Translations under genes and position numbers: made by a program
Part shown: positions 1 to 64,000 of the stretch, piece by piece
Position numbering within the stretch: the stretch's first letter is position 1
Layout: the number at the start of each line of letters is the position of its first letter
Source: Tenacibaculum sp. L6
Lineage (GTDB): Bacteria > Bacteroidota > Bacteroidia > Flavobacteriales > Flavobacteriaceae
Direction of reading: 5' to 3'
Length of the DNA: 64,000 nucleotides
NCBI RefSeq assembly: GCF_028823685.1
Contig: NZ_JAPEHZ010000006.1
Location: 1-64,000 of the forward strand
Notes under the pieces: generated by a model
What the model was told of the DNA's origin: nothing
The model's database searches: none
Seen by the model: only the letters and a program-made list of their open reading frames with translations

Positions 1-1
1 A

Positions 2-70
2 CGATTTTTTCTTTTTCAAGAACAAGCAAAAAGGTTTTATCGTACTTTTAGCGCATTAGAATATAGATAA
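2..70 (+). CDS. 3' end of an unidentified upstream gene (partial)
   Basis: The frame starting at base 2 stays open for 22 codons and ends with TAA at 68-70, one base before the ATG of the DMT transporter. The tail is rich in aromatic and basic residues and ends SALEYR. The position, directly upstream in the same direction, suggests an operon with the exporter. A second frame is also open for most of this stretch, so the assignment is weak, and the product cannot be recognised from so short a tail. Confidence 0.35.
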   Translation, partial: RFFLFQEQAKRFYRTFSALEYR

Positions 71-71
71 A

Positions 72-995
72 ATGAAAGAATCTAAACCACTAATTATAAC
101 TGCATTTATTGCTATTTATGTTATTTGGGGATCAACTTATTTACTGAACAAAATAGTTGTTACAGAAGTTTCACCATTGTTATTAGCAGCCATTCGTTTT
201 TCTATATCGGGAGCGCTAATAATGCTAATAGCTAAACTTTTAAAGAGAGAAATAAAAGTGACTAAAAAACAACTTTTAAATTCTGCGATAGCTGGTTTTC
301 TTTTTTTAGTATATGGAAACGGAATGTTTGTTTGGGCACTGAAGTTTGTAGATAGTGGTTTTGGGGCATTATTAGCAGCTACACAGCCTTTATTTGTATT
401 GTTACTTTTACGTTTGATTGATGGAAAGAAAATGCAGCGAAAATCAATTATTGGAGTTGTACTAGGTATTATAGGAATGTATTTATTAGTAAGTCAAAAT
501 GAAATAACAACTTCAAAAGATATGTTAATAGGAATTTTTATGATTTTTTCTTGTGTTTTAAGCTGGAGTTATGGTAGTGTATTTGTGGCTAAAGCAAAAC
601 TTCCTAAGAACTTTTTTGTAAGCACAGGATATCAGATGCTTTTTGCAGGCGGATTACTTTTTATAGGATCTTTTATGTTAAAAGAAACATGGACTTCTCC
701 TTTAGATTGGTCTTTTAAAGCACAAGGAGCTATGTTTTTATTAATTGTTTTTGGAAGTATTGTAGCCTTTACTTCTTTCAATTATTTATTGAAAATTGTT
801 CCTACTGAAAAAGTGTCAACATCAGCGTATGTAAACCCTGTTGTAGCCTTATTTTTAGGATGGTATTTTTTAGATGAAACTTTAACAACGCAATCAATTA
901 TTGCATCAGTAGTATTGTTATCTGGAGTTTATTTTATTACTTCAAGAAAGCGAATTTCAAAATTGAAAGTTACCACCAAACCACAAAAAATTTAA
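72..995 (+). CDS. EamA/DMT-family inner-membrane transporter
   Basis: A 307-residue protein with about ten hydrophobic helices in two EamA halves (roughly residues 8-140 and 150-290) and a short basic tail. The early VIWGSTYLLNK signature is typical of drug/metabolite transporters of the RhaT/YdcZ-like EamA group. It probably exports a small metabolite or amino acid, but the substrate cannot be read from sequence. No Shine-Dalgarno is visible before the ATG. Its 3' end overlaps the convergent DUF1853 gene by 26 bp. A second, less similar DMT protein lies at 35123-35986. Confidence 0.9.
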   Translation: MKESKPLIITAFIAIYVIWGSTYLLNKIVVTEVSPLLLAAIRFSISGALIMLIAKLLKREIKVTKKQLLNSAIAGFLFLVYGNGMFVWALKFVDSGFGALLAATQPLFVLLLLRLIDGKKMQRKSIIGVVLGIIGMYLLVSQNEITTSKDMLIGIFMIFSCVLSWSYGSVFVAKAKLPKNFFVSTGYQMLFAGGLLFIGSFMLKETWTSPLDWSFKAQGAMFLLIVFGSIVAFTSFNYLLKIVPTEKVSTSAYVNPVVALFLGWYFLDETLTTQSIIASVVLLSGVYFITSRKRISKLKVTTKPQKI

Positions 996-1785
996 GTAGT
1001 TCTCCATTGGGCTTTTTTAACCAACAAAGAGGTGCATTTTCTTCATTTAAAAACTGTTGAAGTTTATTTTGATACGATTCAAAGTTTAACCAATCAACGT
1101 TAGGGTGTGGATTGACCAACCAGTTGTGTTTATTAGGGATGTAAAACTTGCAATCAGAAAATTGAACTAATTCCTTAGGGTAAATATAAAATCCGTAGAT
1201 ACATTCATTATTAACTAAAGTGAATTCCTTATTTATATCTTGGAGAGGTACAAATAATTGTGCTTTAAAATAAACTTGTTGCGTAATTTCAGTAGCGTCT
1301 AACCCTAATTCATCTAAATACTTTTTAGATTGCTTAGAGTAGAGTAGCGGTAATTGTTTTTCTTTTAATTTACTTAGTTTTTGAACAAAAGAATCTCGTC
1401 TGTTAGGACCAATCCAATGCTCAATCTCAGAATCACCAACAGTAGCATCATACAAATAAAACTTGTAAACTATTTCTAAATGAATAGTTTTTTCGTTTTG
1501 TTTTAGAATACAATCCAGTTCACCCAAGGTTATTTTTTCTTGTTGAATTTGAATGTTTTCTGTGAGAATGGTTATTGAGGAATCTTGCTGTAAATCAAAA
1601 GAAACAAAACGCTCTACTAACTTACCTAAACGTAATTTCTGTGTAATTTCTTCGGAAAAAGAAGAGGTTATAACTTTTGAAACACAAAATTGTTCTAAAT
1701 CAAAAACACCTTTTCCATGCCATAGAAAAGGTGTTTGTAAAAATCCTTCGTATTGTAATTGTAAGTCTTTTTGTTTTTGGTACAT
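970..1785 (-). CDS. DUF1853 family protein
   Basis: A soluble 271-residue protein that matches the DUF1853 family in its start (a FLQTPFLWHGKG-like segment) and in a central EIVYKFYLYD block followed by IGPNRRDSFVQKL. Those conserved acidic and basic residues recall a PD-(D/E)XK-type nuclease fold, but this is inference and no function is established. There are no signal peptide or membrane segments. Only 6 bp separate it from the OmpH gene upstream, so the two are probably cotranscribed. Its C-terminal codons overlap the convergent transporter gene. Confidence 0.8.
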   Translation of the reverse strand: MYQKQKDLQLQYEGFLQTPFLWHGKGVFDLEQFCVSKVITSSFSEEITQKLRLGKLVERFVSFDLQQDSSITILTENIQIQQEKITLGELDCILKQNEKTIHLEIVYKFYLYDATVGDSEIEHWIGPNRRDSFVQKLSKLKEKQLPLLYSKQSKKYLDELGLDATEITQQVYFKAQLFVPLQDINKEFTLVNNECIYGFYIYPKELVQFSDCKFYIPNKHNWLVNPHPNVDWLNFESYQNKLQQFLNEENAPLCWLKKPNGELLKFFVVWW

Positions 1786-1791
1786 AAAGAA

Positions 1792-2295
1792 TTACTCTTT
1801 AATTCCTAGTTTGTCTAATACCAATTTTGTGATATCAAAACGCTCATCAAGATATCCAAATTCATTTCCTGTAGTTGTTAAAATTTGGGTATAGCCATTT
1901 TCTTTAGCTACTTCAGCAATTACTTCACTTACTTTTTTATATAACGGGCGTAAACTTTGTTCTCTTTGAATTTGCATCATTGCTGTTCCGTTTTGACGAA
2001 ATTTAGCCATTTCTTGTTCAAGCACCTGTATTTCTTGAACTCGACTCTTCTTATCATCATCCGTCATTAATTCTTGTTCAGCTTTAAAAGAATCTACCTT
2101 TGTTTTATATTCTGTCGCTTTAATTTGAAAACTAGAATCTAATTGTTTACCATAGTTTTCTACACGTTGTAAAACACCTTTCATTTGTGGCATTTTACTA
2201 ATAATTAATTCACTATCTACAGTACCTACTTTCGTTTGTGCATTTGTAAATCCGATAAAAAATAAAGCGAGTATAAATGTGATTTTTGATTTCAT
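1792..2295 (-). CDS. OmpH/Skp-family periplasmic chaperone
   Basis: A 167-residue protein with a clear signal peptide (residues 1-19, ending FTNA before Q20) and a long charged coiled-coil at about 45-120, the Skp tentacle. Motifs KVGTVDSELIISKMPQ and the C-terminal GYTQILTTTG block fit the OmpH family. Members hold unfolded outer-membrane proteins in the periplasm. In Bacteroidota this family is often duplicated near bamA; here it stands with DUF1853 instead. A -7 promoter element lies about 20 bp upstream. Confidence 0.9.
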   Translation of the reverse strand: MKSKITFILALFFIGFTNAQTKVGTVDSELIISKMPQMKGVLQRVENYGKQLDSSFQIKATEYKTKVDSFKAEQELMTDDDKKSRVQEIQVLEQEMAKFRQNGTAMMQIQREQSLRPLYKKVSEVIAEVAKENGYTQILTTTGNEFGYLDERFDITKLVLDKLGIKE

Positions 2296-2314
2296 AAATT
2301 TCTGTGTTTTGTGA

Positions 2315-2322
2315 CAAATATA
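2315..2322 (-). promoter_or_regulatory. -7 promoter element upstream of the OmpH gene
   Basis: On the minus strand this reads TATATTTG, an exact match to the Bacteroidota -7 consensus TAnnTTTG. It sits 19 bp upstream of the ATG. No clear TTTG at -33 is visible at the usual 19-21 bp spacing. Confidence 0.5.
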
Positions 2323-2362
2323 AAAAAGTGGTTAATGTACGAACCTTAAAATTCGTTAAATT

Positions 2363-3271
2363 TTACTTTTTACTCTCAATGGTTGCGATAATGTTATTTA
2401 CATCTTCTTGAAAATCGAACCAAATAATTTCTGGGTCTTTACGGAACCAAGTTCCTTGGCGTTTGGCAAATCTTCGAGAATTTTTCTTTATTTCTTCAAT
2501 TGCAAATTCTTTAGTGAAGTTACCTTCGAAATATTCAAATAACTCTCGGTATCCTACTGTTTGTAATGCATTTAACTTTTTATATTGATGTAGTTTTTGG
2601 GCTTCTTCAATCAAACCGTTTTCAATCATAATATCTACTCGACGATTTATACGATCGTACATGATTTCTCTATCTGCTTTTAAACCAATTTTTATAGTTT
2701 GAAAGTTGCGTGGAGCTTTTGGCTTGCTTTTAAAAGAACTGTATCTTTTTCTTGTTCCGACACAAATTTCCAAAGCACGAATTAATCGATGCGGATTGTC
2801 AGTAGCAATTGTATTGTAGGTTTCAATATCTAATTCTTTTAATTGCTGTTGAAGATGCTCAATTCCTTTGTTATCAAGTTTAGTAGTTAAATCAATTCTA
2901 ATTTGAGGATCTACATCTGGAAATTCATCAAAACCCTTTAAAACCGCATCAACATACAATCCACTACCACCTACCATAATTTGAATAGGATTTTCAACAA
3001 ATAGTTCATCAAGCTTAGCTAAAGCGTCTTTTTCAAACTGACCGACTGAATAATCTTCAAAAATGCTACGATTTTGAATAAAATGGTGTGGGGCAGCAGC
3101 AAGTTCATCAGCATCTGGAACTGCTGTTCCTATAGTCATTTCTTTATAAAACTGACGAGAATCGCACGAAACAATATCACAGTTAAAGTGTTGAGCTAGT
3201 TTAATACTTAGTGCTGTTTTTCCTATAGCCGTAGCTCCTACAATGGTAATTAAGATATTTGTTTGTGGCAT
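2363..3271 (-). CDS. miaA: tRNA dimethylallyltransferase
   Basis: MiaA transfers a dimethylallyl group to N6 of A37 in tRNAs that read codons starting with U. The 302-residue length is normal. The P-loop GATAIGKTALS (about residues 12-22), the CDSRQFYKEM substrate-binding segment, the PHRLIRALEI block and the ARG-rich FAKRQGTWFRKD segment near the C-terminus are all present. The ATG directly abuts the stop codon of the upstream ion-channel gene, so the two are translationally linked. Confidence 0.97.
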   Translation of the reverse strand: MPQTNILITIVGATAIGKTALSIKLAQHFNCDIVSCDSRQFYKEMTIGTAVPDADELAAAPHHFIQNRSIFEDYSVGQFEKDALAKLDELFVENPIQIMVGGSGLYVDAVLKGFDEFPDVDPQIRIDLTTKLDNKGIEHLQQQLKELDIETYNTIATDNPHRLIRALEICVGTRKRYSSFKSKPKAPRNFQTIKIGLKADREIMYDRINRRVDIMIENGLIEEAQKLHQYKKLNALQTVGYRELFEYFEGNFTKEFAIEEIKKNSRRFAKRQGTWFRKDPEIIWFDFQEDVNNIIATIESKK

Positions 3272-4087
3272 TTAGTTCAGTTTTGTTCCGCAATGATAAC
3301 AAAATTCGGCATCATCTTTATGACCTTCGTATGAGCAATTCGGACAAGATTGTGTGTTTAAATCTACTTTCTTTTTTGTCATTTCAGAACTTACAATTCC
3401 TGTTGGAATGGCAATAATAGCATAACCTATAATAACTGTTATACTTGCTATAAATTGCCCTAAAGCTGTTTGTGGAGCAATGTCACCATACCCAACTGTG
3501 GTAAGAGTTACGATAGACCAATAAATACTTCTAGGAATGCTGGTAAAACCATTTTCTGCTCCTTCAATAAAATACATGATAGAACCTAAAATGATACAGA
3601 TAATGAGTACAAAATAAAGAAATACTCCAATTTTAGCTTTACTGGCATTTAATGCTTTAATAAGCTCATTTGATTCACCTATATATCTTGATACTTTAAG
3701 AATTCTAAAAACCCTTAATAAACGCAAAGCTCTTAAAGCTATTAAACTACTATGAGAACCTACAAAGAAGAAGGTTAAATACATAGGAATTGTAGATAAG
3801 AAATCTATTATACCGTAAAAGCTAAAAATATATTTAGTTGGTTTATTAATAGATATGATTCTTAGGATGTATTCTATTGAAAAAAGAATTGTAATTATCC
3901 ACTCAGATACATATAAAAAAGTATGATGTTTTTTATCAAAACTATCTACACTTTCTAGCATTACTAATATGATGCTCGCTAAAATAGCAAACAATAAAAC
4001 GATATCAAATAACCTTCCAGCAGGTGTGTCTGCTTCATAAATTATTTCATGTAATTTATCTCTCCAATTAAGTGATTTTTCTTCCAA
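3272..4087 (-). CDS. voltage-gated-type K+ channel with C-terminal zinc ribbon
   Basis: A 271-residue six-helix ion channel. The S4-like helix carries regularly spaced arginines (residues 119-134, RALRLLRVFRILKVSR), and the pore loop carries the potassium filter TVGYGD at 197-202. After S6 a short linker leads to four cysteines (C248, C251, C263, C266) spaced CPxC...CxxC, a probable zinc ribbon on the cytoplasmic side. The zinc ribbon may act as an assembly or sensor domain, but this is inference. It abuts miaA and follows the exonuclease gene by 32 bp. Confidence 0.93.
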   Translation of the reverse strand: MEEKSLNWRDKLHEIIYEADTPAGRLFDIVLLFAILASIILVMLESVDSFDKKHHTFLYVSEWIITILFSIEYILRIISINKPTKYIFSFYGIIDFLSTIPMYLTFFFVGSHSSLIALRALRLLRVFRILKVSRYIGESNELIKALNASKAKIGVFLYFVLIICIILGSIMYFIEGAENGFTSIPRSIYWSIVTLTTVGYGDIAPQTALGQFIASITVIIGYAIIAIPTGIVSSEMTKKKVDLNTQSCPNCSYEGHKDDAEFCYHCGTKLN

Positions 4088-4119
4088 AACAGTAAATTAT
4101 TGAGTGGTTTACAACAATA

Positions 4120-5217
4120 TTACAAATTATTTTCAACTTGTAATCGCACAATTTTAGACACTTTGTTTTTTAACAAGTAGTTCTTAATTATTGTTTTTGC
4201 TAGTTCTTTATTTTCAATAGGAGTTAGCATTGATTTTAAGATAGATAATTGATTTTCTTGAAAAGCTAAGTTTGTATATGTATAACCTATAACCTCGTTG
4301 TTTTCTATTAAAATTACAGCGTGTTCTTCAGGAATACGACCTTTATCGATAATCATCATATGATCATGATTAAAGTTTCTATCCGCAATTTTTTTTCTTC
4401 TGATAATATTGTATTTAGGTCTTAGTTTTTCTAACTCTAAATGATATTTAAGACGTGTAAAAAGTAAATTGCCAGTTTCGTTAAAAGTAACTTCCGAAGC
4501 TCTTTTTACTATTTTTAATCCTTTTCTCGTTTCAGTCAAAAAAAGTTTATTTACTTCGTGTTTCATGTTGTTTCCTCTACCAATGTAAATAATACTTCCT
4601 TCTTTATTGTGTATGTAAAACACCCCTTGTTTTTCAGGAAGACTGTCTAATATTTTTTGAATTCGAAATTTCTCATGTCTATTATCAAAATACTTGATAG
4701 ACTGTTGGATAATCTCTTTTTCGGTGTCTTTTTCTAATAATAACTTGAATAACTGTACTGTTGCCAATGCATCTCCTGTTGCTCTATGACGATCAGACAT
4801 TGGTATTCCTATAAACCTACACAACTTACCTAAACTGTGCGATGGAGCTTCAGTAATTAATTTTTTACTAAGAGTTACAGTACATAAGGTATTACGCTTA
4901 TAATCATAACCTAAACGGTTGAACTCTGTGCGTAAAATTCGATAATCGAAGTTAGCATTATGAGCAACCATAAAACAATCTTCAGTAATTTCAACGATTC
5001 GTTTAGCTATTTCATAAAACTTAGGTGCATTACGGAGCATTTTGTTGTTAATTCCTGTTAGTTTAACAACAAATTCTTGGATATCTCTTTCCGGATTTAC
5101 TAAACTAATAAATTGATCTACGATTTGATGTCCATCAAATTTATAAATAGCAATTTCAGTAATTCCTTCTTCGTTATACTTTCCTCCAGTAGTTTCTATG
5201 TCTAAAATAGCGTACAA
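4120..5217 (-). CDS. DnaQ-like 3'-5' exonuclease fused to a GIY-YIG-like domain
   Basis: 365 residues. The N-terminal DEDDh exonuclease domain (about 1-165) keeps D6 and E8 in DIETTGG, D91 in AHNANFDYRIL, H144 and D149 in RHRATGDA. A GIY-YIG/UvrC-like domain starts near residue 197 (GVFY...YIGRG). The arginine usually found shortly after YIG is replaced (KHEV), and I see no clear catalytic Glu before the RPKYN end motif, so the second domain may only bind DNA. The protein resembles the DNA polymerase III epsilon/UvrC-N fusions common in Bacteroidota. It is probably a repair or processing nuclease. Confidence 0.88.
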   Translation of the reverse strand: MYAILDIETTGGKYNEEGITEIAIYKFDGHQIVDQFISLVNPERDIQEFVVKLTGINNKMLRNAPKFYEIAKRIVEITEDCFMVAHNANFDYRILRTEFNRLGYDYKRNTLCTVTLSKKLITEAPSHSLGKLCRFIGIPMSDRHRATGDALATVQLFKLLLEKDTEKEIIQQSIKYFDNRHEKFRIQKILDSLPEKQGVFYIHNKEGSIIYIGRGNNMKHEVNKLFLTETRKGLKIVKRASEVTFNETGNLLFTRLKYHLELEKLRPKYNIIRRKKIADRNFNHDHMMIIDKGRIPEEHAVILIENNEVIGYTYTNLAFQENQLSILKSMLTPIENKELAKTIIKNYLLKNKVSKIVRLQVENNL

Positions 5218-5248
5218 TTCTCTCTTTTTTTAGCAGATTTATGTAAAT

Positions 5249-5914
5249 CTAAGCAATATAATTTCTAACTCCAAAAATTGAGCTTCCTATTCGTACCATA
5301 TTACTTCTGTTTTTAATGGCTAATTCATAATCTCCACTCATTCCCATAGATAGAGTAGTTAAATTCGGATATTTTTCCTGATTTTTATTGAAAAAGCTCG
5401 CTAATGATGAAAACTCCTCTTGTAATTGCTCTTGATTCTCAGTAAATGTAGCCATTCCCATCAATCCAACAATTTTGATGTTCTTTAATTCTTTTAATTC
5501 ATCGGAAGCTAAAATTTCTTCTATTTCGTTAAAAGGTAAACCAAACTTGGTATCTTCTTTAGCGATACGAGCTTGTAATAAACAATTAATAACCCTATCG
5601 TGTTTCTTCGCTTGTTTATCAATTTCTTGTAAGGTTTTAAAGCTATCTACACCGTGAATTAAATGCACAAAATGTGCCATGTACTTAACTTTATTACGTT
5701 GTAGGTGTCCAATCATGTGCCATTGAATATCTTTAGGAAGTTCATCATACTTGGCAACCATTTCTTGGATCTTGTTTTCTCCAAATACGCGTTGCCCTGC
5801 ATTGTAAGCTTCCTGCAAATCGGAAACAGGTTTCGTTTTTGAAACTGCAACTAGCGTTACATGTTTTGGTAAACTTGATTTTATTTTTTGAAGATTTTCT
5901 TTAATTCCTGTCAT
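5249..5914 (-). CDS. YggS/PLPBP-family PLP homeostasis protein
   Basis: A 221-residue single-domain alanine-racemase-like barrel with no known catalysis; family members buffer pyridoxal phosphate and affect amino-acid pools. The PLP lysine is K26 in AVSKTKP. FGENKIQEM, the WHMIGHLQRNK motif and the phosphate-binding SMGMSGD near the C-terminus are family hallmarks. It lies 31 bp upstream of the exonuclease gene and downstream of DUF1015/serA, in one minus-strand run. Confidence 0.95.
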   Translation of the reverse strand: MTGIKENLQKIKSSLPKHVTLVAVSKTKPVSDLQEAYNAGQRVFGENKIQEMVAKYDELPKDIQWHMIGHLQRNKVKYMAHFVHLIHGVDSFKTLQEIDKQAKKHDRVINCLLQARIAKEDTKFGLPFNEIEEILASDELKELKNIKIVGLMGMATFTENQEQLQEEFSSLASFFNKNQEKYPNLTTLSMGMSGDYELAIKNRSNMVRIGSSIFGVRNYIA

Positions 5915-5942
5915 GATAATAACTGTATGTGCTGATATGGTA

Positions 5943-7185
5943 CTAAAATTCGTAAATAGTTAAAGCACTTCGTAATTTAGGCTCTATATAGGTGGTTTTA
6001 GGAGGCATCATTAAACCAGCATCTACGATTGTTTTTAACTCTGCTATGTTGGTAGGTAACATTCCAAAGGAAACTTTAAACTCTCCGCTATCTACCTTGG
6101 TTTTAAGTTCTAATCCGTCTGATTTATTTTGCGAATACACAATTTTAGAAGCGTCCGTTTCTAATGTCGTCTATTCCTAAAATAGGTTGTAATACGGTTG
6201 TGTATAAAATATAGGCATCTAGCTCGCTTAAACAATCAGTGAATTTGTAAAGTGATTTACGTAAATACAAGGCATAAAACTCACCGTTTAAATACATACT
6301 AAAGTGATGCTTTTCTTTTGGTTTGTAGAGCTCTTGCCCACGATTTTCTATTCTAAAATGTGTGTCTAATTCAATCAGTAATTCTTCAGGAGTTAATCCG
6401 TTTAAATCTTTAATAAATCGATTGAACTCATAAATTTTTAACTGACTTTCAGGTAATAGATAACTCATGAAATAGTTGTAATTTTCTTTACCTGTGTGCT
6501 CTGGATTGTTTTCTGCTAAATTTTGAGCCAATAAACAAGAAGAGGTAGAACGATGATGACCGTCAGCAATATATAAAGTGTTAACTTGTTGAAATGCCTC
6601 AGAAATTTTAGCTACATCGTTGCTATCATTCACCACCCATAAAAAGTGTAAATCTCTATCAGAAGTAGAAAACTCGTACTCTGGTCGCTGCTTCTGATAT
6701 TTTTGTATAATTGAATTTATTACATCATTATCAGGGTAGGTTAGTAGTACTGGTTCAGCATTAAAGCCTGTGTTTTTTAAGTAATTTTCAAACAGTAACT
6801 CACGTTCTCTTAAAGTATCTTCATGTTTTTTTATCACATTATTATGATAATCTTCAACAGAAGTTGCTGCTATAATTCCGCAGAAATTATCTGAAGGAGT
6901 TATTTTTTGATATACATAAAAAGCGGAAGTTTCATCTTGTTTAAAAATCTCATTTTCTTTAAATTCTAAATAACGGTTGTGTACCAATTTAAAACGTTGT
7001 TCACCCGTTACATCTTGTTTATGGTATTTATATCCAGGGTTAATTACATGTAAAAATGTATACGGATTAAAGTCTAGCTTTGCTCCAATCTCTGCAGGAG
7101 TATAAATTTCATATGATTTAGAGGAAACTAACGCCACTTTATCACGCGTAGCTCTTACCGCTTTAAATGGTTTTACAATCGCCAT
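5943..7185 (-). pseudogene. DUF1015 family gene split by a one-base frameshift
   Basis: The first frame (6145-7185, 346 codons) ends abnormally right after GIDDIR. The rest of the protein continues in another frame down to 5943, including the C-terminal hallmarks SGEFKVSFGMLPT and MMPPKTTYIEPKLRS. Removing one A from the run of three at 6158-6160 (TTT on the plus strand) restores IRTDAS and joins both parts into a protein of about 413 residues, the usual DUF1015 length. Either the gene is newly inactivated or the assembly has an error. The family function is unknown; it is regularly found with serA and serC. Confidence 0.85.
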
Positions 7186-7188
7186 GAA

Positions 7189-8142
7189 TTATTCGCTTAA
7201 TAGTTTTATAATTTTATTGGCTAATTCAACTCCAATTCTTTCTTGTGCTTCAATAGTAGATGCACCAATATGTGGTGTCATAGAGATTTCTGGATTCATC
7301 AATAATTGAATTTCAGGTGTTGGCTGATTCTCAAAAACATCTAATCCAGCATATTTAACTTTACCACTTTCAATAGCATTTACTAAATCAACTTCATTTA
7401 AAACACTACCTCTTGAAGTGTTGATAATTCCAACTCCGTCTTTCATTTGATCAAACTGAGTAGCAGCTATAACGTACTCTTCTTGTGCTGGTAAATGCAA
7501 GGTTACAAAATCTGATTTAGACAAAACCTCTTTTAACGATTGAGTTTCTACGGAAAAATTAACTACTTGTCCATCGAAAAAAGGAATTGTAATAGTAGCA
7601 TTTTCTACTTCAGTGTCCGTAGCAATTATTTTCATTCCTAATCCTAATGCCATTTTAGCTACCTCTTGTCCGATATGACCAAAACCTATAATACCTAAAG
7701 TTTTACCTCTTAATTCAATCCCTTGAGAAAACTGTCTTTTTAAAGAGTTGAAGCTTATGTCACCTTCTAAAGGCATTTCTCGATTCGATTGATGTAAAAA
7801 GCGTACCATACCGAACAAATGCGCAAACACCAACTCAGCTACTGAAAGAGCAGATGCACTTTGAGCATTTACAACATGTACACCATTATCGATAGCATAT
7901 TCAATATCAATATTATCCATACCAACACCTGCACGACCAATTAATTTAATACTTGGGCAAGCTTCTATCAATTCTTGACGTATTTGCGTAGCACTTCTTA
8001 CTATGATAGCATCAATACTGTGTTCGTTTATATAGTTTTCAAGTTGTTCTTGAGCAACTTTGGTGTTTAATACTTCAAATCCTGCTTTTTCCAAAGCCTC
8101 AATTCCGCTAACGGAAATTCCATCATTCGCTAATATTTTCAT
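7189..8142 (-). CDS. serA: D-3-phosphoglycerate dehydrogenase, short form
   Basis: It catalyses the first step of serine synthesis, oxidation of 3-phosphoglycerate with NAD+. The 317-residue protein has the Rossmann motif GFGHIG at 153-158, the catalytic arginine in INTSRG and the histidine in TPHIGAST. It lacks the ACT domain of longer SerA proteins, so serine feedback through ACT is not expected. It lies 3 bp upstream of the DUF1015 gene and downstream of serC, so the serine genes form one unit. The AVGAG-like acceptor region ([11 protein letters not shown]) fits SerA rather than another 2-hydroxyacid dehydrogenase. Confidence 0.93.
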
Positions 8143-8218
8143 CTAATTTTGTTTGAAAGTTAAAAATTGAAAAATTAAAAAGAGCATTGCTTCATTTTCA
8201 AATTTTCAAATTGATTCA
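8143..8218. repeat. low-complexity spacer between serC and serA
   Basis: The 76-bp gap is built from near-repeats of TTGAAAATT/TTTCAAATT type. On the minus strand it reads AATTTGAAAATTTGAAAATG followed by a second A/T phrase. No terminator hairpin is evident. Similar phrase-like repeats occur at 17596-17627 and 55326-55386. Confidence 0.45.
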
Positions 8219-9283
8219 TTAACTAGTTCTTTCTAATTCCTGCATTACATCTACCAATGCTTGAACGCTGTACAAAGGTAATGCGTTGTACATACTTGCG
8301 CGATATCCACCAACACTTCTATGACCGTGTAATCCATTAATATTGGCTTCTTGCCACATAGTATCAAACTTAGCTTGTAAGTTTTCATCGGTTAAAGTGA
8401 ATGTCGCATTCATGTGGCTGCGATCTTCTATAGCTGCAACTCCTTTAAATAAAGGGTTTCTATCTATCTCATTATATAGTAAAGCTGATTTCTTCTCGTT
8501 TACTTTTTCAATAAATTCAATTCCCCCTAAATCTTTTAACCAATCCAATGTTAACATAGATGTATATACTGGAAATACAGGAGGTGTATTAAACATGCTG
8601 TCTTTATCAATAAACACTTGATAATTTAACATAGAAGGTATTTGACGTTCTACTTTTCCTAAAATATCTTCTTTTACAACCACTAAAGTTGTACCTGCTG
8701 GCCCCATATTTTTTTGAGCTCCGGCATAAATCAAATCAAATTTTGAAAAATCTAATTGACGAGAAAAAATATCAGAACTCATATCACATACCATTGGAAC
8801 TGAAGTTTCAGGGAAACTCTTCATTTGTGTTCCGAAAATCGTATTGTTACTGGTACAGTGAAAATAGTCTACATCGGTAGGGATTTGATATCCTTTTGGA
8901 ATGTAGCTGAAGTTTTTATCTTTTGAAGAAGCAACTTCTACCAATTCTCCAAATAATTTAGCTTCTTTAATCGCATTACTACTCCAAGTTCCAGTATTTA
9001 AATACGCAGCTTTTTTATTCAATAAATTGTAGGCAACCATTAAAAATTGCATACTTGCACCACCTTGTAAAAACAATGCTTTGTAGCCTTTATTTTCTAG
9101 TCCTAATAACTCTAAAGCTAAACTTCTTGCTTTCTCAATCACCTCTACAAAAGGTTTACTTCTATGAGAAATCTCAATTAAAGACAAGTTGTCATTATTA
9201 AAATTAATAACAGCTTCAGAAGCCTTTTGAAGCACTTCTTCTGGTAAAATACAAGGACCCGCGCTAAAGTTGTGTTTTTTCAT
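8219..9283 (-). CDS. serC: phosphoserine aminotransferase
   Basis: It converts 3-phosphohydroxypyruvate and glutamate to phosphoserine (serine pathway step 2; also usable in PLP synthesis). It has 354 residues, the normal SerC length. It starts with the typical FSAGPCILPEEVL segment; the PLP lysine is K191 in AGAQKNMGPAG, and HRSVGGYRASMYNA near the C-terminus binds the phosphate. It stands just upstream of serA with its own -7 element. Confidence 0.97.
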   Translation of the reverse strand: MKKHNFSAGPCILPEEVLQKASEAVINFNNDNLSLIEISHRSKPFVEVIEKARSLALELLGLENKGYKALFLQGGASMQFLMVAYNLLNKKAAYLNTGTWSSNAIKEAKLFGELVEVASSKDKNFSYIPKGYQIPTDVDYFHCTSNNTIFGTQMKSFPETSVPMVCDMSSDIFSRQLDFSKFDLIYAGAQKNMGPAGTTLVVVKEDILGKVERQIPSMLNYQVFIDKDSMFNTPPVFPVYTSMLTLDWLKDLGGIEFIEKVNEKKSALLYNEIDRNPLFKGVAAIEDRSHMNATFTLTDENLQAKFDTMWQEANINGLHGHRSVGGYRASMYNALPLYSVQALVDVMQELERTS

Positions 9284-9314
9284 TTGTGTTGTTGTGTTTT
9301 GCTACACAAAGGTG

Positions 9315-9322
9315 CAAATTTA
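9315..9322 (-). promoter_or_regulatory. -7 promoter element of serC
   Basis: The minus strand reads TAAATTTG, matching TAnnTTTG, 31 bp upstream of the serC ATG. This would drive serC-serA and possibly the genes that follow. Confidence 0.5.
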
Positions 9323-9336
9323 TATAGAGAGGTGTT

Positions 9337-10398
9337 CTAAATTTTTGATAAAAATTCTAATGTATTTACCCCATCAGCATAGTCCCATAACTTCGGATGT
9401 TGTGTTTGCCCGAATTCAATTTCATTTTCTATAAAATTGTTTGCCACCACACATTGAATTTGCTCTCTATCTTCCCAAAGTTTTATCTTCAAATCATCAG
9501 AATTGTCGTAGTATTCATAGAAAACAGAAGCGATAGGAGAGGCGTAACTCTCATCTTCTTTAATCATTAAAAAACCATTATCTAAAATATCAAACTCACT
9601 CATTAAATACACCGCCTTATTATAATCATAATTGTTAGCGTATTTAATATTATTTATAATCTCGTGTTGTTGATACATTCCGTTGAAAAAAGCGTCGAAA
9701 TTATAGTCTTTCGGAATAAATACTTTTGAAACTGAACGGCATCCTAACCCGAAGTAACGAAAAACATCTTCACTTAAATTTTGCATTTGTTCTTCCGATT
9801 CATTTCCTGTTAATACAGCTACAGAATTTCTGTTTTTTCGGATGATACTAGGTTTGCCTTTAAAATAATATTCAAAATAACGAGCTGTATTGTTACTTCC
9901 TGTAGCAATTACAGCATCAAAACCAGTCAATTTTTCTTCAGTAAATGATATTTTTCCTTTCAATTCAGGTTCAACATACTCCAAATACTTAGCTAAAAAA
10001 GGCAATAAATGTTTGTCGTTAGACGATTGCTTCACTAAAACTGAATGACCAGAGATTAATACCGATAAAAAATCGTGGAATCCTACTAAAGGAATATTTC
10101 CAGCCATAATAATAGCAATTAACTTAGCGTCGTTTTTTCCTAAATCTTCTTTAGAAATCCATTCAGTTAAATTATCTGTGGTCAAGGCTTTTGCCCAGTT
10201 TTCTATTGAAAACAACAGGTTTTCTTTCGTAAACCACGTATTGTTTTCTCCTGCTATTTTAAGTTGATGTTTAAATCCATCAAAAAATAACTCATTATGT
10301 TCTATATTTTCTTTTTTCTCGATTTTTTCTTGAGAAAACTGGCTTAAAAATTCTCCTAGTTTATGAAAAGCGTTGATTCTACTTTTTATACTATCCAT
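9337..10398 (-). CDS. LuxC-like acyl-CoA/acyl-protein reductase
   Basis: A 353-residue protein of the acyl-CoA reductase (LuxC) family within the aldehyde dehydrogenase superfamily. The probable nucleophile is C220 in YFGLGCRSVSK, and the conserved ATGSNNTARYFEYYF segment (about 165-179) binds the nucleotide. Members reduce fatty acyl thioesters to aldehydes; the substrate here is unknown. There are no luxA, luxB or luxE genes nearby, so bioluminescence is not implied. It is divergent from the ferredoxin gene, with a shared 70-bp control region, which suggests a redox partner. Confidence 0.85.
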   Translation of the reverse strand: MDSIKSRINAFHKLGEFLSQFSQEKIEKKENIEHNELFFDGFKHQLKIAGENNTWFTKENLLFSIENWAKALTTDNLTEWISKEDLGKNDAKLIAIIMAGNIPLVGFHDFLSVLISGHSVLVKQSSNDKHLLPFLAKYLEYVEPELKGKISFTEEKLTGFDAVIATGSNNTARYFEYYFKGKPSIIRKNRNSVAVLTGNESEEQMQNLSEDVFRYFGLGCRSVSKVFIPKDYNFDAFFNGMYQQHEIINNIKYANNYDYNKAVYLMSEFDILDNGFLMIKEDESYASPIASVFYEYYDNSDDLKIKLWEDREQIQCVVANNFIENEIEFGQTQHPKLWDYADGVNTLEFLSKI

Positions 10399-10401
10399 TT
10401 A

Positions 10402-10433
10402 TTTGGTTCTAAATTAAATTGGAACTATTTTTG
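10402..10433 (+). promoter_or_regulatory. promoter of the ferredoxin gene (TTTG-N20-TATTTTTG)
   Basis: TTTG at 10402-10405 and TATTTTTG at 10426-10433 are 20 bp apart, a complete match to the Bacteroidota sigma-A consensus. The ATG follows 35 bp downstream. It lies between two divergent genes, so the opposite promoter must be close by or overlapping. Confidence 0.7.
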
Positions 10434-10468
10434 CAAATGCAAAGTTACAAAACTGAAAGAGATTAATT

Positions 10469-10819
10469 ATGGCAATTATAATAACAGATGAATGTATAAA
10501 TTGTGGGGCTTGTGAACCTGAATGTCCAAACACAGCTATTTACGAAGGAGCAGATGATTGGAAATATGCAGACGGTACTGATTTAACAGGAAATATCGTT
10601 TTACCAAACGGTAAATCTGCCAATGCCGATGAAGATCAAGAACCAATTTCTGATGAAATTTATTACATCGTTGCTGACAAGTGCACTGAATGTAAAGGTT
10701 TTCATGAAGAGCCACAATGTGCGGCAGTTTGTCCTGTAGATTGTTGTGTTCCTGATGAAGATAATGTAGAAACAGAGGAGGAGCTATTAGCGAAACAACG
10801 TTTTATGCATAACGAATAA
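10469..10819 (+). CDS. 2[4Fe-4S] ferredoxin
   Basis: A 116-residue electron carrier. The first cluster motif is C9-C12-C15...C19P. The second set is C72, C75, C84, C88 and C92, with an extended spacing (CxxC-x8-CxxxCP) as in Allochromatium-type or YfhL-like ferredoxins. An acidic insertion of about 45 residues separates the halves (residues 25-70). The whole protein is strongly acidic. The divergent LuxC-like reductase is a likely partner by context only. A rho-independent terminator follows. Confidence 0.93.
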
Positions 10820-10854
10820 CAGTCTCATACTGTCTTAAACATAAGAAATATTAG

Positions 10855-10880
10855 AACCTCGATACATTTCGAGGTTTTTT
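10855..10880 (+). terminator. rho-independent terminator after the ferredoxin gene
   Basis: The stem AACCTCGA / TCGAGGTT has a six-base loop and is followed by a run of T on the plus strand. It lies 35 bp after the stop codon. Confidence 0.8.
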
Positions 10881-10894
10881 CATGAATAATAATC

Positions 10895-10902
10895 TATATT
10901 TG
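10895..10902 (+). promoter_or_regulatory. -7 promoter element of ychF
   Basis: TATATTTG matches TAnnTTTG exactly, between the ferredoxin terminator and the ychF ATG, 29 bp before the start. No convincing -33 TTTG is visible. Confidence 0.55.
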
Positions 10903-10931
10903 CACTCGCAAAATTTCAATAAAAACATAGA

Positions 10932-12023
10932 ATGAAAGCTGGAATTGTAGGATTACCTAACGTAGGGAAATCAACCTTATTTAACTGTTTATCAAACGCA
11001 AAGGCACAGAGTGCTAACTTTCCGTTTTGTACCATTGAACCAAACTTAGGAGTGGTAAATGTACCAGATACTCGTTTAGAAAAATTAGAAGAATTAGTTA
11101 ACCCTGAAAGAGTATTACCTGCAACTGTAGAGATTGTAGATATTGCAGGATTGGTAAAAGGAGCAAGTAAAGGAGAAGGTTTAGGAAATCAATTCTTAGC
11201 AAACATTCGTGAAACGGATGCTATTTTACATGTATTACGTTGTTTTGATAACGATAATATTGTGCACGTTGATGGATCTGTAGATCCTATTCGTGATAAA
11301 GAAACAATTGATATTGAACTTCAATTAAAAGATTTAGAAACAGTTCAAAAGCGTTTAGAGCGTGTAAAAAGAACTGCTAAAACTGGTAACAAAGAAGCGC
11401 AAGTAGAATTAGAAATTTTATTGAAAGTTGAAGCTACTTTATTAGAAGGAAAGTCTATACGTTCTATCGAGTTTACTGAAAAGGAAGAAGAGTTTGTACA
11501 TCCATTACAGTTCATTACTGCAAAACCAGTATTATATGTATGTAATGTTGATGAAGGTTCAGCAGTTTCTGGAAATGCTTATGTTGATAAGGTAAAAGAA
11601 AATGTAGCTCACGAAAATGCTGAAGTTATTGTGTTAGCAGTAGGTACAGAAGCTGATATTACAGAATTAGAAGACTACGAAGAGCGTCAAATGTTTTTAG
11701 CAGATATCGGATTAGAAGAAGCAGGTGTTTCTCGTTTAATTCGTTCGGCATATAAGTTATTAAACTTACAAACTTATTTTACTGCAGGTGTTAAAGAAGT
11801 AAGAGCTTGGACAATTCCTGTTGGAGCAACTGCACCACAAGCTGCAGGAGTAATTCACACCGATTTTGAAAAAGGATTTATCCGTGCAGAAACTATCAGT
11901 TATGACGATTATGTTGCATTTGGTAGCGAAGCTAAAGTAAAAGAAGCTGGTAAAATGAGAGTAGAAGGAAAGGAATACGTTGTTAAAGATGGTGATGTAA
12001 TGCATTTCAGATTTAACGTGTAA
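10932..12023 (+). CDS. ychF: YchF-type ribosome-associated ATPase
   Basis: A 363-residue Obg-family protein that binds ATP rather than GTP and associates with ribosomes. The P-loop GLPNVGKST is at residues 6-14; the guanine-specificity NKxD motif is replaced by CNVDE, as in YchF/OLA1. The switch motif [20 protein letters not shown] is present, and the C-terminal TGS domain carries VKEVRAWTI and the final DVMHFRFNV. It is monocistronic, with its own -7 element and terminator. Confidence 0.97.
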
Positions 12024-12044
12024 TCTACACCTAATATAAAATAC

Positions 12045-12076
12045 AAACTCCACTAGATGATAGTGGAGTTTTTTTG
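12045..12076 (+). terminator. terminator after ychF
   Basis: A perfect 11-bp stem (AAACTCCACTA / TAGTGGAGTTT) with loop GATGA and a T run. A TTG that could start the next gene at 12074 lies inside this T run, which argues for the downstream ATG at 12104. Confidence 0.85.
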
Positions 12077-12103
12077 TACCTTAGAATCTCAAATTCGCTT
12101 AAA

Positions 12104-12778
12104 ATGCAAATAGATAAACAAACATTTCAATTTTTAAAAGACTTAAAAGAAAATAACAATCGTGATTGGTTTACTGAGCATAAAAAAGAATTCACCAAAG
12201 CTCAAAACAATGCAAAAGAGGTGTACAAAACCATTCAAGAAAATCTAAATAAGCATGATGAAGTTGATAAGCACAAGTTATTCAGAATTTATAGAGATGT
12301 GCGTTTTTCAAAAGATAAAACTCCTTATAAAACACATTTTGGAGGTTCTTTTCATAGAAAAAAACCAGAATTAAGAGGAGGCTATTATTTGCATATTTGC
12401 CCTGGAGATAGTTTTTTAGCAGGTGGATTTTGGGAACCAAATAAAGAGGATTTACTTCGTATTCGTAAAGAATTTGAAATGGACGCTTCTGAAATTAGAG
12501 AAATTTTAGAAGAGAAAAATTATGCACAATATTTTGGAGGTAAGCTTGAAGGAGATGAACTAAAAACAGCTCCAAAAGGATTTGACAAAGAACATCCAGA
12601 TATCGATTTGATTCGCAAAAAAGGGTATATTGCTATTCAACATTTTTCTGATAAAGAAGTTCTTGCTCCAGAATTTTTAACAAGAGTAGATCATGCTTTT
12701 AAAGCTCTTCGACCTTTCTTTGATTATATGAGTGATGTTTTAACCACGAACTTAAACGGAGAAAGTCTTTTAGATTAA
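12104..12778 (+). CDS. DUF2461/TIGR02453 family protein
   Basis: A conserved soluble protein of unknown function, 224 residues from the ATG chosen here. It matches the family in FLKDLKENNNRDWFTEHK near the start, KLFRIYRDVRFSKDKTPYKTHFGG in the middle and the GGYYLHICPGDSFLAGGFW block. An upstream TTG at 12074 is rejected because it lies in the ychF terminator. The stop overlaps the convergent MATE gene by 4 bp. Confidence 0.88.
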   Translation: MQIDKQTFQFLKDLKENNNRDWFTEHKKEFTKAQNNAKEVYKTIQENLNKHDEVDKHKLFRIYRDVRFSKDKTPYKTHFGGSFHRKKPELRGGYYLHICPGDSFLAGGFWEPNKEDLLRIRKEFEMDASEIREILEEKNYAQYFGGKLEGDELKTAPKGFDKEHPDIDLIRKKGYIAIQHFSDKEVLAPEFLTRVDHAFKALRPFFDYMSDVLTTNLNGESLLD

Positions 12779-14112
12779 TTTAAGTTCAATCGAACTTCTC
12801 TTTTTAAATAAATATAAGTAACCAAAGTTGATGAAATATCAGCGATAGGAAACGACATCCACACACCATTTACCCCATAAAACTTGGGTAGTATATATAC
12901 CAAAGGAATTAAAAAGATTCCTTGTTTTAAAAGTGTTAAAAGTAAAGCAGGTAACGCTTTTCCTGCTGCTTGAAAATAGGCCGCACCAATTAATTGGGTT
13001 GTAATTACAGGTGTTGCTAAAAAAGCAATAATTAACGCATTGGGTGTGCTGTTTAACAGTTCTTTATCTTCAGTAAAAATACTTACCAATTGAGTTGGAA
13101 ACAACATGATAGCGATAAAAATAATAATAGCTATTCCTGTACCAAAAAGTATCGAGGTTTTAATACTCTCTTTAACTCGTTCAATATTATTTGCTCCATA
13201 GTTATATCCTGCAATGGGTAAGAAGCCTTGAGTTACTCCTAAAACAGGAAAAAGGGCAAACAGCATAACTCTGTTGATGATACCATATATAGCAATAGAT
13301 ATTTCCCCTCCGTATTTAAAAAGTGTGTAGTTTAAAACAATAGTAAGCAAACTTATGGTTCCTTGCCTTACTACCGTTACACCACCTAAAGAAACAATTT
13401 CTTTTACGATGGAAAAATTGAGTTTAAAGTATTTAGGAATCACTTTTAGTTGAGTATTCTTAGAAAAGAAAAACCATAAAATAAATAATCCGCTAACAGC
13501 GTACGATATAGAAGTAGCTAATCCTGCACCAAATATTCCTAAATTCATGAATTTTATAAACACAACATCTAAGAATATGTTAGCAATGGCAGGAAATAAC
13601 ATAGTAAGCATCGCGTAATTAGGTTTTCCTTCAGCTCTAATTACAGGATTTCCCATCATAGCAAAAGCTAAAAAAGGAACTCCCCAAACAATTACATTAA
13701 AATATTCAGTAGCAGGTACAATTATATCTCCATTCGCTCCAAAAAGTTGTAAGATAGGCGTGCTAAAGAAGGTTCCTAAAAGCACAAATATTACTGAAAG
13801 TACAATAGTAAGTGATATCTGATTTCCGAAGACTTCAAAAGCCTTATCAGATTTATCAGCACCCAAAGCTCTTGAAATAATAGAGCTTCCTCCAATTCCG
13901 ACTCCCATTCCTATAGATGAGATTAAAAAAGCAATAGGTAGCACAACAGTAATTGCAGCAATAGCTAAAACACCTATCCATCTTCCAACAAAAATAGTAT
14001 CTACTATCATGTTAATTGACATGACTAAAATACCAATGGAAGCAGGAATAGCTTGTTTTAAAAGAAGTTGACTAATACTTTTTGTTCCTAAGTCGTCAGC
14101 GATTCTATTCAT
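12775..14112 (-). CDS. MATE-family multidrug/Na+ efflux transporter
   Basis: A 445-residue inner-membrane protein with about 12 helices in two MATE halves. The family features seen are the start DLGTKSISQLLLKQAIPASIG, the GMGVGIGGSSIISRALGA segment of the first half and the matching GYNYGANNIERVKESIK segment of the second half (about residues 300-316). It exports cationic compounds in exchange for Na+ or H+; the substrate is unknown. It is convergent with the DUF2461 gene and divergent from the thioesterase. Confidence 0.93.
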   Translation of the reverse strand: MNRIADDLGTKSISQLLLKQAIPASIGILVMSINMIVDTIFVGRWIGVLAIAAITVVLPIAFLISSIGMGVGIGGSSIISRALGADKSDKAFEVFGNQISLTIVLSVIFVLLGTFFSTPILQLFGANGDIIVPATEYFNVIVWGVPFLAFAMMGNPVIRAEGKPNYAMLTMLFPAIANIFLDVVFIKFMNLGIFGAGLATSISYAVSGLFILWFFFSKNTQLKVIPKYFKLNFSIVKEIVSLGGVTVVRQGTISLLTIVLNYTLFKYGGEISIAIYGIINRVMLFALFPVLGVTQGFLPIAGYNYGANNIERVKESIKTSILFGTGIAIIIFIAIMLFPTQLVSIFTEDKELLNSTPNALIIAFLATPVITTQLIGAAYFQAAGKALPALLLTLLKQGIFLIPLVYILPKFYGVNGVWMSFPIADISSTLVTYIYLKREVRLNLN

Positions 14113-14189
14113 GTTGCCTAAATTAACACGAATTATCGTTCTAATTTAAAATCTACGTTATATTTAAGTAATAATTAACATCAAACCTG

Positions 14190-14197
14190 TAAGTTTG
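14190..14197 (+). promoter_or_regulatory. -7 promoter element 4 bp before the thioesterase ATG
   Basis: TAAGTTTG matches TAnnTTTG and is followed by exactly four bases and then ATG (14202). If used, transcription would begin at or within a base or two of the start codon, giving a leaderless mRNA. fdhD and the MFS gene show the same spacing. Confidence 0.5.
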
Positions 14198-14201
14198 TTA
14201 T

Positions 14202-14588
14202 ATGAATGTATTTGAACAAAAACATATTGTAACAGCTAATGAAATAGATGAGTATAACCATGTGAATAATGTGGTATACGTGCAATGGATGCAGAATATT
14301 TCTGATGCCCATTGGAAAGAGCTATCAAAAAAAGCGACAAATATTGATTATGTTTGGTTTGTTATTCGTCATGAAGTTGATTATAAAAATCAAGCTGTTT
14401 TGGGAGATGAAGTAACGCTTAGAACTTGGGTTGGTAAAACCGAAGGAATAAAATCTATTCGTCATTTTGAAATTTATAGAGACGAAACATTATTAGTAAA
14501 ATCACAAACCACATTTTGTTTATTAGATGCTACTACCAAAAAACCTAAAAGAATTACGAAAGAAGTAACAAACTTATTATTACCGTAA
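14202..14588 (+). CDS. 4HBT hotdog-fold acyl-CoA thioesterase
   Basis: A 128-residue single hotdog domain of the 4-hydroxybenzoyl-CoA thioesterase/YbgC type. The DEYNHVNNVVYVQWMQ segment (about residues 16-31) holds the expected catalytic region, with N/H/V/N in place of the usual D-x-x-G-H-V-N-N. Members hydrolyse acyl-CoA or acyl-ACP; the chain length is unknown. It is followed closely by the DEAD-box helicase, which has its own -7 box. Confidence 0.88.
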   Translation: MNVFEQKHIVTANEIDEYNHVNNVVYVQWMQNISDAHWKELSKKATNIDYVWFVIRHEVDYKNQAVLGDEVTLRTWVGKTEGIKSIRHFEIYRDETLLVKSQTTFCLLDATTKKPKRITKEVTNLLLP

Positions 14589-14598
14589 AAAAGAACAA

Positions 14599-14606
14599 TA
14601 TCTTTG
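14599..14606 (+). promoter_or_regulatory. -7 promoter element of the DEAD-box helicase gene
   Basis: TATCTTTG matches TAnnTTTG and lies 18 bp before the ATG at 14625, between the thioesterase stop and the helicase. Confidence 0.5.
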
Positions 14607-14624
14607 CACTTATAAATTTATACA

Positions 14625-15743
14625 ATGACAACATTTACCGCATTAGGAGTACGAAAAGAGTATGTAAAAGGACTGAAAGAGTTAGGAATAACAACTCCTA
14701 CTGAAGTGCAAGAAGAAGCGATACCTTACTTGCTTGAAAATAATTCAGATTTTATTGGATTAGCACAAACAGGAACTGGTAAAACAGCTGCATACGGTTT
14801 ACCTATCTTGCATAAGATAAATCCTTCTAAAGGTCATATTCAAGCGTTGATTTTAGCTCCGACTAGAGAATTAGCACAACAAATAAAAAAGCAATTATTT
14901 AAGTTTACAAAATATGTAGACGAACGAATTTTTGTAGAAGCTGTTTTTGGAGGAGAAAAAATTGATCGTCAAATCAATAGTTTAAAGAGAACTACTCATA
15001 TTGTGGTAGCTACACCTGGGCGTTTAATTGATTTGATTGAGAGAGGTGAGGTTGATTTAAAAAATATCAACACTATTGTACTTGACGAAGCAGATGAAAT
15101 GCTAAGCATGGGATTCAAATTAGAATTAAACCGTATTTTAAAATATACTTCAGGTACACGTAAAACATGGTTGTTTTCTGCTACAATGCCAGAAGAAATC
15201 AGAAGTATCATAAAAAAATACATGAGTTCTTTTGCTAAACAAGTAGAAGTAAACAAGAATTCTTTGGTAAATGCTAATATTACGCATCAGTTTGTAACAA
15301 CTACGATTCCTGAAAAAACCGATGTTATTGTTAAGTTTTTAGAAAAACGACATACTGAAAGAGGTATTATATTTACAAGAACCAAAGCAGGAGCTCAAAA
15401 GTTAACAAAAGAGTTAAAAGAAGAAGGATTTTCAGTAGAAGCTCTAGAAGGTGACATGCAGCAAAAAGAGCGCGATAAAGTAATGCGTGCTTTTAAAAAT
15501 GAAAGTCTTCAAGTATTAGTTTCTACTGATGTAGCTGCAAGAGGAATCGATGTTCAAAACTTAGGTTTTGTGTTACATCATCAATTACCAGAAAAGTTAG
15601 AATATTATACACACAGAAGCGGTAGAACAGCCAGAGCTGGTAAAAGAGGAGTGTCTTTAGCTTTAATTCTTCAAAATGAAAGAAATCGTATTGCTGAAGT
15701 GGAAAAAGAATTACAAATACAATTTTCAGAAATATCAATATAA
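14625..15743 (+). CDS. DEAD-box ATP-dependent RNA helicase
   Basis: A compact 372-residue helicase with both RecA domains and almost no extension. Motifs in order: the Q-motif region, AQTGTGKTAAYGLP (motif I), APTRELAQQ (Ia), TPGR (Ib), LDEADEMLSMGF (II), SATMP (III), IIFTRTKAGAQ (IV), STDVAARGID (V) and HRSGRTARAG (VI). It probably remodels RNA in ribosome assembly or mRNA decay, but the lack of a C-terminal RNA-binding tail prevents assignment to one paralogue. Its stop abuts the next ATG. Confidence 0.96.
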   Translation: MTTFTALGVRKEYVKGLKELGITTPTEVQEEAIPYLLENNSDFIGLAQTGTGKTAAYGLPILHKINPSKGHIQALILAPTRELAQQIKKQLFKFTKYVDERIFVEAVFGGEKIDRQINSLKRTTHIVVATPGRLIDLIERGEVDLKNINTIVLDEADEMLSMGFKLELNRILKYTSGTRKTWLFSATMPEEIRSIIKKYMSSFAKQVEVNKNSLVNANITHQFVTTTIPEKTDVIVKFLEKRHTERGIIFTRTKAGAQKLTKELKEEGFSVEALEGDMQQKERDKVMRAFKNESLQVLVSTDVAARGIDVQNLGFVLHHQLPEKLEYYTHRSGRTARAGKRGVSLALILQNERNRIAEVEKELQIQFSEISI

Positions 15744-16364
15744 ATGAGTATCATCTACGCCATAGACTTAGCTGGAACTTTCGCCTTCGCCATTAGTGGA
15801 GCATTAGTGGCTATTCGAAAAAAGTTTGATGTTTTTGGTGTGCTCATTATAGCTTTTGTTACTGCTATTGGAGGTGGTATGACGCGTGATGTTCTTATTA
15901 ATGCGCATCCTATAAATTGGATAGGCGATATCAATTATATCTGGATAATACTCACAGCAGTAGTGGTTACCTTTTTATTTAGAAGTAAAATAGCTCCACT
16001 AAGAAAAACAATGTTTTTATTCGATACGATTGGTATTAGTGTATTTACATTAATAGGCGTTCAAAAAGGATTGAGTTTTAACCTACATCCGTTTGTAGCG
16101 TTAGTTATGGGGATGTCTTCTGCTGTTATGGGAGGAGTTATTAGAGATGTATTAACGAATGAAATTCCGCTGATTTTTCATAGAGAAATTTATGCTTCCG
16201 CCTGTTTAGCAGGAGGAATGGTGTACTTACTTTTACATCCTTTTAATATAAATGAAGATTTACTTTTTGTGATTTCTGCAGGTATTATTGTTGTAATAAG
16301 AACTATTGCAGTACAATATAAATTGGAGCTTCCTAGCATTAAAAAAGATGTTTTTGGAAAATAA
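15744..16364 (+). CDS. TRIC/UPF0126-family cation channel protein
   Basis: A 206-residue inner-membrane protein of two UPF0126 repeats, each with three helices and a glycine-rich kink (AIGGGMTRDV near residue 46; VMGGVIRDVL near residue 132). Prokaryotic TRIC proteins form trimeric monovalent-cation channels. It starts at the base following the helicase stop, so translation is probably coupled. A MaoC hydratase follows after 8 bp. Confidence 0.92.
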   Translation: MSIIYAIDLAGTFAFAISGALVAIRKKFDVFGVLIIAFVTAIGGGMTRDVLINAHPINWIGDINYIWIILTAVVVTFLFRSKIAPLRKTMFLFDTIGISVFTLIGVQKGLSFNLHPFVALVMGMSSAVMGGVIRDVLTNEIPLIFHREIYASACLAGGMVYLLLHPFNINEDLLFVISAGIIVVIRTIAVQYKLELPSIKKDVFGK

Positions 16365-16372
16365 TAAGCACT

Positions 16373-16834
16373 ATGAAAAAACTAGTTTTTGAAAATTTAG
16401 AAGAACTATCTAGTATAGAAGGAAAACAATTACCAATAGGTGAGTGGTATACCGTTACACAGCTAATGATTAATGATTTTGCCAATGCAACACTAGATAA
16501 GCAATGGATTCATATTGATGAAGAAAAAGCATCAAAATATTCTCCTACAAGAACTACTATAGCTCACGGATTTATGTCGGTTTCTATGCTTTCTGAATTA
16601 ATTTCAAAGCAATTTGAGGTTAAAAGTATAAAAATGGGATTGAATTATGGATTGAATAAAGTACGTTTTCCAAACCCAGTTCCTGTAAATAGTGAATTAC
16701 GTTTAATTAGTTCTTTAAAACAATTGGAGGATTTTCAAAATGGAAAAAAACTCACATTTGGTTGTACAATAGAAATAAAAGGACAAGAAAAACCTGCCTG
16801 TGTTGCTGAGTTTATCTTTGTCTTATTCGAATAA
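16373..16834 (+). CDS. MaoC-like (R)-specific enoyl-CoA hydratase
   Basis: A 153-residue single hotdog MaoC domain. The hydratase signature DFANATLDKQWIHIDEEKA continues with the catalytic histidine in TIAHGFMSVSML. It hydrates 2-enoyl-CoA in fatty-acid turnover; the substrate is not known. It is the last gene of the helicase-TRIC-MaoC run, and a terminator overlaps its stop codon. Confidence 0.92.
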   Translation: MKKLVFENLEELSSIEGKQLPIGEWYTVTQLMINDFANATLDKQWIHIDEEKASKYSPTRTTIAHGFMSVSMLSELISKQFEVKSIKMGLNYGLNKVRFPNPVPVNSELRLISSLKQLEDFQNGKKLTFGCTIEIKGQEKPACVAEFIFVLFE

Positions 16835-16862
16835 AAAAGCTGCTTTTTATAGCAGCTTTTTT
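16834..16862 (+). terminator. terminator after the MaoC gene (bidirectional)
   Basis: The stem AAAAAGCTGCT / AGCAGCTTTTT has a loop of about six bases. It has T runs on both strands, so it can also serve the convergent gene ending at 16883. Confidence 0.8.
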
Positions 16863-16882
16863 ATTGTTGTTTGTGTTTTAGA

Positions 16883-17314
16883 TTAAGACAACCAGCCTTT
16901 TTCAATAGCTTTTTTAGAATACATTAATAAAAAGACTCCAATAAGAATAACCATCACAGGCATAATAACTCCACCAGGACCATATACTTCGGCAGCTTTA
17001 CTCATAAATAAATTGTAAGACATTTGTGCTAGAATTGCTATTAAAGAAATTAGAAACACAAATCTAGCTGCTTTTTTTCTCGCTAATAAGAAAATACTAC
17101 CTAGCAAACCAGCAAAGACTGCTATAGCAAATGCGGCTGTTACCCAAGCAGGAATGTTTTCGTATAAAGCTCTTTCAGTTTCTGGTAAAGCAGCTTTTAC
17201 TTCATCTGTCATAAAAGCTTGTCCGATGTAAGACATTACACCTAAACCATTCCAAATAAGTGCAGCAACACCAATAATCCAAAACAATGTAGTAGGTTTG
17301 TTTGAGTTTGTCAT
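16883..17314 (-). CDS. small four-helix membrane protein of unknown function
   Basis: 143 residues with about four hydrophobic helices: near residues 8-28 (TLFWIIGVAALIWNGLGVM), 50-70, 75-92 and 110-130. The start at 17314 (MTNSNKP) is preferred over the TTG-like extension to 17389, which would add a poor hydrophobic leader. The central GLLGSIFLLARKKAARFVFLIS pattern recalls sugar-transporter-like small Bacteroidota membrane proteins, but I cannot name it. It stands alone between two terminators. Confidence 0.8.
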   Translation of the reverse strand: MTNSNKPTTLFWIIGVAALIWNGLGVMSYIGQAFMTDEVKAALPETERALYENIPAWVTAAFAIAVFAGLLGSIFLLARKKAARFVFLISLIAILAQMSYNLFMSKAAEVYGPGGVIMPVMVILIGVFLLMYSKKAIEKGWLS

Positions 17315-17541
17315 AAAAATAGGTTTAAAGTTAGTTGTAGTTAAATGTAGGTACAAATAACTAAAAAAACAAAACAAACTGTAAATCAATACTTAACAAA
17401 ATAGGTTTTTAAACGCTTTCTTAAAATAATGTTAAAGCTAAGATGCTTGTGTAACGAGCCGTAAAAACAAACGTCTTATGAGTATATAATTACTTAACAA
17501 GTAATGTTTGGTGATTAGTTAGTTTTTAATAGTTGATTGAA

Positions 17542-17573
17542 AAAGGCTCGAGATATTATCCCGAGCCTTTTTT
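17542..17573 (-). terminator. terminator of the RsmB-like methyltransferase gene
   Basis: The stem AAAGGCTCG / CGAGCCTTT has an 11-base loop and U runs on both strands. On the minus strand it lies about 60 bp past the stop at 17632. Confidence 0.75.
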
Positions 17574-17595
17574 ATATTTATTTTCTTGGTATAGA

Positions 17596-17627
17596 AATCT
17601 AAGAATCTAACAATCCAAAAATCTAAT
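17596..17627. repeat. four tandem copies of an octamer (AATCTAAG type)
   Basis: The copies read AATCTAAG, AATCTAAC, AATCCAAA and AATCTAAT, with a strict 8-bp period. It lies immediately 3' of the methyltransferase stop on its transcribed strand. Confidence 0.7.
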
Positions 17628-17631
17628 CAGT

Positions 17632-18843
17632 TTATTTTCTTTCTAAAAGAGCCATATAAAATCCGTCATATCCAGATTTGTGCGACAATACTTTTTCATC
17701 TTTTACAAAAGTAAAATCTTTACCGTCGTCAGATGCTAAAAAGAATTCTACTTGTTGTTGATTTTCTGAAGGTAATACTGAACAGGTTGCATATACCAAT
17801 TTACCTCCTGGTTTCACCATCTTTGAGTATTGTTGCAATACTTCTTGCTGTGTTTCTCTAATTTGATCTAAAAATTCTGGTTGTAATTTCCATTTACTAT
17901 CAGGATTTCTACGGATAACTCCTAAACCAGAACAAGGAGCGTCGATCAAAACTCTATCTGCTTTTCCATGTAGTTTTTTTATCACTTTAGTAGAATCAAT
18001 TACACGAGTATCGATGTTATGAACACCGTTTCTACGAGCACGAACTTTTAACTTTTTCAATTTACTCTCATAAATATCCATCGCTATAATTTGCCCTTTG
18101 TTTTTCATTAATGAAGCTAAATGTAATGTTTTACCTCCAGCACCGGCACAAGTATCAACTACTTTCATACCTGGTTCAACGTCTAAATAAGCTGCAACTA
18201 ATTGTGAAGAAGCATCTTGTACTTCAAAAAAACCTTTTTTAAAGGCTTCCGTTTTAAATACGTTTGCTCTTTCAACTAATTTTAAAGCATCATCATATCC
18301 TTTAATGAATTCAGTATCAATTCCTTCAGAAGCTAATTGTTTTTGTAAATGAGCTTTGGTGGTATTTAACGTATTTGTACGTAAGATAACTTCTGCTTGT
18401 TTATTTAAAGCCGCTATTTCTTTGGTCCAAACTTCTTCTCCTAATTCTTGAACTCCAACTTCATCAATCCAATCAGGAATAGATTCTCTAAATTTTCTAA
18501 TTTTTAATAATTCATCAAATTTCCCTTTAATTCTTCGAGATGGAGTAGGTTCTATCTGGTTCCAATCTGGTAATTGAATTCCCTTTAATACACACCAAAC
18601 AGCGAACAATCTCCATAAATCAGGACGAGCGTAAGGAGCTTTTACATTCGCAATTTCAGCATACAATCGTTTCCAGCGAACAATATCATAAATCGTTTCA
18701 GCAACAAATTTTCTATCACGTGCTCCCCAGCGTTTATCTCTTTTTAACGCCTGTTCTACAGCTTTGTCAGCATATACATCTTCATTAAAAATATCGCGTA
18801 AACTATCTATAACCGCGAAAACTAAATTTCTATGTAATCTCAT
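17632..18843 (-). CDS. RsmB/NOL1-NOP2-Sun family RNA m5C methyltransferase
   Basis: 403 residues. An N-terminal NusB-like helical domain (about 1-150) precedes the methyltransferase domain. The SAM site CAGAGGKTLHLASLM and both catalytic cysteines, in DAPCSGLGVIRRNPD and YATCSVLPSENQ, are present. RsmB methylates C967 of 16S rRNA; Bacteroidota carry several paralogues, so the exact target is not certain. It is divergent from recG with a -7 element just upstream. Confidence 0.92.
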   Translation of the reverse strand: MRLHRNLVFAVIDSLRDIFNEDVYADKAVEQALKRDKRWGARDRKFVAETIYDIVRWKRLYAEIANVKAPYARPDLWRLFAVWCVLKGIQLPDWNQIEPTPSRRIKGKFDELLKIRKFRESIPDWIDEVGVQELGEEVWTKEIAALNKQAEVILRTNTLNTTKAHLQKQLASEGIDTEFIKGYDDALKLVERANVFKTEAFKKGFFEVQDASSQLVAAYLDVEPGMKVVDTCAGAGGKTLHLASLMKNKGQIIAMDIYESKLKKLKVRARRNGVHNIDTRVIDSTKVIKKLHGKADRVLIDAPCSGLGVIRRNPDSKWKLQPEFLDQIRETQQEVLQQYSKMVKPGGKLVYATCSVLPSENQQQVEFFLASDDGKDFTFVKDEKVLSHKSGYDGFYMALLERK

Positions 18844-18861
18844 TTGATGAATTTAAGAATG

Positions 18862-18869
18862 CAAAGATA
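18862..18869 (-). promoter_or_regulatory. -7 promoter element of the RsmB-like gene
   Basis: The minus strand reads TATCTTTG, matching TAnnTTTG, 18 bp before the ATG. It lies in the 61-bp divergent spacer shared with recG. Confidence 0.45.
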
Positions 18870-18904
18870 GTTGATTTTAATGGCTTTTTGTATTTTCGTT
18901 CTCA

Positions 18905-21019
18905 ATGAATTTAAACCATCCAGTAACATACATTAAAGGCGTAAGTGTAGCAAGAGCGGAGTTGCTATATAGTGAATTAGGTATTAAAACCTGCGGGGAT
19001 TTATTACACCTATTTCCGTTTCGATATATAGATAAAACACAGTTTTATACTATTAGTCAGTTGCAACAAAACTCTGCTGAAGTTCAAATTGTTGGAAAAA
19101 TTACAGGAGTAAAAACCGTAAAACAAAAGAGAGGAAGTCGATTAGTAGCTACTTTTTCTGATAATACAGGTACTATGGAATTGGTATGGTTTAAAGGAGC
19201 GAAATGGATAAAAGATAGCTTGAAAGTGGATGTTCCGTATGTAATTTACGGAAAGTTAAATTGGTATAACGGAACTCCGAACATGCCGCATCCAGAAATG
19301 GAAACGGTTAAGGAGTACAAAAGCAAGCTACAAATGGCTATGCAACCTGTGTATCCATCAACTGAAAAACTAGGTACAAAAGGAATAAGCAATAAAGTTA
19401 TGCGTGGCATGATTCAAAATTTGTTTCAGCAGGCGTATGGTAGTATTGAAGAAACTTTTCCGCAATATTTTATAGAAGAACATCAGTTTTTAGGTAAAAA
19501 AGAATCACTATTAAATATTCACTTTCCTAAAAATCAAGAATTATTAGCCAAGGCACAATATCGATTAAAGTTTGAAGAATTATTTTTTATACAACTCCAG
19601 TTATTACAAAAAAAGCTCATTCGAAAATCTAAACTAAAAGGATTTGTTTTTGAGCATGTAGGAGAGGGGTTTACGAATTTTTACAACAATCATCTGCCTT
19701 TCGATTTAACAGGAGCTCAAAAACGTGTATTAAAAGAAATTCGCAAAGATGTTGGTTCTGGAGCTCATATGAACCGCTTATTACAAGGTGATGTTGGTTC
19801 AGGAAAAACCATTGTAGCTTTATTAACTATGTTGTTAGCAATCGATAATGGTTATCAGGCTACGATTATGGCTCCTACAGAAATTTTAGCTATACAGCAT
19901 TATAATGGTATAGTTGACTTGTTAAAAAACACGAATATTCATGTTGATTTATTAACTGGATCTACAAAAACCAAAAAGCGTAGAGAAATCCACACTGGTC
20001 TTGAAGATGGATCTCTTCATATTTTAATAGGTACACATGCTATTTTAGAAGATAAAGTACAGTTTAAAAATCTTGGAATAGCTATTATTGATGAGCAACA
20101 TCGTTTTGGGGTTGCACAGAGAAGAAAGTTATGGGAGAAGAGCCCATCAGATGGAGGGGCTATTGTTCCTCCACATATATTGGTGATGACGGCAACACCA
20201 ATTCCTAGAACATTGGCTATGTCTGTGTATGGCGATTTAGATATTTCAGTTATTGATGAATTACCTCCTGGACGTAAAGAAATAAAAACGGTGCATCGTT
20301 ATGATAGCAATCGTTTAGGAGTTTTTAAATTCTTAAAAGATGAAATAGCTAAAGGGAGACAAGCTTATGTAGTGTACCCTTTAATTCAAGAGTCTGAAGC
20401 TATGGATTATAAGGATTTAATGGATGGATACGAAAGTATTTCTAGAGAATTTCCTTCTCCTAAATATCAAATCAGTATCGTTCATGGGCAAATGAAACCG
20501 GCTGATAAGGATTATGAAATGGAACGTTTCGCAAAAGGAGATACGCAAATAATGGTAGCAACAACAGTAATTGAAGTAGGAGTGAACGTACCAAATGCTT
20601 CGGTAATGGTTATTGAAAGTGCAGAGCGATTTGGGTTAAGTCAGTTGCATCAATTGAGGGGTAGAGTAGGACGTGGAGCAGAACAAAGCTATTGTATCTT
20701 ATTATCTAGTTACAAATTATCTTCTGACGGAAAAACTCGATTACAAACCATGGTAGAAACCACAGATGGATTTAAAATTGCAGAAGTAGACTTGAAACTT
20801 CGGGGACCAGGAAATATAATGGGAACGCAACAAAGCGGGGTTTTAAACCTTAAAATAGCCGATGTTGTTAAGGATAGTCCTATACTTCAAAAAGCGCGTC
20901 AAGCTGCTATTAATTTATTACAGGAAGATCCTAGTTTATCTAAAAAAGAAAATGCCAACTTGCTAAAAACGTATGAAAAACTACGCAAAACAAGTGGCAT
21001 TTGGAGTAATATTAGTTAG
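18905..21019 (+). CDS. recG: ATP-dependent DNA helicase RecG
   Basis: A 704-residue superfamily 2 helicase that reverses stalled forks and branch-migrates Holliday junctions. The N-terminal wedge/OB domain spans about 1-240. Helicase motifs seen: GDVGSGKTIVAL (I), APTEILA (Ia), IIDEQHRFG (II, DEQH box), MTATPIPRTLAM (III), ATTVIEVGVNVPNA (V) and QLRGRVGRG (VI). The C-terminal TRG-type LKLRGPGNIMGTQQSG motif is diagnostic of RecG. It is the only gene in its plus-strand unit. Confidence 0.97.
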   Translation: MNLNHPVTYIKGVSVARAELLYSELGIKTCGDLLHLFPFRYIDKTQFYTISQLQQNSAEVQIVGKITGVKTVKQKRGSRLVATFSDNTGTMELVWFKGAKWIKDSLKVDVPYVIYGKLNWYNGTPNMPHPEMETVKEYKSKLQMAMQPVYPSTEKLGTKGISNKVMRGMIQNLFQQAYGSIEETFPQYFIEEHQFLGKKESLLNIHFPKNQELLAKAQYRLKFEELFFIQLQLLQKKLIRKSKLKGFVFEHVGEGFTNFYNNHLPFDLTGAQKRVLKEIRKDVGSGAHMNRLLQGDVGSGKTIVALLTMLLAIDNGYQATIMAPTEILAIQHYNGIVDLLKNTNIHVDLLTGSTKTKKRREIHTGLEDGSLHILIGTHAILEDKVQFKNLGIAIIDEQHRFGVAQRRKLWEKSPSDGGAIVPPHILVMTATPIPRTLAMSVYGDLDISVIDELPPGRKEIKTVHRYDSNRLGVFKFLKDEIAKGRQAYVVYPLIQESEAMDYKDLMDGYESISREFPSPKYQISIVHGQMKPADKDYEMERFAKGDTQIMVATTVIEVGVNVPNASVMVIESAERFGLSQLHQLRGRVGRGAEQSYCILLSSYKLSSDGKTRLQTMVETTDGFKIAEVDLKLRGPGNIMGTQQSGVLNLKIADVVKDSPILQKARQAAINLLQEDPSLSKKENANLLKTYEKLRKTSGIWSNIS

Positions 21020-21028
21020 AATTAAGTG

Positions 21029-22369
21029 CTAGCTGGAGCTAGTACTTAACTCTTCTTCCTCGTCAATACTATTATCTACTTTATTATATCTCAATATCAA
21101 ATATCCAATTATAGCAGAAACAAGAGATCCTAGTAAGACACCTATTTTAGCAGAACCCAAGAACTCAGGACTTTGAGCAAAAGCTAAACTAGCAATGAAT
21201 ATTGCCATGGTAAAACCAATTCCTGCTAAAAACGATACTCCAACGATATGTTGAGTATTAATATCTTTAGGAACCTCAATTATTTTAAGTTTTTTAACTG
21301 TGGTAATAATTGTAGTAATACCTATACTGTTTCCTAAAATTAAACATAAAGCTATATGTATTATTAAGGCTGAATCTAAATGTGCATTGCTATCCATTAT
21401 TAAAACTCCGGCATTAGCTAAAGCAAAAATTGGAATAATTATATAGGCAACAATGTCGTGCAATTTGTGCTCTAAAAGCTGAAGAGGTGATTGATAATCT
21501 TCTATCCAATGATCTAAATTATCTATTTCAGAAATTTGTTCTTTAGAAAGTATTGGCATAGAAGTGTCCTTAGCATTTTTAATATTCTTTATTATCTGCG
21601 ATAAGTTATCTATGAATTTAGGTGTGTCTACCTTTTGTCTAATAGGAACTGCAAAAGCCATTAAAATTCCCGCAACAGTTGGATGTATTCCTGCTTTAAG
21701 GAATAATACCCAAATAACTGTACCAAACATAAATGTTATATAATGAGAATAAAAACCTCTGTGAGCAATAAAATAAAGGAAAGCTAAAAACCCTATCGCA
21801 ATTGAAATTAAGGTAACGTCGATACTACTGCTATAAAAAAGAGCAATTACTAATACAGCACCAATATCATCAACAATTGCAAATGCAGTTAAAAATACTT
21901 TTAAACTCAGAGGAACCCTGCTACCTAAAGTATTTAAAACAGCTAACGAAAAAGCAATATCTGTAGCCATAGGAACACCCCAACCATGAGCTGTTTCTGG
22001 ATCTTCATTTAAAATAACAAAAAACAAAACAGGAAACAACATTCCACCTACAGCTCCAAAAAGTGGGAATGCTAGTTTCTTTGTAGTGTTTAATTCACCT
22101 ATTAAAAATTCTCTTTTAATTTCTAATCCAATTAAAAAGAAGAATACTGCCATTAAGCCATCATTTATCCAAAGTATAAGCGGTTTGTATAATTCAAAAT
22201 GCTCAGACTTGAACCCTATTTTGTATTCCCAAAGAGCTTGATAACTGTCTTTAAAAGGAGAGTTTGCCCAAATAAGGGCTAATAAAGTAGCTGCTAATAG
22301 CAAAATACCACTAGCACTTTCTGTTTTAATAAACTTTTGCAGTGGAGATATTATTCTCTTTTTAATCAT
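21029..22369 (-). CDS. nhaA: Na+/H+ antiporter NhaA
   Basis: A 446-residue inner-membrane antiporter with about 12 helices. The key aspartates are in ATDIAFSL and in AIVDDIGAVL (the D163-D164 pair of E. coli NhaA). The family marker GLEIKREFL near residue 83 is present. A hydrophilic segment of about 45 residues (roughly 250-300) between helices is longer than in E. coli. It removes Na+ under alkaline or saline stress and fits a marine habitat. Confidence 0.96.
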   Translation of the reverse strand: MIKKRIISPLQKFIKTESASGILLLAATLLALIWANSPFKDSYQALWEYKIGFKSEHFELYKPLILWINDGLMAVFFFLIGLEIKREFLIGELNTTKKLAFPLFGAVGGMLFPVLFFVILNEDPETAHGWGVPMATDIAFSLAVLNTLGSRVPLSLKVFLTAFAIVDDIGAVLVIALFYSSSIDVTLISIAIGFLAFLYFIAHRGFYSHYITFMFGTVIWVLFLKAGIHPTVAGILMAFAVPIRQKVDTPKFIDNLSQIIKNIKNAKDTSMPILSKEQISEIDNLDHWIEDYQSPLQLLEHKLHDIVAYIIIPIFALANAGVLIMDSNAHLDSALIIHIALCLILGNSIGITTIITTVKKLKIIEVPKDINTQHIVGVSFLAGIGFTMAIFIASLAFAQSPEFLGSAKIGVLLGSLVSAIIGYLILRYNKVDNSIDEEEELSTSSS

Positions 22370-22484
22370 ATGTATATATAAATTGTGACTTACTAATTTT
22401 TGAAAAAAGTAAATATATTAATTCTTTTTGTTTTGGAGAGCGAAGATAATTTATCAAATTTTAACGAAAGGTTAAATTTTTAAA

Positions 22485-24002
22485 TTACTTAACACTTAAA
22501 AAGGAAAAACGATACGAAATTCCTAAATTTAATTGAGTGCTACTTAAGCTTCCTCCTCTTGCTTTTACATAACCAGCACCTAACCTGATGTTTAAGTTAT
22601 TCGTTAGTTTGTGATTAACACCAACACTAGGTTTTATTATTAATCCTTGTCCTGTACTAATGCCACCACCACCAGCTGCACCACCTAATACTTGTGCAAA
22701 AAGAGAGGTTTTACCATTAAAAAACTCATTGGTTTGAGCTCCTAATCCTACAATTCCTTCAGCATAAGCTCCTGCATCACCAAAATCGGCAAATGAGGTT
22801 TGACCTGCTGCGTACAAATACTTATTTAAGAAGAAGTTTAGCTGTAATGAAATTTGATGCATGTTTTGATTAAATCCGCCATCTCTTGCTGCATCTAGGT
22901 ATAAATCTTGCTTAATAATGGTTTCAAAACCTTTAAACTTACCTTCTGTAAATTTTCTTTCCTCAGGTAAAACACCATCTCTGTCTACATAATATTTTAG
23001 CCCTAAACCGAAAGTAGATGAAACGAAGTGTGAGTTAGGACTCATCATATACCCTTTATTAATTGAGGCGTAAACATTATCAAATAATTTTTGCTCTAAA
23101 GAAATATCAGGATAAATTAAAAAACCTCCTTTGGTATCCACTCCGCCACCGCCTCCGGCGCCTACCCCAAATTTAGTTAAAATATTCGTACGATTTTTAT
23201 TCATTGATAAATGATATCCACCACCTAAGAAAACATCCATATAACCTGCTTTAATTCCGTGGTACGCACCATCAGCTTTTACAAAAAAGAAAAAGCTATC
23301 TGTGATATACGAATTTAGCTCAAAACCTGCTAAACGTATTGTGTTTCCTTCAAAAGAACCTTTTGTTACTTTGGCGTTGTTTAAGTGAACCAATAATGAA
23401 ATTCGATTACTTAAAGTGTTCCATGAAGTGGTTTTTAAATCTTCAATAGAGAAAGAGTTTTCTCTATCTTTGAAATCAGCTGTTTTAAAGGATAAAGGAA
23501 TTTGTAAAGCTACATTAAGTTGACTTCCGTTAATTGTTCCTCCATCAAAGAAATCAACATAACTATATCCTGCTGTGGCCGAAAAGTGTTTAAAATCGTA
23601 CCCTAAATTAAAGTGAGGTAAAATAAATGCACCGCCACCGTCAGGGGCACCTGCGCCACCGCCACCTCCAAAATGAAGTCCAGCATCTACAAATAACCTA
23701 TCTGTTATTTTTTGTTGAATTCCGGCATTAACTCCCAAGGTAAAAAAACCGCCACGAATACCACCTACAGCACCATATAAACCAACTCCTGCATAACTCC
23801 AATCATTAAGTTTTAGATTGTAATGGAGTCCTGTATAATCCATATTTTGTTCTCCTTCAGGCATTTTAATAGACAAGAAGTCTATTTGTCCGAAACCTAC
23901 TTGTGTTTTTTGTTCTGGAATGGTGCTCGTTTGAGCATAAAAAAAATGAACACTCATTAGTAAAACTACTATGAGTGCTCTTTTAAAAAAAATGTTTAAC
24001 AT
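22485..24002 (-). CDS. secreted/outer-membrane protein with three glycine-rich modules
   Basis: 505 residues with a signal peptide (1-23, ending FFYA before Q24). I do not recognise a named family. Three related segments, about 104-175, 255-340 and 412-502, each have a run of glycines (112-116, 281-287, 440-447), then a G(A/F/L)I.P motif and alternating beta-strand-like residues ending in an L-G-Y/L pattern. The third ends with an aromatic residue near the C-terminus (NLGISYRFSFLSVK), which suggests an outer-membrane beta-barrel. It lies 10 bp downstream of a SPOR-like gene, so both probably form one envelope unit. Confidence 0.82.
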   Translation of the reverse strand: MLNIFFKRALIVVLLMSVHFFYAQTSTIPEQKTQVGFGQIDFLSIKMPEGEQNMDYTGLHYNLKLNDWSYAGVGLYGAVGGIRGGFFTLGVNAGIQQKITDRLFVDAGLHFGGGGGAGAPDGGGAFILPHFNLGYDFKHFSATAGYSYVDFFDGGTINGSQLNVALQIPLSFKTADFKDRENSFSIEDLKTTSWNTLSNRISLLVHLNNAKVTKGSFEGNTIRLAGFELNSYITDSFFFFVKADGAYHGIKAGYMDVFLGGGYHLSMNKNRTNILTKFGVGAGGGGGVDTKGGFLIYPDISLEQKLFDNVYASINKGYMMSPNSHFVSSTFGLGLKYYVDRDGVLPEERKFTEGKFKGFETIIKQDLYLDAARDGGFNQNMHQISLQLNFFLNKYLYAAGQTSFADFGDAGAYAEGIVGLGAQTNEFFNGKTSLFAQVLGGAAGGGGISTGQGLIIKPSVGVNHKLTNNLNIRLGAGYVKARGGSLSSTQLNLGISYRFSFLSVK

Positions 24003-24012
24003 TTTAGTTTAT

Positions 24013-24630
24013 TTAGTTATGTATTTGTTGACGTTCTCCATTTATATATGAAGCTATAAAAGCATCTTCAAACCCTAATTTAATCAGTTCTTTTTTCAAT
24101 TCTCTTGCTTCCTCTAAGGTTAAGAATAACCCTAAAGAATATTTAAAATAACCGTCTGCATTAGCTACTATTGAAGGAATAACTTTTGAAGACAATAAAG
24201 GGTATTGATTGTTTGATAACACCCCTATTTGAACAGAGTAAATAGTTTCTCCTCTTGTTTCTTCTGCTATTTCATTTGTAGCTGTTTCAATATCAATATT
24301 AGATATTTCTGCATCTCCGCTTCTTGCAGCTCTTGCGTTAGCTCTACTAATACTATCTAGTACTCTGTATGCCTCTTGTTTTTTTACTGATTCAATATCT
24401 ACATTATTAATAGCACTGTTACCGCCGTAAGCATAAAAGTAATAAGCTGCTCCTGAAGCTATTCCTAATAACAGTCCTAAAAAGATTGATAATCCTCTGG
24501 AGCTTCTTTTAAATGCTGAAAATTCTTCTTGCGTGCTGGTTAATTCATTTTCAGCGTTTTCTCTTTGTAATTTTGAATTATCTAAGTCTTCTTGTATTAA
24601 CTTAAACTTTTCTTCTTCTATAAAAGGCAT
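24013..24630 (-). CDS. coiled-coil, single-TM protein with a SPOR-like C-terminal domain
   Basis: 205 residues: a charged coiled-coil (about 1-42), one transmembrane helix (about 47-68, SIFLGLLLGIASGAAYYFY) and, after a linker, a segment of about 75 residues from IYSVQIGVLS to the end. That segment has the beta-alpha-beta pattern of SPOR domains (FKYSLGLFLTLEEARELKKELIKLGFEDAFIAS). SPOR domains bind denuded peptidoglycan glycans, so the protein could tie the inner membrane to the wall. It lies directly upstream of the triple-module outer-membrane protein. The SPOR call rests on pattern only. Confidence 0.78.
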   Translation of the reverse strand: MPFIEEEKFKLIQEDLDNSKLQRENAENELTSTQEEFSAFKRSSRGLSIFLGLLLGIASGAAYYFYAYGGNSAINNVDIESVKKQEAYRVLDSISRANARAARSGDAEISNIDIETATNEIAEETRGETIYSVQIGVLSNNQYPLLSSKVIPSIVANADGYFKYSLGLFLTLEEARELKKELIKLGFEDAFIASYINGERQQIHN

Positions 24631-24655
24631 AAGTATTGTGGGTTGATTAGTTAAT

Positions 24656-24673
24656 ATTTTAGTGCACTAAAAT
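24656..24673. promoter_or_regulatory. 18-bp perfect palindrome upstream of the SPOR-like gene
   Basis: ATTTTAGTGCACTAAAAT is fully self-complementary and starts 26 bp upstream of the gene's ATG. It is a candidate operator: the spacing fits overlap with the promoter, and there is no T run to make it a terminator. Confidence 0.45.
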
Positions 24674-24741
24674 ACAAATCTTTTTTTTATCGTTAAGTTG
24701 TGATGAAAAACGTTCTTTTTTTATGGTAATATCCTTTAAAA

Positions 24742-25551
24742 TTAAGATAAAAATTGAGGATTTGCATAAACAGTCATTTTATCACCTCTGCTAAAACCAA
24801 TTAAGCAAATTCCGAATTCTTTGGCAAAATCTACTGCTAATGATGAACAAGCTGAAACAGCTATTATAAACGGTATTTTAGCTAAAAAAGCTTTTGATAC
24901 AATTTCATAAGAAACTCTACCGCTTACTAACATATATTTAGCTTCTTTAAGTTTCGAATTACTTATTAAATCACCTACACATTTATCAACAGCATTATGG
25001 CGACCAATGTCTTCTTGTATGGTTAAAAGTTCATGTTTTTTATCGAAAATTGCACAGGCATGACTTCCTCCGGTTGTTTTAAATGTTTTTTGTAACTCTT
25101 TCATTTTTAAAAACATATCATCTACAACATAAATAAAAGATTTAATATTTTCAGAATCTTCATTTTCCAGAGAATTTCCTGATACTTTTAAATCTTTTAA
25201 TTCTTTTTTTCCGCAAATACCACAAGAAGAAATAGATAAAAGAGTACGTTTGTTTAAATAGCCCTTTCCTAATTTTTCTTTCGCAATAGTTACATTCATT
25301 ATGGTAGAAAAATCTTCTTCTGTTTTTACAACACTCAGTTTGAAGTCTTCATTTTTCTTACAAATATCTTCTGCAAATAATAAGCCTTTTATTAAGGCTT
25401 CATCACTTCCAGGAGTACGCATAACAACCGTGTAAGGTTCATTATTTATATTGATTTGCAAAGGAGCCTCAATAACAAGAGAGTCTTCTATTTTAACAGA
25501 AGAGTTCTTAGATAACTTTACAGATTGATATATGCTTGATTGTTTCGTCAT
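24742..25551 (-). CDS. fdhD: FdhD sulfurtransferase for formate dehydrogenase/molybdoenzymes
   Basis: FdhD moves sulfur from IscS to the molybdenum cofactor of formate dehydrogenase-type enzymes. The 269-residue length is normal. The sulfur-carrying pair C110-x-x-C113 is in SSCGICGKKEL; FKTTGGSHACA, QEDIGRHNAVDK and SGRVSYEIVSKA are the conserved blocks. No formate dehydrogenase or Moa/Mob gene is in the window, so its target lies elsewhere. A -7 box ends 4 bp before the ATG. Confidence 0.95.
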   Translation of the reverse strand: MTKQSSIYQSVKLSKNSSVKIEDSLVIEAPLQININNEPYTVVMRTPGSDEALIKGLLFAEDICKKNEDFKLSVVKTEEDFSTIMNVTIAKEKLGKGYLNKRTLLSISSCGICGKKELKDLKVSGNSLENEDSENIKSFIYVVDDMFLKMKELQKTFKTTGGSHACAIFDKKHELLTIQEDIGRHNAVDKCVGDLISNSKLKEAKYMLVSGRVSYEIVSKAFLAKIPFIIAVSACSSLAVDFAKEFGICLIGFSRGDKMTVYANPQFLS

Positions 25552-25555
25552 AAAA

Positions 25556-25563
25556 CAAATTTA
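25556..25563 (-). promoter_or_regulatory. -7 promoter element 4 bp before the fdhD ATG
   Basis: The minus strand reads TAAATTTG, then four T, then ATG. This would give a leaderless or nearly leaderless fdhD mRNA. Confidence 0.5.
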
Positions 25564-25581
25564 TATAAAAGGTAGCTAAAG

Positions 25582-25613
25582 AAAAAAGCCTTGATTTAAG
25601 TATCAAGACTTTT
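25582..25613 (-). terminator. terminator of the THUMP-like methyltransferase gene
   Basis: The stem CTTGAT / ATCAAG is extended by A/T pairs, with a T run on the minus strand. It lies about 90 bp past the stop at 25701 and just upstream of the fdhD promoter, so it insulates fdhD. Confidence 0.65.
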
Positions 25614-25614
25614 A

Positions 25615-25647
25615 AAATATTTTGCTTCCCCTAATAACAAAATATTT
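25615..25647. repeat. 10-bp inverted repeat in the methyltransferase 3' region
   Basis: AAATATTTTG (25615-25624) and CAAAATATTT (25638-25647) are exact reverse complements with a 13-base loop containing CTTCCCC. It could be a second RNA hairpin before the terminator. Confidence 0.4.
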
Positions 25648-25700
25648 CTTAAATATAAGGAAGTTATGTTAGTTAGGCAACTTTATTTTTTTACGTAATA

Positions 25701-26888
25701 CTATGGAATAGTAGTTTTTACACAATTAACAACTATTAACTCATTGTTTAAATTTGTTGAAAAGAAAAGAAATGTATCTCCACCATCTTTTAATTTAGTT
25801 TCTTTTCTTATTTGTGCCACTGTTTTCGGAAAATTACGGGTCGTGATATTGGCTTTATCTACTTTTATCTCTCTTTTTAGTTTCTTTTTGTTATATGGAA
25901 AAACAGAAATAATTTCAAAAATCCTTCCAGGGAAATCTTCGATTAATTCTTCAGAAGTATACAAGTGAGAATGTTGATGTAGTTTATGTACTTTTAATTG
26001 ACTTGCAACTTCATTAAAACCTCCAGACTTTAAAATAGCTGTATTAGGTTCGTATAAGTATTTCTGAGGTAAAGAATAATCAAAAAAAACTTCATTTTCT
26101 AAATTGAAATTAAATTCTTGATCTTTGTTTTTCAATAAGTTAATTGTTTTAACTTTAATCAAGCCTTTAAATTCTTTTTTTAATAAAAAAAGTAATTCTT
26201 TTACCTCATTATTAACAGCTACGATTTGAATTTCTTTAACAAATTTTAATTCATTTATAGTTGAAGTTATATCTAAAATAGGAGAGTTCTTAATTAAAAT
26301 AGTCTCTGATTTATCGAATAAAAAATCTAAATTTTCAGGTACATTAGGTAAACAATCTTTTAACAAAAAAACCTTTCCTTTTACGTCATTTCTTCGAGAT
26401 GGATCTATATAAATACAATCAAATTTTTGAGGTGTGTCTTTTAAGTATTCTAATCCGTCGCCAGCCATCGTTTCTATATTTGAAACACCTAATTGTTTAT
26501 AATTATGAGCAACAATTTCAGATAAATCATTATTAATTTCACAATGAGTAACTTTTTTAAACGTTTTAGAAAAAGCTAAACAATCTACACCAAAACCTCC
26601 GGTAATATCAATAATAGATTCTCCCTGTACCAATTTCGACTTATAATTAGCTGTAATTTCTGAAGAAGTTTGTTCAATACTAATTTTTGCGGGATAATAA
26701 ATATTTTTTGAAGTGAACCAAGTGGATAGTTTTTTCTCAGACTTCTGCTTTGCGACTAGTTGATTAGCTAATTCTTGCGTGGTAACGCCTTCAAAAGGAC
26801 TCCCTTTAAAAATTAATTCTTCAATATTAGCGCGTAAGTTTTTGTTAATATAATTCTGAACCTCAGTATGTAATATATTTTTATTCAA
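25701..26888 (-). CDS. class I SAM-dependent methyltransferase with THUMP-like C-terminus
   Basis: 395 residues. The SAM-binding motif is in IIDITGGFGVDCLAFSK (about residue 93), followed by the acidic CEINND and the DCIYIDPSRRN catalytic-type motif. The C-terminal third matches THUMP-like/PG_1098 ferredoxin-like domains of Bacteroidota proteins, with LFLLKKEF and the IRKETKLKDGG segment. It is probably an RNA methyltransferase of unknown target. It starts with TTG (MNKNILH), the only sensible start in frame. Confidence 0.85.
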   Translation of the reverse strand: MNKNILHTEVQNYINKNLRANIEELIFKGSPFEGVTTQELANQLVAKQKSEKKLSTWFTSKNIYYPAKISIEQTSSEITANYKSKLVQGESIIDITGGFGVDCLAFSKTFKKVTHCEINNDLSEIVAHNYKQLGVSNIETMAGDGLEYLKDTPQKFDCIYIDPSRRNDVKGKVFLLKDCLPNVPENLDFLFDKSETILIKNSPILDITSTINELKFVKEIQIVAVNNEVKELLFLLKKEFKGLIKVKTINLLKNKDQEFNFNLENEVFFDYSLPQKYLYEPNTAILKSGGFNEVASQLKVHKLHQHSHLYTSEELIEDFPGRIFEIISVFPYNKKKLKREIKVDKANITTRNFPKTVAQIRKETKLKDGGDTFLFFSTNLNNELIVVNCVKTTIP

Positions 26889-26972
26889 AAAAAATGATTT
26901 ATTGAGTACTCCTTACTGCAATAATACTAATAATTTAACAGTTCTTAAACGCAGCTAATCCTAGATTTTTGC

Positions 26973-26980
26973 TAGGTTTG
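26973..26980 (+). promoter_or_regulatory. -7 promoter element of the outer-membrane barrel gene
   Basis: TAGGTTTG matches TAnnTTTG and lies 39 bp before the ATG. It forms one arm of a short hairpin (CCTAG...CTAGG, 26960-26977), which may be incidental. Confidence 0.5.
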
Positions 26981-27019
26981 TGTACTTATTATCAATTTAA
27001 AGTTAACAAATAATTTATT

Positions 27020-27886
27020 ATGAAAAAAAGTATTTTAATGCTTGCTATGATTTTAGCAACAATGAGTGCAAGTGCTCAATTTTATGTTTCTGCTAGTGGA
27101 GGTTATTCAATATCTAGTGCAGGAGTAAGATTTGGGACTGAAACAACAACTGCAGGAGTAGAGAACACTTACGGTAGTTATGGAGAAGGTATGCACACTC
27201 AATTAAGAGGTGGGTATTTTTTTAATGACACTTTTGGTGTAGAAGCTGCTTTTGGTTATTTACATGGAGCAGATCAAACTATTAGAAAAGTAACTTTACC
27301 AGGAAATGATGTTGATGTAATAGCAAGAGCAAGAGCCTACGGAGCTTCTGCTTCTTTGGTGTATAAGTTTACAAATAATGTTTACGGTCGTTTTGGTGCG
27401 TTAATCAAAGTGGGAGGAGAAACTGAAGCTAAAGGATATATTAAACAAGATATGTCTGGTCAACCAGCTCCAAATGGAGATAACTTCCCTGATGGAACAT
27501 ATAATGAAACTACATTTACTCAAGATTATAAAGGTCGTTTACCTTTAGGTTTTATAGGAGCTATTGGTTATAAGTATGAGCTTTCTAATAACGTTTCCTT
27601 ATTTGCTGAATTAGAATATATGGGAATTAGTGTTACTAGAGATAAAGCTATTTTCAAAGAATTTAATTCGGAAATCGTTACTCCAGATGGAAATAGAACT
27701 ACTGTAGCTACTATTAACAATCTACCTGCTGGTTACTCTAAAGAAATTTTATATGTAGATGAGTTAACCCTTACTGAATACCAAGAAGCACAAGCAAATC
27801 CTTATGCTCGCAAGCAATTATCTGAAAAAGTACCATATTCTTCTTTCGGAATTAATTTTGGTATAACCTATACTTTCGGTAAATAA
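27020..27886 (+). CDS. outer-membrane beta-barrel protein
   Basis: 288 residues with a signal peptide (1-19, ending SASA before Q20). Alternating hydrophobic strands with glycine/aromatic girdles (GGYFFNDTFGVEAAFGYLHG, YGRFGALIKVGG, LFAELEYMG) and a C-terminal FGINFGITYTFGK that ends in an aromatic-containing strand indicate an 8-stranded OmpA/OmpW-type barrel (opacity-like family). The ligand is unknown. A strong terminator follows. Confidence 0.88.
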   Translation: MKKSILMLAMILATMSASAQFYVSASGGYSISSAGVRFGTETTTAGVENTYGSYGEGMHTQLRGGYFFNDTFGVEAAFGYLHGADQTIRKVTLPGNDVDVIARARAYGASASLVYKFTNNVYGRFGALIKVGGETEAKGYIKQDMSGQPAPNGDNFPDGTYNETTFTQDYKGRLPLGFIGAIGYKYELSNNVSLFAELEYMGISVTRDKAIFKEFNSEIVTPDGNRTTVATINNLPAGYSKEILYVDELTLTEYQEAQANPYARKQLSEKVPYSSFGINFGITYTFGK

Positions 27887-27910
27887 TATTTTTGAGTTAT
27901 ATAAAAACTA

Positions 27911-27939
27911 AAAGAGCAGCTATGTAGCTGCTCTTTTTT
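27911..27939 (+). terminator. terminator after the outer-membrane barrel gene
   Basis: The stem AAAGAGCAGCTA / TAGCTGCTCTTT has a two-base loop and a T run. It also faces the convergent gene ending at 27962. Confidence 0.85.
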
Positions 27940-27961
27940 GTTATAATAATTTTTCACTAGG

Positions 27962-28648
27962 TTAATTGTATCCTTTAACATCTCCCATATCTAATACTCC
28001 TATAGCCATTTCATGTTTTGTTGGTAATATTGCTCCCGATTCTGTGGTTATCCAATCACTCCAACTTGCTTCTGTTCCACCTGTAGGGATTATAGAAACC
28101 CACATTTTATAACTAGTAGGTTTACCACTTTCATCTAAAACCCATAAATACGAGTCTCCTGGTGTTGAACCACCAGTAGTATAAGTAACTAATAAAGCAT
28201 CTTTTCCATCATATTGCACCAATCTTCGCTCAATTCCATCCTCAAAAACTTTATAGGGAGCCACTAACCAAAAGCTATCATTATTAAAATAATCGATTGA
28301 TTTTTGAAGAATTTCTTTGTTGTTATTTTCTTTTCCATCAGTCAAAACAATACTCTTTTCAGGTTCTTTGGTGTGTAATATCACTTTGTTGGTATCCCAA
28401 GATACTTCAACTATGTTTTTTTGTTTATCCCATTTATAAAAGCGTTTTCCTCTAAAACTCCATTCTATAAAACGTGTGTTTTTATATGCTTCATAATTTA
28501 ATACATTCAGCATTTTAGTAGCTAATTCATCCGCTTTAGGCCCCTGTTTTCCTGAAGGAAGACTTTCACTATTCTTAAAGTAGAAAACAACTAAAACTAT
28601 CCCTCCAATTAAAAGTAAACCACCCAGTATTTTAAATAGCTTTTTCAT
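27962..28648 (-). CDS. membrane-anchored conserved hypothetical protein
   Basis: 228 residues with one N-terminal helix (about 5-24, LFKILGGLLLIGGIVLVVFYF) and a soluble periplasmic or external part that starts with QGPKADELATKMLNVL. The pattern of beta strands and the FRGKRFYKWDKQKNIVEVSW segment recall LolA/LppX-like folds of uncharacterised Bacteroidota proteins, but I cannot assign a function. It is 105 bp downstream of the ATP-grasp gene in the same direction and convergent with the barrel gene. Confidence 0.78.
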   Translation of the reverse strand: MKKLFKILGGLLLIGGIVLVVFYFKNSESLPSGKQGPKADELATKMLNVLNYEAYKNTRFIEWSFRGKRFYKWDKQKNIVEVSWDTNKVILHTKEPEKSIVLTDGKENNNKEILQKSIDYFNNDSFWLVAPYKVFEDGIERRLVQYDGKDALLVTYTTGGSTPGDSYLWVLDESGKPTSYKMWVSIIPTGGTEASWSDWITTESGAILPTKHEMAIGVLDMGDVKGYN

Positions 28649-28753
28649 CTGTTTATTTTATGATTTCTTATTTGTCAGATGTAACCTTTAATGTTTAAAA
28701 TAACCATTACCATGTATTCTTAATGATTTTTTTAATACATGTCGGTTTCATCT

Positions 28754-29656
28754 TTATTGATTGATTAATTGTTTAATTCCTTTAGCTAATTCATCCGCTG
28801 CAGCTGGATGTTTTCTAAACCATAGTTCTGGCTCTATCAACTCTAATTCAGCAATAGCTAATTTATCATTATTATCAGTAAAAATATCCACTCTAGCGTA
28901 AATAGGTAGTTCTATACAAGCTTTTACAGCATTCTCAGCAAAGTCAATTTCTTTTTGAGTAGGAGAGTAGCTATGTACAGATCCTCCAAAATCATCTTGC
29001 ACTCTAAAGTCTCCTGATTTGGCTATTTTCAATACTGCATGTGTAAACTTACCATTCATTACCATTAATGATATTTCACCTTTTTTTACAATATTATACT
29101 GAAAAGGTTGAAGAATCATTGCTTCTTCGGTTATCAATTCAGAAAAAACAGTTTCAAAGGTTTTTATGTTTTCTGGATTGATTTTATAGGTATGTCTTGC
29201 TGCTCCTGAAATACACGGTTTTAAAACAAACTCTTTTAAACCAAACTGAATTGAAAGTTCTTTAAGGGTTTTAGTAGTGCCTTGTTCTATAAAATATGAT
29301 TCACAAATATGCACTCCGTTTTGTTGTAAATCTTGTAAGTAATGCTTGTCAATATTCCAACGAATAATTTTTTCTGAATTTAATAGAATAGTTTGCTGAC
29401 TTACATTGTTTAACCATTCAGAAAATTCAGAAAATCGATCAAAATAATCCCATGTTGTTCTAAATAAAATATAACGAGTTGTTGACCAATCAAAACTAGC
29501 ATCATCCCAAGAAAGACGATCAACTTTTAATCCTTGGTTTTCAAGAGCTATTTTTACATAATTATCTTCATCAAGTACGTTTTTAGTGTATGCGTTAATT
29601 TCAATTGGATTTACATACCTTTTATCTGTTAAGATAATTACATCGTATTTTTTCAT
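28754..29656 (-). CDS. ATP-grasp (RimK/glutathione synthetase-like) ligase
   Basis: 300 residues. The ATP-grasp core runs from about residue 100, with EFVLKPCISGAARHTYKI as the nucleotide-binding strand, MILQPFQYNIVKKGEISLMVMNGKFTHAVLK as the central sheet, and the metal-binding AELELIEPELWFRKHPAAADELAKGI near the end. Such enzymes join an acid to an amine or thiol through an acyl phosphate. The substrate is not evident. It resembles the glutathione-synthetase-like group found widely in Bacteroidota. Confidence 0.88.
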   Translation of the reverse strand: MKKYDVIILTDKRYVNPIEINAYTKNVLDEDNYVKIALENQGLKVDRLSWDDASFDWSTTRYILFRTTWDYFDRFSEFSEWLNNVSQQTILLNSEKIIRWNIDKHYLQDLQQNGVHICESYFIEQGTTKTLKELSIQFGLKEFVLKPCISGAARHTYKINPENIKTFETVFSELITEEAMILQPFQYNIVKKGEISLMVMNGKFTHAVLKIAKSGDFRVQDDFGGSVHSYSPTQKEIDFAENAVKACIELPIYARVDIFTDNNDKLAIAELELIEPELWFRKHPAAADELAKGIKQLINQ

Positions 29657-29770
29657 AAGCTATTTTACTTTTTGTTAAATAAGTCTTTACTGATATAAAA
29701 ATATTAGTTATAATTTAGCATGTTTTTTTTTTAAAAAAAAACACTAAAAAAACAAAACTAGTATTAAATA

Positions 29771-29796
29771 AAAAAAGTGCTTAAGTAAGCACTTTT
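29771..29796 (-). terminator. terminator of the Roadblock operon
   Basis: The perfect 11-bp stem AAAAGTGCTTA / TAAGCACTTTT with a two-base loop overlaps the stop codon of the 63-residue gene and has a T run on the minus strand. Confidence 0.8.
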
Positions 29797-29986
29797 AAAA
29801 TATATCTTTTACTAAATCATTCATACTATCGTATTCTTTAAATAAAAAGCCAAAGAAATCTTTACTCTTTTTTTCTTGAAACTCTATTATTCCTTCAGAA
29901 AACCTATACTCTCTAAAAGTTCTTAACTTGTTGTTTAGGTCTTTCTTTAAACCTTTTTTTATAGGTAAATGATCTGTGTTTTTCAC
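29795..29986 (-). CDS. 63-residue basic protein, third gene of the Roadblock operon
   Basis: It begins with GTG 10 bp after the stop of the 124-residue Roadblock-like protein, and its stop is inside a strong terminator, so it is very likely the last gene of that unit. The N-terminal half is rich in lysine and arginine (KKGLKKDLNNKLRTFREYR), and the C-terminal half is aromatic/acidic (KDFFGFLFKEYDSMNDLVKDIF). No family is recognised. It could be an adaptor or effector peptide of the Roadblock pair, by context only. Confidence 0.65.
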   Translation of the reverse strand: MKNTDHLPIKKGLKKDLNNKLRTFREYRFSEGIIEFQEKKSKDFFGFLFKEYDSMNDLVKDIF

Positions 29987-29996
29987 AAGTATATTT

Positions 29997-30371
29997 TTAT
30001 AACGCGTTATTTAAATCTACTTTATATTTGTTTAATAAAGCTTTAGTAATACCTAAGTTAGCTTCTTTAGAATCTACAGCCAAATAAATAAAGTAAGTAC
30101 CACTTGGTGCAATGTTTATAACGTGTACTTGACTAGATAATGTAATTGTAATATCTTGTATCTCTTCGTTTAATTTTAAAGCTTCAATTGCTTTTAATTT
30201 AGCTTTTACTACCCCTAAATTGTATGCAGAAGCAAGAGTAGGATCGAAATTTGGATCTACTGTAAAATATTCGTAAGCTTCCCCTGAACTTACATCTGTA
30301 ACAGACACTGCAATAAACCCTGGAACATTAGTTCTTAAGTTTTCGATAAAATCATTTAAAATTTCCTTCAT
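29997..30371 (-). CDS. Roadblock/LC7-like protein, 124 residues
   Basis: The pattern is that of a Roadblock/LC7 domain: helix (EILNDFIENLRTNVPG), strand (FIAVSVTDVSSGEAY), long helix (LASAYNLGVVKAKLKAIEAL), strands (DITITLSSQVHVINI, YFIYLAVDS) and final helix (ANLGITKALLNKY). The fold is known from MglB and dynein light chains, where homodimers or heterodimers regulate Ras-like GTPases. It is second in a three-gene unit with another Roadblock-like protein. No GTPase gene is near. The assignment is by pattern, not search. Confidence 0.75.
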   Translation of the reverse strand: MKEILNDFIENLRTNVPGFIAVSVTDVSSGEAYEYFTVDPNFDPTLASAYNLGVVKAKLKAIEALKLNEEIQDITITLSSQVHVINIAPSGTYFIYLAVDSKEANLGITKALLNKYKVDLNNAL

Positions 30372-30413
30372 TTTGATATTTTATTAATTGTATTAATAGA
30401 TTTCTATATAAAA

Positions 30414-30740
30414 TTATAGAGCTAGTTTTTTTAAGGTAAGTTTCATTATAGCTACCTTAGATACATCATCGGCTATTAAACAAACAATATGTTTGTTGCT
30501 ATATTTATTTATTACCACTAGTTCATTATTTGAGTTTAATACTAGCTGATTAAGCTTATCAGATTCTAAAACGTCTTCGAAAAATTCATGAGACATTGTA
30601 ACCATAACAGCTAACATTGCTGCTACATTATGTTCGTTAGTAACATTGTAAGAATCTATAATATGACCTTCAGAATCGAATACAAGTCCTTTGTTAGCCT
30701 CCGATTCTTCGACTAACATTTGTAAGTTTATTTCCTCCAT
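30414..30740 (-). CDS. Roadblock/LC7-like protein, 108 residues
   Basis: First gene of the unit. From the ATG at 30740 (preferred over a TTG at 30749) it has 108 residues. GLVFDSEGHIIDSYN matches the first Roadblock strand-turn-strand, AAMLAVMVTMSHEFFEDV the long helix, LNQLVLNSNNELVVINKY and HIVCLIADD the following strands, and KVAIMKLTLKKL the last helix. It is shorter than, and clearly different from, its neighbour, so a heterodimer is plausible. A spaced AGGAAAT purine run precedes the start. Confidence 0.78.
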   Translation of the reverse strand: MEEINLQMLVEESEANKGLVFDSEGHIIDSYNVTNEHNVAAMLAVMVTMSHEFFEDVLESDKLNQLVLNSNNELVVINKYSNKHIVCLIADDVSKVAIMKLTLKKLAL

Positions 30741-30960
30741 TATGTTCAACTGTAAGCATTAACATGTAGTTAACACTAAATTTTGTTTCCTATACACGAT
30801 TTAGACACACCTATTTTAAAAAGAGTCACAAAAATAAGTCTTTATTTTAGTGAATTAATTTTGTTTAATCTTTTTTTGTGATATCTTTATCAGAAAACTT
30901 TATTAAAAGAGGGCAAAAAAAAGACTAGATTTTATAAGGTCTAGTCTTTTTTTGTGATTA
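30741..30960. other. 220-bp upstream region of the Roadblock operon
   Basis: AT-rich DNA with no open frame of note. It contains the terminator at 30915-30953 and must hold the promoter of the minus-strand Roadblock genes, though no exact TAnnTTTG is seen on the minus strand. Confidence 0.5.
30915..30953. terminator. bidirectional terminator hairpin
   Basis: The 14-bp stem AAAAAAAGACTAGA / TCTAGTCTTTTTTT has a 10-base loop and T runs on both strands. It lies 7 bp after the stop of the minus-strand gene remnant at 30961. It cannot serve any complete gene in the area, as the Roadblock genes start to its left and the PAS gene to its right. Confidence 0.75.
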
Positions 30961-31105
30961 TCAATCACTTTGTGGTTTTAATTTGTTTTTAAATTTTACT
31001 AAGTCAAGAATATTTTCAAATCTTGGCTCAAAAAAGAAATCATAAACAGCTTCTTTTAAATCGCTTACACTGTTTATAGATTTTAAGGTTTCATTTTCAT
31101 TAACA
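30961..31105 (-). pseudogene. 3' remnant of an unidentified minus-strand gene
   Basis: On the minus strand an open frame without any ATG, GTG or TTG reads towards a TGA at 30961-30963. Its last 45 residues look coding: NETLKSINSVSDLKEAV, then YDFFFEPRFENILDLVKF and a basic tail, directly followed by a terminator hairpin. Upstream the frame runs into the antisense of the truncated PAS gene. I infer a gene that lost its 5' part in a deletion; the product is unknown. Confidence 0.4.
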
Positions 31106-31106
31106 A

Positions 31107-31529
31107 TTGAACTATTTAATGTGGGACCGAATTCAAAAGAAACAAAACATAATTGCTTTCGTTAAAAACATGGCTAAAACAGGTAGATATTACTGGGTAA
31201 TGACTGATTTTGTTGTAAAAGAAAATGAAAAAGGACAAGTTACAAACTACAAAGCATTACGTAAACCAGCACCTAGAAAAGCTATACAAGAAGTCATTCC
31301 TTTGTATAAGAGATTAAGAGAAATTGAAAATCTTAATGGAATTGAAGCTTCAGAAAAATTCTTGAAAGGTTTTTTAGATTCTAAAAACACTGATTACGAT
31401 ACTTATGTAGAAAGATTGATTACTGATAATTTAGGTAGTCTTTCAGAAAGTAGTACTCCTCAGAAAGTCGGAAGAACTACTGAAAAGAAAAAAGGATCTT
31501 TCTTTAAAAGATTCTTTGGAATAGAATAA
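31107..31529 (+). pseudogene. PAS-domain protein lacking its N-terminal half
   Basis: The product begins (ATG at 31119, or TTG at 31107) directly with MWDRIQKKQNIIAFVKNMAK, which corresponds to the middle of a PAS domain. The GRYYWVMTDFVV and NYKALRKPAPRKAI segments are the last strands of the fold. The first PAS half (strands A-B, helices C-E, with the usual sensor pocket) is missing, and an in-frame stop lies immediately upstream. The basic tail ends FFKRFFGIE. Aer-like single PAS proteins of this type normally start about 60 residues earlier. Confidence 0.7.
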
Positions 31530-31566
31530 TACTTAATATCAATATTCCCCTGTAAAGGTTTTATGT

Positions 31567-32430
31567 TTAATAAGTTGCTTTAATCATCCGATTGTTACCA
31601 AACAAATCTTTTCGAAGTTCAACTTTAGTAAAACCTTTACGTTTCAGCATTTCAACGGTTTCATTTCCTAAATATTGATTGATTTCAAAAAAAAGTAATC
31701 CTTTTTTAGTTAACGACTTAATGGCTAAATCGGCTATTTTTTTATAAAAGACTAGCGGATTATCATCATCAACAAATAACGCTAAATGTGGTTCGTTTTC
31801 TAAAACATTGTTTTTGATTTCTACTTTTTCTAATTCACGCACATAAGGTGGATTAGATACTATCACATCGTATTGTCTAGATAAATTCTCAGTTTGTAAT
31901 ATATCTTGAAGCATAAAAGTAATTTCAGCTTTGTTTAACGAAGCATTCTCCTTAGCTACTTTTAAAGTTTCTTCAGAAACATCAATCGCACTTACGTTAG
32001 CACTTGGTAAATTCTTTTTTAAGCTGATAGGAATACAGCCTGTACCTGTTCCTATATCTAAAATAGATAATTGCTGTTTGTTATTTTCTAAACCTAATTC
32101 TTTTACCTCATTAAGAATCCATTCAACCAATTCTTCGGTTTCTGGTCTCGGAATTAGTGTGTTTTCATTTACCTTAAAAGGACATCCGTAAAACTCTGTT
32201 TTTCCTAATATGTACTGAATAGGCTCTTCTTTTTGTAATCTAGCAAGAGCTGTATCTAAAAGATCATACTTTTTTGAAGGGATTTCTAAAGTTGGTTGTA
32301 AAGTAAAGTCTATTCGTTGTAATCCTAAATATTCTTCTATCAACAAAAAAAAGAAAGTATCTATTTCTGTTTTAGGAAATATACTTTCTAATTGTTCCGT
32401 AAAATAAACTCTAAAGTGTTTTAAATTCAT
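31567..32430 (-). CDS. prmC: peptide chain release factor N5-glutamine methyltransferase
   Basis: PrmC methylates the glutamine of the GGQ motif in release factors. It has 287 residues with the helical N-terminal domain, SAM motif LDIGTGTGCIPISL and the NPPYVRE substrate motif. The RPETEELVEWIL segment is typical of the family. It lies 29 bp downstream of a GNAT gene in the same direction. Confidence 0.95.
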   Translation of the reverse strand: MNLKHFRVYFTEQLESIFPKTEIDTFFFLLIEEYLGLQRIDFTLQPTLEIPSKKYDLLDTALARLQKEEPIQYILGKTEFYGCPFKVNENTLIPRPETEELVEWILNEVKELGLENNKQQLSILDIGTGTGCIPISLKKNLPSANVSAIDVSEETLKVAKENASLNKAEITFMLQDILQTENLSRQYDVIVSNPPYVRELEKVEIKNNVLENEPHLALFVDDDNPLVFYKKIADLAIKSLTKKGLLFFEINQYLGNETVEMLKRKGFTKVELRKDLFGNNRMIKATY

Positions 32431-32459
32431 TAAAATTTCGTTTCTAAAAACTATCTAAA

Positions 32460-32951
32460 CTATAAATCTTTTAGCATCCAAACATTACACGAATAATGAC
32501 CTGTGTTTCCCATGGGTTTATCAAGATTTATGAATCCGTTTTTCGTGTATAAAGCTCTCGCAGCTTCCATGTATGGCATGGTTTCTAAATAACATTGCTC
32601 ATAACCTTGTTTTTTCGCCTTATCCAAGCAATAATCAATTAATTTACTTCCTAAACCTTTTCCTCTAGCTATAGGCAAGAAGTACATTTTTTGGAATTCA
32701 CATACATTACCTTCAAAATTGTCTAAAGGAGCAAAACCAGCACCGCCAACAACTTTTCCTTGATGCTCTATTACAAAATAACCAGCCTTATCTTTTTGGT
32801 AAGTTTCGTACATCTCATCGGTAGCTTTATCTTCATAGGCAGTTCCTACCTTAGGGACTCCAAATTCGATTAATACACCGCGTATAACTGCTGCTAATTC
32901 CGCATTATCTTGCGGTTTTACTTCTCTAATAATAAAATCAGAAGGTATCAT
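32460..32951 (-). CDS. GNAT-family N-acetyltransferase
   Basis: A 163-residue single GNAT domain. The acetyl-CoA-binding motif A is FLPIARGKGLGSKLIDYCLDKAK (Q/RxxGxG/A), followed by QCYLETMPYMEAARALYTKNGF. The acceptor is unknown. It is similar to the small acetyltransferases often found before prmC in flavobacteria. It is divergent from the lipoprotein gene at 33004 across a 52-bp spacer that contains a dyad. Confidence 0.9.
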   Translation of the reverse strand: MIPSDFIIREVKPQDNAELAAVIRGVLIEFGVPKVGTAYEDKATDEMYETYQKDKAGYFVIEHQGKVVGGAGFAPLDNFEGNVCEFQKMYFLPIARGKGLGSKLIDYCLDKAKKQGYEQCYLETMPYMEAARALYTKNGFINLDKPMGNTGHYSCNVWMLKDL

Positions 32952-32961
32952 AAGAATATAG

Positions 32962-32969
32962 TACTTTTG
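32962..32969 (+). promoter_or_regulatory. -7 promoter element inside a dyad between the GNAT and lipoprotein genes
   Basis: TACTTTTG matches TAnnTTTG. It forms the left half of an imperfect inverted repeat GTACTTTTGC-TAAA-GCAAAGTAC (32961-32983), 34 bp before the lipoprotein ATG. Confidence 0.5.
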
Positions 32970-33003
32970 CTAAAGCAAAGTACCCAAAAAAACACGAGTT
33001 TTC

Positions 33004-33468
33004 ATGAAGAAAATCATATATTTTTTACCTTTTTTACTTTTTGTAGTAAGTTGTTCTGTAAAACAAAAACCTATCTTCTTAAAAGTTGATGATATAAAAC
33101 TACTATCGGCTACTACCGATACTATTAGACTAGGGGCTAATGCATATTTTAAAAACCCTAATGATATTGGTGGTAAAATTGCTACTGATGAAATTAAAGT
33201 TTTAGTAAATCAGGTTCAAGTTGCTCAGGTATCTTCAGAAGAATTTAAAGTTCCTGCTCGTAAAGAATTTTCTATTCCTCTGAAAGTAGTGATTCCTGCC
33301 AAAAAAGTTTTTGAGAATAATAAAAACGGAGTTTTAGGTGGACTCCTTTCTTCTTTAATAAACCAAAGGATAAAAGTTCAATTTAAAGGAGACTTAAAAT
33401 ATAAAGTGTTAGGTTTTTCGCATGTGTACCCAATTGATCAAATTGAAGATGTAAAGATAAAATTATAA
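33004..33468 (+). CDS. LEA14-like lipoprotein (WHy-type domain)
   Basis: 154 residues with a lipobox (FVVSC, C17) and a LEA type 2/WHy-like beta domain. The domain shows the DTIRLGANAYFKNPNDIGGKI segment and a second half with KEFSIPLKVVIPAKKVF. Such lipoproteins are common in Bacteroidota and of unknown function, probably anchored to the periplasmic face of a membrane. It starts the plus-strand run that continues through ribD and ends with yigZ. Confidence 0.87.
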   Translation: MKKIIYFLPFLLFVVSCSVKQKPIFLKVDDIKLLSATTDTIRLGANAYFKNPNDIGGKIATDEIKVLVNQVQVAQVSSEEFKVPARKEFSIPLKVVIPAKKVFENNKNGVLGGLLSSLINQRIKVQFKGDLKYKVLGFSHVYPIDQIEDVKIKL

Positions 33469-33472
33469 CAAT

Positions 33473-34522
33473 TTGAACCACGAAAAATATATACAACGTT
33501 GCTTACAATTAGCTAAAAACGGTATTGGCACAACACGTCCCAATCCATCTGTTGGCGCTGTAATTGTTCATAAGAATAAAATTATAGGAGAAGGATTTAC
33601 CTCGCCTTATGGCGGTCCTCACGCAGAAGTCAACGCTATTAATTCTGTACAAAATCAAGAATTATTAAAAGAAGCTACTATTTATGTTACACTAGAACCT
33701 TGCTCTCATCACGGAAAAACACCACCATGTGCTGATTTGATCATAGAAAAAGGAATTCCTAATATAGTAATCGGTAGTGTAGACACCAATAGTTTAGTAG
33801 CAGGAAAAGGTATTGAACGGTTAAAAAAAGCAGGAAGAAATGTAATAGTTGGTGTTTGTGTAAAAACTTGTAAAGAACATCACAAACGTTTTTTTACGGT
33901 TCAAAACAAAAAGCGTCCGTATATTATCTTAAAATGGGCAGAAACCAAAGATGGATTTATAGCTCCTTTAACTAAAGGTGAGCAAAAACCTGTGTGGATT
34001 TCAAACGCTTATTCTCAACAGTTAGTTCATAAATGGCGAAGTGAAGAGCATGCCATTTTAGTAGGAACCAATACGGTGATTGCTGATAATCCATCATTAA
34101 CTGTTCGTAGTTGGTCAGGAAATAACCCTGTGAGAATTGTTATTAATAAAAACCTGCGAATTCCGTCAGAAGCAACTGTTTTAAATGGAGATGTTAAAAC
34201 GATTGTTCTTGTTGATAGAAAAGAGAGAAGAGAAACGAGAAAAGAGAAACAAGAAGTTTTTTACGAAGAAATCGATTTTTCTTCTCGAGTAGCAGAGGAA
34301 ATTTGCGATGTATTGCATAAACATCAAATACAATCGGTAATTATTGAAGGAGGTGCGCAAACCTTGCAAACATTTATCGAAGCTAATTTATGGGATGAAG
34401 CCAGAGTTTTCATAGGCGATGTAAACTTTGGAGCAGGAGTGAAGCATCCTGTTTTCAATGCGAAACTTTCTTCCGAAGAAAAAATAACTAACGACCTATT
34501 AAGAATATATAAGAATGATTAA
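33473..34522 (+). CDS. ribD: bifunctional pyrimidine deaminase/reductase for riboflavin synthesis
   Basis: RibD deaminates and reduces the GTP-derived pyrimidine in riboflavin synthesis. 349 residues: the deaminase domain has zinc ligands H50 (HAEVNAI) and C77, C86 (CSHHGKTPPC); the reductase domain has ILKWAETKDGFIA and VIIEGGAQTLQTFIE. The start is TTG at 33473, placed by homology of NHEKYIQRCLQLAKNG; no ATG fits. It follows the lipoprotein by 4 bp and overlaps the HAD gene by 8 bp. Confidence 0.95.
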   Translation: MNHEKYIQRCLQLAKNGIGTTRPNPSVGAVIVHKNKIIGEGFTSPYGGPHAEVNAINSVQNQELLKEATIYVTLEPCSHHGKTPPCADLIIEKGIPNIVIGSVDTNSLVAGKGIERLKKAGRNVIVGVCVKTCKEHHKRFFTVQNKKRPYIILKWAETKDGFIAPLTKGEQKPVWISNAYSQQLVHKWRSEEHAILVGTNTVIADNPSLTVRSWSGNNPVRIVINKNLRIPSEATVLNGDVKTIVLVDRKERRETRKEKQEVFYEEIDFSSRVAEEICDVLHKHQIQSVIIEGGAQTLQTFIEANLWDEARVFIGDVNFGAGVKHPVFNAKLSSEEKITNDLLRIYKND

Positions 34523-35126
34523 AAACATCATTTTTGATTTTGGTGATGTATTCATCAATTTAGATAAAGAAGCAACATACAAAGAACTGGCAAAGCTTGG
34601 GGTTACTGAGATTAGCGAAGAAATGATACAACAATATTATCAGTATGAAACGGGATTAATTTCTACGGATGATTTTATTCATTTTTTCTACAATAAATTC
34701 AATATTCCTAAAGAAAAATTAATCTATTCGTGGAATGCTATTTTGTTAGATTTTCCGAAGCATCGCTTAGATTTTTTGAAGAAACTTGCTGCAACGAATG
34801 ATTATCGATTGTTTTTGTTAAGTAACACGAACGATATGCATATTTCTTGGATTCAAAACGACTGGGGAGAAGAACTTTATAATGAATTTAAAAGTTATTT
34901 TGAACAGTTTTACTTATCGCACGAAATCAATCTAAGAAAACCAAATACTAACATTTTTGAGTTTGTTTTAAACGAAAATAATTTACAAGCTTCTGAAACT
35001 ATTTTTATAGACGATACCCAAGAAAACACCAATGCTGCACAAGAATTGGGTATTCATGTTTGGAATAATTGTCCGAAAACAGAAGATGTGGTGGATTTAC
35101 TAAAAAGAAAGGAGTTTATAGCGTGA
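34515..35126 (+). CDS. HAD-superfamily hydrolase
   Basis: 203 residues. Motif I is IIFDFGDVFINLD (DxGD rather than DxD), motif II LFLLSNTND and motif III/IV IFIDDTQENTNAAQ. It matches the beta-phosphoglucomutase/epoxide-hydrolase-N-like HAD group. It overlaps ribD by 8 bp, so a role in removing phosphate from a riboflavin intermediate is possible (the pathway needs such a step), but this is inference from position only. Confidence 0.88.
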   Translation: MIKNIIFDFGDVFINLDKEATYKELAKLGVTEISEEMIQQYYQYETGLISTDDFIHFFYNKFNIPKEKLIYSWNAILLDFPKHRLDFLKKLAATNDYRLFLLSNTNDMHISWIQNDWGEELYNEFKSYFEQFYLSHEINLRKPNTNIFEFVLNENNLQASETIFIDDTQENTNAAQELGIHVWNNCPKTEDVVDLLKRKEFIA

Positions 35127-35986
35127 TATTCTTAATTTTCAGTGTTTTTATAACAAGTTTACTCTTTGTAATCTTTAAATTGTTTGATGTTTACAAAGTA
35201 AATACATTTCAAGCCATTGTTTTAAACTATGCGGTAGCATTGTGTTTCGGATTTGTGCATTCAGAAATTTCACTTTCTGTAACTCAAATCCCGCAGCAAC
35301 CTTGGTTTTTAGGAGCTACCATCTTAGGTTTCTTATTTATTACCGTATTCCTTGTAATGGGAATCACTGCTCAAAAAAATGGACTTTCTGTTGCTTCTGT
35401 GGCTGGAAAAATGTCGGTCGTAATTCCTGTTGTTTTAGGAATTTTTCTCTACAATGAAAGTATTGGTTTTGTAAAAATCATCGGGATTATACTTGCGCTG
35501 GTAGCAGTGTATTTATCTTCAGCAAAAAGTGATACTTCTTCAGTAAAATTTAAAAACTTGTTATTTCCTTTATTACTTTTTTTAGGGTCAGGGAGTATTG
35601 ATACATTATTAAAGTATACTGAAACTACTTACGTACCTAAAGAAGCATTACCAATGTTCTTATCAACTATTTTTGGATGCGCTTTATTTTTTGGTTTTTT
35701 TATTTTAACAGCTCAGTTACTAAATAAAAAAGGAGTATTTGAATGGAAAACGTTCCTTGGAGGGATTGCTTTAGGAGTCCCCAACTATTATTCTATGGAA
35801 TTTTTATTAAAAGCATTACAAACAAAGGGGCTTGAAAGTTCTACAGTTTTTACCATAAATAATGTGTCTATAGTTATATTAACCACCGTGTTTGCTCTTA
35901 CATTTTTTAAAGAAAAATTGGTCAAAAAAAATTGGCTTGGTATTGGGCTTGCCATAATTAGTATTTTATTAGTAGTTTCGGCATAA
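35123..35986 (+). CDS. EamA/DMT-family transporter (GTG start)
   Basis: A membrane protein of about ten helices. I place the start at GTG 35123 within the GTGA that is also the stop of the HAD gene, with AAAGGAG 9 bp upstream; the longer frame to 35069 is not needed. Residues FITSLLFVIFKLFDVYKVNTFQAIVLNY begin the first EamA half, and YLSSAKSDTSSVKFKN marks the linker. The substrate is unknown. Its final base overlaps the first base of the next ATG. Confidence 0.88.
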   Translation: MIFLIFSVFITSLLFVIFKLFDVYKVNTFQAIVLNYAVALCFGFVHSEISLSVTQIPQQPWFLGATILGFLFITVFLVMGITAQKNGLSVASVAGKMSVVIPVVLGIFLYNESIGFVKIIGIILALVAVYLSSAKSDTSSVKFKNLLFPLLLFLGSGSIDTLLKYTETTYVPKEALPMFLSTIFGCALFFGFFILTAQLLNKKGVFEWKTFLGGIALGVPNYYSMEFLLKALQTKGLESSTVFTINNVSIVILTTVFALTFFKEKLVKKNWLGIGLAIISILLVVSA

Positions 35987-36603
35987 TGAATGAAGAAATA
36001 AAAGACACTTACAAAACAATTACCAAACCCTCTGAGGAAACCTTATTTAAAGACCGAAACAGTAAGTTTTTTGGGTATGCTTTTCCTGTTTTTACTGAGG
36101 AAGATATTAAAGAACGTTTAGAAGAACTCCGTAAACAACATCATACTGCACGTCATCATTGTTATGCGTGGCAATTGGGAACAGAAAAGATTCGTTTTCG
36201 TGCTAATGATGATGGGGAGCCGAGTAATTCAGCAGGGCAACCAATTTATGGACAAATACAATCTTTTGATGTAACCAATATTTTAATTGTTTCTGTACGT
36301 TATTTTGGAGGAACCAAACTTGGAGTAGGAGGATTAATTAACGCCTATCGAGCTTCAGCGCAATTAGCTTTAGAAGCCTCTGAAATTATTGAGAAAACCA
36401 TAGATATTCATTATAAGTTAAAGTTCGGGTACGATATGATGAATAAAGTACAACGTATTATCAAAGAACGAAACCTAGATATTATTAATCAAAAATTAGA
36501 ATTAGACTGCGAGTATACCATTTCAGTACGTAAAAAAGAAGCTGAAAGTATTTTTGAAGTTTTTGATAATCTGTTTAAGGTGGAGATTAAATTAGTAGAT
36601 TAA
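35986..36603 (+). CDS. YigZ/IMPACT (UPF0029) family protein
   Basis: 205 residues. The UPF0029 signature YFGGTKLGVGGLINAYRASAQLAL (about residues 105-128) is clear, preceded by HHTARHHCYAWQLG and the DDGEPSNSAGQPI motif. The C-terminal DUF1949-like part follows. The eukaryotic relative IMPACT regulates GCN2; the bacterial role is unknown. ATG overlaps the transporter stop (TAATG), so it is cotranscribed with ribD-HAD-DMT. Confidence 0.95.
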   Translation: MNEEIKDTYKTITKPSEETLFKDRNSKFFGYAFPVFTEEDIKERLEELRKQHHTARHHCYAWQLGTEKIRFRANDDGEPSNSAGQPIYGQIQSFDVTNILIVSVRYFGGTKLGVGGLINAYRASAQLALEASEIIEKTIDIHYKLKFGYDMMNKVQRIIKERNLDIINQKLELDCEYTISVRKKEAESIFEVFDNLFKVEIKLVD

Positions 36604-36628
36604 ACACTAATAGAGGCTTTGAAAAAAA

Positions 36629-37978
36629 ATGAAGTTAATGAGAAAAAATATTATCATCCTCTTTTTAATGGTTTTACCCATTAAGAGCATAAAAGCTCAA
36701 AACTTTTTGTATAATACTGAACAGTTTGGTATACGAGGATCTATGTTAGGAGGTGCTATAACTGCTGGAGCAGATGATGAAAGTATGACTTTTTATAACC
36801 CTGCAGGAATACACAAAGTTCCTTCTCAAGTAAGTATATCTCTATTTCAGCCTGTAATTCGTAGCTTTGGTTTTAATAGCTTTTGGGGAGCAAGGGAAAG
36901 CAGCGAAATAAATACTAATTATGGGCTAAAACCTTCTCTTATATCTTTTAAATTTAATTTAAAAAATATTGAATTAGCATTTATTAAAATAAGTAAAAGC
37001 GAGTTAACAGATTTTTTTAATGCAAAAAGAGAAACCATAAACAGTAACCTTTTAAATACACAGTACTTTGAATATGAATATAAAGGCGAAGATGATTGGT
37101 TTGGAGTTGGAACAAGTTTTAAATTAACATCAAATATTTACCTAGGTATTAGTCAGTTTCTAAGTATTTCTAACTTTGAATATAGAAATAAAGTATTTTT
37201 AGAAGAACTAAATACAGCTAATAACACTTCTAATAGCTACTTTAACTCTGAACAAACTAGCAGTTATGATAACACAGGTTTTATAACTAAAATAGGTTTT
37301 TTATACGATACTAATAAACACGACTTTGGTTTTACAATAACTACTCCAAAGTATTTGAGAATTTTAAAAGATGGATATTATACAGGAGAATTAACCAGAA
37401 TAGATAGTGACCATAGTTTAGGCAGGCAAATTGTAGATAATGATATATCTCCAGAGATACGAACTCCTTGGGAGTTTTCTATCGGATATAGTTTTCTAGT
37501 AAATAAAAATAGTAAATTATGGTTAAGTACCAGTTATCACACTGGAATATCTGATTATAAAGTCGCAAATATAAAATCCGGAAACTCTGCTTTTTCCTGG
37601 GTCAATGGTAATAAATCAGTTATTAACTTTGGAGTAGGGTATTCACATCAAATAAGTCCAACATTAGAATTATCAGGAGGTTTTAGAACAAATAATTTAG
37701 CCTACGAAAACAAAAAGGTTTCATTAACAAAATTGAGAAACACTATTTTAGATGGAAATCAGATACACTTTGTAATTGGAACTAAATTTAAATTCAAAAG
37801 ACACGACGTGCTTTTAGGGTTAGACTGGGGAACTATTTATGATACTCCAAACAAAACTAGCTTTGAATATTTACAAGATATTGCTGAATTATCTCCAAAC
37901 TTGAATGGGCTGACCAAACAAAATATAACTATTCTATTAACATATAGGTTTATTATAGATGAATTAATAAAGCTATAA
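36629..37978 (+). CDS. FadL/OmpP1-like outer-membrane transport protein
   Basis: 449 residues with a signal peptide (about 1-23, ending SIKA before Q24). The N-terminal hatch-type motif RGSMLGGAITAGADDESMTFYNPAGI is typical of the FadL/TodX family, followed by alternating strands and repeated YSF/GVGYS-type strand ends to the C-terminus. The family takes up long-chain fatty acids or other hydrophobic compounds. It lies 25 bp after yigZ, possibly the last gene of that operon. Confidence 0.85.
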   Translation: MKLMRKNIIILFLMVLPIKSIKAQNFLYNTEQFGIRGSMLGGAITAGADDESMTFYNPAGIHKVPSQVSISLFQPVIRSFGFNSFWGARESSEINTNYGLKPSLISFKFNLKNIELAFIKISKSELTDFFNAKRETINSNLLNTQYFEYEYKGEDDWFGVGTSFKLTSNIYLGISQFLSISNFEYRNKVFLEELNTANNTSNSYFNSEQTSSYDNTGFITKIGFLYDTNKHDFGFTITTPKYLRILKDGYYTGELTRIDSDHSLGRQIVDNDISPEIRTPWEFSIGYSFLVNKNSKLWLSTSYHTGISDYKVANIKSGNSAFSWVNGNKSVINFGVGYSHQISPTLELSGGFRTNNLAYENKKVSLTKLRNTILDGNQIHFVIGTKFKFKRHDVLLGLDWGTIYDTPNKTSFEYLQDIAELSPNLNGLTKQNITILLTYRFIIDELIKL

Positions 37979-38033
37979 TATATCTTAACTTACTTAAGTT
38001 CAAAACATTTTAGGTTACTTCAATAATTATTCG

Positions 38034-38041
38034 TAAATTTG
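38034..38041 (+). promoter_or_regulatory. -7 promoter element of rpsA with a long leader
   Basis: TAAATTTG matches TAnnTTTG. It predicts a 5' leader of about 115-120 nt before the rpsA ATG at 38166, longer than for most genes here. S1 is known to regulate its own translation in other bacteria; the leader may serve this. Confidence 0.5.
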
Positions 38042-38165
38042 CAGGCCTTTTTACGAGTACAGATTTAAAAAGGATAGAAAATAACATTTATTAAGTTTAA
38101 TTTCTCTTGGCGTTAGTATCGTTAAAAATCTGGTTAACAAAAAGATACAAATATTTATTTCAGAC

Positions 38166-39935
38166 ATGTCTGAAGAAACAAAAAACACAGCAGAAGCTGT
38201 AAATCCAGCAGAATTTTTAGCAACCTTTAACTGGCACAAATACGAAGAAGGTATTGATGAAGTTGATGAGTCTAAATTAAAAGAATTTGAAAAAGCCTTA
38301 GAAGGTACTGTAGGGTTCGTAAACGAGCGCGATGTTATCGAAGGTGAAGTAGTACGTATTACTGATCGTGATGCTATTATCGACATTAACTCTAAATCTG
38401 AAGGTGTAATTTCGTTAAACGAATTCCGTTACAACCCAAATTTAGCTGTTGGAGACAAAGTAGAAGTATTAGTTGACAAAAGAGAAGACTCTTCAGGTCA
38501 ATTAGTATTATCTCACAAAAAAGCACGTGTAATCAAAGCTTGGGATCGTGTTAACAATGCACACGAAACTGGTGAAATCGTTAACGGTTTTGTTAAGTGT
38601 AGAACTCGTGGAGGTATGATCGTTGATGTATTTGGTATTGAAGCATTCTTACCAGGTTCTCAAATTGATGTGAAGCCTATCCGTGACTACGATCAATATG
38701 TAGAAAAAACTATGGAATTCAAAGTTGTGAAAATCAACCACGAATTTAAAAACGTAGTAGTATCTCATAAAGCATTAATCGAAGCTGATTTAGAAGATCA
38801 AAAACGTGAAATTATCGGTCAATTAGAAAAAGGACAAGTACTAGAAGGTGTTGTTAAAAACATTACTTCTTATGGTGTATTTGTTGACTTAGGAGGTGTT
38901 GACGGATTAATTCATATTACTGATTTATCTTGGTCTCGTATCAACCACCCGAACGAAGTTGTTGAGTTAGATCAAAAATTAAACGTTGTAATCTTAGACT
39001 TTGATGATAACAAGTCAAGAATTCAATTAGGATTAAAACAATTATCTGCTCACCCATGGGAAGCTTTAAATGCTGACTTAAAAGTTGGTGATAAAGTAAA
39101 AGGTAAAGTAGTTGTTTTAGCTGATTATGGTGCATTTGTAGAGGTTGAAGAAGGAGTAGAAGGATTAATCCACGTATCTGAAATGTCATGGTCAACTCAC
39201 TTACGTTCTGCACAAGATTTCGTAAAAGTTGGTGATGAAGTAGAAGCTCAAATCTTAACATTAGACCGCGAAGAGCGTAAAATGTCTTTAGGTATGAAGC
39301 AATTACACCCAGATCCATGGACAGATATTACTACTAAATACCCAGTAGGTTCTAAACACACTGGTACTGTACGTAACTACACTAACTTTGGTGTATTCGT
39401 AGAGTTAGAAGAAGGTATTGATGGATTAGTATATATATCTGATTTATCTTGGACTAAGAAAATTAAGCACCCATCAGATTTCGTAACTGTAGGTGATCAA
39501 TTAGAAGTTCAAGTATTAGAATTAGACGTAGAGAACCGTAAATTAAACTTAGGTCACAAGCAAACTCAAGATAACCCTTGGGATGCTCATGAATCTACTT
39601 ATACAATCGGATCTATCCACGAAGGTACTATCAAAGAGAAAAATGATAAAGGTGCAACTGTAGTATTTGCTGATGGTGTTGAAGCTTTCGCTCCAACTCG
39701 TTTCTTAGAAAAAGAAGACGGAGGTAAATTAGCTAAAGGTGATGAAACTAAGTTCCAAGTAACTGAGTTTAGTAAAGAATACCGTAGAATTGTTGTTTCT
39801 CATACTTCTATCTTTAGAGAAGAAGAACAAAAGAACATCAAAGCTGCTGCTGCAAAAGCTCAAGAAGTAGAAAAAACTACTTTAGGAGATATCGGTGGAT
39901 TAGCTGAATTAAAGAAGAAAATGGAAGGAAAATAA
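38166..39935 (+). CDS. rpsA: 30S ribosomal protein S1
   Basis: 589 residues with six S1 RNA-binding repeats, seen as starts near residues 57, 141, 226, 313, 400 and 484. Repeats 3-5 show the best SYGVFVDLGG, DYGAFVEVEEG and NFGVFVELEEG cores with GLIHI/V motifs. The protein delivers mRNA to the ribosome; in Bacteroidota it matters more as Shine-Dalgarno sequences are weak. Codon use is strongly biased to TTA, GAA and AAA, typical of a highly expressed gene. A terminator follows. Confidence 0.98.
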   Translation: MSEETKNTAEAVNPAEFLATFNWHKYEEGIDEVDESKLKEFEKALEGTVGFVNERDVIEGEVVRITDRDAIIDINSKSEGVISLNEFRYNPNLAVGDKVEVLVDKREDSSGQLVLSHKKARVIKAWDRVNNAHETGEIVNGFVKCRTRGGMIVDVFGIEAFLPGSQIDVKPIRDYDQYVEKTMEFKVVKINHEFKNVVVSHKALIEADLEDQKREIIGQLEKGQVLEGVVKNITSYGVFVDLGGVDGLIHITDLSWSRINHPNEVVELDQKLNVVILDFDDNKSRIQLGLKQLSAHPWEALNADLKVGDKVKGKVVVLADYGAFVEVEEGVEGLIHVSEMSWSTHLRSAQDFVKVGDEVEAQILTLDREERKMSLGMKQLHPDPWTDITTKYPVGSKHTGTVRNYTNFGVFVELEEGIDGLVYISDLSWTKKIKHPSDFVTVGDQLEVQVLELDVENRKLNLGHKQTQDNPWDAHESTYTIGSIHEGTIKEKNDKGATVVFADGVEAFAPTRFLEKEDGGKLAKGDETKFQVTEFSKEYRRIVVSHTSIFREEEQKNIKAAAAKAQEVEKTTLGDIGGLAELKKKMEGK

Positions 39936-39958
39936 TCCGAACAATTTCTTAAAATGTA

Positions 39959-39993
39959 TAAACCGTTAAGCTGTAAAGTTTAACGGTTTTTTT
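39959..39993 (+). terminator. terminator after rpsA
   Basis: The stem AACCGTTAA / TTAACGGTT has a loop of about ten bases and seven T. It starts 24 bp after the rpsA stop. Confidence 0.85.
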
Positions 39994-40061
39994 AGTTCCT
40001 TATGTAACAAATGTTACAGTTAAAGCTTACTCTTTTTAAAGGATACTTTCTTAAATAGCTT

Positions 40062-40069
40062 TATATTTG
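40062..40069 (+). promoter_or_regulatory. -7 promoter element of glmM
   Basis: TATATTTG matches TAnnTTTG, 19 bp before the ATG at 40089 and after the rpsA terminator. Confidence 0.55.
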
Positions 40070-40088
40070 CTCATCAATTAAAATTAAT

Positions 40089-41483
40089 ATGACACTTATT
40101 AAATCGATATCAGGTATTAGAGGTACCATAGGCGGAAATACAGGTGACAATTTAACACCTATAGATGCTGTAAAATTTGCAGCAGCTTACGGTACGTTTA
40201 TAAAAAAGAAAAACTCCGAAAAAGAAAAAATTACCATTGTAATAGGTAGAGATGCCCGTATTTCGGGTAAAATGATAAGTAACTTAGTCGCAAATACCTT
40301 AGTAGGTTTAGGTATTAATGTAATCGATTTAGGTTTATCTACAACACCAACGGTTGAAGTTGCTGTCCCTTTAGAAAAAGCGGATGGAGGTATTATTTTA
40401 ACTGCTTCACACAATCCAAAACAGTGGAATGCTTTAAAATTATTGAATGAAAAAGGAGAGTTTTTAAATGGTGAAGATGGAGCAGACATTTTAAAGATTG
40501 CTGAAAATGATGCCACAATTGAGTTTGCTGAAGTTGACGATTTAGGAGCGTATAGAAAAAAGAAGAACTACATAAAGAAGCATATCAAAGAAGTTTTAAA
40601 ACTAGATTTAGTAGATAAGAAAGCCATCAAAAAAGTGAAATTTAAAGTTGTTGTTGATGGTGTAAACTCTACTGGAGGTATTGCTATTCCTGCTTTACTA
40701 AAAGAATTAGGAGTAAAATGTGTAGAATTATATTGTGAACCCAACGGACACTTTCCACACAATCCAGAACCTTTGAAAGAACACTTAACGGATATTTCTG
40801 AATTAGTAGTCAAGGAAAAAGCAGATTTAGGTATTGTAGTAGATCCTGATGTAGACCGTTTAGCGCTAATTTCTGAAGATGGTTCTATGTTTGGAGAAGA
40901 ATACACTTTAGTAGCTTGTGCCGATTATATTTTAGGTCAATTAGGAGGTGGTAACACTGTTTCTAACCTATCATCCTCAAGAGCTTTACGAGATGTTACT
41001 GAAAAACATGGAGGAACATACACGGCAAGCGCAGTAGGAGAGGTGAACGTAGTACAAATGATGAAGGATACCAATACTGTAATTGGAGGAGAAGGTAACG
41101 GAGGAATTATCTATCCAGAATCTCATTATGGACGTGATTCGTTGGTAGGAGTTGCGTTATTCTTATCACATTTGGCTCATAAAAAAATATCTTGTAAAGC
41201 CTTAAGAGATTCATATCCTAGCTACTTTATGAGCAAAAATAAAATCCAGTTAACACCACAAATTGATGTTGATAAGATTTTAGAAACAATGGCTAATAAC
41301 TATAAAAATGAAGATGTAAACACTATTGATGGTGTAAAAATTGATTTTGCTGAAGAGTGGGTACATTTACGTAAGTCAAATACCGAGCCTATCATCAGAA
41401 TTTATACAGAAAGCACTAGTCAACAAAATGCAGATGCTTTAGCTGAAAGATTTATTACTGAAATAAAAGAAATAATAGCGTAA
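40089..41483 (+). CDS. glmM: phosphoglucosamine mutase (phosphohexomutase)
   Basis: 464 residues of the alpha-D-phosphohexomutase family. The phosphoserine is S107 in TASHNPKQWN, the metal loop is DPDVDRLAL, the sugar-binding loop is GEGNGGIIYPE and the phosphate-binding loop is RKSNTEPIIRIY. It starts LIKSISGIRGTIGG as in the Bacteroidota GlmM-like enzymes. GlmM makes glucosamine-1-phosphate for peptidoglycan and LPS, but a phosphoglucomutase or phosphomannomutase role cannot be excluded. Confidence 0.93.
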   Translation: MTLIKSISGIRGTIGGNTGDNLTPIDAVKFAAAYGTFIKKKNSEKEKITIVIGRDARISGKMISNLVANTLVGLGINVIDLGLSTTPTVEVAVPLEKADGGIILTASHNPKQWNALKLLNEKGEFLNGEDGADILKIAENDATIEFAEVDDLGAYRKKKNYIKKHIKEVLKLDLVDKKAIKKVKFKVVVDGVNSTGGIAIPALLKELGVKCVELYCEPNGHFPHNPEPLKEHLTDISELVVKEKADLGIVVDPDVDRLALISEDGSMFGEEYTLVACADYILGQLGGGNTVSNLSSSRALRDVTEKHGGTYTASAVGEVNVVQMMKDTNTVIGGEGNGGIIYPESHYGRDSLVGVALFLSHLAHKKISCKALRDSYPSYFMSKNKIQLTPQIDVDKILETMANNYKNEDVNTIDGVKIDFAEEWVHLRKSNTEPIIRIYTESTSQQNADALAERFITEIKEIIA

Positions 41484-41606
41484 AGACCGTAAAAATTACG
41501 AGCTTCTAACAAAATGTTATAAATACGTTAATATTCTAATTATTTTAGGCTACCTAGTGGCATACGAGTAATTTTATCACCACAACAAACAACACAGATT
41601 ATAATT

Positions 41607-43073
41607 ATGGATTTAGAACAGTATTTTGATAAGTTCAGAAGAAATATTGTAGGAATTGACCAAACTTTTCAAACACCTTATGGCGAAAAGAAAATGGTAT
41701 ATACTGATTGGACTGCTAGTGGAAGATTATACAGACCTATCGAAGAGCAATTGTTGCATAAATTCGGCCCTTTTGTAGCCAATACACATACAGAAACGTC
41801 TACATCAGGAGCAGCTATGACACTTGCATATCATGAAGCTCGTAATATTATAAAACGTCATGTAAATGCTTCTGTAGATGACGTATTAATTACCGAAGGT
41901 TCTGGTATGACAGGAGTTGTAAATAAATTCCAACGTATTTTAGGACTCAAAGTATCTGAAAATCTTAAAGAAAACACGCAAGTTCCTGATGAAAAAAGAC
42001 CTATTGTTTTTGTTAGTCATATGGAACATCATTCAAACCAAACTTCTTGGATTGAAACTATTGCAGATGTAGTAGTGGTACCCTCTAACGAAGAAGGTTT
42101 AGTGTGTTTAGATAAGTTTGAAGAAACGATTAAACAATATTTAGACAGACCTATCAAAATTGCGTCAATTGTTGCTGGTTCTAATGTTACAGGAATCAAA
42201 ACTGACTACCATAAAGTAGCCTCTCTAATTCACAGATATGGTGGTTTATGTTTTGTTGATTTTGCTTGTTCTGCACCGTATGTAGACATTGATATGCATC
42301 CAGAAAATGAAGAAGAGTATTTAGATGCTATTTTCTTTTCTCCACATAAGTTTTTAGGAGGTCCAGGTACATCGGGAGTATTGATTTTCAATAAGAAATT
42401 ATATAAAAATATGGTTCCTGATAACCCAGGTGGAGGAACTGTGAGTTATACAAATCCGTGGGGACAACATGATTATTTTGATGATGTTGAAACTCGTGAA
42501 GATGGAGGTACACCAGCTTTTTTACAAACGATAAAAATAGCATTGTGTATTCAGGTAAAAAATCAAATGGGTACCGATAAAATTAAAGAACGTGAGGATG
42601 AAATTAATCCGATCATTTTTAATTGTCTAGAAAATCTAGAGGGAGTTCAAATTTTAGCTCCTAACCATAAAGATCGCTTAAGTATTTTTTCTTTTTACTT
42701 TGAAAAATACCATTTTAACTTAGTCGTTAAGTTATTAAACGATCGTTTTGGTATTCAAACCAGAGGAGGTTGTTCTTGTGCTGGAACTTACGGACACTTT
42801 TTATTAAATGTAGATCAAACCAGATCAAATGAAATAAAGGGACAAATTTTAGGAGGTTGTAGTACAGAAAAACCAGGTTGGGTACGTTTATCGGTTCACC
42901 CAACTATTACAAATGAAGAAGTACAATTTATTTGTGATTCGTTAAAATCGTTAGCTGAAAATATTGAAGAATGGTCCAAAGACTATGAATACGATATGGG
43001 TAAAAACGATTATGTACATAAAACTGTTGAACCTATTGAAAAACAGCTAGTAGCTGATTGGTTTTCGTTATAA
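41607..43073 (+). CDS. class V PLP-dependent aminotransferase
   Basis: 488 residues of the CsdA/SufS-like fold. The PLP lysine is in FSPHKFLGGPGTSG; the late cysteine-containing segment TRGGCSCAGTYGHFLL carries the region that in desulfurases holds the reactive cysteine. An acidic FDDVETREDGGTPAFL block follows. The family includes uncharacterised Bacteroidota enzymes, so cysteine desulfurase or selenocysteine lyase activity is possible but not established. It is probably transcribed with the M14 peptidase 54 bp downstream. Confidence 0.85.
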   Translation: MDLEQYFDKFRRNIVGIDQTFQTPYGEKKMVYTDWTASGRLYRPIEEQLLHKFGPFVANTHTETSTSGAAMTLAYHEARNIIKRHVNASVDDVLITEGSGMTGVVNKFQRILGLKVSENLKENTQVPDEKRPIVFVSHMEHHSNQTSWIETIADVVVVPSNEEGLVCLDKFEETIKQYLDRPIKIASIVAGSNVTGIKTDYHKVASLIHRYGGLCFVDFACSAPYVDIDMHPENEEEYLDAIFFSPHKFLGGPGTSGVLIFNKKLYKNMVPDNPGGGTVSYTNPWGQHDYFDDVETREDGGTPAFLQTIKIALCIQVKNQMGTDKIKEREDEINPIIFNCLENLEGVQILAPNHKDRLSIFSFYFEKYHFNLVVKLLNDRFGIQTRGGCSCAGTYGHFLLNVDQTRSNEIKGQILGGCSTEKPGWVRLSVHPTITNEEVQFICDSLKSLAENIEEWSKDYEYDMGKNDYVHKTVEPIEKQLVADWFSL

Positions 43074-43127
43074 TATGACACACATTAGTAGCTCTTTTTT
43101 AGAAGAAAACTATTTAAAAATTAAAGA

Positions 43128-44090
43128 TTGCCTTTGTATTTTGACTTACAAAATTCTAAAATTGAAACAAAAATAATTGGTGAGTCAGAGCAGCAGAGAG
43201 CTATTTATCAGTTGAAATTTGGAACAGGAGAAAAGAGAATTTTTATTTGGAGCCAGATGCACGGTAATGAAAGTACCGGAACCAAAGCTGTTTTCGATTT
43301 TTTAAACTTTATTCAGCGTTTTCCAGACCATGAAATTACTAAGGCAATTGTAAACAATTGTAGTATTACCATCGTTCCTATGCTAAATCCTGATGGAGCA
43401 CAAGCCTATACACGTGTCAATGCTAATAATGTTGATTTAAATAGAGACGCTGTTGAGTTACAAGCGAAAGAAAGTAAGTTATTACGTAAAATTTTAGAAG
43501 AAGTTAATCCGCAGTTTTGCTTCAACTTACACGATCAAAGAACCATTTTTGGAGTAGAAGGTACTACCAATACTGCTACGATATCTTTTTTGGCTCCTTC
43601 TGAAGAAGAAACACGCAAAATTACTGAAGGCAGAAAAGAAACGATGAATGTTATTGTAGCAATGAATAAATTGTTACAAGAAATTATACCAAATCATATT
43701 GGTCGTTATACTGATGAATTTTACCCAACTGCTACAGGAGATAATTTTCAAAAAATAGGACACAATACAATATTAATTGAAGCAGGCCATTTTCCTGATG
43801 ATTACGATAGGGAAGAGGTAAGAAAGTATAATTTCTATGCATTACTACAAGGAATTTACCATATTTCAATAAATAACGACTTTAGTTCTTATCAAGATTA
43901 TTTAGCTATTCCTAACAATATCAAGAATTTCTACGATGTGATTTATCGCTCAAAAAATAATGAAAAAGATGTTGCTTTTCAGTATGTAGAAACTATAGAA
44001 AATGGTAAATTTGCACTGGTTTTAACAAAAGAAAAAGAAGGAAATTTATCTTCATATTTAGCTCATAAAGAATTCACAAAAAATAGTTAA
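43128..44090 (+). CDS. M14-family zinc carboxypeptidase-like protein
   Basis: 320 residues. Zinc ligands H45 and E48 are in SQMHGNEST, and H135 is in CFNLHDQRTIFG; NVDLNRDA is the substrate-binding segment. A Glu in ILIEAGHFPDDYDRE may be the catalytic base. It resembles succinylglutamate desuccinylase/carboxypeptidase-type cytoplasmic enzymes. The start is TTG at 43128; a stop lies two codons upstream, and the next ATG would remove the zinc ligand region. The substrate is unknown. Confidence 0.88.
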   Translation: MPLYFDLQNSKIETKIIGESEQQRAIYQLKFGTGEKRIFIWSQMHGNESTGTKAVFDFLNFIQRFPDHEITKAIVNNCSITIVPMLNPDGAQAYTRVNANNVDLNRDAVELQAKESKLLRKILEEVNPQFCFNLHDQRTIFGVEGTTNTATISFLAPSEEETRKITEGRKETMNVIVAMNKLLQEIIPNHIGRYTDEFYPTATGDNFQKIGHNTILIEAGHFPDDYDREEVRKYNFYALLQGIYHISINNDFSSYQDYLAIPNNIKNFYDVIYRSKNNEKDVAFQYVETIENGKFALVLTKEKEGNLSSYLAHKEFTKNS

Positions 44091-44171
44091 AAATTTATTT
44101 TTCCTTAAACAAAACTTAAGTTTTTTATAAAAAATCTATATTTTAGCAATATTACTTGAAGAAAACAAAAA

Positions 44172-44651
44172 ATGAAGAAGTTCATACTAGATGAAATCGA
44201 TCATCAAATTTTAGACATTTTAATTGAAAACGCTCGTACACCTTTTACAGACATTGCAAAAAAGTTGTTAGTATCTGCTGGTACTATCCATGTACGTGTT
44301 AAAAAGATGGAAGATGAAGGTATTATTCAAGGGTCAACATTAACCTTGAATTATGAAAAAATGGGATACTCGTTTATTGCCCATGTAGGAGTTTTCTTAG
44401 ATAAAACATCTATGACTCAACATGTATTAGACAATTTACGTTTAATATCTAACGTTACAGTTGCTTATGTAACAGCAGGAAAGTATAATATTTTCTGTAA
44501 AGTTCGTGCTAAAAATACTGCTGACGCAAAAGATATTATTTATAGAATAGATGATATTCACGGAGTAAATAGAACTGAAACTATGATAGCGCTTGAAGAA
44601 AGCATTAACGATAAAAAACGTTTAATGCACGCTATTTTCCAAGATATTTAA
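44172..44651 (+). CDS. Lrp/AsnC-family transcription regulator
   Basis: 159 residues with an N-terminal helix-turn-helix (about 8-55, DHQILDILIENARTPFTDIAKKL then GTIHVRVKKMEDEGII) and a C-terminal RAM ligand-binding domain. It is typically controlled by amino acids and acts on amino-acid or peptide genes. The nearby aminotransferase and M14 peptidase could be targets, which is inference. A strong terminator follows. Confidence 0.95.
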   Translation: MKKFILDEIDHQILDILIENARTPFTDIAKKLLVSAGTIHVRVKKMEDEGIIQGSTLTLNYEKMGYSFIAHVGVFLDKTSMTQHVLDNLRLISNVTVAYVTAGKYNIFCKVRAKNTADAKDIIYRIDDIHGVNRTETMIALEESINDKKRLMHAIFQDI

Positions 44652-44670
44652 TTTGAAAAGTATTTTTCAC

Positions 44671-44702
44671 AAAAGGGTTACGAAATTCGTAACCCTTTTT
44701 TG
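44671..44702. terminator. bidirectional terminator after the Lrp gene
   Basis: The perfect 13-bp stem AAAAGGGTTACGA / TCGTAACCCTTTT has a three-base loop and T runs on both strands. It serves the Lrp gene and the convergent pseudouridine synthase. Confidence 0.9.
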
Positions 44703-44711
44703 TTTTATTTT

Positions 44712-45401
44712 TTACCAACCAAATCTTTCAAAGACTGTATTCCAATCTTCAGGTAATTCAGCTATGATTTCTAGTTTTTCATTTGAATAGGGATGAATAA
44801 ATTCTAAAGAACGCGCATGCAAAAAGAGATTTTCACAATTAAAATTTTCAAGAAACATCATATTGTGATTTTTATCTCCGTATTTAGGATCTCCAATTAA
44901 CGGGTGACTAATTTTATTCATGTGAATACGCAGCTGATGTAATCTACCCGTTTTAGGCATTAATTTCACCAAACTATATCTTGAAGTATCGTACGGTTTC
45001 ACAGGAATATCAACAGTAACTGTTTTTAACATTTCTAAATGAGTTTCTGCTTCTTTATGCACATTTGCATCTCTTCCTTTTACAGGAGAATCGATAATTT
45101 TTGCTTCAGGAGCATGTCCTCTTACAATTCCATAGTATGTTTTTTGAATTTGATTATTCGTAAACAATTCTTGAAACTTAGCAACATACTCACTTTTTTT
45201 AGCTAACAATAGTATTCCTGATGTTTTTCTATCAAGACGATGTATAGGATACATTTTTTCACCACATTGCTCTTGTAATAACTGCAATAATGAAGCTTCA
45301 TCTGCCACATTTCTAGAGTGATGCGCATGGTGTACAACCACATTATTAGGTTTTGATGCACACACTATATAATCGTCTTCGTAAAGAATTGATACATTCA
45401 T
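44712..45401 (-). CDS. RluA-family pseudouridine synthase (TruC-like)
   Basis: 229 residues without an S4 domain. The catalytic aspartate is D57 in PIHRLDRKTSGILLLAK; KTGRLHQLRIHM and HPLIGDPKYGD are the family's second and third motifs. The short form resembles TruC, which modifies U65 in tRNA, but an rRNA target cannot be excluded. It lies 4 bp downstream of the MFS gene. Confidence 0.92.
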   Translation of the reverse strand: MNVSILYEDDYIVCASKPNNVVVHHAHHSRNVADEASLLQLLQEQCGEKMYPIHRLDRKTSGILLLAKKSEYVAKFQELFTNNQIQKTYYGIVRGHAPEAKIIDSPVKGRDANVHKEAETHLEMLKTVTVDIPVKPYDTSRYSLVKLMPKTGRLHQLRIHMNKISHPLIGDPKYGDKNHNMMFLENFNCENLFLHARSLEFIHPYSNEKLEIIAELPEDWNTVFERFGW

Positions 45402-45405
45402 AATA

Positions 45406-46605
45406 TTAATTTTCCTGTTTAAGTTTTGTTAGTTTTACTAGCGCTAAAGATAAAGCGCCGCAAATAAAAAATCCGATAAAAAGTGGAAGGGTAGTGGTAC
45501 TAACAAATCTACCTATTACCGTTGCAATTGGTACTGCCATAATCGTTGATACAAATCCGTTAATAGCAGCCCCAATGCCCGCAATATGCCCAACAGGTTG
45601 CATTGCTAAAGCACGTAGGTTCCCGAATAAAAATCCGATAGAAAAAAACTGCAAAGCAAAGAACACCAATAAAATGGTTATACTTGGATTCTCTTTTTGG
45701 TAAAATAATCCCACATAAATTAAAGGTACTAAGGTAAATATGATTAAGAAGAACGACACCAATTTGTGCATTCCGAATTTCATTACAAATGAACCGTTTA
45801 AAAATGTAGCAAATCCGACAGAAATAGCCAACCCAGCAAAAATGAACGGAAACTCATCTACTAATAAATACTGCTCTTGAAAAATTTGTTGAGAAGCACT
45901 TAGATAAACCATAAAAGATCCTGTTATAAAACCGGAAATTATGGTAAACACAGTTGCTTGTTTGTATTTTATAAATTCTTTTAAGCCGTCTGAAAATAAA
46001 GCAAAAGAGAATTTAATTCTATTTTCTTCTTTAAGTGTTTCTGGTTGACGCTTCCACAGCCAAAACATCACTAAAATTCCAAAAATTAACTGACTATAAA
46101 AAATAGATTTCCATCCGTAAGAATCGAGCATAATTTTTCCTAGTGCAGGGGCTATTACAGGAACTAAAATAAAAATAACTACAATGAATGACATGATTTT
46201 CGCCATGTAATTACCACTAAAACTATCTCGAACCATTGCGATACTTATGGTTCTTGGTGCAGAAAGCCCTATTCCTTGTAAAATTCTTCCCACAACCATC
46301 ATTTCTAAACTTGTTGCACTAACACAAATAAAACTAGCGATTACAAAAAGTACAAATCCACCATAAATAACTGGTTTTCTTCCTAAAGTATCAGAAATTG
46401 GCCCTGAAATTAATTGTCCAAATCCTAAACCTAAAAAAATCATTGTCACTAACAACTGACTATCGTTAGAAGATTCTTGAATGTTAATACTGATACCTAT
46501 GTGTTCTAAAGCTGGGAGTAATGCGTCTATTGATAGTGCTACAAGCGACATTAAAGACGCCATTAGAGCGATAAACTCTAACTTTGATTGGTTATTTTCT
46601 TGCAT
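45406..46605 (-). CDS. Bcr/CflA-type MFS drug exporter
   Basis: 399 residues with about 12 helices. The MFS motif A, GQLISGPISDTLGRKPVIYGG, lies between helices 2 and 3; PALEHIGISI near residue 31 and the LQGIGLSAPRTISIAMVRD segment of helix 4-5 are typical of the Bcr/CflA group. It is a proton-coupled efflux pump for small drugs such as bicyclomycin or chloramphenicol relatives. A -7 box ends 4 bp before the ATG. Confidence 0.92.
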   Translation of the reverse strand: MQENNQSKLEFIALMASLMSLVALSIDALLPALEHIGISINIQESSNDSQLLVTMIFLGLGFGQLISGPISDTLGRKPVIYGGFVLFVIASFICVSATSLEMMVVGRILQGIGLSAPRTISIAMVRDSFSGNYMAKIMSFIVVIFILVPVIAPALGKIMLDSYGWKSIFYSQLIFGILVMFWLWKRQPETLKEENRIKFSFALFSDGLKEFIKYKQATVFTIISGFITGSFMVYLSASQQIFQEQYLLVDEFPFIFAGLAISVGFATFLNGSFVMKFGMHKLVSFFLIIFTLVPLIYVGLFYQKENPSITILLVFFALQFFSIGFLFGNLRALAMQPVGHIAGIGAAINGFVSTIMAVPIATVIGRFVSTTTLPLFIGFFICGALSLALVKLTKLKQEN

Positions 46606-46609
46606 TGGG

Positions 46610-46617
46610 CAAAAGTA
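46610..46617 (-). promoter_or_regulatory. -7 promoter element 4 bp before the MFS gene ATG
   Basis: The minus strand reads TACTTTTG, four bases (CCCA), then ATG. It is the third gene in the window with this spacing and suggests leaderless transcription. Confidence 0.5.
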
Positions 46618-46655
46618 CTGCCTTTGTTTTTGTTTAAAGTTAAAATTGTATAAAA

Positions 46656-46680
46656 AAAGGCTGTTAAAAAACAGCCTTTA
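46656..46680 (-). terminator. terminator oriented for a minus-strand transcript with no gene
   Basis: The stem AAAGGCTGTT / AACAGCCTTT has a four-base loop. The T run is seven long on the minus strand and only three on the plus strand. It lies just upstream of the MFS promoter, so it must end a transcript that comes from the right, where no protein gene in that direction is complete before 47342. Confidence 0.75.
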
Positions 46681-46720
46681 AACAAACAATATCACGACTT
46701 TAAAAGTCTAATTAAATTTT

Positions 46721-46790
46721 GACGCTGTTAGGAATGAATTGTAGTGAAACAAAAAATGTATAGGTTGAAGGGGGCTTCCTAAACAGCGTC
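46721..46790. repeat. 70-bp element with imperfect 14-bp terminal inverted repeats
   Basis: GACGCTGTTAGGAA at 46721-46734 pairs with TTCCTAAACAGCGTC at 46776-46790 (one bulged A). The 41-base interior is non-repetitive. It is either the stem-loop of a small RNA (most likely minus-strand, given the terminator at 46656-46680) or a miniature transposable element relic. No target-site duplication is evident. Confidence 0.55.
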
Positions 46791-47153
46791 TAATATTATA
46801 AATACATCTTACATAACATAAAACAGGAATCTTTTAATAAACCCTACTTTTTTTGTTAAAAAAAACTAATTTTTTTATTTTTTCTGAAAGTAGACAAACG
46901 ACGAACAAAAATTATATAATTAAAGAAAGAGGTTTTTCAGCTATTTTTTCTTCTTTAAACAATTACTATTTAACATAATATTAATTATAGAACAAATATA
47001 GATAATTGATTTTGTAAGTTATAATTCTATACTATTATGTGAAATATCCTATAACCTTTATTAATTCTTTACAATATTTTAGTACTTGGATCATTAAAAA
47101 TTCAAATACACGATTCTATCAGCTAAACAATAGATTGCTTTTATAAAATCAAA
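46791..47153. other. 363-bp AT-rich noncoding stretch
   Basis: Stops occur in all frames and no gene is visible. Contains long T and A runs (46849-46880) and no clear promoter or hairpin. Confidence 0.5.
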
Positions 47154-47300
47154 ATGCTTATCTTTTCGGTATTAGATCAATCGCCTTCAGCTATTAAACT
47201 ACGTTTGTATCAAACACTTTCTAACATTGCTGTAGAGAAAAATACAACAATTTTATTCCCTTTCCCTGAGGAAGTATTACCTAAAAAGAACTCTAAATAA
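47154..47300 (+). pseudogene. C-terminal scrap of a stomatin/slipin (SPFH) gene
   Basis: A 48-codon frame. SPSAIKLRLYQTLSNIAVEK followed by NTTILFPFPEEVLP matches the C-terminal end of slipin proteins (consensus ...NPAAIQLRYLQTLxEIAxEKNSTIVFPLPxD). The main SPFH domain, about 200 residues, is missing, and the upstream DNA has stops in all frames. It is probably the remnant of a deleted gene; translation as a small protein from ATG 47154 is possible. Confidence 0.6.
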
Positions 47301-47341
47301 ACCTTACAAAATGCAACTCTACTTCTCTTCTATTTCATTCT

Positions 47342-47659
47342 TTACAATTTATCATAACCATTAAAACGTTTATCTACAATACGCTTCCATTCTGGATGTT
47401 TTTTTATATAAGCGAATACATAAGGACAAAATGGTAACAATGAATTATGGTGTTCTTCAAGATAGTTCAACGTTTTTTCTACCAAAGCTGCAGCAACACC
47501 TTTACCTCCTATTATTTCTGGCACTTCGGTATGTACCAAAGCTATTTGGCTATGTGTTTCTTTATAATCTATAAAAGCAATGATTCCTTCAACTTCTATC
47601 TCAAAACGATGTTCCTTTTCGTTTTTTACAAGCGGTATGGTTAGAAATTCTTCTTTCAT
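47342..47659 (-). CDS. small GCN5-related acetyltransferase (N-acetyltransferase-like)
   Basis: 105 residues from the ATG at 47659 (the longer TTG-type frame to 47731 adds an unrelated leader). It matches the PF14542 YjdJ-type group: RFEIEVEGIIAFIDYKE, then ALVHTEVPEIIGGKGVAAALVEKTL as the acetyl-CoA site, and the LPFCPYVFAYIKKHPEW end, with a conserved cysteine. Lies downstream of the pirin gene, possibly cotranscribed. Confidence 0.88.
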   Translation of the reverse strand: MKEEFLTIPLVKNEKEHRFEIEVEGIIAFIDYKETHSQIALVHTEVPEIIGGKGVAAALVEKTLNYLEEHHNSLLPFCPYVFAYIKKHPEWKRIVDKRFNGYDKL

Positions 47660-47765
47660 TTTATAAATAGTTTTTATAAGGCTGCTAGAAACTTCTAAAC
47701 AGACCTCTTTTATTGTAAATTTAAAAAGCAACTCGTTGAATTTTAGTTGCTTTTTAAATGTAGAG

Positions 47766-48638
47766 TTAATCTTCTAAATATCCAAACTTTCCTGTGTTGA
47801 AGTCTTGAAATGCTTCCACCAACTCCTCTTGAGTATTCATTACAAAAGGACCATAAGCTGCAATAGGCTCATTTAGCGGTTCACCACTTAATACTAAAAC
47901 AACAGTGTCTTCTAGAGCTTCTAGAGCAAAAGTATCTCCATCATTTGCAAACAAAGCAAAGTGATCTTGCAAAACATTTTCCGTTTCATTTACCTTTACA
48001 CTTCCTTCTACAGCTAAAATTGAAGTAGTATAATGCGCAGGAAATGTTAATTGTGTTTTTGCTCCTTTTTTTAATCGTACATTAAACATGTTTACTGGAG
48101 AAAATGTTGAAGCTGGCCCTTTATTTCCCTCATAATCTCCTGCAATTACCTCTACTTCTCCTTCATTATTTGGTAACTGAACTTTAGCCATTTCAGCATT
48201 TGCAATTGCTTGATATTTTGGCGGACTCATTTTATCCTTTGCTGGAAGATTTACCCACAATTGCACCATTTGAAACTCTCCTCCTGTTTTACTCCATTGA
48301 GTTTCATGAAACTCTTTGTGTAAAACTCCAGAAGCTGCGGTCATCCATTGTACGTCACCTTCACCAATAATTCCTCCTCCTCCTGCACTATCTCCATGCT
48401 CTACACGTCCTTTATAGGCGATAGTTACGGTTTCAAAACCTCTATGAGGGTGTACACCTACACCTTTAGGTTTATCTGTTGGAGGGAAATTATATTTTGA
48501 ATTATAATCTAACATAATAAACGGATCCATACGCTGCATACTTGAGCTTCCTGGAATAAAATTATGTACTCTAAATCCGTCTCCTACAAAATGCGGAGCT
48601 CCTGGTTTTACGACTCTTTCTATACTTCTTGTTTTCAT
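47766..48638 (-). CDS. pirin family protein
   Basis: 290 residues, a bicupin. The metal ligands of the first cupin are in PHRGFETVTI and HGDSAGGGG...GDVQWMTAASGVLHKEFH. Pirins include quercetin 2,3-dioxygenases and redox-sensing co-regulators. It lies 15 bp after the small pseudo-receiver gene and downstream of a Crp/Fnr regulator; oxidative or electrophile stress control is a reasonable inference. Confidence 0.94.
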   Translation of the reverse strand: MKTRSIERVVKPGAPHFVGDGFRVHNFIPGSSSMQRMDPFIMLDYNSKYNFPPTDKPKGVGVHPHRGFETVTIAYKGRVEHGDSAGGGGIIGEGDVQWMTAASGVLHKEFHETQWSKTGGEFQMVQLWVNLPAKDKMSPPKYQAIANAEMAKVQLPNNEGEVEVIAGDYEGNKGPASTFSPVNMFNVRLKKGAKTQLTFPAHYTTSILAVEGSVKVNETENVLQDHFALFANDGDTFALEALEDTVVLVLSGEPLNEPIAAYGPFVMNTQEELVEAFQDFNTGKFGYLED

Positions 48639-48653
48639 CTTTCTATCCTTTTA

Positions 48654-48998
48654 TTAATTTAAACTACATGCTAGTTTTATTTCAAATGAATTGTCTAAAT
48701 AATTACGTTGTGCTCCTGGTTTGTTTTTAGACCAATATGCTTTTTTTACATTTTCTGAAAGTGTTGTCTCTTCTTTATAAGTTACTACAATCGCTTCAGG
48801 AAATAGTACTGTAATTATTTTCTTTAATTTATTTCTATCTATTTCATTTATTTCTTCTGAAATAGCTAACACATTATACGGTTGTTGATGTAATTTTTCA
48901 ATGGCTGTTTCGACATTACTAACAGTTGAAACTTGCCAGTTTAAAATTTTAGGCATTGTTGTACTTTCTGTTACAACTAATGTTTTTAAATGTCTCAT
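48654..48998 (-). CDS. degenerate receiver-like protein
   Basis: 114 residues from the ATG at 48998, which has AAAGGA 8 bp upstream. The fold pattern recalls a response-regulator receiver: LKTLVVTES (strand 1), NVETAIEKLHQQPYNVLAIS (helix 2, strand 3) and EAIVVTYKEE (strand 4). The acidic pair of strand 1 and the phosphoacceptor Asp of strand 3 are absent (TES and ISEE), so it would not be phosphorylated. It may be a protein-interaction partner. Its gene begins the pirin unit. The resemblance is by pattern only. Confidence 0.6.
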   Translation of the reverse strand: MRHLKTLVVTESTTMPKILNWQVSTVSNVETAIEKLHQQPYNVLAISEEINEIDRNKLKKIITVLFPEAIVVTYKEETTLSENVKKAYWSKNKPGAQRNYLDNSFEIKLACSLN

Positions 48999-49035
48999 AA
49001 TAAATCCTTTTTTACCCATTAAATGGGATTAATTA

Positions 49036-49054
49036 TTCGATGATTAACATCGAA
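49036..49054. promoter_or_regulatory. perfect dyad TTCGATG-N5-CATCGAA, candidate Crp/Fnr-type operator
   Basis: Seven-base arms are separated by ATTAA, 38 bp upstream of the pseudo-receiver/pirin unit and 112 bp downstream of the Crp/Fnr gene. The geometry (about 17-19 bp, two half-sites) suits a Crp/Fnr-family dimer. There is no T run to make it a terminator. A direct repeat TTGACCT (49092-49098 and 49146-49152) lies further upstream. Confidence 0.45.
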
Positions 49055-49165
49055 ATGAATTCAGTTTATTTTTTCTGAAATATTAAGTGAGTTGACCTCT
49101 ACTTTTTATTTACTGTAAAATTACTGCAACAAAAAAGGATATGCATTGACCTATGGTAAGAAGTG

Positions 49166-49765
49166 TTATTTGTGTGGTTTGAAGTTTTCTTCTGCAAGTG
49201 CTTTACGAACTCGACTTAAGCTTTCTGGGGTAATTCCTAAGTAAGAAGCAATCATCCATTGAGGTACTCGAAGCATAATATCGGGGTACATACTCACAAA
49301 ATCTAAGTAACGACTTTTTGCTGACACCCCTAATAACTGACTGATACGTTTATATAAATGTCGAATATGATTTTGTAATAACTGCTCGTTTTTTTCTCTA
49401 AAATCAGTGTTTATTTTTGATATTTCATTTATAAAATGCTCATCGAACATTACAACTAGTGTATCTTCAACAGCATCAATAAAATACGTAGAAGGTTCTT
49501 GAAAAAAAACACTTCCTCTGTCGCTTACTATCCATCCCTCTGTAGCAAATTGTAAAATATTTTCTTTTCCCTCTTCATTTAGCGCATACATACGTAACAA
49601 ACCTTGTTCTACAAAAAAGAAATGCGAACAAATTGCTCCTTGCTTTAATAAGAAGTCGTTTTTAGAAACTTTTTTTGTTTGAATATATGATTGTATTGAG
49701 GCATAATCTTTTTCAGATAATCCGCCTTTTTCAATAAAATGTTGCTTTAAGTTGGGTAACTCCAT
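49166..49765 (-). CDS. Crp/Fnr-family transcription regulator
   Basis: 199 residues from the ATG at 49765 (a TTG seven codons earlier is less likely). The cyclic-nucleotide-binding-like beta roll spans about 20-120 (KNDFLLKQGAICSHFFFVEQGLLRMYALNEEGKE) and the helix-turn-helix is at the end (IASYLGITPESLSRVRKAL). There are no cysteines for an iron-sulfur cluster as in FNR (only two scattered), so it belongs to the general Bacteroidota Crp group. It probably controls the pirin unit downstream. Confidence 0.9.
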   Translation of the reverse strand: MELPNLKQHFIEKGGLSEKDYASIQSYIQTKKVSKNDFLLKQGAICSHFFFVEQGLLRMYALNEEGKENILQFATEGWIVSDRGSVFFQEPSTYFIDAVEDTLVVMFDEHFINEISKINTDFREKNEQLLQNHIRHLYKRISQLLGVSAKSRYLDFVSMYPDIMLRVPQWMIASYLGITPESLSRVRKALAEENFKPHK

Positions 49766-49806
49766 ACATCTAATATATGCTATCAAGAATATTTACACAA
49801 CTTTGT

Positions 49807-50361
49807 TTATTCTTTTGGAGTTTTGTTAACTACCCTACCACGATAATTTATAGACTTTTTTTGATTACTCATAACATAAATAGAAGTAGATAAACTAGGA
49901 TATACTCTAACTATTACATTGTAATTTTCGGTAATATTATTTTTATCTTTTATTTTGAAGTTAATTTTATAACTATTCTCTTTGGCTTCAGTTATCGTTA
50001 AGTTTTCTGGCTCTCCTTCAAACACAATTCCAATATCTGTACCACCGTAAGATCCACCTGATTGACGCTCTCCAAAATAAGGTAAATAGGCTGAAACAGT
50101 ATCTCCTTTCATTTTAAAGAAATTTGCATTTCCTATTAAATTTATATTTCCTGCACTACTCCCATTAGGTAACATTCCTGCATTAGCTATTTGTGTCATC
50201 GCAAGCGTAGCTTGAGGCTCTGCCCATTCAGATTCTATCTCGAAAGTTTTACTTTCAATAAGAGCTTTTAAATTATCTATTTCTGCTTGAGTTGCTGTTC
50301 TTGAAGAGGCGCAACTAAACAGTATAAAAACTACACCTACTAAAATGCTATACCTTTTCAT
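49807..50361 (-). CDS. DUF4251 lipoprotein
   Basis: 184 residues with a lipobox (LFSC, C17). The DUF4251 domain has the ALIESKTFEIESEWAEPQ start, a GNANFFKMKGDTVSAYLPYFG segment and ENYNVIVRVYPSLSTSIYV near the end. It is a small Bacteroidota-specific periplasmic lipoprotein of unknown function, and it stands alone. Confidence 0.9.
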   Translation of the reverse strand: MKRYSILVGVVFILFSCASSRTATQAEIDNLKALIESKTFEIESEWAEPQATLAMTQIANAGMLPNGSSAGNINLIGNANFFKMKGDTVSAYLPYFGERQSGGSYGGTDIGIVFEGEPENLTITEAKENSYKINFKIKDKNNITENYNVIVRVYPSLSTSIYVMSNQKKSINYRGRVVNKTPKE

Positions 50362-50426
50362 ATTATATATGATTTTAAAACCTATACAAGATACTCAAAT
50401 CTGAGGAAATTTTCAAGAATACTAAA

Positions 50427-50993
50427 CTATTTAACGTTTGTTTTACTCTTTTCTGGTACGTAAAACAATTCGGGTTTTGCTCCTTTTATATCTCTGTAAA
50501 AATCATAAATATGATTCATATCAAAATTCATATCCTCAGTTAAGTAATATGGAGGAGCTACTATAATTTGTTTATTTTCAAAATCGAAAGCAAACATTAC
50601 TACTGGTACATTGGCTCCTTTAGCAATATAATAAAAACCTGTTTTCCATTCTGTTATTTTCGCTCGAGTTCCTTCAGGAGATAATGCTAAACGAAATTCA
50701 TCGTGTTCGTTAAACAAATTCACAATAGCTTCTACCTTATTGGTGCTTTTACTTCTATCAACTGGTGAACCCCCTAACGCTCTAAAAATAAACCCGAATG
50801 GCGGTTTGAATAAGGAAGCCTTTCCTATAAAATTGATTTTAACGCCATAAGTGTTTCTTGCTAAAATAGCAATAGGAAAATCTTTCCAACTCGTATGCGG
50901 TGCACCAATAACCACATACTTTTTTAAATCTCTAGGAAAATCTCCTGCCAACTTCCAGCCTAAAACTTTGTGAAATATAAATTTAGATATCAT
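50427..50993 (-). CDS. PlsC-type acyltransferase (1-acyl-glycerol-3-phosphate acyltransferase family)
   Basis: 188 residues from the ATG at 50993 (the extension to a TTG at 51041 is less likely). The catalytic HX4D is in GAPHTSWKDFPI and the phosphate-binding EGTR in LSPEGTRAKITEW. One hydrophobic N-terminal segment binds the membrane. It may acylate lysophosphatidate or a related lipid; a short PlsC-like domain with no long C-terminal part is common in Bacteroidota. Confidence 0.88.
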   Translation of the reverse strand: MISKFIFHKVLGWKLAGDFPRDLKKYVVIGAPHTSWKDFPIAILARNTYGVKINFIGKASLFKPPFGFIFRALGGSPVDRSKSTNKVEAIVNLFNEHDEFRLALSPEGTRAKITEWKTGFYYIAKGANVPVVMFAFDFENKQIIVAPPYYLTEDMNFDMNHIYDFYRDIKGAKPELFYVPEKSKTNVK

Positions 50994-51063
50994 TCTAACA
51001 GTTATAAAGGTCAATGATACGGTTTTCCTTATAAAAATCAAATAAATTTAACCTATCTTGTCC

Positions 51064-51071
51064 TATATTTG
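51064..51071 (+). promoter_or_regulatory. -7 promoter element of rmuC
   Basis: TATATTTG matches TAnnTTTG 28 bp before the ATG at 51100. It lies inside the longer frame starting at 51058, so the longer start is unlikely. Confidence 0.55.
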
Positions 51072-51099
51072 TTCATTCAATAAACTTTTAAACAACCTA

Positions 51100-52479
51100 A
51101 TGAATACCACTCTTTTACTCGTTTTAATTGCTATTAGTACCCTTGTTATTGGGTTTATTATTGGAAATCTGCTTTCTAAATTAAAGTTTAAACAACAAAC
51201 TACCGATTTAGAAAAAGAGATTGCTTCGTTACAAAACAATCAAGCTAATTTTGAAGTTCAAAAAAGAGAAAAGGAAGTCCTTTTTTCTCAGCAAAAAGAA
51301 GATTTTTTAAAACGATTAGATGAAAAAACTAAAGAAAATAGTGAATTACGTCGTGAAAAGGAATTTTCTTCTATTGAATTAGCTAGAAAAAATGAAGAAT
51401 TGAAAAACTTACAGTTAAAGCTGAATGAAAATAAAGAGGAAGTAGAAAAACTACAGGATAAATTCACCAAAGAGTTTGAAAACTTAGCTAACAAGATTTT
51501 AGATGAAAAATCGAATAAGTTTACAGAACAAAATAAAAAGAACATTAAGGATATTTTAAATCCGCTTCAAGAAAAAATACAAACTTTTGAAAAGAAGGTT
51601 GAAGACACTCAAAAAGAGAGCATTTCTATGCATTCTGCTTTAAAAGAGCAATTATTAAGTTTAAAAGAATTAAATGCTCAAATGAGTAAAGAAACGATTA
51701 ACCTTACCAAAGCTTTAAAAGGAGATAGTAAAACTCAAGGAAACTGGGGAGAATTGGTTTTAGAGCGTGTGTTAGAAAAATCTGGTTTAGAAAAAGACCG
51801 TGAGTATTTTGTACAACAATCTTTTACCAATGAAGAAGGTAAACGTATTATGCCCGATGTGGTAATTCATTTACCAGACAACAAAAAAATGGTTGTCGAT
51901 TCTAAAGTATCATTAACTGCTTACGAGCAATTTATTAATACTGAAGATGATATAGAAAAAGAGCGCTTTTTAAAGGATCATGTAAACTCATTAAAGCGTC
52001 ACGTAGAGCAACTTTCAGAAAAGAAATATGAAGACATCTACAAAATAGAATCCCCTGATTTTGTGTTGCTTTTTGTACCGATTGAACCTGCTTTTGCAGT
52101 AGCTTTAAATGAAGACAACACCTTATATAATAAAGCTTTTGAAAGAAATATTGTGATTGTTACTCCTACCACGTTATTAGCTACGTTACGTACCATTGAT
52201 ACGATGTGGAATAACGAGAAACAACAACGTAATGCTTTAGAAATAGCACGTCAAGCAGGTGCTTTATACGATAAATTTCAAGGGCTATTAATCGACTTAG
52301 TGAACATTGGTAAGAAAATAGATGGCACAAAAGCCGATTATTCCGCTGCTATGAATAAATTAGTAGAAGGTCGTGGAAACTTAATTACGAGTGTTGAAAA
52401 ACTCAAGAAAATGGGAGCCAAAGCTAAAAAAGCACTTCCAGAAAAAATTCTTGAACGAGCTCAAGATAATGACGAATAA
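51100..52479 (+). CDS. rmuC: DNA recombination protein RmuC
   Basis: 459 residues. One N-terminal transmembrane helix (about 3-23) is followed by a long charged coiled-coil (about 28-195) and the RmuC PD-(D/E)XK nuclease-like domain, with GNWGELVLERVLEKSGL, MPDVVIHLPDNKKMVVDSKVSL and FVPIEPAFAVAL. RmuC limits inversions at short inverted repeats; the biochemical mechanism is unknown. A palindromic terminator begins 2 bp after the stop. Confidence 0.95.
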   Translation: MNTTLLLVLIAISTLVIGFIIGNLLSKLKFKQQTTDLEKEIASLQNNQANFEVQKREKEVLFSQQKEDFLKRLDEKTKENSELRREKEFSSIELARKNEELKNLQLKLNENKEEVEKLQDKFTKEFENLANKILDEKSNKFTEQNKKNIKDILNPLQEKIQTFEKKVEDTQKESISMHSALKEQLLSLKELNAQMSKETINLTKALKGDSKTQGNWGELVLERVLEKSGLEKDREYFVQQSFTNEEGKRIMPDVVIHLPDNKKMVVDSKVSLTAYEQFINTEDDIEKERFLKDHVNSLKRHVEQLSEKKYEDIYKIESPDFVLLFVPIEPAFAVALNEDNTLYNKAFERNIVIVTPTTLLATLRTIDTMWNNEKQQRNALEIARQAGALYDKFQGLLIDLVNIGKKIDGTKADYSAAMNKLVEGRGNLITSVEKLKKMGAKAKKALPEKILERAQDNDE

Positions 52480-52480
52480 A

Positions 52481-52517
52481 AAAAGGTCGCTCTAAAATAT
52501 TTTAGAGCGACCTTTTT
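52481..52517. terminator. bidirectional terminator between rmuC and glyA
   Basis: A perfect 17-bp stem with a two-base loop (arms 52481-52497 and 52500-52516), flanked by A and T runs. It serves both the plus-strand rmuC and the minus-strand glyA. Confidence 0.92.
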
Positions 52518-52546
52518 ATCTATACCTTATTCGAAGGCATCACCTT

Positions 52547-53821
52547 CTACATGATAAACAAACGTCTGTGGTGCATTAAATCAAACACCTTCTCTCCTAC
52601 GGCTTCTAATACCTCTTCGTTGTCAGCATTCATTAAAGCTTCATCAATTAAGTCCACAACAACTTCCATGTCTGCTTCTTTTAAACCGCGTGTAGTAACT
52701 GCAGCAGTACCCACACGAATACCAGAAGTTACGAATGGAGACTCCGTATCAAACGGAACCATGTTTTTGTTTACAGTAATCTCCGCTTTTCCTAATGCTT
52801 CTTCAGCAGCTTTTCCTGTAATATTTTTGTTACGTAAATCAATTAACATACAGTGGTTATCTGTACCTCCAGAAATAATTTCATATCCTTTTGCTACAAA
52901 TGCTTTCGCCATTGCTTGCGCATTTTCTTTTACTTGGATTTGATAATCTAAGAATTCATCTGTTAATGCTTCACCAAAAGCAACCGCTTTAGCAGCAATA
53001 ACATGCTCTAATGGTCCACCTTGATTTCCTGGGAAAACCGCAGAATTTATCAACGTAGACATTTTCTTTAATTTTCCTGATTTTAATTTTTCTCCAAATG
53101 GGTTTTCAAAATCCTTTCCAATCATAATCATACCACCACGAGGCCCACGTAACGTCTTGTGAGTTGTTGTAGTAACAATATGACAATGTGGTAAAGGATC
53201 AGATAAAATTCCTTTAGCAATTAATCCTGCTGGGTGTGAAATATCAGCCATTAAAATAGCTCCAACGCTATCAGCAATCTCTCTAAATTTCTTAAAATCG
53301 ATATCACGTGAATACGCTGAAGCTCCTGCAATGATTAATTTAGGTTTATGTTCCTTAGCTTGTTGCTCTAAGTGGTTATAGTCAATATATCCCGTTTCTT
53401 TATCAACTCCGTAAAATACTGGGTTGTATAATTTACCAGAAAAGTTTACTGGCGAACCGTGAGTTAAGTGACCTCCGTGAGATAAATCAAATCCTAAAAT
53501 AGTATCTCCTGGCTTTAAACATGCAGCAAAAACGGCTGTGTTCGCTTGACTTCCAGAGTGAGGTTGTACGTTTACATACTCAGCACCGAAAAGTTCTTTA
53601 GCTCTATCAATAGCAATTTGCTCTACGATATCTACTACTTCACATCCACCGTAATAACGTTTTTGTGGATATCCTTCAGCATATTTATTTGTTAAAACCG
53701 ATCCTTGAGCTTCCATTACTTGGTCGCTTACAAAATTTTCAGAAGCAATCAACTCTAATCCGTTTAGCTGACGCTCTTTTTCTTCTTGAATTAAATCAAA
53801 TATTTGATGATCTTTTTGCAT
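52547..53821 (-). CDS. glyA: serine hydroxymethyltransferase
   Basis: Converts serine and tetrahydrofolate to glycine and 5,10-methylene-THF. 424 residues from the ATG at 53821; the longer frame to 53848 runs into the -7 box. The PLP lysine is in [28 protein letters not shown] and [18 protein letters not shown] are conserved. It links to the serA-serC genes at 7-9 kb by pathway. Confidence 0.98.
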
Positions 53822-53845
53822 GTTGTGTGTTGTTACATAAAGAGC

Positions 53846-53853
53846 CAAAAGTA
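53846..53853 (-). promoter_or_regulatory. -7 promoter element of glyA
   Basis: The minus strand reads TACTTTTG (TAnnTTTG), 24 bp before the ATG at 53821. It overlaps the first codon of the longer frame, which decides for the shorter start. Confidence 0.5.
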
Positions 53854-53931
53854 CTAATTTTATTCTTCAATTTTTACAGATTTTACAAGAAGTGTTTCTA
53901 AATACACTTTCACATTTTTTTTACTCATCTT

Positions 53932-53964
53932 TTTGGGGTAAATTGAAAAAAATATGTAGGTTTG
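53932..53964 (+). promoter_or_regulatory. promoter of fumarylacetoacetase (TTTG-N21-TAGGTTTG)
   Basis: TTTG at 53932-53935 and TAGGTTTG at 53957-53964 are 21 bp apart, matching the Bacteroidota consensus. The ATG follows 24 bp downstream. Confidence 0.65.
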
Positions 53965-53988
53965 ATGAAAATATAACAAAAACGATAA

Positions 53989-55266
53989 ATGGAAATAACT
54001 GCTAATAATCCGAATAGAAAATCTTGGTTAACTGTGGCTGAAGACTCAGATTTCCCTATTCAAAACATACCTTTTGGGGTTTTTCTAACTAAAGACGATA
54101 TTATAACTATTGGTACTAGAATTGGTGATTACGCTATTGATTTAGGTGCCTTACACCAATTAGGATACTTTGACGGAATCCCATTAACAGATGACATTTT
54201 TTTACAAGATACTTTAAACGATTTTATTGCTGACGGACGTAAAACTTGGCGTTTAGTTCGTAATAGAATTGCAGATATTTTTGATGTAAAAAACAGTAAG
54301 CTACGAGATAACGCTGAACACAAAGACAAGATAATCTTTAGAATGGATGAAGTTGAAATGCAACTTCCTGTTTCTGTAGGAGATTATACTGATTTTTACG
54401 CAAGTAAAGAACATGCCACTAACGTAGGAAGCCTATTTAGAGATCCTGAAAACGCATTATTACCAAACTGGTTACAAATTCCTATTGGTTACCACGGAAG
54501 AAGTTCTTCAATCGTACCATCAGGAACTCCAATTCGTCGTCCTGTAGGACAACAACGCCCTAACGAAGGAGAAACTACGCCTAACTTTGGACCTTCAAAA
54601 TTATTAGATTTTGAATTAGAGATGGCCTTTATTACAACAGTAGCAAACGATTTAGGTGACAGAATTCCTATTGAAGAAGCAGAGGAATATATCTTTGGAT
54701 TGGTATTATTTAATGACTGGTCTGCTCGTGATATTCAAGCTTGGGAATATGTTCCTTTAGGGCCTTTCTTAGGAAAAAACTTTGCATCAACAATTTCTCC
54801 TTGGATAGTTACTTTAGATGCTTTAGAGCCTTTTAGAGTAGACAATCCTAAACAAGTATTTGAACCATTACCTTACTTAAAAAAGGAAGGAAAAGACAGT
54901 TACGATATTAATTTACAAATGGCTATTCAACCAGAAGGAAAAGAAGAGACTGTTGTTTGTAACTCTAATTTCAAGTACATGTATTGGACAATGGTACAAC
55001 AATTGGCACATCACACGGTAAACGGATGTCCTGTAAATGCTGGAGATATGATGGGTAGTGGTACTATTTCTGGTCCAACACAAGATAGTTTTGGTTCTAT
55101 GTTAGAATTAACTTGGAGAGGTCAAAACCCTATTAAAATGAATGATGGTAGCGAGCGTAAATTCATCAATGATAATGACACTGTGATTATGCGTGGATAT
55201 TGTAAAAATGATAAAGTTCGTATAGGTTTTGGTGAATGTTCTGGTAAAGTTTTACCTGCAAAATAA
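53989..55266 (+). CDS. fahA: fumarylacetoacetase
   Basis: Last step of tyrosine breakdown, splitting fumarylacetoacetate to fumarate and acetoacetate. 425 residues, normal length. The SH3-like N-terminal domain runs to about 115; the catalytic domain has DFYASKEHATNVG, IPIGYHGRSSS, DFELEMAF, LFNDWSARDIQAWE and LGPFLGKNF with conserved acidic metal ligands. Monocistronic with promoter and terminator. Confidence 0.97.
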   Translation: MEITANNPNRKSWLTVAEDSDFPIQNIPFGVFLTKDDIITIGTRIGDYAIDLGALHQLGYFDGIPLTDDIFLQDTLNDFIADGRKTWRLVRNRIADIFDVKNSKLRDNAEHKDKIIFRMDEVEMQLPVSVGDYTDFYASKEHATNVGSLFRDPENALLPNWLQIPIGYHGRSSSIVPSGTPIRRPVGQQRPNEGETTPNFGPSKLLDFELEMAFITTVANDLGDRIPIEEAEEYIFGLVLFNDWSARDIQAWEYVPLGPFLGKNFASTISPWIVTLDALEPFRVDNPKQVFEPLPYLKKEGKDSYDINLQMAIQPEGKEETVVCNSNFKYMYWTMVQQLAHHTVNGCPVNAGDMMGSGTISGPTQDSFGSMLELTWRGQNPIKMNDGSERKFINDNDTVIMRGYCKNDKVRIGFGECSGKVLPAK

Positions 55267-55288
55267 CCAGCCAAAAAGTATAGAAAGC

Positions 55289-55325
55289 AAAAAATCCGAT
55301 TCTTTTTAAAGAGTCGGATTTTTTT
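55289..55325 (+). terminator. terminator after fumarylacetoacetase
   Basis: AAAATCCGATTCTTT pairs with AAAGAGTCGGATTTT (one G-T pair), with T run. Starts about 23 bp after the stop. Confidence 0.85.
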
Positions 55326-55386
55326 GTTTGATTCTTGGATTATTAGAAAGTTTAATTTTTCACTTTTAGTTTTTCACTTTCTAACA
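55326..55386. repeat. phrase-like degenerate repeat between the terminator and the helicase stop
   Basis: On the minus strand two 14-base units, GTGAAAAACTAAAA and GTGAAAAATTAAAC, follow each other, then a phrase with AATCCAAGAATC that resembles the octamer repeat at 17596-17627. Confidence 0.45.
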
Positions 55387-55389
55387 TCC

Positions 55390-56946
55390 CTACTCCTCTT
55401 CTGGTGGTGGATGACCATGGATTTGCTCGTATACCTCGTCAAAATTGCCACGTAAATACGTGTTTAATTTTTTACGATAATCATCTTGTAACCAATCAAT
55501 AAAGTTATGAGTACTTTTAGAAATACATTTTGAATATCTGTAAATTCTATCATCAATGTCTCCACCTAACATTTTAGCTAGTATCAAAGCATCAAAAACA
55601 TCTTCACTGTTTTCAACACACATTTTAGCATGATGTTCAATAGATTTTTCTAACACTCTTTTAGAAGATTCACCTCCTTGTATCGTATCTCTATATACTT
55701 TTTTAACATCAAAGTATAAATCTTCAGAATTAGCAAATTCTGCTTTTACTTCTGCTGGTAATTCATATCTAAAATCACTTTCTATCTCTTCATCAGATAA
55801 TAAATTATCTAAGTAGAAGTTAGGCGCTCTAAACATTTTTTGCCAATCTAAATCTGCTCCCCAAGGACCGAAACGGTGGAAGTTATTTCCTAAATCAATC
55901 ACATTAAAATCAGATTTACCAGGTAATACACGCGAACCACGACCAATCATCTGATAATAAAGTGTTAACGATTTTGTAGCTCTGTTTAAAATGATTGACT
56001 TAACTGATGGCTCATCAAACCCTGTTGTTAAAATACTTACTGAAGTAATTATCGCATTTGGTGTTTTATGGAACCATTTTAATATTAAATCACGTTCTTT
56101 TTTAGTATTTGTATTATCTAAATGCGCAATAGGATATCCTGCTCTTTTAAACGTATCAAATACGTGTAAAGAAGTATTAATACCATTGTTAAAAATCAAC
56201 GTTTTAGTTCCTTTAGCACGTTCTTCATAAGCTTGTAATAACTTAGAAAGCATGTCGGTGTTGGTATATAAATCTTCAGATGATTTTACGGTATAATCTC
56301 CATTTGCTCCTACTTCTAAAGAGGTTAATCCAACGTTGTAAGAAAAAACATTTGCTTTTGCTAAGTATTCATTTTCTATTAAAGAACCTATACTCTCCCC
56401 AACAATCAACTCATCATAATTATCTTTCATAGGAAGTTTAATATTAGAACTCAAAGGAGTCGCAGTTACCCCTAAAATGAAAGACTTTTCAAAAAACTTG
56501 AATAATTTAGTAAATGAATTGTAGTGCGCCTCATCAATAATTACCAATCCAACATCAGAAATATCTAACATATCGTCGTTTAAACGATTGTTTAATGTTT
56601 CTACCATTGCTACGAAGCAATCGTATTTATCTTGATCTTCTAAGCTTGCTTTACTATCTATAATTTTATTCTCAACACCAAATTCAGTAAGCACTTTTGC
56701 AGTTTGCTTACATAACTCAATTCGGTGCGTCATTATCAATACTTTCTTTTGATGATGCTTTAAATATTGACGTGTAATTTCAGAGAAAATAACTGTCTTA
56801 CCACCTCCAGTAGGAAGTTGATATAACAAGTGGTAATTCTCTGGAGCATCTTCAAAACTTTTAAAAATTTTGTTTAATGCTTCTTTTTGATAATCGTATA
56901 AATTTTTTCCTTTCTTTGGTTGTGAAGTTGCTGTTTCGTTACTCAA
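55390..56946 (-). CDS. DEAD/DEAH-box superfamily 2 helicase
   Basis: 518 residues. Walker A PTGGGKTVIFSEI, motif II IDEAHYNSF (DEAH), motif III VTATPL and motif VI YYQMIGRGSRV are present, plus TTGFDEPSVKSIILNRAT as motif V. A C-terminal part of about 150 residues has no clear domain. It resembles the SSL2/UvrB-type helicases of bacterial genomes; the role (repair, or a defence-type function) cannot be set from sequence. It starts with TTG; a -7 element is 22 bp upstream. No nuclease or partner gene adjoins it. Confidence 0.9.
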   Translation of the reverse strand: MSNETATSQPKKGKNLYDYQKEALNKIFKSFEDAPENYHLLYQLPTGGGKTVIFSEITRQYLKHHQKKVLIMTHRIELCKQTAKVLTEFGVENKIIDSKASLEDQDKYDCFVAMVETLNNRLNDDMLDISDVGLVIIDEAHYNSFTKLFKFFEKSFILGVTATPLSSNIKLPMKDNYDELIVGESIGSLIENEYLAKANVFSYNVGLTSLEVGANGDYTVKSSEDLYTNTDMLSKLLQAYEERAKGTKTLIFNNGINTSLHVFDTFKRAGYPIAHLDNTNTKKERDLILKWFHKTPNAIITSVSILTTGFDEPSVKSIILNRATKSLTLYYQMIGRGSRVLPGKSDFNVIDLGNNFHRFGPWGADLDWQKMFRAPNFYLDNLLSDEEIESDFRYELPAEVKAEFANSEDLYFDVKKVYRDTIQGGESSKRVLEKSIEHHAKMCVENSEDVFDALILAKMLGGDIDDRIYRYSKCISKSTHNFIDWLQDDYRKKLNTYLRGNFDEVYEQIHGHPPPEEE

Positions 56947-56968
56947 ATCTCTATAATTTTGAAATATG

Positions 56969-56976
56969 CAAAAATA
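56969..56976 (-). promoter_or_regulatory. -7 promoter element of the DEAH helicase gene
   Basis: The minus strand reads TATTTTTG (TAnnTTTG) 22 bp before the TTG start, which supports that start. Confidence 0.5.
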
Positions 56977-57016
56977 CGAGGTATTTAAGGAAATCCCACT
57001 AAAATCAGGAGTTTTT

Positions 57017-57409
57017 TTAGATTTTTTTCAAATCTACTTTTGAAATATCATAATGAGAAGCATGTTCTATTACCGCTCCTTTTTTAATTATCAATAATTG
57101 AGGAGATTGATGTATTACTTGAAATTGAGCCGAAATTTCATTCGAAATATCTCTATAACTCAACAAGTCTAAATAATACACTTTTAAATCTTTCAATTCT
57201 TCATCAAAACTATTTTCAAAACGTTTAATAACCATGCTACTAATACCACATCGAGTTGAATGCTTAAAAATAGCTACAGGTTCATTTTCTGATTGATTTT
57301 TAATAGCTTCTAACTGTTCAATAGTCGTTAACGGAATCCATTTTATAAACGATTCCTTACCAGATTTATCTGCATTCTTATTTCCAAAAAAACTATCCAA
57401 CATTCCCAT
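57017..57409 (-). CDS. ytxJ: bacillithiol-system redox-active protein YtxJ-type
   Basis: 130 residues with a thioredoxin-like fold. A single active-site cysteine in FKHSTRCGISSMVI replaces the usual CxxC, as in monothiol bacilliredoxin-like YtxJ proteins; HQSPQLLIIKKG holds the cis-proline region. It is thought to remove bacillithiol from protein cysteines. It indicates that this organism uses bacillithiol. Divergent from clpB. Confidence 0.9.
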   Translation of the reverse strand: MGMLDSFFGNKNADKSGKESFIKWIPLTTIEQLEAIKNQSENEPVAIFKHSTRCGISSMVIKRFENSFDEELKDLKVYYLDLLSYRDISNEISAQFQVIHQSPQLLIIKKGAVIEHASHYDISKVDLKKI

Positions 57410-57563
57410 ATATTTCTTAATTTAATATCAACTTAACTATCACTACTTTGCATCAGTCAAAAAGTCAGTTTAAACACACTTTTTAAAGACAAAATGTCGT
57501 TTTTAACGTTAAAAATAGACTTGGTATTAATTTTGACTTTTACAGTGAAAAAATAAAACGATT

Positions 57564-60173
57564 ATGAATTTTAACAATTATACAATAAAATCACAAGAAA
57601 CCATACAGCAAGCGCAACAATTAGCGCAAAGCTATGGTAACAACCTTATAGAAAACGAACACATTTTTAAAGCTCTATTTTTAGTCGATGAAAATGTGCT
57701 TCCTTTCATTTTAAAGAAACTTAACATTAATATTGATGTTATACAGCAAATTTTAGACAAACAACTAGAAAGTTTTTCTAAAGTTACTGGAGCAGATTTA
57801 ATGCTTTCTCGTGAAGCAAATAAAACATTGAACGAAGCTGCTATTATCGCAAAAAAAATGAACGATGAGTACGTTTCAATTGAGCATTTAATCTTAGCTA
57901 TTTTCAAATCGAAAAGTCAAATAGCTCAGGTATTAAAAGATCAAGGTGTTACTGAAAAGAGTTTAACAGCTGCTATTGAAGAATTACGTAAAGGCAATCG
58001 TGTTACTTCACAAAGTGCAGAAGAAACCTACAATTCGTTAAATAAATATGCTAAAAACTTAAACCAGTTAGCACAAGACGGGAAATTAGACCCTGTTATT
58101 GGTCGTGATGAAGAAATTAGACGTCTTTTACAGATTTTATCACGTAGAACTAAGAACAATCCTATTTTAGTAGGTGAACCAGGTACTGGTAAAACGGCTA
58201 TTGCGGAAGGATTAGCACATCGTATCATCCGTGGTGATGTTCCTGAAAACCTAAAGGATAAACAAATTTTTTCTTTAGACATGGGAGCTTTAATCGCTGG
58301 TGCGAAATATAAAGGTGAATTTGAAGAGCGTTTAAAGTCGGTAGTAAAAGAAGTTTCGAAATCTGAAGGAAACATTGTTCTTTTCATTGACGAAATCCAC
58401 ACTTTAGTAGGTGCTGGTGGTGGTCAAGGTGCCATGGATGCTGCAAACATTTTAAAACCAGCCTTAGCACGTGGAGAATTGAGAGCAATTGGGGCTACTA
58501 CTCTAGACGAGTATCAAAAGTATTTTGAAAAAGATAAAGCGTTAGAGCGTCGTTTTCAAAAAGTAATGGTAGATGAACCAGATACTGAAAGTGCTATTTC
58601 TATTTTACGAGGTATTAAAGATAAATATGAAGCACACCACAAGGTTCGTATTAAAGATGAAGCTATTATTGGTGCGGTAGAATTATCACAACGTTATATC
58701 ACCAATCGCTTTTTACCAGATAAGGCGATAGATTTAATGGATGAAGCTGCATCTAAATTACGTATGGAAATCAATTCTAAACCAGAAGAATTGGATGTGT
58801 TAGATCGTAAAATAATGCAGTTAGAGATTGAAATTGAAGCGATTAAACGTGAAAACGACGAACCTAAACTAAAGTCCTTAAATGCTGATTTAGCCAATTT
58901 AAAAGAAGAGCGTAACGAAATCAATGCGAAATGGCAATCAGAAAAAAGTGTGGTTGATACTATTCAGAGCTTAAAAACTGATATTGAAAACTATAAATTA
59001 GAAGCTGAAAAAGCAGAACGTAATGGTGATTACGGAAAAGTAGCTGAATTACGTTACGGTAAAATTAAAGAAGCGCAAGAACAACTTGATGAGCAACAAA
59101 AAATATTAGCTAGTCAACAAGAAAACTCTCTAATCAAAGAGGAAGTTACCTATGACGATATCGCTGAAGTAGTTGCTAAATGGACAGGAGTACCTGTAAC
59201 TAAAATGTTACAATCTGAACGTGAAAAATTACTGAAGCTAGAAGATGAACTTCACAGACGTGTAGTAGGTCAAGAAGAAGCAATAGAAGCTGTTTCTGAT
59301 GCAGTTCGTCGTTCAAGATCTGGGTTACAAAATCCGAATAAACCTATTGGGTCATTCTTATTCTTAGGAACAACAGGAGTTGGTAAAACAGAGCTAGCAA
59401 AGGCATTAGCAGAATATTTATTCGATGATGAAAATGCCATGACTCGTATTGATATGAGTGAATACCAAGAACGTCATTCGGTAAGTAGATTAGTTGGAGC
59501 ACCTCCTGGATATGTAGGATATGATGAAGGCGGACAATTAACAGAAGCAGTACGAAGAAAACCTTATTCTGTTGTGTTGTTAGACGAGATTGAAAAAGCG
59601 CATCCTGATACTTTTAATATTTTATTACAAGTATTAGATGAAGGTAGATTAACCGATAATAAAGGTCGTGTTGCAGATTTTAAAAACACCATCATTATTA
59701 TGACCTCAAACATGGGAAGTCATATTATTCAAGAGAAATTTGAGAATATGAAAGGCGACATTCATACAACTATGGATTTAGCTAAAACAGAAGTTTTAGG
59801 ATTATTAAAACAATCTGTGAGACCTGAATTTTTAAATAGAATTGATGATATTATCATGTTTACTCCGCTTTCAGAAGAAAACATTAAAGAAATTGTAAAA
59901 CTACAATTAAACAGTGTTAAAAAGATGATAGCGAAACAAAACATTACTTTTGATGCTACATATCAAGCTATTGACTACTTAGCACAAAAAGGATATCAAC
60001 CCGAGTTTGGTGCACGTCCGGTAAAACGTGTAATTCAAAAAGAGGTTTTAAATCAATTGTCTAAAGAAATTTTATCAGGAAAAGTTTCTACTGATAGTAT
60101 TATTTTATTAGATGCCTTTGATGATCAGTTGGTTTTTAGAAATCAATCTGATTTGGTTGGAAACGAAGAATAA
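57564..60173 (+). CDS. clpB: ATP-dependent disaggregase ClpB
   Basis: 869 residues. N-terminal Clp repeat domain (1-145), AAA1 with Walker A GEPGTGKTAIAEG and Walker B VLFIDEIHTLVGAG, a long coiled-coil middle domain (about 400-520), AAA2 with GTTGVGKTELAKAL, and a C-terminal domain. The middle domain shows ClpB, not ClpA or ClpC. It solubilises protein aggregates with DnaK. No CIRCE or other obvious heat-shock site is visible in the 154-bp region upstream. A perfect hairpin terminator begins at the stop codon. Confidence 0.98.
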   Translation: MNFNNYTIKSQETIQQAQQLAQSYGNNLIENEHIFKALFLVDENVLPFILKKLNINIDVIQQILDKQLESFSKVTGADLMLSREANKTLNEAAIIAKKMNDEYVSIEHLILAIFKSKSQIAQVLKDQGVTEKSLTAAIEELRKGNRVTSQSAEETYNSLNKYAKNLNQLAQDGKLDPVIGRDEEIRRLLQILSRRTKNNPILVGEPGTGKTAIAEGLAHRIIRGDVPENLKDKQIFSLDMGALIAGAKYKGEFEERLKSVVKEVSKSEGNIVLFIDEIHTLVGAGGGQGAMDAANILKPALARGELRAIGATTLDEYQKYFEKDKALERRFQKVMVDEPDTESAISILRGIKDKYEAHHKVRIKDEAIIGAVELSQRYITNRFLPDKAIDLMDEAASKLRMEINSKPEELDVLDRKIMQLEIEIEAIKRENDEPKLKSLNADLANLKEERNEINAKWQSEKSVVDTIQSLKTDIENYKLEAEKAERNGDYGKVAELRYGKIKEAQEQLDEQQKILASQQENSLIKEEVTYDDIAEVVAKWTGVPVTKMLQSEREKLLKLEDELHRRVVGQEEAIEAVSDAVRRSRSGLQNPNKPIGSFLFLGTTGVGKTELAKALAEYLFDDENAMTRIDMSEYQERHSVSRLVGAPPGYVGYDEGGQLTEAVRRKPYSVVLLDEIEKAHPDTFNILLQVLDEGRLTDNKGRVADFKNTIIIMTSNMGSHIIQEKFENMKGDIHTTMDLAKTEVLGLLKQSVRPEFLNRIDDIIMFTPLSEENIKEIVKLQLNSVKKMIAKQNITFDATYQAIDYLAQKGYQPEFGARPVKRVIQKEVLNQLSKEILSGKVSTDSIILLDAFDDQLVFRNQSDLVGNEE

Positions 60174-60207
60174 GAAAAGGGAGTTTTAAAACTCCCTTTT
60201 CTTTTTT
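60174..60207 (+). terminator. terminator after clpB (bidirectional)
   Basis: A perfect stem of 14 bp (GAAAAGGGAGTTTT / AAAACTCCCTTTTC), with T run to 60207. It also faces the convergent gene ending at 60219. Confidence 0.9.
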
Positions 60208-60218
60208 ATATATAAATC

Positions 60219-60941
60219 TTATTCCACAGTTATATTGTCTAAAACAATTTCAGAAAGCTTCTTTAATTTACCTTCTTCGTATAACTTATCTATGTTATAA
60301 AAATCCATTTCTTTATCTAAAGGCTTATAATTGTTATAATCTGCAAAGCGAATTCCGTCAACCAACTTTTCTTCTTTTACATCTCTAAAACGAACCCCTC
60401 CTCCATTTGTATGATATTTATAAGCTAAATAATCTAATTGAAAGTTCTCTTTAGAAAACCAGTAAATAAATACATCATCAAAATCTTCTCCTCCGCCTTC
60501 TTCAGTAAAAGTAACTCTAACTTTATAATACTCTTTTCCCTTAATAGTTACAGGATCTAATAACTTTTTTTGAACAGCTTTATCGTTCAATCCAAATGGT
60601 AACACAGAAAAGTAATGAACAGAATTTACCGAATTACTGTACTTATTTTTATCTTCTTCTGAAAGATTAACTAAACTATCATTAACAAAACGTTTAAATC
60701 CGTCATTAAACAATATGTCTTTTATAGTTGCTGTATCGTTTTGTACAACTCTTGTTAATTCAAAAGCTCCGTTGTTTCGTATAGCTTTGTAGTTGTTATT
60801 TCTAAAAGCAAAAGAAATAGTTGCTTCTGCTATGTTATTGGACTTAGAATACGCTAACGATTGATCTATTATTTCTTGCGCAGTAAATTTTGGCTTGCAC
60901 GAAACTAATAATATTAATAGTGAAATATATAAGTACTTCAT
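60219..60941 (-). CDS. DUF6503 lipoprotein
   Basis: 240 residues with a lipobox (LLVSC, C15). The FAFRNNNYKAIRNNG and YKVRVTFTEEGGGEDFDDVFIYWFSK segments are typical of the LolA-fold-like DUF6503 proteins of flavobacteria. Periplasmic lipid or lipoprotein binding is suggested by the fold only. A -7 element is 34 bp upstream of the ATG. Confidence 0.88.
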   Translation of the reverse strand: MKYLYISLLILLVSCKPKFTAQEIIDQSLAYSKSNNIAEATISFAFRNNNYKAIRNNGAFELTRVVQNDTATIKDILFNDGFKRFVNDSLVNLSEEDKNKYSNSVNSVHYFSVLPFGLNDKAVQKKLLDPVTIKGKEYYKVRVTFTEEGGGEDFDDVFIYWFSKENFQLDYLAYKYHTNGGGVRFRDVKEEKLVDGIRFADYNNYKPLDKEMDFYNIDKLYEEGKLKKLSEIVLDNITVE

Positions 60942-60975
60942 AAAATCTTAGTTCTTTAAAAAATTGTCTTGCGCG

Positions 60976-60983
60976 CAAATTTA
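60976..60983 (-). promoter_or_regulatory. -7 promoter element of the DUF6503 gene
   Basis: The minus strand reads TAAATTTG (TAnnTTTG), 34 bp before the ATG. Confidence 0.45.
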
Positions 60984-61024
60984 TAGGAATTCAATCACAT
61001 TCACTTTAAAATTCTGTTAATAAC

Positions 61025-61053
61025 AAAAAAAGAGCTGCAAAATTGCAGCTCTT
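61025..61053 (-). terminator. terminator after the OmpW gene
   Basis: The perfect 11-bp stem AAGAGCTGCAA / TTGCAGCTCTT has a two-base loop and a T run on the minus strand. Confidence 0.85.
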
Positions 61054-61076
61054 AACATGCTCGCTTTCAAATTGGT

Positions 61077-61712
61077 TTAGAATCTTACTCCTATACCAAA
61101 GCCTATTAATAATGGATTGATATCTACTTCTGCAGGAACAGTTGCAATACCAGCATCAACAGTTACATCAGTACTTAACCCGATATACTTAGCATCTACG
61201 TTTAAAAACCAAGTATCGTCTAAATCATAGTCAAAACCTAATTGTAACGCATATCCGAATCCGTTTTTATAATCTACATCTACTACAGCACCAGGATCAG
61301 CATTGTAAAAAATAGTATAATTTACACCTGCACCAATATAAGGTTTAAAATCGCTAATATTAAAGTGATATTGTAACGTTAATGTTGGAGGTAATAACCA
61401 TACATCACCCAAATTAACATCTCCTAAAGCGGTTCCTACTGCTTTTACATCGTGATTTGTAGTTCCTAAAATTAACTCCGCTGCTATATTTTCAGTAAAG
61501 TAGTACGTAAAATCTAGCTCAGGAATAAAACTTTTACTAATCTCAACATCTCCTCCAATAGTTCCTATGGTAGCTGATTCATTTGGCATTACACTAGCCC
61601 ATCTAAAACGAGCTTGCCATCTTTTAAAATCATCTGCTTTTGTAGTTTCTTGTGCAGCTGCATTGCTAAAAAATAAAATTCCAAATACAGCACTTAATAT
61701 AATTTTTTTCAT
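61077..61712 (-). CDS. OmpW-family outer-membrane protein
   Basis: 211 residues with a signal peptide (1-20, ending NAAA before Q21). KRWQARFRWASVMPNES at the mature start, ELDFTYYFTENIAAELILGTTNHDVK, and LPPTLTLQYHFNISDFKPYIGAGVNYTIFY match OmpW, which forms an 8-stranded barrel for small hydrophobic molecules. The protein ends in F (GIGVRF), as expected for BAM recognition. Confidence 0.93.
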   Translation of the reverse strand: MKKIILSAVFGILFFSNAAAQETTKADDFKRWQARFRWASVMPNESATIGTIGGDVEISKSFIPELDFTYYFTENIAAELILGTTNHDVKAVGTALGDVNLGDVWLLPPTLTLQYHFNISDFKPYIGAGVNYTIFYNADPGAVVDVDYKNGFGYALQLGFDYDLDDTWFLNVDAKYIGLSTDVTVDAGIATVPAEVDINPLLIGFGIGVRF

Positions 61713-61734
61713 GATTATAAGTTTAAATTTTAAG

Positions 61735-61742
61735 CAAAATTA
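61735..61742 (-). promoter_or_regulatory. -7 promoter element of the OmpW gene
   Basis: The minus strand reads TAATTTTG (TAnnTTTG), 22 bp before the ATG. Confidence 0.45.
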
Positions 61743-61815
61743 CCCTTGCAATCCCCTTTAAAACATGACTTAAATCATAGCTTAATAATTTTATTTAACA
61801 ACTTAAAATTATAGT

Positions 61816-61823
61816 TATATTTG
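61816..61823 (+). promoter_or_regulatory. -7 promoter element 9 bp before the smpB ATG
   Basis: TATATTTG matches TAnnTTTG. The ATG at 61833 is only 9 bp away, which predicts a very short leader and argues against the TTG at 61821 as start. Confidence 0.5.
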
Positions 61824-61832
61824 TGTTTCCTT

Positions 61833-62288
61833 ATGCAAAAAAACATTAACATACAGAATAAAAAAGCTCGTTTTGAATACGAGATACTTGACAAGTACAC
61901 AGCAGGAATACAACTTACTGGTACTGAGATAAAATCGATACGACAAAGTAAAGCTAGAATTACTGAAAGTTTTTGTGAGTTCAATGACAAAGGAGAACTT
62001 TTTGTGGTTAACATGTATATTGAAGAATATGCTTTTGGACATCATTACAACCACAAACCAAAAAGCGAACGTCGTTTATTATTAAACAAACGTGAACTAA
62101 AAAAGCTTGAAAAAGAAGTAGAATCAAAAGGTAACACCATTGTTCCTTTACGTTTATTTATAAATGAAAATGGATGGGCTAAGTTAGAAATAGCGCTTGC
62201 CAAAGGAAAGAAAACTCACGACAAGAGAAATACTATTAAAGACCGTGATAATAAACGTGATTTAGCCAGAATAAAAAAGGCGTTTTAA
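61833..62288 (+). CDS. smpB: SsrA (tmRNA)-binding protein
   Basis: 151 residues. NKKARFEYEILDKYTAGIQLTGTEIKSIR and FVVNMYIEEYAFGHHYNH are the OB-fold signature; the KKTHDKRNTIKDRDNKRDLAR tail inserts into the ribosomal decoding site. It delivers tmRNA to stalled ribosomes. The ATG at 61833 is chosen because the promoter box covers the alternative TTG. The UbiA-like gene starts 3 bp later. Confidence 0.97.
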   Translation: MQKNINIQNKKARFEYEILDKYTAGIQLTGTEIKSIRQSKARITESFCEFNDKGELFVVNMYIEEYAFGHHYNHKPKSERRLLLNKRELKKLEKEVESKGNTIVPLRLFINENGWAKLEIALAKGKKTHDKRNTIKDRDNKRDLARIKKAF

Positions 62289-62291
62289 TTA

Positions 62292-63188
62292 ATGAAAAAT
62301 TGTTTCTTAAATAATATTCAATGGAAGAAGATTGTCTACTTCACTTTCATGTTATTTTTATTTAAGTTTTGTTTTTTACATGGTTATGGTTTTAAAACAA
62401 CACTTTCTTTTTTTGATTTAGGGCTTTTATCAATAGCAAGTGTTTTTTTATTAGCCTCTGGATATTTAAAAAGTTTTGCTTACAGAAATCAACATAAAAA
62501 AATAAAAATTGATTTAGAAAAGACAAAAAAATGTTCTTTTTGGTTTGCTATAATCGGTGTTTTAGTTGGAGTTCTTCTATCATTTAAAATACAAAAACCA
62601 TGGTACGGAATCTTATTTGTTGTTTGTCCAATCATTTCACATTTTTATATAAAAAACAACATTAAAAAGACCTTTATTAGTAATATAGTTACTGCTTTTC
62701 TTAAACCTTTTGCTTTGTTAACTTTATTGTGGTTTGACCTCCCTGTCGATTTAACTCAAGAACAATGGACTTTATTTTTTAATCTTCAACTAATTACAAT
62801 AGCTTACATAATAATGTCTTTCTTAAGTAATATTGTTTTTGAAATGATTATTGATTTAATTAATGTAAATGAAGATAATCTTAACAAACAAAACACGCTC
62901 CCTATTTTGTTAGGTAGAAAAAGAGCTAAAAATGTGATTTTATTCCTTACTATTATTGGTTTACTTTTTATTTTTTCTATCGCAGTAGTTTTCTCTAAAA
63001 ACCAATTTATCTTTACAACTTTAATGCTATTAGGAGTTCTTCCTTATTTATATTTCATTTACTACTTAATGAAAGCTTCTGAAACAAAACATTACAAGTA
63101 CCTTATTAAAATTAGTTACTTTAATTTTATACTGGCGCTTATAAGCATTCCTACAATAGCTTATTATTTAAAATATGTTATCAACTAA
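62292..63188 (+). CDS. UbiA-like membrane protein lacking the first Asp-rich motif
   Basis: 298 residues with about nine hydrophobic helices. The second half holds IIDLINVNEDNLNKQNTLPILLG, matching the second UbiA motif (typically IKDIEDIEGDKKYGCKTLPIVLG). The first motif, normally NDIYDVDTDKINKP, is replaced by LKSFAYRNQHKKIKID, so the magnesium-diphosphate site is not intact. The family (geranylgeranylglycerol-phosphate synthase-like in flavobacteria) attaches prenyl groups; this one may be inactive or changed in substrate. It overlaps maf by 14 bp. Confidence 0.75.
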   Translation: MKNCFLNNIQWKKIVYFTFMLFLFKFCFLHGYGFKTTLSFFDLGLLSIASVFLLASGYLKSFAYRNQHKKIKIDLEKTKKCSFWFAIIGVLVGVLLSFKIQKPWYGILFVVCPIISHFYIKNNIKKTFISNIVTAFLKPFALLTLLWFDLPVDLTQEQWTLFFNLQLITIAYIIMSFLSNIVFEMIIDLINVNEDNLNKQNTLPILLGRKRAKNVILFLTIIGLLFIFSIAVVFSKNQFIFTTLMLLGVLPYLYFIYYLMKASETKHYKYLIKISYFNFILALISIPTIAYYLKYVIN

Positions 63189-63756
63189 ATTATCAAAGTA
63201 CAATGTAATTTTAGCTTCTAACTCACCTAGAAGACAAGAATTAATCAAAAGCTTAGACATTCCTTTTTCAATAAAAACTAAGGAAGTAAAAGAAATATAT
63301 CCTATAGAACTACAACACAGCCAAATAACAGATTACTTAGCTGCTTTAAAAGCATCTCCTTTTACAACTGATTTAAAAGAGAATGACCTGTTAATTACTT
63401 CAGATACTATTGTTTGGTTAAATAACAAAGCCTTAGGTAAACCTAAAGATTATAACGAAGCGTTTAGCATGTTAAAAGAGTTATCTAATACGACTCATGA
63501 AGTAATTACTTCAATATGTCTTACAAGTAAGAATTTTCAAAAAACAATCAATGACATTACTATTGTTACATTTAAAGAATTACTTGATGAAGAAATTGAT
63601 TACTATATAACTAACTACAAACCCTTTGACAAAGCTGGCGCTTATGGAATTCAAGAATGGATTGGTAAAATAGGAATTACAAAGATGGAAGGAAGCTATT
63701 TTAACGTTATGGGATTTCCAGTTCATAAACTTTACAAAGAATTATCAAAATTATAA
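63175..63756 (+). CDS. Maf-type nucleotide pyrophosphatase
   Basis: 193 residues. The Maf signature NVILASNSPRRQELIKSL is at residues 10-27, followed by KEVKEIYP and SDTIVWLNNKALGKPKD, with DKAGAYGIQEWIGK near the end. Maf proteins hydrolyse dTTP, UTP or modified nucleotides; subfamily (YhdE or YceF) not resolved. It starts inside the stop region of the UbiA-like gene and ends shortly before the transketolase gene. Confidence 0.95.
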   Translation: MLSTKLSKYNVILASNSPRRQELIKSLDIPFSIKTKEVKEIYPIELQHSQITDYLAALKASPFTTDLKENDLLITSDTIVWLNNKALGKPKDYNEAFSMLKELSNTTHEVITSICLTSKNFQKTINDITIVTFKELLDEEIDYYITNYKPFDKAGAYGIQEWIGKIGITKMEGSYFNVMGFPVHKLYKELSKL

Positions 63757-63777
63757 GGCTAGCTTTTTATAAAAGAT

Positions 63778-63785
63778 TATTTTTG
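63778..63785 (+). promoter_or_regulatory. -7 promoter element of the transketolase subunit gene
   Basis: TATTTTTG matches TAnnTTTG, 25 bp before the ATG at 63811. Confidence 0.5.
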
Positions 63786-63810
63786 ACACGTATTTACACA
63801 ACACAAACTG

Positions 63811-64000
63811 ATGAAAAAATATACTTATACTGAAAAAAAAGATACCCGCTCTGGGTTTGGTGATGGTTTAACCGAATTAGGAAAAACAAATCCTAATGTT
63901 GTTGCCCTTTGTGCTGATTTAACTGGCTCTTTAAAAATGAATGAGTTTGCTAAAAATCACCCAGAACGTTTCTTTCAAGTTGGAATTGCTGAAGCAAACA
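63811..64000 (+). CDS. transketolase, C-terminal subunit (partial, runs off the window)
   Basis: The 63 codons visible start [20 protein letters not shown] and continue with [20 protein letters not shown] and FQVGIAEAN, the start of the pyrimidine-binding domain of a split transketolase. The Glu of GIAEAN is the residue that activates thiamine diphosphate. The N-terminal subunit gene is not seen in the window. The other end lies beyond 64000. Confidence 0.9.

Follow-up and report, generated by a model that had tools for sequence, protein, structure and literature searches.

A probable deletion scar joining the 3' remnants of two opposing genes in Tenacibaculum sp. L6

Introduction

Among flavin-binding sensors, the PAS domain of Escherichia coli Aer (8DIK) is the closest described counterpart of one of the two genes considered here, and an account of this domain names H53, R57, M69, W70, N85 and R115 among the residues that lie near or contact FAD (PMC9668731). 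In addition, a separate PAS protein, CetB, has been described from Campylobacter (PMC10746189). As far as that description goes, CetB offers a comparable stand-alone Aer-like PAS protein. The intact Tenacibaculum homologue is short (218 aa) and similar in sequence to the Aer domain, of which the L6 locus keeps the second half only, and FAD binding is a prediction for the Tenacibaculum protein.

The neighbouring genes recall the MglB/Roadblock proteins, as structural models of two of their products, D1 and R1, match MglB. A search of this genome with a single model (PF00025) found no stand-alone small GTPase of the Ras-like kind, its matches being confined to frames of 400-529 aa. A sensor-type protein and Roadblock proteins within one locus are also what the conservons are portrayed to contain (PMC13343842), and in this respect the two arrangements agree.

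A further comparison is provided by the deletion-derived pseudogene remnants of bacteria, with which the locus shares 3' fragments without starts, one junction that bears a short repeat, and intact homologues in relatives. From typical deletion pseudogenes it shows no difference in kind; here two opposing genes were struck together, and the segment has lost different parts in two related species. The scar constitutes routine gene decay, yet it is well bracketed, with one relative complete and two at different stages of loss.

The window analysed here is a stretch of 64,000 nucleotides of Tenacibaculum sp. L6 (contig NZ_JAPEHZ010000006.1), whose draft genome comprises 2,545,183 bases in 248 contigs and is 98.23% complete. 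The window's species was represented by this one strain. Homologues were surveyed in 166 Tenacibaculum genomes with PAS and S2 queries from T. larymnensis (locus L042), whose own genome (G116) belongs to the collection, and the T. lutimaris locus (L040) stems from genome G118. Genome G017 served as a guide to the ancestor and not as the ancestor, since both the window and G017 are mosaics. The features of the locus are collected in Table 1.

Table 1. Features of the locus, with positions counted from the first letter of the window
Feature	Position	Strand	Basis
S1, small gene after D1, 63 aa, GTG start	29795..29986	-	comparable frames also in G017 and T. lutimaris
D1, intact MglB-fold Roadblock protein (predicted), 124 aa	29997..30371	-	AlphaFold2 pLDDT 91.6; MglB/Roadblock matches, Z up to 17.1
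R1, intact Roadblock-type protein (predicted), 108 aa, opening the surviving cassette	30414..30740	-	Robl_LC7 E 8.7e-4; AlphaFold2 model and MglB matches
Hairpin resembling a terminator, with T-run, downstream of S2	30916..30953	-	-13.7 kcal/mol, z -5.8 versus shuffles; self-complementary match
S2 gene, 3' remnant, without start codon	30961..31119	-	last 52 codons and stop (30961-30963)
TTG extension 5' of the PAS remnant	31107..31118	+	12 bases; overlaps the antisense of the S2 remnant
Deletion junction, 3-4 nt shared sequence	31116..31119		blastn blocks versus G017 and side alignments
Aer-like PAS gene, 3' remnant	31119..31529	+	codons 90-218 of the T. larymnensis homologue
prmC, intact flanking gene	31567..32430	-	NCBIfam TIGR03534 257.7 bits, cut-off 199.1

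Two opposing gene remnants

On the minus strand, the original prediction had placed a coding-like frame of 45-50 residues that ends at 30961 and is devoid of any start codon. Its coding-like character and the lack of a start were borne out, the list of ATG, GTG or TTG open reading frames of at least 40 aa holding none in this frame, and only the length needed correction, the remnant being slightly longer at 52 residues. Intact S2 proteins comprise 84 aa in T. larymnensis and 86 aa in G017, and the remnant shares 66-74% identity with five homologues of 83-86 aa and 42% with a sixth of 91 aa. Matches to S2 occur in 22 of the 166 genomes; the one in the window covers query residues 34-84, and those elsewhere with at least 54% identity begin at query residue 1 in every case (six of six, the query's own genome counted). 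The frame is therefore coding in origin, and a chance open frame on the minus strand was ruled out by the identity to S2 homologues.

The terminator hairpin expected directly 3' of this frame was recovered with its T-run. A consensus terminator scan, which accepts loops of up to 8, listed nothing for the region, probably on account of the loop of 10. In G017, part of the terminator-like hairpin region lies within a tandem duplication (period 115 bp; L005 3018-3244); the window carries a single copy.

The plus-strand frame, which spans 31107-31529, finds its closest matches in a collection of named genomes within Tenacibaculum. That it starts in the middle of a PAS domain, with an in-frame stop just ahead, proved accurate: from the ATG at 31119 it aligns with residues 90-218 of the 218-aa PAS protein, and the TAA at 31101-31103 stands one codon ahead of the TTG at 31107. 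In the survey of 166 genomes, the remnant is 82% identical to the T. larymnensis protein over query residues 88-218. Matches to this query at E <=1e-20 occur in 45 genomes, many of them representing paralogues that are 38-48% identical to it. With the identity threshold set at 55%, the 12 matches outside the window, one of which comes from the genome that supplied the query, are all full length, starting at query residue 1-18 and ending at 216-218, whereas the match in the window starts at 88. A natively short PAS gene was thereby ruled out, and no relative was encountered in which PAS begins at this residue and lacks a gene on the opposite strand.

The similarity of the intact homologue to the PAS domain of Aer (8dik_A; E 6.7e-24, residues 35-155) spans the domain, and its PAS_3 score of 37.5 bits exceeds the cut-off of 25.6. 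The remnant in the window reaches 12.5 bits, below the same cut-off; its PAS core is incomplete and half of the fold is gone. Counted on the Aer alignment, the first residue of the remnant corresponds to M69; W70, N85 and R115 also have their counterparts in it, and those of H53 and R57 lie in the part that was lost. Because part of the pocket is gone, the remnant would be unable to form the known FAD pocket and flavin binding has presumably been lost. If the remnant is translated at all, the ATG at 31119 is the likeliest start, giving a product of 136 aa; an annotation of the frame of 136 or 140 aa as a functioning sensor is best avoided.

The junction and the missing DNA

The junction, which had been placed near 31100-31119, falls within this interval: in a blastn comparison with G017, one homology block ends at window position 31118 and the next starts at 31116, leaving 3 bases (31116-31118) common to both, and a fourth shared base is permitted by the PAS-side alignment and the window sequence. 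The 3.9 kb alignment with G017 on the PAS/prmC flank shows 93.5% identity, and that of 292 bp on the S2 flank 84.9%. The coordinates put the missing length at about 943 bp when G017 is the reference and at about 1.6 kb when T. larymnensis is.

These observations are very probably accounted for by one deletion with its ends inside two opposing genes. In the numbering of T. larymnensis, such a deletion would have removed the 5' 89 codons of PAS and the 5' 34 codons of S2 with everything between them, including the promoter region and whatever remained at that time of R2 and D2, and both remnants would subsequently have become pseudogenes. The break itself may have formed by illegitimate recombination at the 3-4 nt repeat. 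The repeat fits this mechanism without proving it, because random break pairs can share as much: within the G017 segment, at least 3 nt were shared in 8.9% of trials and at least 4 nt in 3.6%.

No other copy of the G017 interval, of a full-length PAS gene or of D2 was found in this genome assembly. Beyond the locus itself, the genome searches for the lost DNA yielded only short matches, the hairpin, two PAS paralogues on contig C11 and D1. A rearrangement that moved the missing halves elsewhere was ruled out, there being no second copy in the genome. The genome is a draft in 248 contigs that was judged without reads, so the contig might in principle join non-adjacent pieces or have dropped a segment. 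Such an artefact is extremely improbable, given that collinearity with G017 holds on either side of the junction, that a genome 98% complete contains no second copy of the missing DNA, and that misjoins in assembly usually need an overlap longer than 3-4 nt.

The locus in related species

In T. larymnensis, the order of genes in the orientation of the window is D1, R1 (minus strand), S2, D2, R2 (minus strand), PAS (plus strand), prmC and an acetyltransferase gene (minus strand), and the complete PAS-R2-D2-S2 set was seen in this species alone. G017 carries a PAS gene of 214 aa and a whole S2 gene with a 75-aa frame between them. This frame is an in-frame R2::D2 fusion, consisting of the first R2 codons and the second half of D2 (L034 8696 onward), and it represents a separate deletion in the same segment.

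The comparison with undeleted relatives that the original prediction had proposed was thus carried out, and intact divergent genes were found in both G017 and T. larymnensis. The notion of two divergent genes that lost their 5' halves and the promoter between them holds insofar as both genes are whole and divergent in these relatives; it requires refinement insofar as they do not face each other directly, R2 and D2 lying between PAS and S2 in T. larymnensis and the R2::D2 fusion in G017, and more was lost than had been supposed. With this amendment, the interpretation of the locus as a deletion scar is supported by the sequence comparisons.

Other members of the genus have lost different parts of the same segment. 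In T. lutimaris, an intact PAS gene (220 aa) and R1-D1-S1 are present and nearly all of R2-D2-S2 is lost, the genome giving one D match and no S2 match; an R2-like start, recognised by eye in translation, is retained. In L043 and G123, PAS and R1-D1 are present and R2-D2-S2 is absent. In G055, G022 and G027, prmC is followed by R2-D2-S2 and R1-D1, and PAS is absent at this place. The segment thus decays elsewhere too, as G017 and T. lutimaris show.

Some of the loss in the window may accordingly date from earlier steps. In a stepwise variant that is compatible with the main explanation, R2-D2, with or without the start of S2, would have been lost first and a later, smaller deletion would have run into PAS. 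Its precedents are the separate R2::D2 fusion in G017 and the state of T. lutimaris, where PAS is intact without nearly all of R2-D2-S2; on the other hand, only a single junction is visible in the window, and S2 is whole in G017, so that there is no need to postulate an earlier break within S2. We regard this course of events as rather unlikely.

The T. lutimaris locus also contains, between R1 and PAS and beside the R2-like start, a diverged duplicate of the 3' end of prmC (L040 5212-5339; 71.5% over 130 columns), which hints at an old duplication of a prmC-R-D-S segment.

State of the remnants

Substitutions were polarised with T. lutimaris as the outgroup, or with T. larymnensis in the case of S2, where dS exceeded 1.8; YigZ, unpolarised for want of an outgroup, was left out of the count, and R1 gave zero changes on the window branch. 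Along this branch, both remnants together accumulated 5.7 synonymous and 10.3 non-synonymous changes versus 52 and 19 in seven neighbours (Fisher P 0.009 on rounded, small counts). Individually the tests are weak: against the neighbours, PAS gave P 0.073 and S2 P 0.043, and set against the corresponding stretches of the sister branch (15 and 6), the two remnants gave P 0.052. On the sister branch, the homologous stretches did not differ from their own neighbours (66.5 and 34.5; P 0.80). The pattern lends moderate support to loss of function, the numbers being small and the region a mosaic. Both remnants are probably pseudogenes by now; this falls short of proof because both frames remain open.

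The same data bear on the view that the short PAS frame is a working gene, read from the ATG at 31119 or the TTG at 31107, whose C-terminal fragment has taken on a new role. With 136 codons open and an omega of 0.22 versus G017 over 128 codons, where replacement falls below silent difference, the frame has features that a working gene would show. Nevertheless, we consider this very unlikely: the window branch of the PAS remnant carries 1 synonymous versus 3 non-synonymous changes, the short form is not shared by any of the 12 close matches elsewhere, the PAS fold has lost one half, and no sigma-70-like site was listed close upstream of the plus-strand frame, the sole plus-strand match starting at 31503. 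The scan as a whole gave two sites versus a shuffle mean of 4.0. Flavobacterial promoters follow the pattern TTG, 17-23 nt, TAnnTTTG; it had no match in window positions 30741-31130 or in the tested stretches of L040, L042 and L043, and in G017 only two overlapping matches, inside the S2 gene. The reading of both remnants as pseudogenes is preferred here.

Across 28754-36603 of the window, dS versus G017 varies over an approximately twentyfold range, from 0.05 in R1 to 1.07 in YigZ, with 0.99 for the S2 tail and 0.21 for PAS, a mosaic that may be taken as a sign of recombination between lineages.

The surviving Roadblock cassette and a possible PAS-Roadblock module

The cassette that survives beside the scar comprises R1, D1 and S1. 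Neither D1 nor R1 passed a Pfam or NCBIfam cut-off: D1 had no Pfam match, and R1 reached 19.4 bits for Robl_LC7 with hmmscan, under the Pfam cut-off of 23. R1 was missing from the Robl_LC7 matches in the genome even with E allowed to reach 1, though hmmscan of the protein had matched. The D1 model matched Roadblock3 (9jue_F) with Z 17.1 and MglB (6hjm_H) with Z 16.5; the model of R1 is less certain (pLDDT 77.4), shows the same order of elements and has its best matches in MglB, with a Foldseek E of 3.1e-7 to 1j3w. On these models, both proteins are predicted to have the Roadblock fold.

Co-occurrence was counted with D at E <=1e-3 and PAS at E <=1e-20, the latter including paralogues that are 38-48% identical. 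Of the 166 genomes, 34 contain D, 45 contain PAS and 32 contain both (Fisher 2e-21, a value that ignores shared ancestry and overstates the evidence). The genomes with D only are G012, which is 67% complete, and G016, where a weak match (E 7.1e-4) lies in an 870-aa frame. Moreover, D is present in all 22 genomes that bear S2.

A PAS-Roadblock module is a reasonable lead on these grounds and nothing beyond that; within the literature searched, no paper joined Roadblock proteins, a PAS domain and flavobacteria. These bacteria glide and do not swim. Rather speculatively, the lost genes could have belonged to an uncharacterised redox-signalling module of gliding Bacteroidota, made up of a stand-alone Aer-like PAS protein, MglB-like R and D proteins and the small S2, without a dedicated MglA GTPase. 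If this were true, the scar would be a natural partial knock-out of the module. The co-occurrence of PAS and MglB-like Roadblock genes across Tenacibaculum offers a testable lead on redox signalling in gliding, non-swimming bacteria.

The two PAS paralogues of the window's genome lie in tandem at G000:C11 28998-30518 (L038) and are 40-41% identical to the T. larymnensis PAS protein; they might stand in for the lost PAS gene.
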